From positions 1 to 34,970 of IMG/VR virus record IMGVR_UViG_3300027759_000021: a stretch of 34,970 nucleotides of DNA. One strand, written 5' to 3'. Shown piece by piece: positions 1 to 34,970 of this stretch (positions are counted from its first letter, which is position 1; the number at the start of each line of letters is the position of its first letter). The translations under genes were made by a program, and so were the position numbers. This stretch comes from a virus. The notes under the pieces are model-generated. The model did no database searches and was not told where the DNA came from. It worked only from the letters and a program-made list of their open reading frames with translations.

Positions 1-127
1 ATGTATTTATGCAGTTCTTGAAGGACAAATTTGCTATACGCTTGCCGACTGTTAATGCTCATGTGGTCAATAAACAATTCACCACCAAATTGAATATGTC
101 TTTTGCTTCTTTCTATGGCTTTTTTGG
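1..127. repeat. Terminal direct repeat, left copy (circular assembly overlap)
   Basis: These 127 bases are identical to the last 127 bases of the window. The DUF5672 reading frame runs uninterrupted from one copy into the unique sequence beyond the other, so joining the ends restores an intact gene. This indicates a circular or circularly permuted genome whose assembled ends overlap. A length of 127 equals a common assembler k-mer size, so an assembly overlap is more likely than a true packaged terminal repeat. Confidence 0.93.
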
Positions 128-197
128 CTTTGTCAGGCTGTACCGAATCTATAGCACAAATGGTTACATTAGAAAGGTTTAATCCCCGCAAAAGCAT
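1..197 (-). CDS. DUF5672 glycosyltransferase-like protein, N-terminal part (continues at the right end of the window)
   Basis: The frame opens at ATG (195-197) and reads leftwards through position 1, resuming in the right-hand terminal repeat to stop at 34471. Once the ends are joined the gene is about 570 nt (189 residues). The N-terminus contains NVTICAIDSVQPDKAKKAIE followed by LFIDHMSINSRQAYS, the beginning of a DUF5672-type fold, a family thought to transfer sugars. The start lies inside the end of the PAPS-reductase-like gene (19 nt overlap), consistent with translational coupling in the same leftward operon. No strong Shine-Dalgarno sequence is visible before this ATG, so the exact start is moderately certain. 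Confidence 0.8.
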   Translation of the reverse strand, partial: MLLRGLNLSNVTICAIDSVQPDKAKKAIERSKRHIQFGGELFIDHMSINSRQAYSKFVLQELHKY

Positions 198-1015
198 GGT
201 ATTCCTTCTTCGTCTGTAGGAAACATATCATCATGGGACAAAGCAAATGCTTTTAACTCTGAATAACTTGGGCGGTCTTTGCGAAACCGACCACCATCCC
301 CAAAAGTTTTATTCGATGTCTGGACAGACATCTCTGCTTTTATCCACCAATCGGCTCTAGACGGCTTTTCCCTAATAAGGCTAATAATCTGATGAGTAGG
401 CTTTAAAAAGCATAAATCACAGTTGCCGTGCATAGTTACCCCATTCATATTGGGTAAACCTAAGTCAAATGACTGTGCTTTCCAAAATTCACCTACAGTT
501 TGCTTAGTAACCCCAGCAGTAACCAATGGGGTACGCTCTCTGTCCATTTTGGCAGCCCTACGCATTTCGTCAGCCCTTATTCCTACCCAATCCATATTTT
601 CATTGTGTTTCCACCCTAAAGACTTTAAATAAGTATGTATGGCTCGTATTTTGAGCCTGGCGGTGCATATTCTAGCTACTGGGTTAGGAAGATAACCTGT
701 GGACTCATGTATTAATTCCATAAACGGTTCACCATTGCGACTAGCAGTTTCAAATGTAACTTTTTTCCAACGGTCTGCAATCTTTTCTGCCCATTGGTAT
801 TCAATCCAATGTATCTCTACTCCCCAATTTTTGCCACAGTCCCTTACAAACTCAAGCGTAGCTTCTTCTTCTTTGCCTGTATTGGCAAAACAAACAATAG
901 CCTCTTCTGGCAAACCATTATTGCTCTGCAATATGCGCCAAAGCATATAAGCTGATGTACGACCACCACTAAAGCTAATGACTGTTGGCTCTAGTATTTC
1001 AAATGGGTCACTCAT
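179..1015 (-). CDS. PAPS reductase-family PP-loop protein (CysH/DndC-like)
   Basis: A 278-residue PP-loop ATP pyrophosphatase of the phosphoadenosine-phosphosulfate reductase superfamily. The ATP-binding PP-loop is SGGRTSA at about residues 16-22. Further family marks are FANTGKEEEATLEF (43-56), RICTARLK (115-122), GIRADEMRR (145-153) and Cys pairs C199-x2-C202 and C274-x-C276 that could bind metal or an Fe-S cluster. Family members reduce PAPS or activate substrates for sulfur transfer, as in DndC of DNA phosphorothioation. In phages the substrate is usually unknown. The start overlaps the stop of the upstream HTH gene (TAATG) and its own end overlaps DUF5672, so the three form one leftward operon. 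Assignment to the superfamily is firm; the reaction is inferred only. Confidence 0.88.
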   Translation of the reverse strand: MSDPFEILEPTVISFSGGRTSAYMLWRILQSNNGLPEEAIVCFANTGKEEEATLEFVRDCGKNWGVEIHWIEYQWAEKIADRWKKVTFETASRNGEPFMELIHESTGYLPNPVARICTARLKIRAIHTYLKSLGWKHNENMDWVGIRADEMRRAAKMDRERTPLVTAGVTKQTVGEFWKAQSFDLGLPNMNGVTMHGNCDLCFLKPTHQIISLIREKPSRADWWIKAEMSVQTSNKTFGDGGRFRKDRPSYSELKAFALSHDDMFPTDEEGIPCFCGD

Positions 1016-1287
1016 TAATCTTCAATCTGTATAAATGCGTTTTGCTTTGGCAACAATTCGGGCCATATTAAGAAATAGTTTTTAGGAAATAAGTCTTGCC
1101 TGGTTACCAAACCATGACTTACTTCTTCTATTCTTGCCCCTAAAAGCATAAATTTATCGCCAGGAATACCTCTTACACGCCAGTTGGAAACGGCAGCAGA
1201 GTCTACTTTGCACATTCTTGCTACCTTTGCCGTACCGCCTAAAAGGTCAATAATTGCGCTGTCGGTTAGTTTTAATTTTGTGTCCAT
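1015..1287 (-). CDS. Small HTH DNA-binding regulator (Cro/YdaS-like)
   Basis: A 90-residue protein whose first half reads as a helix-turn-helix: IIDLLGGTAKVARMCKVDSA (13-32) followed by AVSNWRVRGIP. The 'GGTxKVA...VS.W..RGIP' pattern is typical of short Cro/YdaS-type regulators of prophages and phages. The C-terminal half (FPKNYFLIWPELLP) has no recognised domain. It is the first gene leftward from the divergent region 1288-1397, which contains palindromes suited to a dimeric repressor, so autoregulation and control of the rightward recombination operon are likely. No integrase is present, so a lysogeny switch cannot be assumed; it may only time early transcription. Confidence 0.75.
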   Translation of the reverse strand: MDTKLKLTDSAIIDLLGGTAKVARMCKVDSAAVSNWRVRGIPGDKFMLLGARIEEVSHGLVTRQDLFPKNYFLIWPELLPKQNAFIQIED

Positions 1288-1308
1288 TCACAAAGTTTAC
1301 CTTCTATG

Positions 1309-1326
1309 TTGTTTATTTGCAAACAA
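1309..1326. promoter_or_regulatory. Palindromic putative operator TTGTTT-N6-AAACAA
   Basis: Perfect 6-bp arms (1309-1314 and 1321-1326) flank ATTTGC. The site overlaps the possible -35 of the leftward promoter and lies just upstream of the HTH gene, so that protein could bind here and repress itself. Function is inferred. Confidence 0.45.
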
Positions 1327-1362
1327 TTTACTTTTTATATACACCTGTGTTAAAGTGTCTAT

Positions 1363-1378
1363 ATAGCAATTTTGCTAT
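1363..1378. promoter_or_regulatory. Palindromic putative operator ATAGCAA-TT-TTGCTAT
   Basis: Perfect 7-bp arms (1363-1369 and 1372-1378) surround a TT centre. It overlaps the candidate rightward -10 (TATATA, 1360-1365) and sits 20 bp before the first rightward start codon, a position where bound repressor or an mRNA hairpin would block expression. Its sequence differs from the palindrome at 1309-1326, so the two need not share a binding protein. Confidence 0.45.
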
Positions 1379-1397
1379 GCCATTTAAGGGGAATTTT

Positions 1398-1607
1398 ATG
1401 GGTGAATTAAACCAACTAATGCTAGAAATGGAAGAACGCTTAGAAATAGCGTTAAACAACATGGAATTTGGAACAGACCTAGCACAAGACGATATTGATG
1501 TTATTCGTGCAGCTTGTGGTAAACCTAAAAATAAACGCAATGAACTACTCCAATCAGTATTTGACGACTTTGGTAATGTTTTTGGAGGCAACCATGCTTC
1601 AAAGTGA
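1398..1607 (+). CDS. Hypothetical small acidic protein, first gene of the recombination operon
   Basis: Encodes 69 residues beginning MGELNQLMLEMEERLEIALN and ending GNVFGGNHASK. The start at 1398 is chosen because AAGGGG (1385-1390) lies 7 bases upstream; the frame is open further upstream but without a ribosome site. The first 45 residues are rich in Glu, Leu and Met and should be helical. I do not recognise the family. It overlaps the ERF gene by 14 nt, so it is translationally linked to recombination functions, and being promoter-proximal it may be an accessory or anti-host protein. Confidence 0.7.
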   Translation: MGELNQLMLEMEERLEIALNNMEFGTDLAQDDIDVIRAACGKPKNKRNELLQSVFDDFGNVFGGNHASK

Positions 1608-2022
1608 ATCCATTGCTAACCTAACATTAGCCTTAGCTACAGTACAAGGAAAAATGTCCCATGCGGTTAAAGACTCAGCTAATCCTTTTTTTAAGTCTAA
1701 GTATGCTGACCTTGAGTCTGTGTGGGGCGCTTGTCGTGACCTTCTTTCTGCGAATGGGCTGGCAGTTATGCAGTTTCCAGGTCTTTATTCAGAATTGGAC
1801 AAGTCTATGTCTTTAACGACCATTATTAGCCATAAGTCTGGCGAATGGATTAGTCAAGAAATGTCTGTACCTGTTACCAAGCCTGATGCACAGGGCGCAG
1901 GGTCGGCACTAACCTATATGCGTAGGTACGCATTAGCAGCAGTAGTTGGAGTAGTACAAGCAGACGATGACGGTAATGCCGCTTCGTCACCTAAACCAGT
2001 AGTAAAAGCAAAGGAAATCTAA
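1594..2022 (+). CDS. erf: ERF-family single-strand annealing protein
   Basis: Encodes 142 residues. The start at 1594 has GGAGG (1584-1588) at ideal spacing, although the frame is open further upstream. The ERF hallmarks are visible: NLTLALATVQGKMSHAVKDS near the N-terminus, NPFFKSKYADLESVW, and the core GAGSALTYMRRYALAAVVGV followed by the acidic ADDDGNAA. ERF proteins anneal complementary ssDNA in phage recombination. The protein is shorter than P22 Erf because it ends soon after the core domain. It forms a RecE/RecT-like pair with the PD-(D/E)XK exonuclease encoded three genes downstream. The stop overlaps the next start (TAATG). Confidence 0.93.
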   Translation: MLQSESIANLTLALATVQGKMSHAVKDSANPFFKSKYADLESVWGACRDLLSANGLAVMQFPGLYSELDKSMSLTTIISHKSGEWISQEMSVPVTKPDAQGAGSALTYMRRYALAAVVGVVQADDDGNAASSPKPVVKAKEI

Positions 2023-2264
2023 TGGCCTACCAAATGAAAGAAGGGGCAGGAAGCCTCTTTAAAAATACCAAAAAAACCACAGAAAATCATCCCGATTTTA
2101 CAGGAAGCATAATGCTTGACGGCAAAGAACATTGGTTTTCTGCATGGGTAAAAGAATCACCCAAAGCTGGTAAGTTTTTTAGCGTTTCTGTAGGTAAAGT
2201 AAAAGAACCTATGGGATTTAAACCTGCTGGTAGTGATGAAATTTTAAACGATACGCCATTTTAG
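2022..2264 (+). CDS. Hypothetical protein, possible ssDNA-binding/OB-like
   Basis: An 80-residue protein starting MAYQMKEGAGSLFKNTKK, followed by DFTGSIMLDGKEHWFSAWVK and KFFSVSVGKVKE. The alternating beta-strand pattern (GSIMLDG, HWFSAWV, KFFSVSVG) resembles small phage proteins annotated as ssDNA-binding or DUF736-like, but I cannot prove this from sequence alone. It is coupled by TAATG to ERF and precedes the exonuclease, a typical place for an SSB-type partner of a recombinase. The C-terminus SDEILNDTPF is acidic and ends in Phe, as SSB tails often are. Confidence 0.6.
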   Translation: MAYQMKEGAGSLFKNTKKTTENHPDFTGSIMLDGKEHWFSAWVKESPKAGKFFSVSVGKVKEPMGFKPAGSDEILNDTPF

Positions 2265-2273
2265 GAGATGGTC

Positions 2274-2471
2274 ATGCTAAGTCACATCAAAGATGTTATT
2301 GGCGATAAAGCCATTATTTCTACAGAGCCTTTTGGGGTAGATGAAGAAAGACAGTTAATAGCATTTGAGGTCAATGACTTAGCTTCTGTTCTTCGTGAGG
2401 TTATACAAACTTGTGCGGATTGTTGCATTTCCGCCACAGATAGAGAAGCTATACTAGAATTACTTAACTAA
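2274..2471 (+). CDS. Hypothetical small protein in the recombination operon
   Basis: Encodes 65 residues starting MLSHIKDVIGDKAIIS. The ATG at 2274 is preferred over the one at 2268 because AGGAG (2263-2267) is then 6 bases upstream, whereas it would touch the earlier ATG. The protein is acidic with the string CADCC near residues 47-51 and ends AILELLN. No known domain is recognised. It lies 9 nt after the possible SSB-like gene and 19 nt before the exonuclease gene, so it is co-transcribed. Confidence 0.62.
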   Translation: MLSHIKDVIGDKAIISTEPFGVDEERQLIAFEVNDLASVLREVIQTCADCCISATDREAILELLN

Positions 2472-2490
2472 GCAGTACAAAGGGGAAAAT

Positions 2491-3237
2491 ATGTCACAAC
2501 ATTGGTATTGCGCCTTAACTGGCGCACCACGCTACACCATTACTGGTAAAAACGGCAAGGAACGGTCAGTAACCTTGCGTGATGCCAAAGCCAATCCAGG
2601 CACATTAGTACCATCGGTATCTACCATTAATGGTCAATTATCTAAAGATGGCCTAAATACTTGGTTGCAAACAGAAGCTATTAAAGCTGCTGCGGAAAAC
2701 CCAAAAGGTCTGCAAGAAGAAGAAAAAGACTATGTAGCACGAATACTAGAGTTGGCAAAGAAAAAGTCCCAAGAAGCTATGACTAGGGGAACTCTTATAC
2801 ATGACTTCATAGAATCGTTTTACAACCAAGAATACCTACCAGAGATGCCAGCGTATGTCCGTAAGGTAGACGAGGCTATAACAGCGCATTTTGGGGCGCA
2901 GCTATGGATTCCTGAACAGAGTCTAGTCAATCAAGAAGGCTATGGCGGTAAATGCGACCTTTATTGCAAGCCACGCCATGACTTCGGTGGGGTAGTAATT
3001 GACTTTAAGACTACGGAAAAATCCCCTGGTGATTTAACACCCTACCTAGAGCATACACTACAGCTTGCAGCCTACAGGGAGGTTCTAGCGCCTACTGCTA
3101 GGTGTGCCAATGTCTATATAAACGGCACTACAAACGAGGTTTGTATATACGAACATAAAGAACAGGATTTAAGAGATGGCTACGAAATGTTCTTAGCCCT
3201 ACTGAAAATTTACAAATTAAAAACTGGGTTAAACTAA
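2491..3237 (+). CDS. PD-(D/E)XK superfamily exonuclease (RecB/Cas4-like)
   Basis: A 248-residue nuclease. Motifs appear in the expected order: RGTLIHDFIE (99-108, with H104), GYGGKCDL (150-157, with D156), VVIDFKTT (168-175, with D171 and K173) and HTLQLAAYR (188-196, with Q191 and Y195). These are the metal-binding and catalytic elements of RecB-like PD-(D/E)XK exonucleases. It is preceded by AAAGGGGAAA as ribosome site. With ERF it probably makes the two-component recombination system: the nuclease resects DNA ends and ERF anneals the strands. It is the last gene before a structured non-coding stretch and a terminator. Confidence 0.9.
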   Translation: MSQHWYCALTGAPRYTITGKNGKERSVTLRDAKANPGTLVPSVSTINGQLSKDGLNTWLQTEAIKAAAENPKGLQEEEKDYVARILELAKKKSQEAMTRGTLIHDFIESFYNQEYLPEMPAYVRKVDEAITAHFGAQLWIPEQSLVNQEGYGGKCDLYCKPRHDFGGVVIDFKTTEKSPGDLTPYLEHTLQLAAYREVLAPTARCANVYINGTTNEVCIYEHKEQDLRDGYEMFLALLKIYKLKTGLN

Positions 3238-3241
3238 TCAA

Positions 3242-3302
3242 GAGGTGGCGGGTGTGCTATCCCCTTTGCACAACCATACAATCACGGATGTCCTGCCACC
3301 TC
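3242..3302 (+). ncRNA. Structured RNA element A (stacked hairpins, possible pseudoknot)
   Basis: GAGGTGGCGGG (3242-3252) pairs with CCTGCCACCTC (3292-3302), with one G-T wobble. Directly stacked on it is TGTGC (3253-3257) pairing with GCACA (3268-3272). The hairpin loop contains ATCC (3259-3262), which could pair with GGAT (3286-3289) to make a pseudoknot. It begins 4 nt after the exonuclease stop and lies upstream of a terminator. The fold is clear from sequence complementarity; whether it is a cis-regulator, an mRNA 3'-end stabiliser or a separate RNA is unknown. Confidence 0.55.
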
Positions 3303-3346
3303 ACCTTTTGTCTTGGACACGCAGACATTAAATTGAAGTGGAATTG

Positions 3347-3368
3347 GGTGGAAACCCCACCTTTTTTT
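3347..3368 (+). terminator. Rho-independent terminator of the recombination operon
   Basis: GGTGG (3347-3351) and CCACC (3357-3361) form a GC-rich stem with loop AAACC, followed immediately by seven T residues (3362-3368). It lies 110 nt after the exonuclease stop on the same strand. The stem is short but the T tract is good. It separates structured element A from the elements further downstream. Confidence 0.7.
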
Positions 3369-3382
3369 AAAACGCTTGTAAG

Positions 3383-3574
3383 TGCATGAAATTTCAAGAA
3401 AAAGTCATGCAAAAATAGGACATTTATAAGGGCGTTAAGCCGTCAATGTAGGATGCAGTAATTGGGTAATTTTGCGGCTTTCTCGCCCATTGATGGTAAC
3501 TGCCAAATACAGCCCTGTTGTTTATTTACCACAACATAGGGTTTGTCCTAATACTAAATTGCATGAATTTTCAA
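3383..3574. repeat. Direct repeats TGCATGAAWTTTCAA flanking structured element C
   Basis: TGCATGAAATTTCAA (3383-3397) recurs as TGCATGAATTTTCAA (3560-3574), 14 of 15 identical. A third heptamer copy in inverse orientation, TCATGCA, is at 3405-3411 and makes a 7-bp inverted repeat with the first. Three copies in 190 bp of AT-rich non-coding DNA resemble protein-binding iterons, as at replication origins, but could also mark the edges of an inserted element. Confidence 0.5.
3416..3550 (+). ncRNA. Structured element C: three-way-junction RNA or cruciform
   Basis: An outer stem TAGGACA (3416-3422)/TGTCCTA (3544-3550) encloses two hairpins. The first pairs GGGCG (3430-3434) with CGCCC (3484-3488) and AAGCCG (3437-3442) with CGGCTT (3475-3480), with a TT/TCT internal loop and a 32-nt apical loop. 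The second pairs CCCT+GTTGT (3513-3521) with ACAAC+AGGG (3531-3541, two-base bulge). No credible reading frame with a ribosome site covers it. The nested arrangement is unlikely by chance and points to a folded RNA; being downstream of a terminator it would need its own promoter. An origin structure is the alternative. Confidence 0.5.
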
Positions 3575-3587
3575 TAAATTAGTTACA

Positions 3588-3653
3588 TAGCAAGTCATTG
3601 ATACAGTTCAAATGAGCCGTGTGCGCAGAATTTAACATGACTTTGACTTGCTA
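3588..3653 (+). promoter_or_regulatory. Leader hairpin D before gene 3672 (10-bp perfect inverted repeat)
   Basis: TAGCAAGTCA (3588-3597) is perfectly complementary to TGACTTGCTA (3644-3653). Inside, GTT/AAA (3606-3612, one C bulged) pairs with TTTAAC (3631-3636). The 3' arm ends 9 nt before the Shine-Dalgarno AAGGGG (3663-3668) of the next gene, so as an mRNA leader it could control translation; as DNA it could be a binding site or part of an origin. Function is inferred from position. Confidence 0.45.
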
Positions 3654-3671
3654 CTTTTATTCAAGGGGAAT

Positions 3672-3911
3672 ATGGATACATACATACGCAGAGTCTTTGA
3701 GGCAGAAGCCCCATGCGACAAATGCGACCAAGCAGAGTCTTGTAAAGAAAATGAATGGGCTTGTAGGGCTTTTTCTTACTATGTCCTTCATGGCAGGTTT
3801 GAACCATACACAGTACGCCATCCAACTAGGGGTATGTTTAATAAGATTTTTAAAGAGGATGACAAGGCCCTTAAAAACTATCTTAAAGCCCTAAAGGACA
3901 AAGATGTTTAA
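3672..3911 (+). CDS. Small Cys-cluster protein, putative metal-binding
   Basis: Encodes 79 residues; start ATG at 3672 follows AAGGGG (3663-3668). Four cysteines lie near the N-terminus in the pattern C15-x2-C18-x5-C24-x6-C31 (APCDKCDQAESCKENEWAC), which would suit a zinc or Fe-S site. The remainder is basic (RHPTRGMFNKIFKEDD, ALKNYLKALKDKDV). I know no named family. It heads a run of five tightly packed small genes and is preceded by a structured leader, so it is probably an early protein with a regulatory or host-interaction role. Its end overlaps the next gene by 8 nt. Confidence 0.72.
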   Translation: MDTYIRRVFEAEAPCDKCDQAESCKENEWACRAFSYYVLHGRFEPYTVRHPTRGMFNKIFKEDDKALKNYLKALKDKDV

Positions 3912-4059
3912 AAACAATAACACTATTATTTTTGACATTGCGCATTTGTCGGCAAAAGAAAAACGCAAAGAAATAGAAAAATACAACCCATTTCATTACA
4001 TATTTGGGTATGTTTTAATGTCTAAGCCTTGGGAGGATTTGTATGAAATTAGTAATTGA
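3904..4059 (+). CDS. Hypothetical 51-residue protein
   Basis: The frame starts ATG at 3904 inside the end of the Cys-cluster gene (8-nt overlap) and stops TGA at 4059. It encodes MFKNNNTIIFDIAHLSAKEK, a Lys/Arg-rich middle (KRKEIEKYNPFHY) and the end EDLYEISN. A weak ribosome site AAAGGA lies at 3894-3899. The frame overlaps the next gene by 17 nt. Close packing between two better-supported genes is the main evidence; no function is recognised. Confidence 0.5.
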   Translation: MFKNNNTIIFDIAHLSAKEKRKEIEKYNPFHYIFGYVLMSKPWEDLYEISN

Positions 4060-4216
4060 AGTCGTTAAAGAAAACAATGATGGGTCAGCAGACGCAATGG
4101 TGCATTTTGACAAAGAAGCACTTGAGTTGCTAGTAGAAGAAGGCGTTATTTCTATATTGCGCCAACATATTGAACAAAAACGCAAAAACCAATTACAAGC
4201 TGATTTGGGGAAATAA
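4043..4216 (+). CDS. Hypothetical 57-residue acidic protein
   Basis: Starts ATG at 4043 with GGGAGG at 4031-4036 as a strong ribosome site and ends TAA at 4216, overlapping the next ATG by one base (TAATG). The product begins MKLVIEVVKENNDGSADAMV, continues HFDKEALELLVEEGVISILR and ends QKRKNQLQADLGK. The beta-strand/helix pattern and good ribosome site support a real gene. The family is not recognised. It is one of five co-directional small early genes. Confidence 0.68.
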   Translation: MKLVIEVVKENNDGSADAMVHFDKEALELLVEEGVISILRQHIEQKRKNQLQADLGK

Positions 4217-4317
4217 TGAATAGAAGGGATTTGCTTGAAATTTTGTTTAAAAACGCAAAAAAACAAAATTCTTTTATTTTGTATTTAAAACTAATTTTTA
4301 AAGGATTGCTTAAATGA
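4216..4317 (+). CDS. Hypothetical 33-residue basic peptide
   Basis: A short frame coupled by TAATG to the preceding gene and ending TGA at 4317, overlapping the following ATG at 4314 (ATGA). The product starts MNRRDLLEILFKNAKK and has a hydrophobic C-terminal part (SFILYLKLIFKGLLK), possibly an amphipathic or membrane-binding helix. The paired start/stop overlaps on both sides are the main evidence that it is translated; AT-rich low-complexity sequence is the alternative. Confidence 0.45.
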   Translation: MNRRDLLEILFKNAKKQNSFILYLKLIFKGLLK

Positions 4318-4517
4318 GTACACGCAGCGTAGGCAAAATGGGCAAAACTTACAGAACACAGCAGGAAGCGTTTAAAGAGCCTGACTACTACACAGCTATA
4401 CAAAGACCTGAGAAAAGCCCGTATGGTGAGTTTTGTGGCTTTGTAGGGGCTTTATTCTTTATAGCTACTTTTGGTTATATATTTTGGCAAGGACTTAACC
4501 ATTTCTTGCCATATTAA
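4314..4517 (+). CDS. Small single-pass membrane protein
   Basis: Encodes 67 residues. The N-terminal half is polar and basic (MSTRSVGKMGKTYRTQQEA), while residues about 40-60 (FCGFVGALFFIATFGYIFW) form one clear transmembrane helix followed by a short tail QGLNHFLPY. It is the last gene of the rightward early block, coupled to the preceding frame by ATGA, and overlaps tail-to-tail with the endolysin gene by 23 nt. A superinfection-exclusion or host-membrane role is possible, but nothing in the sequence proves it. Confidence 0.68.
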   Translation: MSTRSVGKMGKTYRTQQEAFKEPDYYTAIQRPEKSPYGEFCGFVGALFFIATFGYIFWQGLNHFLPY

Positions 4518-5010
4518 GCGCTTCTTGTTCTTCCCTGTCTGTGCGAGCAATCCAACCTTTTCCAAATATTGGAAATGTTTTTAATGCACGGTAGTATTCA
4601 CGCCTAGCTTCTGAGAATTTTGCGATAAGAGTTGCACTATTACTATTGGAAATAAGCTCTCTTGTTCTTGGGCCAATAATTCCGTCAGGTACGCATCCAA
4701 TAGCTGACTGAAGCAATTTAATGCTACGACCTGGCCCTGCGTTAATTGCCATTGAAAATACAACAAAGTTGAGTCCCCGAGGTAATACTTCTCCATAACA
4801 AGGCCTCCAGTATTTTTGTTCGTATAAAGGTGCTACATCTTCTTTGGTTAGCTTTTTAAGGCTATCTACAGGGTGACCTACATATTCTTGCCAAACACGC
4901 TTTGTAACGCCTAAATTGGTTTCACCGCCAGGGTCGCCTTTAAGACCCTGTGGGCCTGTCCAATCACCTTCTGACTTTAATACAAGGTCAAGACATTCTT
5001 TAAAACTCAT
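4495..5010 (-). CDS. Endolysin, GH108 N-acetylmuramidase with C-terminal peptidoglycan-binding domain
   Basis: A 171-residue lysin. The N-terminal GH108 domain has the catalytic Glu at E14 in LVLKSEGDW and the conserved GGETNLGVTKRVW (28-40). The second half (VPDGIIGPRTRELI, about 107-120) is the peptidoglycan-binding domain usual in this family. There is no signal peptide, so export depends on the holin gene immediately upstream, with which it overlaps by 4 nt (ATGA). It is the last gene of the long leftward late operon. Length and domain order are normal for the family. Confidence 0.92.
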   Translation of the reverse strand: MSFKECLDLVLKSEGDWTGPQGLKGDPGGETNLGVTKRVWQEYVGHPVDSLKKLTKEDVAPLYEQKYWRPCYGEVLPRGLNFVVFSMAINAGPGRSIKLLQSAIGCVPDGIIGPRTRELISNSNSATLIAKFSEARREYYRALKTFPIFGKGWIARTDREEQEALNMARNG

Positions 5011-5375
5011 TTTTTAAGGTTAGCCATAATGCGAGTACCAAATAAGAAACCAAAAGCGATGTTAGCCGCTTCAATACCTATTCTTTGAATTTCGGGGGCT
5101 ACTGGCAAGAACAAAGTGCTTATGCCTACCACGATGACAAACAATGCCCCTAGATAGCGACTAGAGGCTCTAAGGTCTATTACCCATTGACTAGGTTGCC
5201 CATAGGGATTGTCTAGCTTTGCAATAGCTTCTAGCTTTGCTATGTCGTTTTGGTCTAGTTTTATTTGGTCATCAACATTTAAAGGCTTTACTCCGCCAGT
5301 AAACATTCCAATTAGGCTTTTAATTCCGTCAATTCCTACAGGGACTAAAGCACCAATAATGGTTTCTAAAATCAT
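5007..5375 (-). CDS. Holin, 3TM family
   Basis: A 122-residue membrane protein of the GTA-type 3TM holin family. It starts with a hydrophobic N-terminus (MILETIIGALVPVGIDGIKS), has an amphipathic charged middle (QNDIAKLEAIAKLD), then the conserved QPSQWVIDLRASSRYLGALF and two membrane segments (ALFVIVVGISTLFLP and IEAANIAFGFLFGTRI). Family members permeabilise the inner membrane and release the endolysin at a set time. It sits directly upstream of the muramidase with an ATGA overlap and downstream of another small membrane protein, forming a lysis cassette. Confidence 0.85.
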   Translation of the reverse strand: MILETIIGALVPVGIDGIKSLIGMFTGGVKPLNVDDQIKLDQNDIAKLEAIAKLDNPYGQPSQWVIDLRASSRYLGALFVIVVGISTLFLPVAPEIQRIGIEAANIAFGFLFGTRIMANLKK

Positions 5376-5536
5376 TTTGGTATTTCAAAGCCATGAGTTG
5401 AGAGCCATGCGTAACCTATCAAAGCAAATAAAGCATAGCCAATAGTCCGCAAAGAAAACCAACCAAATTGGGTAACTTTTTCATTAAGCCATTCTTTAAT
5501 AGCTTCTTTTACAACTTCTTTGTCTAAATCACCCAT
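5372..5536 (-). CDS. Small one-TM protein of the lysis cassette
   Basis: Encodes 54 residues from ATG (5534-5536) to TGA (5372-5374), overlapping the holin start by 4 nt. The N-terminal half is charged (MGDLDKEVVKEAIKEWLNEK) and the C-terminal part (FSLRTIGYALFALIGYAWL) is a membrane helix. Position and coupling to the holin suggest a lysis accessory such as an antiholin or second holin; this is an inference from context. Strong coupling and the clean TM helix support it as a real gene. Confidence 0.65.
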   Translation of the reverse strand: MGDLDKEVVKEAIKEWLNEKVTQFGWFSLRTIGYALFALIGYAWLSTHGFEIPK

Positions 5537-5542
5537 GTCTGC

Positions 5543-5683
5543 TCACTTTGGTTTGCGTGTAGTTGCTTTTTTAACGGTCTTTTTAGCTACTTTTTTGGCA
5601 ACAGGTTTGACAGGAAAGTCGAATGTTTCAACTTTAGGTTGAAAGCCAAACTTGTCTAAAATCCATGTAAATGTAAAGTTCAT
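5543..5683 (-). CDS. Small Lys/Ala-rich protein next to the lysis cassette
   Basis: Encodes 46 residues. The N-terminus is MNFTFTWILDKFGFQPKVET and the C-terminus is a basic tail with AKK/VKK repeats (VAKKVAKKTVKKATTRKPK). Such Lys/Ala tails occur in small phage structural or nucleic-acid-binding proteins. It lies 6 nt upstream of the one-TM lysis protein and one base downstream of the next gene, so it is embedded in the late operon. Function is not recognised. Confidence 0.6.
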   Translation of the reverse strand: MNFTFTWILDKFGFQPKVETFDFPVKPVAKKVAKKTVKKATTRKPK

Positions 5684-5684
5684 G

Positions 5685-5945
5685 TTAATCCTTAATAACA
5701 GGTTTAGGTTCATTAGTAGTTAGAACAGAACCATTCCATGTAAACCCAATACTGCCATTGCCCATTTGTTCTTCAAGAACATAATCAAAAATATTGTTAT
5801 CAAAAACCCAAATTAATGAAGGTATATTTTCTTGAACTAAAACAATAGAATTTGATGGTGGTGTCCATGTAGCGGTGTCACCATTCCATACAATAGTATT
5901 AATTACAACATTGTCTTCAATTATTAAATAATTTTGAATTGTCAT
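5685..5945 (-). CDS. Hypothetical protein downstream of tail fibre (possible fibre accessory)
   Basis: An 86-residue acidic protein starting MTIQNYLIIEDNVVINTIVW and containing IGFTWNGSVL (69-78). The 'YLIIEDNVVINTIVWNGD' opening resembles small proteins encoded after phage tail fibres that are often annotated as hypothetical or fibre-assembly related. It lies 12 nt after the Gly-rich tail fibre gene on the same strand, so it is translated from the same mRNA. No catalytic residues or membrane helices are visible. Confidence 0.68.
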   Translation of the reverse strand: MTIQNYLIIEDNVVINTIVWNGDTATWTPPSNSIVLVQENIPSLIWVFDNNIFDYVLEEQMGNGSIGFTWNGSVLTTNEPKPVIKD

Positions 5946-5957
5946 TTTATTTTCCTA

Positions 5958-7043
5958 TTACCATTCAATTAGAACAAGACCAGTACCACCAACAGAACCA
6001 TTGGTTGTGGAAACAGCCCCAGCACTTCTAATTGCACCAGTAGCGCCAGCACCTAAAATACCAGCAACACCTGAAGAAGGAGCAGTAGTTGGATTAGCAG
6101 TATTGCTAGTAAGAATACTATTAGTATAGTAATTAGAACCACCCCTTCCATTTATGTCGCCATTTGAGCCAACACCACCAACTCCAGCCGCACCTGTACT
6201 GTTTGGCCCGCCAGAAATTCCGCCACCACCGCCTGTAGCAGAGATAGTTGTAATTGATTGCGTTCCACTTGCAACTTGTGATGTACCACCAGTACCACCA
6301 GAACCAGAACCAGCAGTTCCGCCCGCACCAACAGTTACTGCTAAAGTATTAGCTGGGGTTAGCGCTGTTAGCCATTTAGTAGCATAACCACCACCACCAC
6401 CATTACCGCCAGTACCGTAATCATCAACACTACTTGTTGCGCTACCGCTACCACCACCGCCACCAAGTACTGTAATTTTAAGTGCGGTAATTCCAGAAGG
6501 AATAGTAAATGTTCCGTTTGCTGCAAATACTTGACTTTGTTGTCCAACATAAACATTAGTAGATGCAGAAGAAACCCAAACAGTTCCATTAGAGGTTAAT
6601 ATATTGCCTGTTGTGCCTGGTGCAGTTAAACCTGTACCGCCTTGAGCAACTGACAATGCAGTAGTTAAACCTGTAATAGAAGTAATGTCGCTATTTGCGC
6701 CTGATTTAGCTGCGCTTAAATTAGTACGAGAAGTAGTAGCATTAGCAACATCTGAAAGATTGCTTGCTTTTAAAAGGGATAACGCATTAGCAGTATCTAC
6801 ATAAGTTTTAGTAGCAGCGTCTTGTGCAGAAGTAGGGTCTAAAACAGCGCTAACTTTGTTGTTAGCCATGTTTAAAGTACCACTCATAGGAGTTTGACCA
6901 TCGGCAGCTACGCTTCCTGTTAATGAAGAAGCAATATCACTAAGGGTAGTATTAGCCCATGTAGTTGTGATGGTTGTGCCTGTTACTACTGGATTACCAG
7001 CAGGTAAGCTATATGTACCGCTACCGTTTCTACTCATTTCCAA
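5958..7043 (-). CDS. Tail fibre protein with glycine-rich C-terminal domain
   Basis: A 361-residue fibre. The first 150 residues contain repeats typical of trimeric phage fibres (QDAATKTYVDTANAL, TTALSVAQGGTGL). From about residue 185 the sequence becomes extremely Gly/Ser/Thr-rich (LGGGGGSGSAT, GGNGGGGGYATKW, TVGAGGTAGSGSGGTGG), matching the glycine-rich receptor-binding tip seen in many phage fibres. It ends GLVLIEW. The start overlaps the end of the upstream structural gene by 14 nt. Role in host adsorption is known for the family; the receptor is unknown. Confidence 0.85.
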   Translation of the reverse strand: MEMSRNGSGTYSLPAGNPVVTGTTITTTWANTTLSDIASSLTGSVAADGQTPMSGTLNMANNKVSAVLDPTSAQDAATKTYVDTANALSLLKASNLSDVANATTSRTNLSAAKSGANSDITSITGLTTALSVAQGGTGLTAPGTTGNILTSNGTVWVSSASTNVYVGQQSQVFAANGTFTIPSGITALKITVLGGGGGSGSATSSVDDYGTGGNGGGGGYATKWLTALTPANTLAVTVGAGGTAGSGSGGTGGTSQVASGTQSITTISATGGGGGISGGPNSTGAAGVGGVGSNGDINGRGGSNYYTNSILTSNTANPTTAPSSGVAGILGAGATGAIRSAGAVSTTNGSVGGTGLVLIEW

Positions 7044-8895
7044 CTCCTTTAATCATATTTTGGGCAGCTTGTGTTGCCAAAATTCTAGCTATATTTGCTT
7101 GTTCTGGCGTTAAATGAGAAGCTGTTTCTGCTTTGCCCGCCAATTTCATTAATGCCGCAGATTTTTTAGGGTCAAGTAAAGCCTCTGCCATTTTATTTGT
7201 TAATTGCTTGTTTGCACCGCCATAGCCTACATCACTAACTCTAGCAAGAATGTTTCCAGCAGTTTCAGCCATGCCACGCCTTCTAAGCATATTTGGAAGG
7301 TTTACTTGCTGAAGCATATTGTTATAGGCCAACTTTTCCATTGTGTTAGAACCTATGCCAGCGCCAGCAGTTTTAGCGTATGTTCCTCTTTGCAAATCTT
7401 CACTTATTGCTTCAAGTCTAGCTAATTGTTGTTTAGATAAAATGCCTTCTTTTTTAACCTTATCTAATTCTCTTGCAAAATTAGCAGCATATATATTTTG
7501 AGTTTGCGGAGAAACTGACTTTTCCGCCAATTTAGCAATAGATTCTAATTGATTGACAGGTTTAGAAAGCCTTGCAAATGTAGAACTTGCTTCTTTATAA
7601 GCAGGGTTTACATCTTCAATAAATCCTAATAAACGGTCTTTAGCAGAAATTAAACTGCGTAATTCTGCGCTTGTAGCACCTGTGCCAGACTTTTCTAATT
7701 TAGCTTTAACGGCTGAAATTTGGTCATCTAAAGCCATTTTGGTTTCATGCAAGCCACGCATAGAACCAGCAGGGTCAGCAATGTCTACGCCTCTATTAGC
7801 AGCGTTTTCTTTAGCTTGATTTATTGCTTTAGAAATAGCAGGAGTTTTAACTAATTCGCCAACAATTTTTGCATCTTCTGGCGCTAAGGCCAATTTAACA
7901 TTTAATGCTTTATCGTATAAATCATTAGCTACTTCTTCTCTAATATTAGAGTATTTAACAACTCTAGCTTCTGGCGCAATATTTTCAAGCGCAGCAGTTC
8001 TAGCTTCATTTTGCGCTAATTGACGATTAGCTAAAGCATTTGTAGCTATTGGTGAAGAACCTATTGCTGCCCTTTGTGCAGAAGCAAGGCTTGGCACTCC
8101 AGCAGCTTCTCCTACTGTAGGCATTGAGCCTGGCACTAATTCTTTAGCATTTCTTAAATTAGCAATAGCTTTTTCTGCGTCATTTCCAGCAAATTGACGC
8201 AATGCACGACCAAGAATAAGGTTTTGTCCACCTTGATAAAAAGGTTCTGCAAGTGATTTACCAGCATGAATACCAACATCGGCTAGTTTGCCTAGTAATG
8301 GTGTTGGTGCGCCTAATGCTGCGCCAATAGTAGCTTGTTTAGCTGCTTCTTGATATAAAGGTTGTCCTGTTTTGCCTGTTTCTTCAGGCGTAGCTAAACC
8401 AACTGCACCGCCAATGGCACTTGCTTGCAAATAAGGATTTAATTTAGCAAAAGAAGGAATAGCACCAATAACTTTAGCAGCGCCCATTGCTGGCATTACA
8501 GCACCACCAATACGACCAGCACCATAAGCCATTGGATTTTCTTCTTGATATTGACCACTTTCTTTAGCAAGTCTTTGCACTAATTCATTGATTTTTGGTG
8601 CATTTCCTGTGGCTAATTGTGCGCCAGCTAACAAGGGGTCTACGAAGGATTTAGTGGCACCAGCCATAGCCGATTCTAATGGGCGAGGTTGTTCTAATAT
8701 ATTAGTACGATTAATGCCTTGTGGTCTACCTACGGCAGCACCACCACCAGTTTCACCAAATTGCCCAACTGTGGCTTCTGTTTTTGGTTGGTATAACTTT
8801 TGTGCTTGTGCAATAACATCCGCTTGAGAAGCACCTTCTGGACCTTCTAAAGTAATTGTTTGTCCATCAGGGGCTTGAACTGTATATTGAGCCAT
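7030..8895 (-). CDS. Large helical virion protein, putative internal/ejection protein
   Basis: A 621-residue protein. It begins MAQYTVQAPDGQTITLEGPE, a short domain (to about residue 35, ASQADVIAQAQKLYQ) found at the N-terminus of many podovirus structural proteins. A Gly/Ala-rich hydrophobic stretch at about 130-200 (AYGAGRIGGAVMPAMGAAKV) could insert in a membrane. The rest is mostly charged alpha-helix, consistent with a coil that crosses the envelope during DNA ejection. It lies between the ejection-type proteins and the tail fibre in the late operon. The ejection role is inferred by analogy with T7/P22 layouts. Confidence 0.65.
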   Translation of the reverse strand: MAQYTVQAPDGQTITLEGPEGASQADVIAQAQKLYQPKTEATVGQFGETGGGAAVGRPQGINRTNILEQPRPLESAMAGATKSFVDPLLAGAQLATGNAPKINELVQRLAKESGQYQEENPMAYGAGRIGGAVMPAMGAAKVIGAIPSFAKLNPYLQASAIGGAVGLATPEETGKTGQPLYQEAAKQATIGAALGAPTPLLGKLADVGIHAGKSLAEPFYQGGQNLILGRALRQFAGNDAEKAIANLRNAKELVPGSMPTVGEAAGVPSLASAQRAAIGSSPIATNALANRQLAQNEARTAALENIAPEARVVKYSNIREEVANDLYDKALNVKLALAPEDAKIVGELVKTPAISKAINQAKENAANRGVDIADPAGSMRGLHETKMALDDQISAVKAKLEKSGTGATSAELRSLISAKDRLLGFIEDVNPAYKEASSTFARLSKPVNQLESIAKLAEKSVSPQTQNIYAANFARELDKVKKEGILSKQQLARLEAISEDLQRGTYAKTAGAGIGSNTMEKLAYNNMLQQVNLPNMLRRRGMAETAGNILARVSDVGYGGANKQLTNKMAEALLDPKKSAALMKLAGKAETASHLTPEQANIARILATQAAQNMIKGVGNE

Positions 8896-8899
8896 ATTT

Positions 8900-9967
8900 T
8901 TACCTTGAAGGAGTTACGCCAATAATATTCCAACCACTATTAGTTTGTGGCACGCCTAATTGTTGATTAATATTGGCAACAGGTTTAGGTTGTTTTGGTG
9001 GTGTGATTTGCAAATCAAGCCCTTGATAAGGGTCATAAATAATGCTTTCAGGTGCAATTCTATTTTTAACAGCAATGTCTGAATAATATTTCTTTTGACC
9101 TTCAAATTGTTGTTTTTGGCTATTAACAATATCGCCAGCAGCTTGAGTAAATTGTGTTCTTTGATTAGGTGTAAGTCTTTGACCAGTTTGCACTTTGTTG
9201 TATTGCGCCCTAACAGTATCAGGTACGCCTCTTGCATTTTCAGCAGAAGCATATTCGCCTTCACGAACAGTTGAAGCTGGGTCAAGAATTTTCATAAAAC
9301 CAAAGATTTTAGACATATCACCAGCAGCTGTATCAGGGGCAGTTTCAATCTTGCGATACGCTTGACTAATTTGAATATGCGGTGTTGCTTGATTTAAGAA
9401 AGAACTACGCAAACCAGCTTCAGCAGGATTGGCTTTTTCTTCTGCTGTTACAGGCGCAGCATAAATAACTTTTCCTTGTTCATTTACTAAATTACCTTTA
9501 ACTACATGGTATTTAGGTAATTCTGGTGCAGTATTTATTGCTTGGCCACCTTTAAATCGAGTTTGACCAGCACTTAATGTATATTCTTCAGGAGTCAATG
9601 ATTTAAGTCCTAAAGCCTTTATTTCAGGTGTTTTAGCACTTCTAGCAAATTCATTGGCTAAATCAGGGTTTATTTTCATTAACCTTGCATATTCGTTTAT
9701 TTCTGCCGTGCTTTTGCCACGCAATGCTTCTGCTAAAGCAACTTGTTTTTCATCTAAATTAGCATTAGTTAATCCACCAATAGCAGCATTAATCATAGGT
9801 AATGCTTGCTGAAGTCCTGACGGCTTAACATAATGACCACTAATCATTTGACCTTGTGGCGCATTAAAAGCCTGTCCTGTTAGCAAATTAGCTAATTGTC
9901 TTTGGCGTTGTAAACCCAATACTTCTGGGTCTTGCATCATTAATTGTTGTTCTGTTAAATCTGCCAT
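8900..9967 (-). CDS. Hypothetical virion protein, putative ejection protein
   Basis: A 355-residue protein, MADLTEQQLMMQDPEVLGLQ, rich in Gln, Ala and Asn. Helical regions dominate (RQRQLANLLTGQAF; QLMMQDPEVLGLQRQRQ) with Pro-rich linkers near the C-terminus (ITPPKQPKPVANINQQ). No enzyme motif is visible. It is separated by only 4 nt from the large helical protein downstream and 2 nt from the Gly/Ala-rich protein upstream. A block of three to four such proteins between tail hub and fibre is the usual location of podovirus internal/ejection proteins. Confidence 0.6.
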   Translation of the reverse strand: MADLTEQQLMMQDPEVLGLQRQRQLANLLTGQAFNAPQGQMISGHYVKPSGLQQALPMINAAIGGLTNANLDEKQVALAEALRGKSTAEINEYARLMKINPDLANEFARSAKTPEIKALGLKSLTPEEYTLSAGQTRFKGGQAINTAPELPKYHVVKGNLVNEQGKVIYAAPVTAEEKANPAEAGLRSSFLNQATPHIQISQAYRKIETAPDTAAGDMSKIFGFMKILDPASTVREGEYASAENARGVPDTVRAQYNKVQTGQRLTPNQRTQFTQAAGDIVNSQKQQFEGQKKYYSDIAVKNRIAPESIIYDPYQGLDLQITPPKQPKPVANINQQLGVPQTNSGWNIIGVTPSR

Positions 9968-9969
9968 GA

Positions 9970-10848
9970 TTATCCCTGCTTTAATAAATTAGCCAATGAA
10001 CTTAAATCCATTGGTTGTGCGCTTCTAATAGGTTGTTGCGCTGTTTGCATAAATGGGTTTTGATTACCACGCAATATTGCTGGTATAGCACTTCCTACAC
10101 CTGTTTGCCCTTGGGCTAATTGTCCTAATGAATTAGGTAATCCTGAACTAGGTGATAACATCTTTGCCAAATTTCTAGCACGATTAGCATTGGTAGCAAT
10201 ATCAGAAGCACTTATTCCAGAAGTATTTAAACCCATAGAATTAAGCATTGCAGACCCTTGTGTGCCTGACAAATCTGTTAATCCAGTTGTAGAGCCTTCA
10301 AGTCCTAATTCTTGTGCAGCGCCTGTATATCCTAGATTAGCGTCTGTAAATGCACCGCCACCTCCAGCAACACCACCGCCTACAGCGCCAGTTGTATACG
10401 CTGCGCCAGGCTCAACGCCAAAAGAAGCACCACCTACAGGTGTAAATCCACCAGAACTTGCTATTTCACCAGCCGTTAATGCGCCTTCTCCAGCCCCAAT
10501 AGCAGTTCCTTCTGCTAAAGTTGTTCCAGCAGGCACTAATTCTCCAGCAGCAAAAACTGTGCCATCAGCAGCAGTAGCACCACCAGCACCAGCAACCGCA
10601 GCTTCTCCTACCATTTCTCCTGCGGCATAAGCGCCAGCAACCAAAGCTATTGGAAGCATCCAACCATTTTCAGAAACCCAATCTGTTTGCCTAAATTGTT
10701 CATCTGCCATTGAATTAGCAGCACCTTTAAACGCTTCTACAGGGTCAATTTCAGCAAAAAAGTTGCCAAGACCACCGCCACCACCATTGTAGGTGCGCTT
10801 GCCATCATGCCAACCTTGGTGTTTATTGAAGTGTCTTAATATACTCAT
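9970..10848 (-). CDS. Gly/Ala-rich virion protein, putative DNA-ejection protein
   Basis: A 292-residue protein. The N-terminus MSILRHFNKHQGWHDGKRTY is followed by a GGGGG linker; the middle (LPIALVAGAYAAGEMVGEAA, about 66-85) is hydrophobic, then a long stretch of Gly/Ala/Thr repeats (GAGGATAADGTVFAAGEL). The C-terminus carries GNQNPFMQTAQQPIRSAQPM. Low-complexity Gly/Ala sequence with a hydrophobic patch is common in podovirus ejection proteins that enter the host envelope. It overlaps the upstream gene by one base. The large antisense open frames here only mirror its repetitive codons. Confidence 0.6.
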   Translation of the reverse strand: MSILRHFNKHQGWHDGKRTYNGGGGGLGNFFAEIDPVEAFKGAANSMADEQFRQTDWVSENGWMLPIALVAGAYAAGEMVGEAAVAGAGGATAADGTVFAAGELVPAGTTLAEGTAIGAGEGALTAGEIASSGGFTPVGGASFGVEPGAAYTTGAVGGGVAGGGGAFTDANLGYTGAAQELGLEGSTTGLTDLSGTQGSAMLNSMGLNTSGISASDIATNANRARNLAKMLSPSSGLPNSLGQLAQGQTGVGSAIPAILRGNQNPFMQTAQQPIRSAQPMDLSSLANLLKQG

Positions 10849-11726
10849 TAGAAATTACCACTCATCCAGTCAGCAGTTGAAATATTATTAACGCCTGAGT
10901 TACCACCACCTAAATTAGATAACCAGTTATAACCTTGTGAAAGCCCACTACCAATAGCGCCTAATGCGCCTGGGTTAGCTGCTAAACCTAATAAGCCAGC
11001 AGAACCTAGTCCATATAAACCAGCAGTATTAGCTGTTTGTTGTCCTAACTGTGCATTTTGCGCTGCAATTTGAGCAGCAGTTTGACTACCTAATGCGCCC
11101 ATGTAATCAGGGCCAGCCACGGCAGCTTGCGTAGGTGCATTAATAAGGTTAGGAGTAGTTAAGTTTTTAATTTGACCAGCTTGTGTACCTTGTAATTGTT
11201 GTGCTTGTAAACCAGTATTCATGCCTTGAATTTGTGCGCTAGTCAATAAATCGTTTTGACCTTGTTGGAATGTACGCATAGCGTTGTCATAGGCTTGAGT
11301 GCCTGGCACAATACCTTGGTTAGCCAACTGTGCAGTATTCATTTCTTTAGACTGTGCCATTTGTGGCGAAAGTCTACGCATAATAGCGTCAGAATAAGTT
11401 TCCCCAGGATTAATACCATACATAGGGTTATTAATGCTTTGCTGTAAACCAGCTAAAGACGAACTTGCAAGTTGTTCAGTTTGCGGTGTTCCTGTTTGAT
11501 TAGCAGTCCAAGTAGGATTGCCGTATGCGTCTGTGCCTTGTTGGTAATTTAAACCACCATACAAAGTGTTTTGATTTACACGATTAGCTTGGGTAGCGGT
11601 TTGTGCGCCAGCCAAGTTTCCAAGTGCTTGTGCATTAGCTGCTTGAAAATAAGGGCTTGTTGTGCCAGCATACGGATTAGCCGCACTAGCATTTGCACCT
11701 TGCGAAAATGTTGAACCTGCACCCAT
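10848..11726 (-). CDS. Gln/Ala-rich virion protein, putative ejection protein
   Basis: A 292-residue protein starting MGAGSTFSQGANASAANPYA with NTLYGGLNYQQGTDAYGNPT, a Gln/Ala-rich helical middle (AQLANQGIVPGTQAYDNAMR; QIAAQNAQLGQQTANTAG) and a Gly-rich hydrophobic segment near 235-260 (LYGLGSAGLLGLAANPGALG). It ends ISTADWMSGNF. It is the first of the ejection-type block following the GNAT-like gene. No catalytic residues are seen; the role is assigned from composition and position only. Confidence 0.6.
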   Translation of the reverse strand: MGAGSTFSQGANASAANPYAGTTSPYFQAANAQALGNLAGAQTATQANRVNQNTLYGGLNYQQGTDAYGNPTWTANQTGTPQTEQLASSSLAGLQQSINNPMYGINPGETYSDAIMRRLSPQMAQSKEMNTAQLANQGIVPGTQAYDNAMRTFQQGQNDLLTSAQIQGMNTGLQAQQLQGTQAGQIKNLTTPNLINAPTQAAVAGPDYMGALGSQTAAQIAAQNAQLGQQTANTAGLYGLGSAGLLGLAANPGALGAIGSGLSQGYNWLSNLGGGNSGVNNISTADWMSGNF

Positions 11727-11736
11727 TACCTTCTCC

Positions 11737-12126
11737 TTATGCCCATTTACAATATTCTGGGCGCATTTCTAAAATGACCAAATCCCCATCGTCATGTGCG
11801 TCAGGAATAGTGGCAACATCTTTGAAACCAAGGTGTCGGTCTAGTCTTAGGGCTTTTGTGTTACTCCCTGCAACTGTGCCAATTATAACCTTTAATTTCA
11901 ATGTGTTAAAAGGGTAATTAAAGACCTCTTTTAGGAAATCTTTAGTTGCCCAATGCTGCCCTTCTGATTCCACATGAATCATGCAAGATTTACCAAAAAA
12001 ACCACAATAAACTACAACTGCTCTAATCTGTCCATCTAATACTTGACCTAAATAATGTGCATCTTGGGAAGTGGGCATTTTGTGTTTAATTGCCCAATCC
12101 TTTAAAGATTGTTCATTAAGTAAAAT
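11737..12126 (-). CDS. GNAT-like acetyltransferase-fold protein with apparent ATT start
   Basis: The conserved part (MPTSQDAHYLGQVLDGQIRA; TLKLKVIIGTVAGSNTKALR; LGFKDVATIPDAHDDGDLVI) looks like a degenerate GNAT fold as found in phage proteins encoded near tail genes; some relatives are minor virion proteins. The first ATG is at 12078, but the frame continues upstream with ILLNEQSLKDWAIKHK, which reads as genuine N-terminal helix. No ATG, GTG or TTG exists there; an ATT at 12124-12126 overlaps the stop of the preceding gene exactly as TGATG couplings do (TGATT). I therefore extend it to 12126 (129 residues). If ATT is not used, the gene is 11737-12078. Confidence 0.62.
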   Translation of the reverse strand: MLLNEQSLKDWAIKHKMPTSQDAHYLGQVLDGQIRAVVVYCGFFGKSCMIHVESEGQHWATKDFLKEVFNYPFNTLKLKVIIGTVAGSNTKALRLDRHLGFKDVATIPDAHDDGDLVILEMRPEYCKWA

Positions 12127-13892
12127 CAGAGTACACCACCCTGCTCCATTACATAATCCGTACTAGCCCAATGCAATTCAATACCTTGCGCTGCTGCGGT
12201 TAAATTAATAGAGCCAGCAAATCCTATTCCTGTAACACCTTGCCAAACTCTAGTAGTGATTAAGCCACCACTCCAAATGTTTTCATCCCATTTGGCTGTG
12301 TCCCAAGTTGAACCTGTTTGAGTGCTAGGGTTAAATGAAACCGCACCTAAATTGTCAATAGGTTGAAAATCTACGCTTAAACCGCATAAAACGGCTGGTA
12401 CACCACCTTGGGATTGAAGAATAGGGCGAACCATCGTAAAGCGTTTTTGTTGCCCTGGCGAGTCAAAATAGCTATATGCTTGTTGCACAGCAGCAGTAAT
12501 GTTGTTTCCATCATCTGCAGTATCAACATAAAAATTGCCTACATAACCATCACCACCAAAGTGCATAGTATTATCGCCAGAAGATTCCCAACAATAAGCC
12601 TCAATATTAGTAAATCTAGCCCATGCCTTTGTAATTGTGTGCATTACATATTGTTCCATTCCATCATTAGTAGGAATGTTTAATATCAGCATATTTTCAC
12701 TAGCAAAATAGTTAATTTGCCAACCAAAGTTAGCATAATAATTAGTGGCAGCTTGGCTAATAGGGAAATAAATCTTATCTGTAAGGTTTACTCTAGGGTC
12801 TAAACGGCTAGACTGTAAGGCTGAAGCAAGGGGTACTAATCCGTCTTGAGTCAATAAAAGTAAGTCGCCACCCCATTTAAAGAAGCATTTGCGGTTAAAA
12901 GTTTGACCTAATTGCCAAACTCCTTTTAATGCCCAAGTTAATATAGAACTAGGGTCTGTACCGTTATAAACAATGACTTCACCCAAATTAGTTACAAATA
13001 CTGCATAGTCATCAGCGCCTTGCCCTGCGTCTATTGTCCATGTACCCATAGCTTGTAAATAGCCACCGTTGCGTGCAATAGAGCCAAAATAAAGGGGAGA
13101 AGCTGCGCCACCAATAGAATCTACAGGCAAATACCAACAAGAAAGGGTGTTCTTTTGCGTAAAATATAGGCGGTTTTTAAATAAGTTTACATTGATAAAA
13201 GTTGATGAATCTACGCCTGTAATGCCTATTGTCGTATAAGTTCCTACTACAGTAGCATTGGAGGCTGGTGCTGTAGCCATTACATAAGTAAATGTGCTTG
13301 CACCTGTTTTGGTAATAACAAAAGTGCCATTATATTCAGATGATGATGCGCCACTAATAGTTACTCGATTGTTAGTTAAAAGCCCATGAGGGCTTGCAGT
13401 CGTTAAAGTGGCAGTTGTGCCTGACTTTGTAATACTTGAAATTGTCTGTGCAGTAGTCGTAGTAGCTACTGTAAACCAATTAGAACCATCATAAATAGTT
13501 ACTGCGTCTGACCCATTACAAGTAACAAGAAAACTGCCTGCGGTGTTAGTAATATTGACAAATTGTAGTTTATCGCTAGTTAAACTTGAATAAACTTGGG
13601 TAGCTGTAGAGGATGTAGCATCCCAAATCTTTGTGCTTGCTACTGCAAATAACTTATATCCGCTAGTAGTTGGGTAATTCATTAAAGTATTTACTGCACC
13701 TGTAATGCCTGTAGAGGACTTTGTATAGCCCTTACGCATAGTGACATCAGTAGGTGTAGGGTAAAAATTAACCATTTCCACAGCATCTAATGGTGACATT
13801 TGTGCAAGAGAATCTCTACCATTCCAACCACCAATAGGCGCAGGAACAGAAGTAGTCTTAGCGGAAAACTTCTTAGGTTGTGATAGCAACAT
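12126..13892 (-). CDS. Tail tubular/stabilisation-type tail hub protein
   Basis: A 588-residue protein beginning MLLSQPKKFSAKTTSVPAPI, with GGWNGRDSLAQMSPLDAVEM (21-40) and NFYPTPTDVTMRKGY, an N-terminal signature of large podovirus tail proteins. Much of the remainder reads as beta strands with Asp/Asn turns. At about 151-222 there is an inserted Ig-like/adhesion-type repeat (TKSGTTATLTTASPHGLLTN). It follows the adaptor gene by 2 nt, which is the position of gp12-type tail tubular B or P22-like stabilisation proteins closing the tail tube. Family-level assignment is by layout plus N-terminus. Confidence 0.7.
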   Translation of the reverse strand: MLLSQPKKFSAKTTSVPAPIGGWNGRDSLAQMSPLDAVEMVNFYPTPTDVTMRKGYTKSSTGITGAVNTLMNYPTTSGYKLFAVASTKIWDATSSTATQVYSSLTSDKLQFVNITNTAGSFLVTCNGSDAVTIYDGSNWFTVATTTTAQTISSITKSGTTATLTTASPHGLLTNNRVTISGASSSEYNGTFVITKTGASTFTYVMATAPASNATVVGTYTTIGITGVDSSTFINVNLFKNRLYFTQKNTLSCWYLPVDSIGGAASPLYFGSIARNGGYLQAMGTWTIDAGQGADDYAVFVTNLGEVIVYNGTDPSSILTWALKGVWQLGQTFNRKCFFKWGGDLLLLTQDGLVPLASALQSSRLDPRVNLTDKIYFPISQAATNYYANFGWQINYFASENMLILNIPTNDGMEQYVMHTITKAWARFTNIEAYCWESSGDNTMHFGGDGYVGNFYVDTADDGNNITAAVQQAYSYFDSPGQQKRFTMVRPILQSQGGVPAVLCGLSVDFQPIDNLGAVSFNPSTQTGSTWDTAKWDENIWSGGLITTRVWQGVTGIGFAGSINLTAAAQGIELHWASTDYVMEQGGVL

Positions 13893-13894
13893 GA

Positions 13895-14806
13895 TTAACT
13901 GCCATAGCCTGTGTCTGGTATGTTAGCGTAACCAATAAGCACTTTACTTGGGTATGGCGCAAATGATAAGTTAGGCGCACCTTTATCGTTAGCTTTAGCA
14001 ATAGTTAAATAACGCTGATAATCTTGTTGCAATGCAGTAGTGTCAAAAGACTTAACTTGAAAATACTTGAGTTTAGTAGCCAAAACCATAATGCGGTCAT
14101 CTAATACAGTTGTGTCGGTATCAGCAGTAAAACTATTCTTTACAGCACCCGCAGCGCTTCTTGCCCAACCTTTTGACCTATATTCCCAACCTAAATACTC
14201 TTCGGTATTCATTACAGGCCATATTTGAAATTGATTATCAAGAATACGCCAACGAATTCTTGGACCAGTTGCAATATAGCCAGATTTTAACCATTGCCAT
14301 TGCTGTGCATCTTCACCTCCCAACATTTCCCAATGCTTAGATTTGTCCCACATAGTACGGTTTGTAATGGTTTCAAAGTCATCAGGAAGGTCATAGGCGG
14401 TTTGGGCGCATACAACTGACTGTACGCCACTACCACTAGCCATTTGGCTCATTACAACGACTTTAGTGGTGTTATTAGCGGACACTACATAAGTGTCTTG
14501 CGGAATGTTATAGCCTGTTAATTGCCATTGGCTATCAACAGCGCTTAAATCTGTGCCGCCATCAAAAGTCAAGTTATACGAACCATTGACAGTTGTGGCA
14601 TTGGCGGTAATAGATTGCGTGTAGAAACGATATTGCACCTGTAAGGCTTGCCAATCATATTCTTTAAGTAATTCATATCCAGCACCATTCATCAATGCTA
14701 GAATTTGACTTACATCTTGAGAGGTATTACCTACAACATAAGACGGTACAGCGAGGTTTAACTCGGCTGCGGTTTGTTGTACCAGTTGCAACATCGTTTG
14801 GGACAT
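13895..14806 (-). CDS. Head-tail adaptor protein (gp4/tail tubular A-like)
   Basis: A 303-residue protein beginning MSQTMLQLVQQTAAELNLAV. The N-terminal helical part with SQDVSQILALMNGAGYELLK and EYDWQALQVQYRFYT is typical of podovirus adaptor proteins that dock onto the portal. Later conserved-looking elements are DLPDDFETITNRTMWD and IRWRILDNQFQIWPV, and the C-terminus returns to helix (LATKLKYFQVKSFDT). It sits between the coiled-coil protein and the tail hub gene. The family (P22 gp4 / T7 gp11-like) is recognised by length, pattern and neighbourhood. Confidence 0.78.
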   Translation of the reverse strand: MSQTMLQLVQQTAAELNLAVPSYVVGNTSQDVSQILALMNGAGYELLKEYDWQALQVQYRFYTQSITANATTVNGSYNLTFDGGTDLSAVDSQWQLTGYNIPQDTYVVSANNTTKVVVMSQMASGSGVQSVVCAQTAYDLPDDFETITNRTMWDKSKHWEMLGGEDAQQWQWLKSGYIATGPRIRWRILDNQFQIWPVMNTEEYLGWEYRSKGWARSAAGAVKNSFTADTDTTVLDDRIMVLATKLKYFQVKSFDTTALQQDYQRYLTIAKANDKGAPNLSFAPYPSKVLIGYANIPDTGYGS

Positions 14807-14807
14807 A

Positions 14808-15425
14808 TTAAGCCTCGGCTACTTTGGGTTTGCGTGTTTTAGGTTTCGCAACCGCAGCAAGTAGCGCTTCCATTTGTTCTTGCATTTTGGATAGCTTCGC
14901 TTCGGTGTCAAACTTGATTTTAGCATTTTCTTCTTTTAATGCTTGCATTTCTGCTTCTCTTTGGGCTACTTCGGCAGAATCGTTAGCTAAATTCAAAAAA
15001 GCCTTGGCTTTTAAGCGAAAATTATGGGGTGACATACCCGCTACCATGCCAATTCTTTGAAGTTGCTGGTCAGAACAGTCTGCAATAGACTCTACTGTGT
15101 GAAACTTTAAACCACGCAATTCATCAGCCTGACTACGAGTAACTTGAGGCCATTGGTCTATAGGTGTGCCAACAATATCTTCGTGGTTTGCTACTTGGTT
15201 TTGATAATGCGCCCATTGGCGTGGAAAACGCTGTTTATGGGACTCTTGAGCGTATGTGTCAATTTCTGTCAAATTATCGCCAGGAATCATAATACGGACA
15301 AAATCAAATTCTTTAAAAATCGGTCTACCAGCTTCGTCTGAAGCCTCGTTTTGCTTAACACTTTTTTTATAGAATTGGACTGCTAGTCGTGCATCTGCAC
15401 CTTGTGTATCGCTATCAATAGCCAT
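14808..15425 (-). CDS. Hypothetical virion-associated protein with C-terminal coiled coil
   Basis: A 205-residue protein starting MAIDSDTQGADARLAVQFYK. Residues 45-70 (FVRIMIPGDNLTEIDTYAQE) are conserved-looking. A helix-hairpin-helix-like segment (FHTVESIADCSDQQLQRIGM, about 108-127) precedes a long Glu/Lys coiled coil (EVAQREAEMQALKEENAKIK) and a basic tail KPKTRKPKVAEA. It is encoded between decoration and adaptor genes, following a terminator-like hairpin. Function is unknown; a capsid-assembly or DNA-associated role is possible. Confidence 0.7.
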   Translation of the reverse strand: MAIDSDTQGADARLAVQFYKKSVKQNEASDEAGRPIFKEFDFVRIMIPGDNLTEIDTYAQESHKQRFPRQWAHYQNQVANHEDIVGTPIDQWPQVTRSQADELRGLKFHTVESIADCSDQQLQRIGMVAGMSPHNFRLKAKAFLNLANDSAEVAQREAEMQALKEENAKIKFDTEAKLSKMQEQMEALLAAVAKPKTRKPKVAEA

Positions 15426-15450
15426 GTAAATCTCCTAAGTGGTTAGGGTT

Positions 15451-15487
15451 AAAAAAATAAAAGGGACTCCCCTTGTGAGGGAATCCC
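15451..15487 (-). terminator. Rho-independent (partial) terminator after capsid/decoration genes
   Basis: On the minus strand GGGATTCCC and GGGAGTCCC pair with one internal mismatch (plus-strand 15463-15471 with 15479-15487) and are followed by TTTTATTTTTTT. It lies 24 nt after the decoration-gene stop and before the next leftward gene. Because tail genes continue in the same direction without an obvious promoter in the 85-bp gap, it probably acts as a leaky attenuator that keeps capsid mRNA high relative to tail mRNA. Confidence 0.75.
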
Positions 15488-15510
15488 AGTTTTTACTACA
15501 TCTTCAATTT

Positions 15511-15810
15511 TTAGACTGAAGCCTTGCTAAACCAACCATAATCACCTGAAGCCATTGTGAAAATTGGGGCTGCGTAAGTGCCAGCAGAAGCAGTTGCTAC
15601 AAAAGTAGTCGTATTGACTGAACAAGTTGCTGTAGAAGCTGTAATAGCCTCGCCAGCTTTTGCCCAAACATAACGCTTACCGTCATTAGCAAAAGTTTGT
15701 GTGCCTAATGGGCCAAAGTTTGGAACTGTGCCGCCATTTAACGCCATTTCTGCAACGGTTTGAATATCTACGAGGTCTGTACCCGCAATCGGTAGTGTTG
15801 TAAATGCCAT
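15511..15810 (-). CDS. Small capsid-decoration-like protein
   Basis: A 99-residue protein, MAFTTLPIAGTDLVDIQTVA, with a beta-rich Thr/Ala sequence (TASTATCSVNTTTFVATASA) and the end MASGDYGWFSKASV. The length, composition and location immediately after the major capsid gene fit a head decoration or head-stabilising protein. It begins with MAF like several neighbouring structural proteins. It is bracketed by a hairpin upstream and a terminator downstream, so it shares the high-level capsid transcript. Decoration function is inferred. Confidence 0.68.
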   Translation of the reverse strand: MAFTTLPIAGTDLVDIQTVAEMALNGGTVPNFGPLGTQTFANDGKRYVWAKAGEAITASTATCSVNTTTFVATASAGTYAAPIFTMASGDYGWFSKASV

Positions 15811-15841
15811 GATTTATTTCCTTTATTAATTAATTAGACGA

Positions 15842-15873
15842 TTAATAGAAAGGGGTTTCCCCCTAACTATTAA
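15842..15873 (-). promoter_or_regulatory. Strong hairpin at the 3' end of the capsid gene
   Basis: TTAATAG (15842-15848) pairs with CTATTAA (15867-15873), and AGGGG (15851-15855) with CCCCT (15860-15864), separated by symmetrical AA/AA. The loop on the transcribed strand is GAAA, a stable GNRA tetraloop. The stem includes the capsid stop codon. No T tract follows, so mRNA stabilisation or processing between capsid and decoration genes is more likely than termination. Confidence 0.65.
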
Positions 15874-16856
15874 GTTGTCAATAAGCCCTGTAAGAAGCTG
15901 TTGGAAGCTGTAAGATTGCCAGCAAAACCATACAATTTTACAATCGCATCTTGGTTTATAGACTGACGCTCACCACCAATAGGTACAAAATTACGGTCTT
16001 TGTGTGGGCGGAAGAAAATGTAGTTGGTGTTCAGCATATACATATAAGTAGCTGTTTCTTGTGCGCCATAACCGCCACCGAGTACCACATCAGCAGAAGT
16101 ACCGCCACCGTAGAACTTGAGGGAAGCAAAACCTGCTGCACCAGACTCTTCAGATGCAATACGCTGAATAGACTGCAAAGCGCCTACATACAAAGAATAC
16201 ATAGTGTTACCAGCAACAATCAAGTCAGCTTTGTCTGTGCCACGAATCTGCTTGATAGCAGCTTCAACCATCTTAGACAAAATGTTTGTTGTTGAAGGAG
16301 TTGTGGTTACACCAGTAGTAATTTGGTTCTGCCAGAAAGTCCAAGTAGCACGGTTAATACCACCGTAAGTACCAGATGTAGGAACAGCAGCAACAGCAGC
16401 GCCCAAACCATCCAAGTTCTTACCACCGTTACCAGTACCATCACCGTACAAGTCACCAGAAATGCGGTTTAACAAGCGAGCTTCAGAAACTTGCATACGA
16501 CCATCTAAAAGGTCAATGATTGCTTCTTTGCTGCTGTTTTGCAACATTTCAAGACCAGACATAGTTACTGAGTCTGCGTATTGAGCAATTTTGAACTGAG
16601 CAGCAGAGATAGGGCTATCTGGTGCAATGTTCAATACTTCATATCCGCTATAAGAACTAGCATTATTTGTTGCCGAATCGTCATAAAACAACTCCTCGAG
16701 TATGACATTTCCGCCGCTGAAAGGCCGAACATTACCTTTTTGATTAAGGCGCTGAAGAATTGCGTTGTTTTGTGTTAAGTTGTCTGCCAGCTCGCCTGAA
16801 CGAGACTGAATTGTGGTGGCAATTATGTCTGTAATTGCGCTATTTGCAAATGCCAT
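15870..16856 (-). CDS. Major capsid protein
   Basis: A 328-residue protein starting MAFANSAITDIIATTIQSRS, with NAILQRLNQKGNVRPFSGGN and LEELFYDDS, then SYSGYEVLNIAPDSPISAAQ. This opening and the region SVTMSGLEMLQNSSKEAIID followed by LLDGRMQVSEARLLNRISGD fit a major capsid protein family of podoviruses with the HK97 fold. The C-terminal part (YIFFRPHKDRNFVPIG; IVKLYGFAGNLTASNSFLQG) matches the end of such shells. It directly follows the scaffold gene and precedes the decoration-like gene. Assembly is expected in the cytoplasm around the scaffold. Confidence 0.88.
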   Translation of the reverse strand: MAFANSAITDIIATTIQSRSGELADNLTQNNAILQRLNQKGNVRPFSGGNVILEELFYDDSATNNASSYSGYEVLNIAPDSPISAAQFKIAQYADSVTMSGLEMLQNSSKEAIIDLLDGRMQVSEARLLNRISGDLYGDGTGNGGKNLDGLGAAVAAVPTSGTYGGINRATWTFWQNQITTGVTTTPSTTNILSKMVEAAIKQIRGTDKADLIVAGNTMYSLYVGALQSIQRIASEESGAAGFASLKFYGGGTSADVVLGGGYGAQETATYMYMLNTNYIFFRPHKDRNFVPIGGERQSINQDAIVKLYGFAGNLTASNSFLQGLLTT

Positions 16857-16878
16857 GATTATTATCCTTTAAATTAAG

Positions 16879-17913
16879 TTAAACCCTACGGCTTAACGCC
16901 TCACCCATTTGTTCGGCAATTAATGACCGTCTATCCTTTTTATCACCAGGTTCAGACACCCTTCCGCTAGGAGTAACGGATTTCGGACTTACTGCTGCTG
17001 CCTTAGCCTTCGCTACTTGCTGTGATTTGATTGCCGATTGTTTTGCGTCTTTTAGGAGTCTATCCTGTTCCAACGCCCATACATCGTCATTCATTCTCAC
17101 GGCTTTCTTGTAGGCCGTTTCGAGGTCTTGGGCTTTACCTAACTCAAGTAGTTGAGCCATTTCTTCCCTTACCACATCAAAGTGAGGGTATTTCTCCACA
17201 TCACTTCGTACTCTTTCAATCTCATTCATTAAGCGTTGGTTTTCCTCTTGGGCAAACCGACCTTTAATAGATGACACTTCTTGATTAACCATATTTAACT
17301 GGTTCATCAGTTGTTGCGTGTATGGGTCAAGTTGTGTTACTTGTCCACCATTTAATTGTATACCATAATCTGACGCAAGTTTTTGAAATACTTGGACTTT
17401 TTGTTCGTAAGGTGCATTAGTCAATAATTGTTCTGCACGCACTAGGTTTTCAATGTATTGCGTAGGCTGTATTCCTCGTTTTTGCAAATCTTGAGCATAG
17501 GGCGCAATAGCGTTTTCATAAGACTTAGCTCTGTCAGCTTCAGCCTTATAAGTGCTTACACCTTTCTTGTATTCAGATTCCCTTTGGTTGGCATATTCGG
17601 CAAATTTATTAAAGTCTTCTTTGCTAATTTGTTCGCCAGCTTCCATTTTGTCCCATATTTGGACATATTCCTTTTTCCATGTAGATGGGCGAGTTACTTG
17701 CGGTTCTTCATCCGATTTCTCAGATTTAGCAATTTGAATATCCTCGGCAATCTCTTTGTCGTCTGGTTCGCTAATTTCCTCTTTAAAGGACTCCTTGGCA
17801 TTATTCTCTGCCAAAACCTCTTCTGTTTCCAAGGGTTCTTTGTCATTGTTTTCCTCTACTTCGTTCATTGCTGCTTCTAATGCACTTCTGCGGTCAATTT
17901 GTTCTTCTGACAT
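16879..17913 (-). CDS. Capsid scaffold protein
   Basis: A 344-residue, highly charged protein. The first 70 residues are very acidic (NEVEENNDKEPLETEEVLAE), followed by RPSTWKKEYVQIWDKMEAGE and long predicted helices (YKKGVSTYKAEADRAKSYEN; IERVRSDVEKYPHFDVVREE). The C-terminus is basic (AIKSQQVAKAKAAAVSPKSV; DKKDRRSLIAEQMGEALSRR), where scaffolds contact the shell. Acidic N-terminus, coiled middle, basic end and location immediately upstream of the major capsid gene identify a scaffolding protein. No protease gene is seen nearby, so the scaffold probably exits intact as in P22. Confidence 0.85.
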   Translation of the reverse strand: MSEEQIDRRSALEAAMNEVEENNDKEPLETEEVLAENNAKESFKEEISEPDDKEIAEDIQIAKSEKSDEEPQVTRPSTWKKEYVQIWDKMEAGEQISKEDFNKFAEYANQRESEYKKGVSTYKAEADRAKSYENAIAPYAQDLQKRGIQPTQYIENLVRAEQLLTNAPYEQKVQVFQKLASDYGIQLNGGQVTQLDPYTQQLMNQLNMVNQEVSSIKGRFAQEENQRLMNEIERVRSDVEKYPHFDVVREEMAQLLELGKAQDLETAYKKAVRMNDDVWALEQDRLLKDAKQSAIKSQQVAKAKAAAVSPKSVTPSGRVSEPGDKKDRRSLIAEQMGEALSRRV

Positions 17914-17922
17914 GGTTTTTCC

Positions 17923-18294
17923 TTATTTTAGTTTGGCATAAGCTAGTTCAGCAATTTGACGCTTTCTTGCTTCCATAGACTTTTTGCTTAGTTCTGCGGG
18001 TTTTTGTTGCATAGGTACATCGTTGCCAATTTCAATACAATGGTTGCGTTTTAAGTTTTCTCTGTGTTTAGAGCGACTAGAAATCCATGAGCCATCAGCC
18101 ATTGAAATATGGCCCTCAATATCAGACATCACCATAGGTGCTTCCCTGTAGGTCATTTCTTGCTTTTCTTTCCATGCTTGTTCAGCTTCGGGTGTGTGTA
18201 GTGTGTACCCCCAAAACTCAAGGTAATGGTCTTTGTCAGACTTTTTAGTTTCTATATGGTTACCTTCGGAATATCCACATTTCGGGCAAAGCAT
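17923..18294 (-). CDS. Hypothetical protein with N-terminal CxxC
   Basis: A 123-residue protein starting MLCPKCGYSEGNHIETKKSD, with only one CxxC pair (C3, C6) plus C71 visible, so a complete zinc ribbon is not evident. The middle TYREAPMVMSDIEGHISMAD and SWISSRSKHRENLKRNHCIE is distinctive; similar proteins occur before scaffold genes in related phages as unknowns. It ends in a basic helix (MEARKRQIAELAYAKLK). It overlaps the glycosyltransferase stop by one base and precedes scaffold by 9 nt. A head-assembly role is an inference from location. Confidence 0.7.
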   Translation of the reverse strand: MLCPKCGYSEGNHIETKKSDKDHYLEFWGYTLHTPEAEQAWKEKQEMTYREAPMVMSDIEGHISMADGSWISSRSKHRENLKRNHCIEIGNDVPMQQKPAELSKKSMEARKRQIAELAYAKLK

Positions 18295-19202
18295 TACATT
18301 CTCCTTAAAAGGTCAGGTACTTGTTCATATTCTTCTTGACGCAATGCAACAACAGAGTCATACCATTTAGCGTTTTTCCAACGCCAACAAATGTATTCTT
18401 CTTTAGGTAACAAGACAATGGTTTTAACGCCCAATGCGCCTGCCAAATGAGCCGTGCCTGTGTCTACTGTCACAATACCTTTCATAGCCTTCATGTGGCT
18501 TGCTGTGACCGCCCAATCGGTTTTCCAACCGTCATTAGGCAAGGGGTGAAAGAAACCGTCATGTTCTGGTGACAAGGAATAACAGTTATCGCCTACTAAA
18601 CTGTACATTTGGTGGTCAGGAATAGACTTAATATGAAAGAGAATGTTGCGACTTGCGCCCCAATTTACTCCTATTTTAGGTTCAATATTGGAAGGTTTAG
18701 CATCCATATACCCTTCAGAACCTACTATTTTCTTGTTATTAATAGGAAACAATGATTTAGCGTACTTATTGGCGCATGAAATATAGTAAGGAAGGCTCAT
18801 ATTACCTATCCAGTAGTCACATTCGGTGACATCAGCACATTCAGGTTGATTAGTTAAGACATCAACGCATTCAAATTGCCCTAAAAGCCCAAGTAATGAA
18901 CCATGCGTAAGCAATGTAACCTTTTGTGCGCCCATAACTTTTAAAAATGGCAAAAAACGAGCAAACATAAAAATGTCGCCAAAGCCTTGCTCCATTTGAA
19001 TAACAATGGACTTGTTTAAAAGGGACTCACCACGCCATACTTGTGGTTTTGGGGGTTTTTTAGTGTATTCGTTTACCTGATTAGCAAGTATTTCAGGATG
19101 CCAACGGTATTCAAATAGTCTAAAGCCAGCGTCATAGCGACCAGCGTGTAAATGTTCGTAAGACTCTTTGTATTTAGCGTGGGGGTTTACAAAAGTAGTA
19201 AT
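18294..19202 (-). CDS. Glycosyltransferase, heptosyltransferase (GT9)-like with TPR-like N-terminus; apparent ATT start
   Basis: The C-terminal domain contains QMEQGFGDIFMFARFLPFLK and the nucleotide-sugar site VTVDTGTAHLAGALGVKTIV, hallmarks of GT-B heptosyltransferase-like enzymes of TPR-glycosyltransferase type. The first ATG is at 18995, but the open frame continues upstream through HLHAGRYDAGFRLFEYRWHP and VWRGESLLNKSIVIQ, exactly what normally precedes EQGFGD in this family. No ATG, GTG or TTG occurs in that extension; an ATT at 19200-19202 follows GAAGAGG at 4-base spacing. I call 302 residues from there. It overlaps the preceding gene by 16 nt. It may glycosylate phage or host surface. 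Confidence 0.68.
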   Translation of the reverse strand: MTTFVNPHAKYKESYEHLHAGRYDAGFRLFEYRWHPEILANQVNEYTKKPPKPQVWRGESLLNKSIVIQMEQGFGDIFMFARFLPFLKVMGAQKVTLLTHGSLLGLLGQFECVDVLTNQPECADVTECDYWIGNMSLPYYISCANKYAKSLFPINNKKIVGSEGYMDAKPSNIEPKIGVNWGASRNILFHIKSIPDHQMYSLVGDNCYSLSPEHDGFFHPLPNDGWKTDWAVTASHMKAMKGIVTVDTGTAHLAGALGVKTIVLLPKEEYICWRWKNAKWYDSVVALRQEEYEQVPDLLRRM

Positions 19203-19654
19203 AGAGCCTCTTCATCGTCTAATTCTGCTTGCCGCCTAGCTTCAATGATTGCTAACTCTTGTTCTAACCTAAGTTTAGCTTCTCTTAATGCTACTGCTGC
19301 TTGCAAATCTTGTTGTTGTTTAACAAGGTTAGCGATGTATCGGTCAATATTTGCTAGGTTTGACGGTATATCAACGCTAACTTCTTGATTGGATTGTACT
19401 TTATTTTTATTGCGTTTGCTTGGTTTTGGTGGGTCTACCAAATCAGCAATGGTTTTCTTGCGGTTTTCTGCGTCAGCTTTTAAAGCCTCAATACGCTTTT
19501 CTTCTGCAATTCTTAATTTCTTTTGTAAAGCCTTATAACGCTTTCTTTCTTCTTTAGTCCAATGGCCTCCATCGTCACCGCCTGGTGGGCGAGGACTTAC
19601 CGTTATCTGATAAGTAGAAAACGGTAAGCTAGAAAATGAACTAAAACCGAACAT
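19187..19654 (-). CDS. Hypothetical coiled-coil protein
   Basis: A 155-residue protein starting MFGFSSFSSLPFSTYQITVS, then SPRPPGGDDGGHWTKEERKR and a continuous charged helix (KALQKKLRIAEEKRIEALKA; REAKLRLEQELAIIEARRQA). It ends DDEEALLLLL. The hydrophobic/Pro-Gly N-terminus with a long coiled coil resembles a small fibre or linker protein. It lies in the fibre block between portal and scaffold and overlaps the glycosyltransferase start. Family not recognised. Confidence 0.68.
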   Translation of the reverse strand: MFGFSSFSSLPFSTYQITVSPRPPGGDDGGHWTKEERKRYKALQKKLRIAEEKRIEALKADAENRKKTIADLVDPPKPSKRNKNKVQSNQEVSVDIPSNLANIDRYIANLVKQQQDLQAAVALREAKLRLEQELAIIEARRQAELDDEEALLLLL

Positions 19655-19984
19655 TTAGATGGCCCATATTCTCTGAGGAAAAGGGCTAGGCATTACTGCA
19701 TAAGGTTCTAATGGAGTAGCATCTTCATCTTCAATGACTAATACATTTACCCCATAATTAGGTGCTGGATAGGGTACAGGCACATAGTCTTCAGGTGTAG
19801 GAATAGGTGCTGGTTCGCATACTACTCCAAGTACATCTATGTTTGCATAGTTAGGGGTAACAGTAATGACTTCGGGGCTGATTTCTTTGCCATCTTCGTC
19901 TACTACGGCTGGCGTAACAGTAGTCGTATAAAGCACAGAAATAGACTGTTCTTCGTCAGTAAATGCCAAATAATAGGGAATCAT
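19655..19984 (-). CDS. Hypothetical Pro-rich protein following a fibre gene
   Basis: A 109-residue acidic protein, MIPYYLAFTDEEQSISVLYT, with a Pro/Val-rich centre (CEPAPIPTPEDYVPVPYPAP) and the end VMPSPFPQRIWAI. No helix-rich domain is evident. It overlaps the end of the fibre gene by 4 nt and abuts the coiled-coil gene downstream (both within the same operon). A fibre-associated role is likely from position only. Confidence 0.62.
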   Translation of the reverse strand: MIPYYLAFTDEEQSISVLYTTTVTPAVVDEDGKEISPEVITVTPNYANIDVLGVVCEPAPIPTPEDYVPVPYPAPNYGVNVLVIEDEDATPLEPYAVMPSPFPQRIWAI

Positions 19985-21771
19985 CCTGTTAGTCCTTGGA
20001 GTTGAGCGTTAGTTACACGAATTGGGTAGTAGGCTATTTTTTTAATAGTGCCTGACCCAAGCGGGTTTCCTAAATAATTATTTATTCTAAAATTTGCAAC
20101 TGTTGGCAATATAACCGATGTATCTGATGAAACAGTCCCAGCATTTATGCTACCTGCACAATCATTTGTTTTATACGCAAAAGATACTTTATTGGCAGTA
20201 AAAGGAGCATTTGCAACAGGCGTTGTATTCATTTGTATAGCGGAGTTTGTAAACACAAACAAATTAACAGTAGAGCCTGACTGACTTGCTTCAAATTGAT
20301 TTGTCCCAGTGGCACCATTATCAAAAGAAAAGTATCTTCCACTTGTTGATAAAGTAGCTTCACTATAAATAGTACCTTCAGCATTGTTATACCAACTACT
20401 AAAATTAGTTCCTGTCATACTTGCTACATCAGCACTTCTAGTTACTTGAGAAGCTACTGTAGGGATATAGCTAGTAGCAAATGCACCAGCTTCTAGTTGT
20501 GCGCCCCAAATAAATACAGTTTCATATCCTGTTGCTGTATAAGAAGCACCGCCATTTGACCCAGCAATTCCAATAGAAGTAGTACCCGATGTTTCTGTTT
20601 TTGTAGTGGTAATTCTATACCAACCATTACCAACGCTTTGTACGGAACAAGTGTCAGGTGTTGTACCAAAAGCACCAGTACTTACATTGAAATAGTTAAA
20701 GCTATTATCTCTAACGCTAAACCAAATCCAAGTTGCTGTGCCTTGTTTTACATAGAATGTACAAGTATTGCTTCCGCTTATTGTAATTGCGGTATTGCGA
20801 TAAATATAGTGATAACCAGCACCAGCAGTAGCAGTTAAAGTATTTGCGGTTTGCGTTCCATCAGGCGCAATATTTGTAGTTGTTGCGATGGTGCATACAT
20901 TTTTTGTCCATACCGCATTACTAAAATCCGCAGAATAAGTAACTAGATTAGTCCTCTGTTCCTCTATCAGTAAACCTAAAGATTCTCTTGTAGTTGGATT
21001 ATGGTCAAACCTTGCGTCATTAGCTACTGCTGTTTGTAGTACAGGAATGTAGTTTGTTATTGCTGTAGTAGTCGTAGCGTTGTATGCTGTAACTGAACTG
21101 CGTTGTTCAAGCTGTGCGCCCCAAATATATACCCCTGAAGTTCCGTCACCTGTGTAAGAGCTATTGTAACTTGCATCAACAGTACCATTATCAAGAAACA
21201 AACCAATCTGATATGTACCAGTTGTTCCAATAAGACCAGTTGCAGTTACTCTATACCAACCATTACCTACAGATGTAATTGTTCCTCCTTGTCCTGTAGA
21301 AACACCACCTGTTGTAATTTGTCCAAAAACAGATACAGTAGAAACATCGTACCTAGTTCTGATGCTAGGGTTTCCTGTGCCTATCCACAACTGGAAAAAG
21401 TTTCTGCCGTTTACTTTTACATAGGCGGAAACTGTGACGGATGCTGTACCCGATAACGATATGGATGTGGGAGAACCAAGCCAATGTAAACTTGTGCCTG
21501 TGTTTTCAGTAAAAGTATCTGCGGTTGTAGTTCCATCAGGTGCGGCTATTGAATTAGCAGTTATAGTTGACGCTGATTTTGTCCAGTACGCATTATCAAA
21601 TTCTTGGCTGTAAGTAAACAAATTCTGCTCTGCAACTACAGAAGTATTGTCATCATAATATGTAGCAGTAGTAGGTCTACTGAATGTAATGCGGCTATCC
21701 AATACTTCGGAAGAAGCGAAATCAAGTAAAAGCGAGGGTCTAATGCTTGGGTAATTTGCGGAGATTGTCAT
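19981..21771 (-). CDS. Putative receptor-binding/spike protein with duplicated carbohydrate-binding-like module
   Basis: A 596-residue beta-rich protein. It begins MTISANYPSIRPSLLLDFAS then SRITFSRPTTATYYDD, a phage head-fibre-like opening. Two related modules follow: about 50-240 (NLFTYSQEFDNAYWTK ... VGNGWYRVTATG ... IWGAQLEQRSSVTAY) and about 275-442 (NLVTYSADFSNAVWTK ... VGNGWYRITTTK ... IWGAQLEAGAFATSY). Each has the jelly-roll pattern of carbohydrate-binding domains. A C-terminal LamG-like part ends the protein (TIKKIAYYPIRVTNAQLQGL). Known relatives decorate heads or tails; a glycan-binding role is inferred. Confidence 0.78.
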   Translation of the reverse strand: MTISANYPSIRPSLLLDFASSEVLDSRITFSRPTTATYYDDNTSVVAEQNLFTYSQEFDNAYWTKSASTITANSIAAPDGTTTADTFTENTGTSLHWLGSPTSISLSGTASVTVSAYVKVNGRNFFQLWIGTGNPSIRTRYDVSTVSVFGQITTGGVSTGQGGTITSVGNGWYRVTATGLIGTTGTYQIGLFLDNGTVDASYNSSYTGDGTSGVYIWGAQLEQRSSVTAYNATTTTAITNYIPVLQTAVANDARFDHNPTTRESLGLLIEEQRTNLVTYSADFSNAVWTKNVCTIATTTNIAPDGTQTANTLTATAGAGYHYIYRNTAITISGSNTCTFYVKQGTATWIWFSVRDNSFNYFNVSTGAFGTTPDTCSVQSVGNGWYRITTTKTETSGTTSIGIAGSNGGASYTATGYETVFIWGAQLEAGAFATSYIPTVASQVTRSADVASMTGTNFSSWYNNAEGTIYSEATLSTSGRYFSFDNGATGTNQFEASQSGSTVNLFVFTNSAIQMNTTPVANAPFTANKVSFAYKTNDCAGSINAGTVSSDTSVILPTVANFRINNYLGNPLGSGTIKKIAYYPIRVTNAQLQGLTG

Positions 21772-21772
21772 G

Positions 21773-21976
21773 TTATTTTTTCCAAGCTACGGCACAAATA
21801 TCCTGTACTTGTTGTGATTGTTCTAAAACATTAGCACCTTTTACAAATGAGGTGCGATGATATTGTTTAGAAATTTCTACGCCATCTTCCATAATACGAG
21901 TAACTTCACGCACTAATACTGTGCCATTCTCGGTTATTGTAATTTGGTCTATTACTATTTCTTTAGTTAATGCCAT
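21773..21976 (-). CDS. Hypothetical 67-residue protein between two fibre genes
   Basis: Begins MALTKEIVIDQITITENGTV followed by LVREVTRIMEDGVEISKQYH and RTSFVKGANVLEQSQQVQDI. Strong beta-strand pattern, then a helical end with CAVAWKK. Small proteins of this kind are frequent companions of phage fibre genes and may cap or chaperone them, but the function is unproven. It has a ribosome site GAAAGGAAA before the ATG and is separated by 1 nt from the receptor-binding gene. Confidence 0.66.
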   Translation of the reverse strand: MALTKEIVIDQITITENGTVLVREVTRIMEDGVEISKQYHRTSFVKGANVLEQSQQVQDICAVAWKK

Positions 21977-22010
21977 TTTATTTCCTTTCTGACTAGCGAA
22001 TACACGCTAA

Positions 22011-23738
22011 TTAAGATGCTAAATAAGTAACTGTACAAACAAGACCTGTTGCTGAATCCATTGGTACAGCAGTTTGACCGCCACCACCAACAGGTGTTTG
22101 ACTAATAATGATGTAATTTACAGATGGTGGCATATAAGCTGTTGCAATATTTAATGCTGTTAAAGTTAAATTGGTAACATAACCTAACGATGCTGCGCTA
22201 TAGTAAGTTCCTGCTGAATTAAAAGGCAATCCACTCAATCTAAGGTTTCCTGTTCCTGTGTGAGCAGTCCATTCAACATATATTTGTGCGGTTACTAAAG
22301 AACCTATTTTTGTATAAACGCCAAATTGAGCAACATAAGTTCCTGTACCAGCAGTAGTGCTACCTACAGCAACAGGGCTAAAAGTGCCTTCTTCATAATC
22401 ATCTAATGTGTTTGCATCAGATTTAGGTACTTGAGTGGCTGGAAATGTAACACCGCTAGATACTTGTAAATCACCACCATTGGCAGTAGCAGATGTTTTA
22501 CCAATTAACACATTGCCAGAAGCATCAATACGCATACGCTCTGTACTGTTTGTAGCAATTCCTACGCTATTAGTGGCTGGAAGATATACGCCATTAGTAG
22601 GTACTGTAGAACCTGTTACTGTTACTCTGTCTAAAGAAGCAGTACCCCCTAATATGACTACACCAGCTTTATCTTCATAAGCCATGCTACCTAAATACTG
22701 GTTTAATGGGATTTGGCTAGGACTTGACCCTACATCGGCCTGTGAAACAAAGTTATAGCCATTCTCTTTCATTACCCCACTAACCATAGTGTAGGTAGAG
22801 TTACCAGCTAATACTCCGCTATTGTTGTACTGAATTTGGGTGTTAGAACCACCAGCACCAGCAGCAGGTGATGTCACCCAACTAGGGGCAGACGCACCAT
22901 TAGACTGTAATACTTGACCAGCAGTACCAGCAGCAGTAACGCCCATCGCAGTTGTAGAAGCACCATAGACTACAGAGCCAGCTACTAACGCAGAAGATTG
23001 CCCTGTACCACCTCTATTTACTGCAACAGTATTACCATTCCAAGTTGCGGAAGTAATAGAGCCTGCGTAGTCTAAGGTATTAGTTGACCAACTTACATTT
23101 GCTGGGGATAAGTCATGCCTATCCCAAGAACCTGCGGCAATAGCATTAGACAATAAATTTACTCTAACAATACCACCGCTAGGAACAGAAACAATTAAAG
23201 TGTTTGAATTGTTATTAACAGTTATTGCGCCACTACTTTGGTTGTTATCAAACTCAAAAACTGAGCCATTCACTAAAGTAGTTGCATCAGGCAATTTAAT
23301 GGTTTGACCGCCTGAACCAGTAATGGTGTATCTTCTGACAGAACTAACAGTAAGAGTGATTAGCGTTCCACTTGCAGCAGTATTTAAATAACCATCATCT
23401 ACAGCGTTAATAGTTGCGTTTCCGTTGACATCTAATGCAACGGCTTTGCTTGCAGGGTAATCACAAAATACATTCTTTGCCCCACCTGTAAAGCTAACTT
23501 TAGACCCTGTGCTAGACGCTAATACTGTATCTCTTGAGATACTGCCAGCACTTACTGTACCAATACCTACTTCCCATTCTGTAGTGTTTGGGTTCTCAAT
23601 AGTGTAATAAGTGGTGTTTGTATTGCCTATTGCGCTAGAGAAGGTAACAAAGCCTGTTACTGCACCTGATAGCGTAAATGAGCCTGTGCCTGTGGTATCA
23701 GATGTCTCTAATACCCTGTCCTTGAGAATAAAGGCCAT
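22011..23738 (-). CDS. Tail/head fibre protein
   Basis: A 575-residue fibre beginning MAFILKDRVLETSDTTGTGS, a recurrent N-terminus of phage fibres (also FVTFSSAIGNTNTTYYTIEN and PNTTEWEVGIGTVSAGSISR). The centre holds RGGTGQSS and TAAGTAGQVLQSNGASAPSW fibre repeats. Further on TNSTERMRIDASGNVLIGKT is a trimerising fibre motif, and the C-terminal part (from about 460) is a beta-rich head domain. It overlaps the portal stop by one base. Its placement directly after portal, before head genes, is unusual. Confidence 0.82.
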   Translation of the reverse strand: MAFILKDRVLETSDTTGTGSFTLSGAVTGFVTFSSAIGNTNTTYYTIENPNTTEWEVGIGTVSAGSISRDTVLASSTGSKVSFTGGAKNVFCDYPASKAVALDVNGNATINAVDDGYLNTAASGTLITLTVSSVRRYTITGSGGQTIKLPDATTLVNGSVFEFDNNQSSGAITVNNNSNTLIVSVPSGGIVRVNLLSNAIAAGSWDRHDLSPANVSWSTNTLDYAGSITSATWNGNTVAVNRGGTGQSSALVAGSVVYGASTTAMGVTAAGTAGQVLQSNGASAPSWVTSPAAGAGGSNTQIQYNNSGVLAGNSTYTMVSGVMKENGYNFVSQADVGSSPSQIPLNQYLGSMAYEDKAGVVILGGTASLDRVTVTGSTVPTNGVYLPATNSVGIATNSTERMRIDASGNVLIGKTSATANGGDLQVSSGVTFPATQVPKSDANTLDDYEEGTFSPVAVGSTTAGTGTYVAQFGVYTKIGSLVTAQIYVEWTAHTGTGNLRLSGLPFNSAGTYYSAASLGYVTNLTLTALNIATAYMPPSVNYIIISQTPVGGGGQTAVPMDSATGLVCTVTYLAS

Positions 23739-26074
23739 TATTGAACTCCGCTAATTTTACCGTCAGGGCCTCGTAACACGACTTTAGGTTGATTTAGTTT
23801 TTGTACCAATGCCATTAACATTTCTGCTAATTGTTGATTGCTCATTTGCATTTGGTCTAATGCTGGTTTTAGTGGATGGTCTGCCATTTGTGAGTACCCC
23901 ATAGTATCTTGTAAGATTTTAGCTTGGTCTATTGCTTCTAAATAAGCAGCAGAACCATCGTCTAATCCTGCGCCAATTCTAGCAGTTTCTAGCTTGTTAG
24001 CATTATTTAGGTAGGCAACAAGAATCTCTTTATTGTTGTCTAACTCTGATTTTTTCTCGCCAGCAGTAATCTTCATCTGCTCTAACTGGGAATTAGAATC
24101 TGCTTCACGCTGATTACGCTCATTTTCCAGTTGGAATTTAAGCTGATTCTCTTGTGCCTGATACTCTTGCTTGGCCTTCTCAAGTTCCATCTGCATCTGC
24201 ATCTTCTGTTGCTCAAGTTGCATATTTTGTTGGGCTTGTGCTTGTGCGGCCTGCATCTTGGATTGCTCAATCTGCATCTGCATCTGCATTTTTTGTTGTT
24301 CAGGACTTGGTGGTTTGGGTTGTCCTTCTGCTGCTTTAGCTTGTTGGCGCAATTTATCAGCAGTTTCGTCAATAATTCCTTCTAATTGCTTGCCTGCTTT
24401 AAATGCAGTTACACCAAATTTAAGCATTTCAATCGCCATAGGAGCGAGTTCAGGCTGACTTTGTACCAATGGTACTGCTTGCTGAAAGAAACCGCCTACA
24501 GCTTGCAAAAATGCCATTCTGTCGGATTTTTCTTGCTGTTCATCTTGGTAAATCATTGAGTCAGAAGTGACTTCAATGCGGAAATTCTTGGCAGCTTCGT
24601 TTCTTAATAGTTCAATGGCTTGTGGAATTAATGCTTTATCTTGGTCAGACAGTTGCATTGCACCAGAAATCTTGACAATCGTATCGTCTGTAAAGTGATT
24701 ACAAATGATTTGCGCTTTAATAGACAACAGGCTTGTAGCAAAGTCTACGACTGCGTGTTGCATAGTTTTTAGGCGACCAGCAGCGTTATTAGATTTAATA
24801 ATCTGTGCGCCAAGGGTTTCATTAGGGTCTGTTTGACCTCTTTGAATGTCGGCAATACCCATTAATTCGTAAATCTGACCCTTAACTTGCTCCATTGCTT
24901 GATAGCAAGACAACAATGCGCTTGCAAATGGGGCAAGGTCTACAAGGTCAATAGCACCTTTCATGCCTTGTTTCTCGGCAAATGCCATCCAGTTGTTTAC
25001 TGGAATCATTGTGTTGTTTTCGCCTTCAGAGAATAGGCGCTGTAGTTCAGATGCCGATGCGTCATAGACACCACGCACTTTCAATGCGTTAATCAAGCCA
25101 TCAATGCGGTCACAAAGGACATCTAATTCTCTTGCTTGGTCTTGGTAAATGACAAAATCAGGAATGGGCTCAAGACTGTCAGTTGTAAGGGTGCTATATA
25201 AAGGTTTAGGACAAGGCCAGAAGTTTTCTAATCCTAGTGGGTCATCTCTTTCATCAAGAATCTTGCCAAGTGACTTAGAAATCCATAAAACTTTGCCTGT
25301 TTCTTTGTCCCAAATTTCGTATATCAGCGCTTCATATACGCTATCGTCAGATTTGTAAGACTGTTTTAAATCGTCAGGTTTAGTGTCTAAAGGTATCTTG
25401 TAGCCTAATTCTTCGCCAAAACGCTCAACCAATGCAGGGCGGTTCATATAAACTCTACGCCATACTGCGGTTACTTCTTCCCAAGTTCTAGCAATAGTAT
25501 GTCCAAAGTCTTTCCAATGGACATAATCTACAGGGCAGCACTCATACTCAATGCGTTCTTGGTCTTCATTCTCCATGCCTTCAGGAGTTTCAGACTCATC
25601 GGTATCTTCGCTTACTTGGTAGCCGTCATCAGGCGCTCCATCAGCTTCTCCGCTTTCCTCGCCTACAATATGCGGTTCATAACGCACCCAACTAACGCCA
25701 CGACCACCTAATAAGCGGTCTAATACTGCGTTATTCATAGCAGACTTATAGTCGCCATAGTGTTCAATCTCAAACTCTAAGGCACGCTCAAGCATCATTG
25801 AGGCTACTCTGCCTATAGGGTCATTGTCACGAAAGCGCCTTGAAACGTCTGGGCGTGGCAAGCGTGCAAAGATAGCAGGCTGAATGGTTTGGACATTTGA
25901 CCAAAGAATGTTAAACCTAGCATTAGGATTTCTGTCATAGCGACTGTCATCTTTATACTTCTTAACAATGCGGTCTACTCTGGCTTCCCAACGCTTATAT
26001 GAGCGTTCATAACCCATAATGGTTTTATACCAATCTTCGTATGAGTGGTTTACCGTTGCCTTGTCATTCGCCAT
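23738..26074 (-). CDS. Portal protein (P22-like, extended C-terminus)
   Basis: A 778-residue portal. The N-terminal half has NPNARFNILWSNVQTIQPAI (51-70) then FARLPRPDVSRRFRD, and SAMNNAVLDRLLGGRGVSWV, the standard start of this portal group; later come VIYQDQARELDVLCDRIDGL and YELMGIADIQRGQTDPNETL. The last 200 residues hold a Gln/Met/Glu-rich coil with near-repeats (KMQMQMQIEQSKMQAAQAQA; QNMQLEQQKMQMQMELEKAK) encoded by CATCTG-type DNA repeats around 24188-24217 and 24268-24299. This long barrel-like C-terminus resembles P22 portals. It overlaps the terminase stop by one base. Confidence 0.9.
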   Translation of the reverse strand: MANDKATVNHSYEDWYKTIMGYERSYKRWEARVDRIVKKYKDDSRYDRNPNARFNILWSNVQTIQPAIFARLPRPDVSRRFRDNDPIGRVASMMLERALEFEIEHYGDYKSAMNNAVLDRLLGGRGVSWVRYEPHIVGEESGEADGAPDDGYQVSEDTDESETPEGMENEDQERIEYECCPVDYVHWKDFGHTIARTWEEVTAVWRRVYMNRPALVERFGEELGYKIPLDTKPDDLKQSYKSDDSVYEALIYEIWDKETGKVLWISKSLGKILDERDDPLGLENFWPCPKPLYSTLTTDSLEPIPDFVIYQDQARELDVLCDRIDGLINALKVRGVYDASASELQRLFSEGENNTMIPVNNWMAFAEKQGMKGAIDLVDLAPFASALLSCYQAMEQVKGQIYELMGIADIQRGQTDPNETLGAQIIKSNNAAGRLKTMQHAVVDFATSLLSIKAQIICNHFTDDTIVKISGAMQLSDQDKALIPQAIELLRNEAAKNFRIEVTSDSMIYQDEQQEKSDRMAFLQAVGGFFQQAVPLVQSQPELAPMAIEMLKFGVTAFKAGKQLEGIIDETADKLRQQAKAAEGQPKPPSPEQQKMQMQMQIEQSKMQAAQAQAQQNMQLEQQKMQMQMELEKAKQEYQAQENQLKFQLENERNQREADSNSQLEQMKITAGEKKSELDNNKEILVAYLNNANKLETARIGAGLDDGSAAYLEAIDQAKILQDTMGYSQMADHPLKPALDQMQMSNQQLAEMLMALVQKLNQPKVVLRGPDGKISGVQ

Positions 26075-27417
26075 TAAATTCTCCTATTGGTAACAGTTTG
26101 TTGCTGTGACCACAATTCTTTCAAAGTTACATCTGTTTTGCCTACAAATACCCCTCTAATGGAGTCATCCTTATGGGGCAACTTAGCTTCTTCTTTCCAG
26201 GCAATGCTTAACATCCTAAATGCGTCAGCACCATGAGAAGTCCAATCATGTCTAGGTTTATCCCTAAAGACCTTTTTATCCTCATCCCATTCACGCTGAT
26301 ACTGCCTTAAACATTCAATGCCATCCTCACATTTATGGTCAAACCAAGCTCTAGTTAATGCTAGTCGTGTTGCTTGTATTCCATCTTGAAGTGACAACAT
26401 TGGTACAATTTTCATTGATTTTAACGCAATTTTGTCTGAAAGTTGCTCAATTATGGACTTATTTGATGCCAATGTTTTAGCACGGGCATCGTGAGGTAAG
26501 TAATGAGTGCCGTACACATAGCCTCTTTCTTTCTCTCTTGATTGAATAATTCCCGCATAAAACGCTACTGGTTGTCCATTACTTGAATGGTAATCAAGCA
26601 TACGAATCTCGCCATGCACCACTTGAAACCACCATATTGCTGTGTCATCAGAGTAACCTAAGTCCCAAGCTGTATGCACAGGAAACATAGGGTCATATTC
26701 AATGTCAAGTATTCTGCCTTGGTCTGTTAGTTGGCGCATTTCTTTACCGTAAAACGCACCAATAATGGCAGACTCAAAGTCGCATTCCCACTCAGCTAGG
26801 TACTGGTCTTGGGTTTGCATCTTTCTAGCATCGTCTAATTCTTCTTGGGGAATTAAACCAGTTTGACTAGCCCTTAGTGTCTTTACATACCAAGCATTAT
26901 CTTTGGCGGCATTATTGTATATTTCCCAGAATTGGTTATGTCCCTTTGGAGTCCCAATAAAGGTGGCCCAACCCCTTCTGTCTGATAATAACGGCCTCAA
27001 GACGGCACCCCATATAGAAGGCTTCATATCAGCGTATTCGTCTAAAACTACGCCATCAAGATACAAACCACGCAAACTGTCAGCGTTATCAGCACCAAAC
27101 AAACGAATCCTTGCGCCATTTATTAATTCCACCCATAGTTCTGAAACATTGTGATTAGCCCTTACAGGCGCAGAGAAACGCATTAAGTAGTCAAATGCAA
27201 TGCTTTTAGCCTGGGCGTAGTACGGTGCTAAATAAGCATATCTGCCATCTTCTTTGCCATCAACTAAAGCCTTGTATATAAGGTCATTAATGCAAGCAAC
27301 AGTCTTACCGCAGCGTCTATGAGCTACTATAATTGCCCAACGCTCTTGTCTTTCGTGAAAATCTAAGAATACTTCCCTTGGTTGGTAGTCTAGTTCTACC
27401 TCAATTACTTCTTCCAA
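26074..27417 (-). CDS. terL: Terminase large subunit
   Basis: A 447-residue packaging motor. Walker A is AHRRCGKT (32-39), Walker B VVLDE (123-127) with catalytic E127, and the coupling motif TFIGTPKG is at 152-159. The nuclease domain begins at HTAWDLGYSDDTAIWW (248-263, with D252) and includes LPHDARAK (307-314, D310). These are the complete ATPase and nuclease sets of phage TerL. It overlaps the small subunit by 13 nt. Packaging mode cannot be deduced with certainty from the sequence; the circular assembly is compatible with headful packaging. Confidence 0.95.
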   Translation of the reverse strand: MEEVIEVELDYQPREVFLDFHERQERWAIIVAHRRCGKTVACINDLIYKALVDGKEDGRYAYLAPYYAQAKSIAFDYLMRFSAPVRANHNVSELWVELINGARIRLFGADNADSLRGLYLDGVVLDEYADMKPSIWGAVLRPLLSDRRGWATFIGTPKGHNQFWEIYNNAAKDNAWYVKTLRASQTGLIPQEELDDARKMQTQDQYLAEWECDFESAIIGAFYGKEMRQLTDQGRILDIEYDPMFPVHTAWDLGYSDDTAIWWFQVVHGEIRMLDYHSSNGQPVAFYAGIIQSREKERGYVYGTHYLPHDARAKTLASNKSIIEQLSDKIALKSMKIVPMLSLQDGIQATRLALTRAWFDHKCEDGIECLRQYQREWDEDKKVFRDKPRHDWTSHGADAFRMLSIAWKEEAKLPHKDDSIRGVFVGKTDVTLKELWSQQQTVTNRRI

Positions 27418-27749
27418 GACACCACCATGCGTTGTGGGGCTTTAGCATCACCTACTACCTCAGTCCTTGCTAACTTAGGCACATGGTATTCCATTACAGT
27501 CTGAAGCATACCAAAAGCCTTTTCAGGATTAGGTGGCACTAACCACTTTTTAGTTTTTTCGTCTTGTTTGCCTTCAGCAACGGCTGTAAGCCATTCTTCC
27601 ATCTTGTGTGCATTACCCTCTACGAACCTAGCAATAGCCTCTCTAGCCATTGATGTAGACTTATTAGGTACACCTACAGGTCTACCAAGCCCTCTATTGC
27701 CTGCTTGTTTCGTAGATTCCCGTACTTTAGGAGTTTCTTTATTATCCAT
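27405..27749 (-). CDS. Terminase small subunit-like protein (DUF5681-like)
   Basis: A 114-residue protein. The N-terminus is basic (TKQAGNRGLGRPVGVPNKST) and a helical body follows (AREAIARFVEGNAHKMEEWL; EKAFGMLQTVMEYHVPKLAR), ending GDAKAPQRMVVSWKK. The 'GRPxGxxNK' DNA-binding N-terminus with a helical core is typical of small terminases and DUF5681 relatives. Its gene lies directly upstream of, and overlaps, the large subunit. It should bind the packaging site and regulate TerL. No separate pac sequence is recognisable. Confidence 0.78.
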   Translation of the reverse strand: MDNKETPKVRESTKQAGNRGLGRPVGVPNKSTSMAREAIARFVEGNAHKMEEWLTAVAEGKQDEKTKKWLVPPNPEKAFGMLQTVMEYHVPKLARTEVVGDAKAPQRMVVSWKK

Positions 27750-27794
27750 ACATTCTCAAGTAGTTGATTTGTAAGGGTTTAATGTTACTACAAT

Positions 27795-28016
27795 TTATCC
27801 AACAATGTCAGGGTCGTGGTTCTTGTTCATTGCATCCATTAAAGCCTGTTTACGCTTCATGCGTTGGTTAGCTTTCTTATTTAGAATGCCATTGTCATCA
27901 AGCTCTAACGGTGGGTTTTTGTCTTGGCGCATTTTTTCTTGCCTCTCTAGCGTAGACTCTTTATGTGGTCTAAGCATAACATCTTCTTTTTTATATTTGC
28001 GGCTCATGTGTTCCAT
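27795..28016 (-). CDS. Hypothetical small basic protein
   Basis: A 73-residue protein beginning MEHMSRKYKKEDVMLRPHKE and ending AMNKNHDPDIVG; the middle KKANQRMKRKQALMDAMNK is strongly basic. The first ATG (28014-28016) is used because AAGGA stands 6 bases upstream. It overlaps the glycosyltransferase stop. No known domain is seen; nucleic-acid binding is suggested by composition only. It lies 45 nt before the small terminase gene, a gap in which I see no clear promoter. Confidence 0.64.
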   Translation of the reverse strand: MEHMSRKYKKEDVMLRPHKESTLERQEKMRQDKNPPLELDDNGILNKKANQRMKRKQALMDAMNKNHDPDIVG

Positions 28017-28789
28017 TACATATCCTTAAAATGTTTTTCTATTTTATTACACATTTCTGTAAGTTTCTGCGGAAATTCTTGACGCATTTGCAATATACGA
28101 AGTTCAAGGGTTTTAATGTTTTCTTTTGTTTCTGCTATCTCTTGGGGGTCTAATGATTCAATCCAATACTTACCTAGTTCTGCGTTTTTTAATTCTTTAG
28201 GTGGTTCTAATAAGAAATAAGGTATTGCACCGCACAATGCTGCGTCTAAGTTAGTGCTTGTAAGGGTGTCGTAGGTAAACATTATTTTGCTTTTATTAAG
28301 AATGTCTATGTATTTTTCTCTTGAGGTGCTTGTGGTGATTTCTTGGCAACCTGGCAATGGTGGGCATATAGCGTATTTACTGCCTTTGCCTACATAGTAA
28401 GAGTTATATTCTCTTGGCTCGTTTCTATTAACTGTGTCGGCAATAGGGTAAAACAAAGTGTCGCAATCCTTATATAACTTTGAATAAGTCATTGAGAAGT
28501 CGTTTTTGCCCCAATTTATAGGCTTTCCGTCTATTGCACCTTCTTTATTAAGCAAGTAACGCACTACTTTTTTGGCGTTTAATGGGTTGTTTATTATAAC
28601 TTCGGGGTAAATAACAATAGCGTCAGGGTCGTAGCCTATAAGGTTTCCAAAGTTCGTGACCTGTTCAGTAGTGTATATGTATACAGTTGCTTTATGCCCT
28701 AATGCGTTTAGCTGACTGCATAAGAAATGTAATAGCCATACACCACCGCTATTTCTCCTATAAGAAGGAGTTACTACTGTAAATTTCAC
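28016..28789 (-). CDS. Glycosyltransferase, GT-B (GT4-like)
   Basis: A 257-residue protein with the start codon GTG (28787-28789). The N-terminus VTPSYRRNSGGVWLLHFLCS then LNALGHKATVYIYTTE is the acceptor-side Rossmann fold of GT-B enzymes, with the typical Gly-Gly loop at 14-16. The later part (LNKSKIMFTYDTLTSTNLDA then ALCGAIPYFLLEP) corresponds to the donor-binding region of GT4 enzymes. It is short for the family (usually about 350 residues). It overlaps the upstream gene by 3 nt (GTGA). Substrate unknown; possibly LPS or phage-DNA sugars. Confidence 0.78.
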   Translation of the reverse strand: MKFTVVTPSYRRNSGGVWLLHFLCSQLNALGHKATVYIYTTEQVTNFGNLIGYDPDAIVIYPEVIINNPLNAKKVVRYLLNKEGAIDGKPINWGKNDFSMTYSKLYKDCDTLFYPIADTVNRNEPREYNSYYVGKGSKYAICPPLPGCQEITTSTSREKYIDILNKSKIMFTYDTLTSTNLDAALCGAIPYFLLEPPKELKNAELGKYWIESLDPQEIAETKENIKTLELRILQMRQEFPQKLTEMCNKIEKHFKDM

Positions 28790-28965
28790 TTTGCCATGTG
28801 TTTAGCGTATGCGGCTTCTAGCTTAGATTTTACTTTACCTTTAGCATGGGTACGCTGTTCGGACAATGCAATAGCCAATGCTTGTTTTTTAGGCTTTCCT
28901 GCGGCAACTTCTGTTTTGTAGTTCTTGCCGACTGATTGAGCCGACCCTGATTTGTCCATTGGCAT
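28786..28965 (-). CDS. Hypothetical 59-residue Lys/Ala-rich protein
   Basis: Starts ATG at 28963-28965 (a second ATG at 28957-28959) and stops TGA at 28786-28788. The product is MPMDKSGSAQSVGKNYKTEV then AAGKPKKQALAIALSEQRTH and a basic helical end KVKSKLEAAYAKHMAK. The 'GKPKKQALAIAL' stretch is common in short phage proteins of unknown function, which supports it being real. Overlap GTGA with the glycosyltransferase gene indicates coupling. A nucleic-acid-associated role is possible. Confidence 0.64.
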   Translation of the reverse strand: MPMDKSGSAQSVGKNYKTEVAAGKPKKQALAIALSEQRTHAKGKVKSKLEAAYAKHMAK

Positions 28966-28974
28966 AATGAATCC

Positions 28975-29334
28975 TTACTTGAGGTTCTTAAGTTTGTAAA
29001 GGGTACTGTCGATTAATTGAGCAATTTCATCAATAATGTTCTGTAATTGGGTTTCTTGCGGCAAATCTTTGCGAGCATCATCTACAAAATTCTTTAATGA
29101 TTCCAAATACTTAACAGCTTCTTTAGGTTGGTGGTATACGCTTGGGAAAGTTGTAATCTTCTCATAGCATCCCATATAGGCTTCTACTAGGTTATCTACT
29201 AACCCCACTATTTCGTCATAGTATGTACCGAGTGCCATGTGCTTACTGAAAGAGTCAGTAGACCAATGAAAGAAATGGGTATTTGTTGCGCTGTGCAACA
29301 TAGTTGCGGCGAACATAGCCATATTATCATTCAT
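28975..29334 (-). CDS. DUF5856 Dps/ferritin-like four-helix protein
   Basis: A 119-residue helical protein. The N-terminal MNDNMAMFAATMLHSATNTH leads into FFHWSTDSFSKHMALGTYYD, where the H..HW.T.SF..H.ALG.YYD pattern is the signature of DUF5856, a family modelled on Dps-like four-helix bundles. The remainder (DNLVEAYMGCYEKI; LQNIIDEIAQLIDSTLYKLK) supplies further helices. Ferritin-like proteins protect DNA from oxidative stress or bind iron; in phages the role is unknown. It sits between VRR-NUC and small genes at the start of the leftward late operon. Confidence 0.8.
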   Translation of the reverse strand: MNDNMAMFAATMLHSATNTHFFHWSTDSFSKHMALGTYYDEIVGLVDNLVEAYMGCYEKITTFPSVYHQPKEAVKYLESLKNFVDDARKDLPQETQLQNIIDEIAQLIDSTLYKLKNLK

Positions 29335-29335
29335 A

Positions 29336-29623
29336 TTAACTCTCCATTTCGTACAATTTTAACACTTCTATGGCTTCTTGCACAGAATTTACCCTATGCA
29401 ATGGCCCACCTTTCCAATTAGCAAATAGAGTAATTTGCATGGGGGTCAGCTTCTTATCAACCCCGTCTTTAACTTCCATTAGAATAGTGTTGTCGTTATA
29501 GCAAACCATGAGGTCTGGTATTCCGCCACCTTGTGTATGCAAATGAAATACTTGCGCCCCATAATCTCGTAGGGTTTTAACCACAGCTATTTGATTTTTA
29601 TCAACTTTTTTCGCAAATGCCAT
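29336..29623 (-). CDS. VRR-NUC domain nuclease
   Basis: A 95-residue stand-alone VRR-NUC protein, MAFAKKVDKNQIAVVKTLRD. Catalytic motifs are GGGIPDLMV (32-40, D37), ILMEVKDG (47-54, E50 and K52) and the following LTPMQ (59-63, Q63). Stand-alone VRR-NUC proteins are structure-specific nucleases that cut Holliday junctions or related structures. It is the first leftward gene from the short divergent gap 29624-29669 and would help resolve replicating DNA before packaging. It is a minimal single-domain form, which is normal for phages. Confidence 0.9.
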   Translation of the reverse strand: MAFAKKVDKNQIAVVKTLRDYGAQVFHLHTQGGGIPDLMVCYNDNTILMEVKDGVDKKLTPMQITLFANWKGGPLHRVNSVQEAIEVLKLYEMES

Positions 29624-29669
29624 AATTTTATGTTAGTGTTCTTTAACTTGTGATTATAAGGGGAATAAC
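29624..29669. promoter_or_regulatory. Short divergent gap with probable promoters
   Basis: This 46-bp AT-rich gap separates the leftward late operon from the rightward DnaQ/SprT operon. AAGGGG (29658-29663) is the ribosome site for the TTG start at 29670. TATAAG (29655-29660) resembles a -10 but would overlap the ribosome site. No clear consensus promoters are visible; a phage-specific or upstream promoter may be used. Confidence 0.35.
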
Positions 29670-30416
29670 TTGAAAGTTCTGTTGCTTGACATAGAGACGT
29701 CTCCAAATGTGGCTCATGTGTGGGGCATATGGCAGCAAAATGTAGGTTTATCCCAACTTCTTGAATCATCATACACAATGTGCTATTCGGCTAAATGGCT
29801 TGGCGAAAAAGACATTTACTTTGACTCTGTGCATCAGAGTACCCCTAAATCAATGTTAGAAGGCATACACGGGCTTTTAGAAGATGCTGACGCAGTATGC
29901 CATTACAACGGCACAAAGTTTGATATGCCCACTTTAAACAAGGAATTTCTATTACATAAAATGACCCCGCCACCACCAATGAAACAAATAGACTTATTGC
30001 GAGTGGTTAAAAGTCAGTTTAGATTTCCAAGTAACAAGCTAGATTATGTTTCTCAGCGTTTAGGTTTAGGTAAAAAGAAAGACCATGAAGGCCATACGCT
30101 ATGGATTAAGTGCATGAATGGCGATAAGAAGGCTTGGGCCACCATGCGTGAATACAATATTCAAGATGTCGTATTACTTGAAAAACTATATAACAGACTG
30201 CTTCCTTGGATTAAACAACCAGTAAATCAAAACATAATGAAAAAGGACAGAAATGGATTTGACTGTCCAACTTGTGGGAAAGCTGCGTTAATCAGTAAAG
30301 GTTTTAGGTACACTACTACTGGGGCTTATTGTAAATACCAATGTAAAGCCTGTGGCGCTTATTCCACAGACACTAGGTCTGTAATACCTCATGCAAAACT
30401 TAAACATTTATCGTGA
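29670..30416 (+). CDS. DnaQ-like 3'-5' exonuclease with C-terminal zinc ribbon
   Basis: A 248-residue protein. The start is TTG at 29670 with AAGGGG 6 bases upstream. Exonuclease motifs are LLLDIETS (4-11, D7 and E9), HYNGTKFDMPTLN (78-90, D85) and YNIQDVVLLEKLY (162-174, D166), matching RNase H-fold DEDD exonucleases. The C-terminal domain carries C199-x2-C202 and C225-x2-C228 as a zinc ribbon. Such proteins trim DNA ends or proofread; no phage polymerase is seen to partner it. It overlaps the SprT-like gene by 4 nt (GTGA). Confidence 0.86.
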   Translation: MKVLLLDIETSPNVAHVWGIWQQNVGLSQLLESSYTMCYSAKWLGEKDIYFDSVHQSTPKSMLEGIHGLLEDADAVCHYNGTKFDMPTLNKEFLLHKMTPPPPMKQIDLLRVVKSQFRFPSNKLDYVSQRLGLGKKKDHEGHTLWIKCMNGDKKAWATMREYNIQDVVLLEKLYNRLLPWIKQPVNQNIMKKDRNGFDCPTCGKAALISKGFRYTTTGAYCKYQCKACGAYSTDTRSVIPHAKLKHLS

Positions 30417-30766
30417 AACTTAGTTCAGCTATTATCCGCAATTTGTATAGTGCAATTTATTGCATGAAACCTTTTTGCACCTACAAAAATATGCCATTGC
30501 CAGAAGAAATTAACTTTATTGTAGATAAAGGTGAGGATATGGGGACTTATTTATACGACCCAGGCAATGATGATTGGGAACATACTATTACTATTTCTGA
30601 GGTTCGTTGTGGCACTTTAGATACAGTTCTCAAGGTGCTTCTGCATGAGTGTATTCACATGAGTAGACATAAAAGTTCTCGTTGGACTCACCACGACAAA
30701 GAATTTCGCAAAAGGGCGCACCGCATTTGGTCTGAAATTGGTTTCGTAGACCCTTTGGAGTTGTAA
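30413..30766 (+). CDS. SprT-like zinc metallopeptidase domain protein
   Basis: A 117-residue protein starting at GTG (30413). The active-site helix is VLLHECIHMSRH (75-86) with HExxH as HECIH (78-82), and a downstream HHDKEFRKRAHRIW (93-106) that probably supplies the third zinc ligand, as in SprT/Spartan proteins. Family members degrade DNA-bound proteins or cross-links. Here it is coupled to a DNA exonuclease, fitting a role in clearing protein-blocked DNA ends. No separate DNA-binding tail is present. Confidence 0.8.
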   Translation: MKLSSAIIRNLYSAIYCMKPFCTYKNMPLPEEINFIVDKGEDMGTYLYDPGNDDWEHTITISEVRCGTLDTVLKVLLHECIHMSRHKSSRWTHHDKEFRKRAHRIWSEIGFVDPLEL

Positions 30767-30786
30767 CCTATAAGTATTGATTTCCT

Positions 30787-30810
30787 ATACATATTAATAT
30801 TTATATGTAT
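30787..30810. terminator. AT-rich inverted repeat between convergent genes
   Basis: ATACATAT (30787-30794) and ATATGTAT (30803-30810) are perfect 8-bp arms around TAATATTT. It lies 20 nt after the SprT stop and 24 nt before the end of the convergent leftward gene, so a bidirectional weak terminator is plausible despite the low GC. A protein-binding site or DNA-unwinding element is the alternative. Confidence 0.45.
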
Positions 30811-30834
30811 AAATTTATTAAAAATTTATGCACT

Positions 30835-30915
30835 TTAAAATTGTAAGCCTATCCATACTGCCAAAGCTGGCAATAAAATTACTAATATACCAAAAGCAAG
30901 TAATATGTCATTCAT
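30835..30915 (-). CDS. 26-residue transmembrane peptide
   Basis: ATG (30913-30915) to TAA (30835-30837). The product is MNDILLAFGILVILLPALAV then WIGLQF, essentially one membrane helix. GGAAGG lies 8 bases upstream of the start on the minus strand, a good ribosome site. It follows the Ref-like nuclease gene by 33 nt and is the last leftward frame before the convergent repeat. Very small size makes it uncertain; the good ribosome site and clean TM composition support translation. Confidence 0.5.
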   Translation of the reverse strand: MNDILLAFGILVILLPALAVWIGLQF

Positions 30916-30948
30916 TAACTTTGCCTTCCAAATTTAATTGGTTTATTG

Positions 30949-31236
30949 CTAAAACTCTTTTCCAAGTCTTTTATTTTGTCGTTCCAGCAACTCCTCACAG
31001 GATATTCCCCATTTTTTTTCAAAACCATTGACACCCATTCGGTGAATACTATCGTTTCCGTTCCTATGATGCTCAGGGCATAGTGCAAGCACAGGGGATG
31101 CAGACCGAACATTTCCATGTCTGCGTACATGATGGAGTTCTGCTTCTGTGCCTTCAAACCCAAGGATTTCGGAGCATAAAATACATCCGAGTTCTGCAAT
31201 CTTGTTAAGGCGCTTCTTTTCATGTTTTGTAGCCAT
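30949..31236 (-). CDS. Ref-like HNH endonuclease (RecA-dependent nuclease family)
   Basis: A 95-residue protein with C18-x2-C21, AELHHVRRHGNVR (32-44, H35 H36), LALCPEHHRNG (50-60, C53, H56, H57) and SIHRMGVNGFEKKWGIS (63-79). These match the core of P1 Ref, an HNH nuclease that cuts RecA-bound displaced strands, and of related phage recombination nucleases. It is compact and lacks the long basic N-terminus of P1 Ref. It overlaps the PD-(D/E)XK gene by 17 nt, forming a recombination pair. Confidence 0.85.
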   Translation of the reverse strand: MATKHEKKRLNKIAELGCILCSEILGFEGTEAELHHVRRHGNVRSASPVLALCPEHHRNGNDSIHRMGVNGFEKKWGISCEELLERQNKRLGKEF

Positions 31237-31585
31237 TAGCTAATTCGTACCATAGTCTATACCACTCCTTAAAAGACTCAAACCCCATACCGCATTTAAA
31301 AGGCTTGCCGTCTTGTGTATATTGCCAATACTCTTGGATGTTTGTGCCGTTATCTGTATCTCCTATGATAACAACAACCATAAATTTAGAATTAGCTGCC
31401 AATGCTTGTAATAGGCGCTTTTGGCCCTCACTCATCTTTTCTCCAGGTCTTTTCCATTCTAGGATTAAAAAGTGACCATTGCGTTCTGCTATGCCATCTA
31501 CATTACTTGGTACAAACGCAGGATTGTCAGGTATTAGACCTTTAAAATCACCATAATCTGTATGCGTGGCAAACATATTACGCAT
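31220..31585 (-). CDS. PD-(D/E)XK-like nuclease
   Basis: A 121-residue protein from ATG 31585. Catalytic-looking residues are D30 (SNVDGIAE) and E43-x-K45 (ILEWKRPG) followed by MSEGQKRLLQAL with Q55, in the order typical of small PD-(D/E)XK nucleases and resolvases. The C-terminal part (MVVVIIGDTDNG; FESFKEWYRLWYELANG) completes an alpha/beta fold. A TTG at 31597 is possible, but the ATG overlapping the previous stop (TGATG) is preferred. It may resolve junctions or trim DNA. Confidence 0.76.
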   Translation of the reverse strand: MRNMFATHTDYGDFKGLIPDNPAFVPSNVDGIAERNGHFLILEWKRPGEKMSEGQKRLLQALAANSKFMVVVIIGDTDNGTNIQEYWQYTQDGKPFKCGMGFESFKEWYRLWYELANGYKT

Positions 31586-31761
31586 CAAGGTAGCCAAGTT
31601 TTCCTCACTTGGTCATAAGTAGCAAACTCTAGCTTAATAGTTTCTTCTGCTAAGTCATGGGCTATTTTGGTAGCCGTTTCGTATTGCTGTTTAAGCGTAG
31701 CATTGTGGTAACACTTTAGTAGTTTTTGTATACGCAGGTAGTTTTGTGAATAGTCGTTCAT
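31585..31761 (-). CDS. Hypothetical 58-residue helical protein
   Basis: Starts ATG at 31759-31761 and ends TGA at 31585-31587. Product: MNDYSQNYLRIQKLLKCYHN then ATLKQQYETATKIAHDLAEE and ETIKLEFATYDQVRKTWLP. It is almost entirely helical and charged. The ATG overlaps the previous gene's stop (ATGA) and its own stop overlaps the next start (TGATG), so translational coupling on both sides supports it as real. Function unknown; similar small helical proteins sit between phage replication genes. Confidence 0.62.
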   Translation of the reverse strand: MNDYSQNYLRIQKLLKCYHNATLKQQYETATKIAHDLAEETIKLEFATYDQVRKTWLP

Positions 31762-32087
31762 CGTGTGTATTTCTCAATTTGTCGGTTATTAGCTTGTTCT
31801 GTGCGCCAAGTTTCCCATTTAATTTTAATAAGTTCTAAAGCACCTTTTTCAAGTTTTGCATTTTTGGTCGCCAAGACAACGGCTTTACATACCTCGCCAA
31901 AAGCATCTGACGCAGTTGCTTCCATCTCTTTTGCCCCAAGACTACTCGCCTGTGACTTAAGCATCTCATTAGCTTTGATAATTGGTTTAAGCATCTCGAC
32001 CTCAGAGAGTTGCGCTTCCGCATCCGCAAGTTTCTTGTATTGCACCTCAAATTCATCCGTAAGGTCATAAGGGTTAAATTCTTTCAT
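31758..32087 (-). CDS. Hypothetical coiled-coil protein
   Basis: A 109-residue protein starting MKEFNPYDLTDEFEVQYKKL, with heptad-like helices (ADAEAQLSEVEMLKPIIKAN) and MLKSQASSLGAKEMEATASD. The end is IKIKWETWRTEQANNRQIEK. It overlaps the methyltransferase stop and the downstream gene start by 4 nt each (ATGA). It may be a small DNA-metabolism accessory protein. No domain is recognised. Confidence 0.65.
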   Translation of the reverse strand: MKEFNPYDLTDEFEVQYKKLADAEAQLSEVEMLKPIIKANEMLKSQASSLGAKEMEATASDAFGEVCKAVVLATKNAKLEKGALELIKIKWETWRTEQANNRQIEKYTR

Positions 32088-32701
32088 AAGTTACCCCATT
32101 GTTGGGCCATAGCATCAGCAATTCCTTGAAAAGTTTTGTTGCGGATTTTTTTAATTTCGGGAGTGTTGTAACCAATCTTTTTACCATTGGCATCAGCAAC
32201 ATCATGCGACCATGTTGGCATTTTTTTGCCTGTTTTGCTTATATAAAAATTGCCTTTATTAACAACTTTTGTATGTTGCAATGGTGGTAAATTTTTAAGC
32301 CATAAACAAGTAGTTTTTTGCGCTTCATGCCCAAAATGCCACGGCTGAATAATTTGATTAGGTTTGCGGTAAATTGATGACATTATGCCAACTGGGTTTT
32401 CTACGGCAATTCTAGGTATATCAGCATTAACAACTTTTAAAAAGAAATCTATACCTTGCTGTTGCCGACCATCAGCCCTTTTTTGTGCAAAATGTTTAGC
32501 ACCGCTAACAGCTAAATGGGTGCATGGTGGAAACGCAATCATCATATCCCAGCCGTCATTAATAATGTCAAACATATCCCCTTGGTAATGTGGCCCTGGC
32601 ACATCTGTTGGTTCAATATCACAACTCATAGCTTCGTGCCCCCCCCTAATGAAAGCATCACGCACCGTACCGCTAAACTCACAAGCTACTAATACTTTCA
32701 T
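32084..32701 (-). CDS. C5 cytosine-type DNA methyltransferase-like protein
   Basis: A 205-residue protein. SAM-binding motif I is LVACEFSGTVRDAF (4-17), the catalytic PPC loop is AFPPCTHLAVSG (56-67, C60), and the ENP motif is AVENPVGIMS (99-108). These are the core motifs of the C5-methyltransferase superfamily. The protein is shorter than usual (300-400 residues) and lacks an obvious target-recognition region, so DNA specificity is uncertain; it could modify nucleotides or be an orphan enzyme that protects phage DNA. It overlaps neighbours by 4 nt on both sides. Confidence 0.8.
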   Translation of the reverse strand: MKVLVACEFSGTVRDAFIRGGHEAMSCDIEPTDVPGPHYQGDMFDIINDGWDMMIAFPPCTHLAVSGAKHFAQKRADGRQQQGIDFFLKVVNADIPRIAVENPVGIMSSIYRKPNQIIQPWHFGHEAQKTTCLWLKNLPPLQHTKVVNKGNFYISKTGKKMPTWSHDVADANGKKIGYNTPEIKKIRNKTFQGIADAMAQQWGNL

Positions 32702-32847
32702 TTAAGGTTCATCCATAGACCAACTTGTGCGGCAGCATATCCTAACCAAATAAAAGCATTGCTAGTTGACCCTTTAAAGTATTGCGCTAGGCCGACCACT
32801 AAATACCCAAGCCCTGTTGCTGCGACAATGTATTTTTCAATATCCAT
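32698..32847 (-). CDS. Small two-TM membrane protein
   Basis: Encodes 49 residues from ATG (32845-32847) to TGA (32698-32700). The product MDIEKYIVAATGLGYLVVGL then AQYFKGSTSNAFIWLGYAAA and AQVGLWMNLK contains two hydrophobic helices separated by a short polar turn. GGGGAAA precedes the start. It overlaps the methyltransferase start (ATGA) and sits inside the last 49 nt of the upstream gene. A membrane role (exclusion or lysis timing) is possible but unproven. Confidence 0.62.
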   Translation of the reverse strand: MDIEKYIVAATGLGYLVVGLAQYFKGSTSNAFIWLGYAAAQVGLWMNLK

Positions 32848-33017
32848 TTTCCCCATTCTCCCCTGTTACCTAATGCGTATTGTTGTTGATAATCCGCAAA
32901 ATATTGATGTAAAACTTCTTTGTCAATAATGTAATTTCTAAACCAAGCCAATCCTTTTTTATGTCGTAAATAACACAAATACCTTACTGCACATTCATGT
33001 TTAGTTTTCTCATGCAT
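32799..33017 (-). CDS. Hypothetical 72-residue protein
   Basis: Starts MHEKTKHECAVRYLCYLRHK and continues AWFRNYIIDKEVLHQYFADY and YALGNRGEWGKWILKNTLSQ. The 'HECAVRYL ... RGEWGKWIL' pattern resembles a small phage protein family often found next to replication genes (DUF7696-like), but I hold this weakly. It overlaps the O-like replication gene by 34 nt and the two-TM gene by 49 nt, unusually deep overlaps for this window. All three frames have plausible starts, so dense coding is more likely than a false call. Confidence 0.58.
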   Translation of the reverse strand: MHEKTKHECAVRYLCYLRHKKGLAWFRNYIIDKEVLHQYFADYQQQYALGNRGEWGKWILKNTLSQQQGLGI

Positions 33018-33355
33018 TTCTGTTTAAGGCTGTCGTATGAGTCATAACCAGTACCCAAGAGTCCAAGTTCTTTAGCTTTAGCTTCAATTCCTTCATTGCT
33101 AAACATCCATCGTTTGTCAATTTTTTCTTTCTTGGGTTCTATTACTATTTCATCTTCCCATCTTTCACCATTTAACCAGGTAGCTGGATAGGGGATAAAT
33201 TCTAACTCAACTTCTTTTGCTTTCCAGTATTGGCAATGTGTGTCAATAGCTTTTGCAGCCATAAGTTGTTGCTCTGCGGACAATTTTGCCCAGGCTTTTC
33301 TTGCAGTTGCTTTAGCAATTTTTCGTGGATATAAAGACCAGAATTCATCAAACAT
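32984..33355 (-). CDS. Phage replication protein, C-terminal O-like domain
   Basis: A 123-residue protein beginning MFDEFWSLYPRKIAKATARK with AWAKLSAEQQ and later EFIPYPATWLNGERWEDE (51-68). The 'FxxFWxxYPxKxxKxxARKAW ... FIPxPATWLNxxRWxD' pattern is the typical C-terminal part of phage replication proteins of the O/DnaT-like type that recruit the host helicase. Here the protein consists almost only of this domain, without the N-terminal winged helix that binds the origin. It therefore needs another origin-binding factor or the host's DnaA. Gene order places it first in the leftward replication block after two small genes. Confidence 0.76.
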   Translation of the reverse strand: MFDEFWSLYPRKIAKATARKAWAKLSAEQQLMAAKAIDTHCQYWKAKEVELEFIPYPATWLNGERWEDEIVIEPKKEKIDKRWMFSNEGIEAKAKELGLLGTGYDSYDSLKQKCMRKLNMNVQ

Positions 33356-33364
33356 TCTCCTCTC

Positions 33365-33676
33365 CTACTGCATTACCCTAGGGGACATTGGTGTTGGTGG
33401 GCTAGGCGGTACTGTATAGCCTGTATTACCAACAACGCTTTGTGTGTAACCATTTGGTGTCGTAATTACGACTTGGTTAGGATATATTGTAGCAGTCTGA
33501 GTGGTGTAACCCATTGGGTTTACAAACTGTGCGGTGTTGCCGTTGATTTGTATTGTTCCAAAGTTATAACCTCTTGCATCGGTCATTTGTACTTGTTGCG
33601 CTTTAGATGGTATTGCGTATGCAAACATTCCACCAAGTAAAGCACCTAATAAACAACTACCTATAAAGTCTTTCAT
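33365..33676 (-). CDS. Secreted/periplasmic small protein with signal peptide
   Basis: A 103-residue protein from ATG at 33674-33676, chosen because GGGGAGA lies just upstream; an in-frame ATG at 33691 overlaps that ribosome site. Residues 1-26 (MKDFIGSCLLGALLGGMFAY then AIPSKA) form a signal peptide with an Ala cleavage site before QQVQ. The mature part is beta-rich repeats (RGYNFGTIQINGNTAQFVNP; YTTQTATIYPNQVVITTPNG) and a Pro-rich tail (PPSPPTPMSPRVMQ). A periplasmic role in a phage early block, such as exclusion of other phages, is an inference. Coupled to the next gene by ATGA. Confidence 0.68.
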   Translation of the reverse strand: MKDFIGSCLLGALLGGMFAYAIPSKAQQVQMTDARGYNFGTIQINGNTAQFVNPMGYTTQTATIYPNQVVITTPNGYTQSVVGNTGYTVPPSPPTPMSPRVMQ

Positions 33677-33840
33677 TCTGCTTCTCCCCATATGCCTATT
33701 TCAGAAATGTGAGTTACTTTTAAAAGTAATAACTCAGGTTGTTTTGTCAAAAGATTTGCTAAATATTCAATTTGCTCAGACGGTGTAACACCATCAGGTA
33801 AATCAAATAAAAGAATGGTTTCGTATTGTATTTGTGGCAT
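33673..33840 (-). CDS. Hypothetical 55-residue protein
   Basis: Starts ATG (33838-33840) and ends TGA (33673-33675), overlapping the signal-peptide gene start by 4 nt. Product: MPQIQYETILLFDLPDGVTP then SEQIEYLANLLTKQPELLLL and KVTHISEIGIWGEAE. The alternating strands and helices suggest a small folded domain. No family recognised. Coupling by ATGA is the best support. Confidence 0.6.
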   Translation of the reverse strand: MPQIQYETILLFDLPDGVTPSEQIEYLANLLTKQPELLLLKVTHISEIGIWGEAE

Positions 33841-33850
33841 TTATGCTACC

Positions 33851-34000
33851 TCAATAATTGCCAGGTGTGCAATTTTTTGCATCATCTTTGGCAGAAGTTA
33901 AAGTAGCAAAAGTTCTTTGTGATATAACTTTGCCATTAAGTTTTACTACTAACAAATAGCCACCGGTGTGGCCTTTGCCTTTGTAAATGTAAGCTGTCAT
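33851..34000 (-). CDS. Hypothetical 49-residue protein, first gene of the replication block
   Basis: Starts ATG at 33998-34000 with AAGGGG 7 bases upstream and ends TGA at 33851-33853. The product MTAYIYKGKGHTGGYLLVVK then LNGKVISQRTFATLTSAKDD and AKNCTPGNY looks like a compact beta domain. It is the first leftward gene after the non-coding region 34001-34470, so its promoter and leader lie there. No function recognised. Confidence 0.65.
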   Translation of the reverse strand: MTAYIYKGKGHTGGYLLVVKLNGKVISQRTFATLTSAKDDAKNCTPGNY

Positions 34001-34470
34001 TTAAATTCCCCTTTAAATGTTTACTCGTTAGTGAGTAATACCAGTTTCCTACTTTTTTATTAATCTGTATATTAGGATTTTCCCTTAGTTGCAAATTTAC
34101 AACATAGTTTGACCAAGGGTGATAGGGAACTATCAGCCGACCCAATGTCTATGACATCTAGTCCTTCACTAAGATAATGGTCATTCGATGGAGAGTTTGT
34201 ATCACCCGAGTCCTCTCCGTCTTGTGTAGTCGCCATTTAACGCTACGAGGCTTGCAATGGGGTTGTCACCAGCCTATCTTTTCTTCCACGCCACCGATTT
34301 AGGTGCTTAGTACGCCTAGAGTGCGGCAGAAATAGAAAAACCCCTAAAAGGTAATCTCTAAGGTGAAGTTGCTTAAAAAATGCGCCTTGAACATTTATTA
34401 AACACTCAGAAACTACCCTTTAAGGGTCTAGGCATTTTTACAACAGACTTCACTCTGCACAATAATTGTA
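34001..34470. other. 470-bp intergenic region, GC-richer and rich in hairpins
   Basis: This stretch between DUF5672 (leftward, ends 34471) and the first replication-block gene (starts 34000) has no ribosome-site-supported gene. The segment 34112-34330 is visibly richer in G and C than its surroundings and holds several hairpins (separate entry). AT-rich flanks (34043-34080; 34370-34410) could hold promoters; none matches consensus well. A perfect 13-bp palindrome ACCCTTTAAGGGT is at 34415-34427, with an imperfect relative ACCCCTAAAAGGT at 34340-34352, 75 bp apart. Confidence 0.6.
34112..34330. ncRNA. Candidate structured non-coding RNA (hairpin cluster)
   Basis: Successive hairpins are TGATAG-GGAA-CTATCA (34120-34135), ATGTC-TAT-GACAT (34145-34157), GGAGAG/CTCTCC (34190-34195 with 34213-34218) and AGGCT+TGCAA paired with TTG(t)CA+AGCCT (34248-34275). 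Two weaker stems are CACC/GGTG (34292-34304) and AGGTG/CGCCT (34301-34317); they share bases, so only one can form at a time. The first loop is a GNRA tetraloop if read on the plus strand. An alternative is a 54-residue minus-strand frame (34072-34236) without ribosome site. Orientation and function are unknown. Confidence 0.45.
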
Positions 34471-34970
34471 CTACAAATATTTGCCCATGTGAAAATCTCC
34501 ATGAAAGCCAAAAGTTGCTAAATTGCTAAGTTCTCTTTCGTAGCTAAAATACCTTGCTAGTTCTTCTGGCGCAAATTTAACCCCATTGCTAACCAAATAG
34601 TCCCTGTTTACATGGCAAATAAGGTCATCTTCATTAAGGTTTTTATAAATAAATTTGGGAGTGTCGCATAATTGCAACAACTTCTTGCTTCTAAGGGAAA
34701 ACCCTCCATTACCTACACGCAACCCTTCAGGATGCCAAGGCCAGACTGCACCTATGTAATCGTAGTCTAAAAATTTGGGCTTCCAAGCGCTTGCGTCAAT
34801 TACCCAACCATCCCATTGGACCATTAAAACAAAGTCGGTGTGGATGTATTTATGCAGTTCTTGAAGGACAAATTTGCTATACGCTTGCCGACTGTTAATG
34901 CTCATGTGGTCAATAAACAATTCACCACCAAATTGAATATGTCTTTTGCTTCTTTCTATGGCTTTTTTGG
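34471..34970 (-). CDS. DUF5672 glycosyltransferase-like protein, main part (continues at window start)
   Basis: This part encodes LFIDHMSINSRQAYSKFVLQ, HTDFVLMVQWDGWVIDASAW (the 'VLMVQWDG' hallmark), YDYIGAVWPWHPEGLRVGNG and GFSLRSKKLLQLCDT, ending GFHGDFHMGKYL before TAG at 34471-34473. These are the core motifs of DUF5672; the 'QWDGW' and 'GNGGFSLRSKK' motifs match GT-A-like sugar transferases. A TTG at 34918-34920 should not be taken as the start: the frame runs through the right end and, once circularised, begins at ATG 195-197. It completes the leftward operon HTH - PAPS reductase-like - DUF5672. Confidence 0.88.
   Translation of the reverse strand, partial: KKAIERSKRHIQFGGELFIDHMSINSRQAYSKFVLQELHKYIHTDFVLMVQWDGWVIDASAWKPKFLDYDYIGAVWPWHPEGLRVGNGGFSLRSKKLLQLCDTPKFIYKNLNEDDLICHVNRDYLVSNGVKFAPEELARYFSYERELSNLATFGFHGDFHMGKYL
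34844..34970. repeat. Terminal direct repeat, right copy
   Basis: These bases are identical to positions 1-127. Removing one copy gives a circle of 34,843 bp and an intact DUF5672 gene. See the left copy for interpretation. Confidence 0.93.

Follow-up and report, generated by a model that had tools for sequence, protein, structure and literature searches.

Structured RNAs at the head of phage early regions

The put RNA of phage HK022 is about 70 nt long, folds into two stem-loops, and occurs in two copies per phage, putL and putR, on the PL and PR transcripts, the PR start lying about 270 nt upstream of putR (PMC9378689). The RNA binds the zinc domain of RNA polymerase beta-prime, suppressing termination in cis (PMC9378689). 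As a structured RNA within an early phage transcript, put is, by analogy, the nearest candidate for an element that works like the RNA described here, which is referred to as type A. In contrast to put, type A is about 225 nt long, has at least six helices and two pseudoknots, and is present in one copy, such that the size, fold and copy number that define put are not found.

By location, the nearest known element is the Betaproteobacteria-1 RNA (RF02932, type B below), which Rfam classifies as an sRNA gene. It is similar to type A in size and complexity, lies at the head of the early region, and occupies the same genomic site in two sister phages (L025 and L007, with RF02932 scores of 95.8 and 90.6). 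However, there is no match in sequence or structure in either direction, as judged by comparing the window with RF02932 and the covariance model R1 with type B. GOLLD, which is often phage-associated, and ROOL are much longer families than type A. Both are large structured noncoding RNAs, and GOLLD is lake-derived (PMC12286853). Unlike type A, they are represented in Rfam, and the window reaches the gathering threshold of neither.

Genome context

The window, that is, the whole stretch of DNA analysed, is a virus record of 34970 bases whose ends share a 127-bp direct repeat (1-127 and 34844-34970), probably marking a circular assembly and not genuine termini. The repeat falls within the DUF5672 gene, and its presence makes a 34843-bp circle the best reading of the genome. 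The minus strand carries, in order, a Cro-like gene, a PAPS-reductase-like gene, the DUF5672 gene, the RNAs, and early genes that include a replication-initiation-domain protein (Table 1), and recombination genes (Erf, SSB) run in the opposite direction from about position 1495. Only distant relatives of the portal protein are found among named phages (39% to a Bradyrhizobium phage). The DUF5672 gene, located after the Cro-like gene and before the RNA, is optional cargo. An obligate partnership of the RNA with the PAPS-reductase-like and DUF5672 genes was considered and rejected, as both genes are optional and DUF5672 is missing from most other loci.

A preliminary description of this DNA had drawn attention to positions 34112-34330 as a cluster of hairpins, less AT-rich than its surroundings and located between the DUF5672 gene and the replication block, that could represent a second noncoding RNA. 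The shift in composition is evident, with a G+C content of 49.3% compared to 40.1% for the window and 33-34% for the flanks on either side, a value equalled by only 1.4% of 219-base windows. The placement is also correct, given the PF18922 match on one side and the replication-initiation-domain protein on the other.

Table 1. Positions of the RNAs, their helices, and neighbouring genes and signals in the window
Feature	Position	Strand	Remarks
Cro-like repressor gene	1015..1287	-	phrog_35; upstream of the RNA site on the circular genome
PAPS-reductase-like gene	179-1015	-	
DUF5672 gene	34471..34970, continuing 1-197 across the end repeat	-	PF18922, E 8e-20
Promoter-like TTCACA-17-TACAAT	34465..34493	-	10/12 match; overlaps DUF5672 stop; precedes module 1
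Module 1, adjacent upstream pseudoknotted RNA	34328..34458	-	T-run 34340-34328 at its end
Type A RNA, noncoding, multi-helix, two pseudoknots	34103..34327	-	grammar, covariation, independent second scan
Helix H1 (CGC...GCG)	34313..34325	-	loop ACTCTAG; third pair CG/UA/GC/GU across copies
PK1 loop strand	34317..34320	-	pairs with 34288-34285
PK1 second strand	34285..34288	-	
Helix H2	34292..34305	-	loop TAAATC
Helix H3	34248..34275	-	34275-34272 with 34251-34248; encloses H3b
Helix H3b	34270-34267 with 34259-34256	-	both-side changes at 4/4 pairs
Helix H4	34226..34246	-	loop TTAAATGG; both-side changes at 6/6 pairs; 99.1% of cells paired
Helix H5, 9 positions	34187..34221	-	34221-34213 with 34195-34187
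PK2 5' strand GGGTGAT	34201..34207	-	H5 loop; pairs with 34123-34117
PK2 3' strand ATCACCC	34117..34123	-	
Helix H6	34139..34163	-	34163-34161 with 34141-34139; by inspection, 70 copies, not counted separately
H6 variable tip hairpin	34157-34153/34149-34145	-	by inspection, 70 copies
54-residue frame	34072..34236	-	rejected as gene
Operator-like inverted repeat TTACTC-N6-GAGTAA	34021..34038	-	before first early gene; read from sequence
First early ORF	33851..34000	-	49 aa; downstream of and on same strand as RNA
Replication-initiation-domain protein	32984..33355	-	early block; phrog_270, E 7.5e-18

A conserved noncoding RNA

Approximately 225 nt of the minus strand encode a conserved noncoding RNA, of which we are virtually certain, and its real extent of approximately 34327-34103 differs slightly from that first noted. 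The proof of its structure is comparative, not energetic. Folding energy was rejected as proof (z of -1.0 for the RNA alone), as the RNA on the minus strand is not significantly different from shuffles (z -0.99) and the plus strand of the stretch is no better than chance (z -0.44). A longer minus-strand piece, 34060-34460, gives a z of -4.55 that is mostly due to the neighbouring RNA.

A single helix grammar, with at least six helices and two pseudoknots, parses all 70 of the distinct full copies among the matches listed. In a neutral MAFFT alignment of 58 distinct copies from IMG/VR phage contigs, 98.4% of the pair cells are standard, as compared to 79.3% in shuffled and 32-44% in slid controls. 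The corresponding covariation score is 0.537 (0.177 shuffled, 0.04-0.09 slid), and compensatory changes exceed both types of control, as would be expected of a structured noncoding RNA. Since the wobble cells comprise 61 G-U and only 6 A-C combinations, the element is assigned to the minus strand and to action as RNA. An RNAalifold prediction on the full-length alignment, in which H5 is misaligned, was weak.

The first search pattern fixed TGGAAG, GGC and TTAAATGG, and the invariance of these columns is therefore partly by construction. The stems of H2, H4 and H5 were outside the pattern, yet covary. For instance, the 11 distinct 3-bp arm pairs of H2 are all perfect Watson-Crick matches (1.9 in shuffles), the arm pairs of H4 are perfect in 7/7 cases, and H5 is represented by 32 distinct arm pairs that are 86.5% paired, against 60% when shuffled (0/2000). 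In addition, a second and independent pattern scan, with only the 3' half fixed, yielded new loci with the same 5' half, which was absent from the pattern, and these loci carry CCCCA/TGGGAG pairs.

Both pseudoknots show compensation. In the case of PK1, the pairs UCCA/UGGA and CCCA/UGGG are found, with further variants in the second-scan loci, and the interaction is rebuilt differently in L288 and L289, where the loop GGG is found with CCC. The covarying partners of PK2 are GGGTGGT/ACCACCC, GAGTGGT/ACCACTC and AGGTGAA/TTCACCT, the PK2 count being a lower bound because its 3' anchor was mis-picked in some rows. The hairpin loops for which there is support have the sequences ACTCTAG, TAAATC, ACAACCC or similar, and TTAAATGG; the loop of the 3' hairpin is AGTG in the window and UUCG-like in relatives. 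The several hairpins that had been proposed are demonstrated through covariation, with the exception that the GNRA loop included among them has no part in the supported fold. The suggestion of a second RNA, separate from the adjacent one, is upheld on the minus strand, and the very strong conservation of structure answers the concern that the folding was accidental.

Distribution

Relatives of the DUF5672 gene led to 74 loci, in about 30 of which the block directly after the DUF5672 stop is conserved, and a pattern scan for type A retrieved at least 119 stretches. Well over a hundred viruses from lakes carry type A, which occurs once per genome in many tailed phages from metagenomes. With the covariance model R1, 17 of 18 phage records of type A yield a single copy, and five records with type B or C yield none. 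Two apparent instances of two copies per genome were dropped, as L139 is the same copy as L062, and the copies in 3300044633_000120 are located at both contig ends.

No match to the window was obtained in Rfam 15 at the gathering threshold, including that of RF02932 (49.4 bits), and lowering the search to an E-value threshold gave only weak chance matches (mir-5014 and similar). Type A was not found in GTDB genomes, where the single match (L187) lies in protein-coding DNA and is due to chance, nor in INPHARED phages and plasmids; type B was not found in INPHARED either. No RNA downstream of cro came up in a search of the literature. Type A is absent from Rfam and may represent a previously uncatalogued RNA, with the proviso that an earlier report in a metagenomic RNA survey may exist. 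Phages thereby gain a large, uncatalogued and strongly structured RNA family.

Alternative occupants of the early-region site

In the wider set of loci, the gene directly upstream of the RNA site is most often Cro-like, with DUF5672 and others optional. With 4 exceptions among about 90 loci, the ORF that comes first after the RNA has the same orientation as the RNA, and the replication block follows. On unrelated contigs of 53-98 kb, the RNA lies ahead of ParB-like and helicase genes, as named by eye from their sequences.

The occupancy of the site was counted in 80 loci anchored on the Cro-like gene and chosen blind to the RNA. Type B is present in 36, type A in 22 and type C in 4, such that 62 of the 80 carry exactly one of the three types and none carries two together. 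Of the remaining 18 loci, seven are too short downstream or end within a cargo gene, and at least eight are simply RNA-less (L199, L203, L205, L206 and L210-L213). In these RNA-less phages, the Cro-like gene is followed by TTGACCTAGGTCAA, a promoter- or operator-like palindrome that has one base changed in L213, and then by the early genes. Type A is therefore an interchangeable module at a site that otherwise holds the Betaproteobacteria-1 RNA, dissimilar sequences, or nothing. No homology between type A and the types B, C and D was found when these were searched with R1 at E-values up to 10.

Types C (L009, L048 and L068) and D (L056, L057, L065 and L066) are dissimilar occupants of the site after the DUF5672 stop and have no match in Rfam. 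They are probably structured RNAs as well, and are called distinct on the basis of sequence only.

The upstream RNA and flanking signals

Type A is directly preceded in the window by module 1, a pseudoknotted RNA with 15 distinct arm pairs that are 96% paired, compared to 71% in shuffles (0/2000), and that is unrelated to type A. Module 1 is missing from many relatives. A second pseudoknot in module 1 was seen by eye only. Module 1 precedes different downstream RNAs, and unrelated sequences take its place in L009, L048 and L068.

In the copies of type A without module 1, a -10-like hexamer is found a fixed 7 nt before the RNA, and many copies have a terminator-looking T-run about 10 nt upstream. 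Terminator-like signals follow the RNA in only 7/67 cases. In several lineages (L115, L263 and L103), a start codon lies approximately 30-50 nt after the RNA. Other lineages possess a good sigma-70 promoter after the RNA and ahead of the first gene, which means that those genes need not share the transcript of the RNA. A promoter conserved at this position in all lineages is not generally supported, as 9/12 matches occur in 31 of 67 loci versus 25 in shuffles; at 10/12, there are 13 matches versus 5 in shuffles for the same 67 loci. Several locus types have operator-like repeats, including TACTC-N6-GAGTA, TAGGG..CCTA and TTAAGTTCACTTAA, after the RNA and ahead of the first early gene.

Possible functions of the RNA

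Type A is probably an exchangeable RNA that regulates infection. A regulatory RNA was one of three options in the preliminary description, and it is the one that still stands. Tentatively, and with slightly less than even confidence in the statement as a whole, we favour a conserved RNA that acts on the early region in cis while nascent. The RNA would be made early, either from its own promoter directly in front or on a transcript coming through module 1. It would fold during transcription and would act mainly in cis on the early transcript, its target being either polymerase or early mRNA. Serving as a leader or as an element of the antitermination type, it would set the expression of early genes by a put-like logic with an unrelated structure. 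The leaning towards cis is based on the orientation and position of the RNA, the lack of a conserved terminator, and the nearby start codons in several lineages. Against this mechanism are the downstream sigma-70 promoters, the upstream T-run, the close phages that are RNA-less, and the single copy, which is unlike put.

Action in trans is a close rival, and although we favour cis, it is a serious possibility that type A is transcribed from its own promoter, released by processing, and binds a protein or mRNA of host or phage origin during takeover or immunity, with the downstream genes served by their own promoter. The fixed spacing of the -10-like hexamer where module 1 is missing is consistent with this arrangement, as are the separate promoters ahead of the first gene in several lineages, the filing of RF02932, an occupant of the same site, as an sRNA gene, and the dispensability of the RNA. 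However, a released RNA fits poorly with the lack of a conserved terminator at the 3' end and with the leading position in the early region that type A holds in nearly all loci. In addition, its loops are very highly conserved from one end to the other, which is improbable for a simple antisense RNA.

It is unlikely that type A is instead an accessory RNA, or part of an RNA-protein particle, that functions in defence, counter-defence or superinfection exclusion, is unrelated to early control, and has variants that are exchanged as other phage cargo is. The variants are mutually exclusive, some sites are empty, and the optional PAPS-reductase-like and DUF5672 genes share the same place, all of which would suit such cargo, but the early-operon position is conserved even in phages that lack those genes.

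The other two options in the preliminary description, a replication origin or a packaging site with hairpins acting in DNA, are very improbable. Replication genes are close by, but an indispensable element should be present in all close relatives, whereas the eight phages listed above lack it; the site is also occupied by different RNAs, G-U pairs are kept where A-C pairs are not, and covarying helices and pseudoknots fit RNA. A small protein encoded by the 54-residue frame can practically be dismissed, as the frame is unconserved, reaching at least 40 aa in only around one in ten of 99 copies (the commonest lengths being 18, 15, 20 and 8 aa), and its ATG, which does occur in the copies examined, is within the conserved H4 loop TTAAATGG; the earlier statement that no supported gene covers the stretch is therefore accurate.

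Returning to an RNA that regulates early events, a broader and more speculative proposal, which may hold but is far from secure, is that the early-region site in a large group of freshwater phages acts as a cassette in which any of several complex but unrelated RNAs may reside, all performing the same job, an RNA-only control of early transcription or immunity. Besides type A and the Betaproteobacteria-1 RNA, the site would house at least two further dissimilar occupants, and in many cases a second RNA, with a pseudoknot and a T-run, would lie in front of the occupant. If the proposal is true, the variants would be swapped among phages in the manner of repressor or antiterminator specificities. 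The natural swaps and deletions in otherwise similar phages make the function of the RNA testable through comparison of phages with no difference other than at this site, and the orphan Betaproteobacteria-1 RNA gains both a context and look-alikes at the same site. In L025 (6509-6632), the Betaproteobacteria-1 RNA seems to be conserved for about 80 nt past the Rfam model, to approximately 6720, suggesting that the model may be 3'-truncated.
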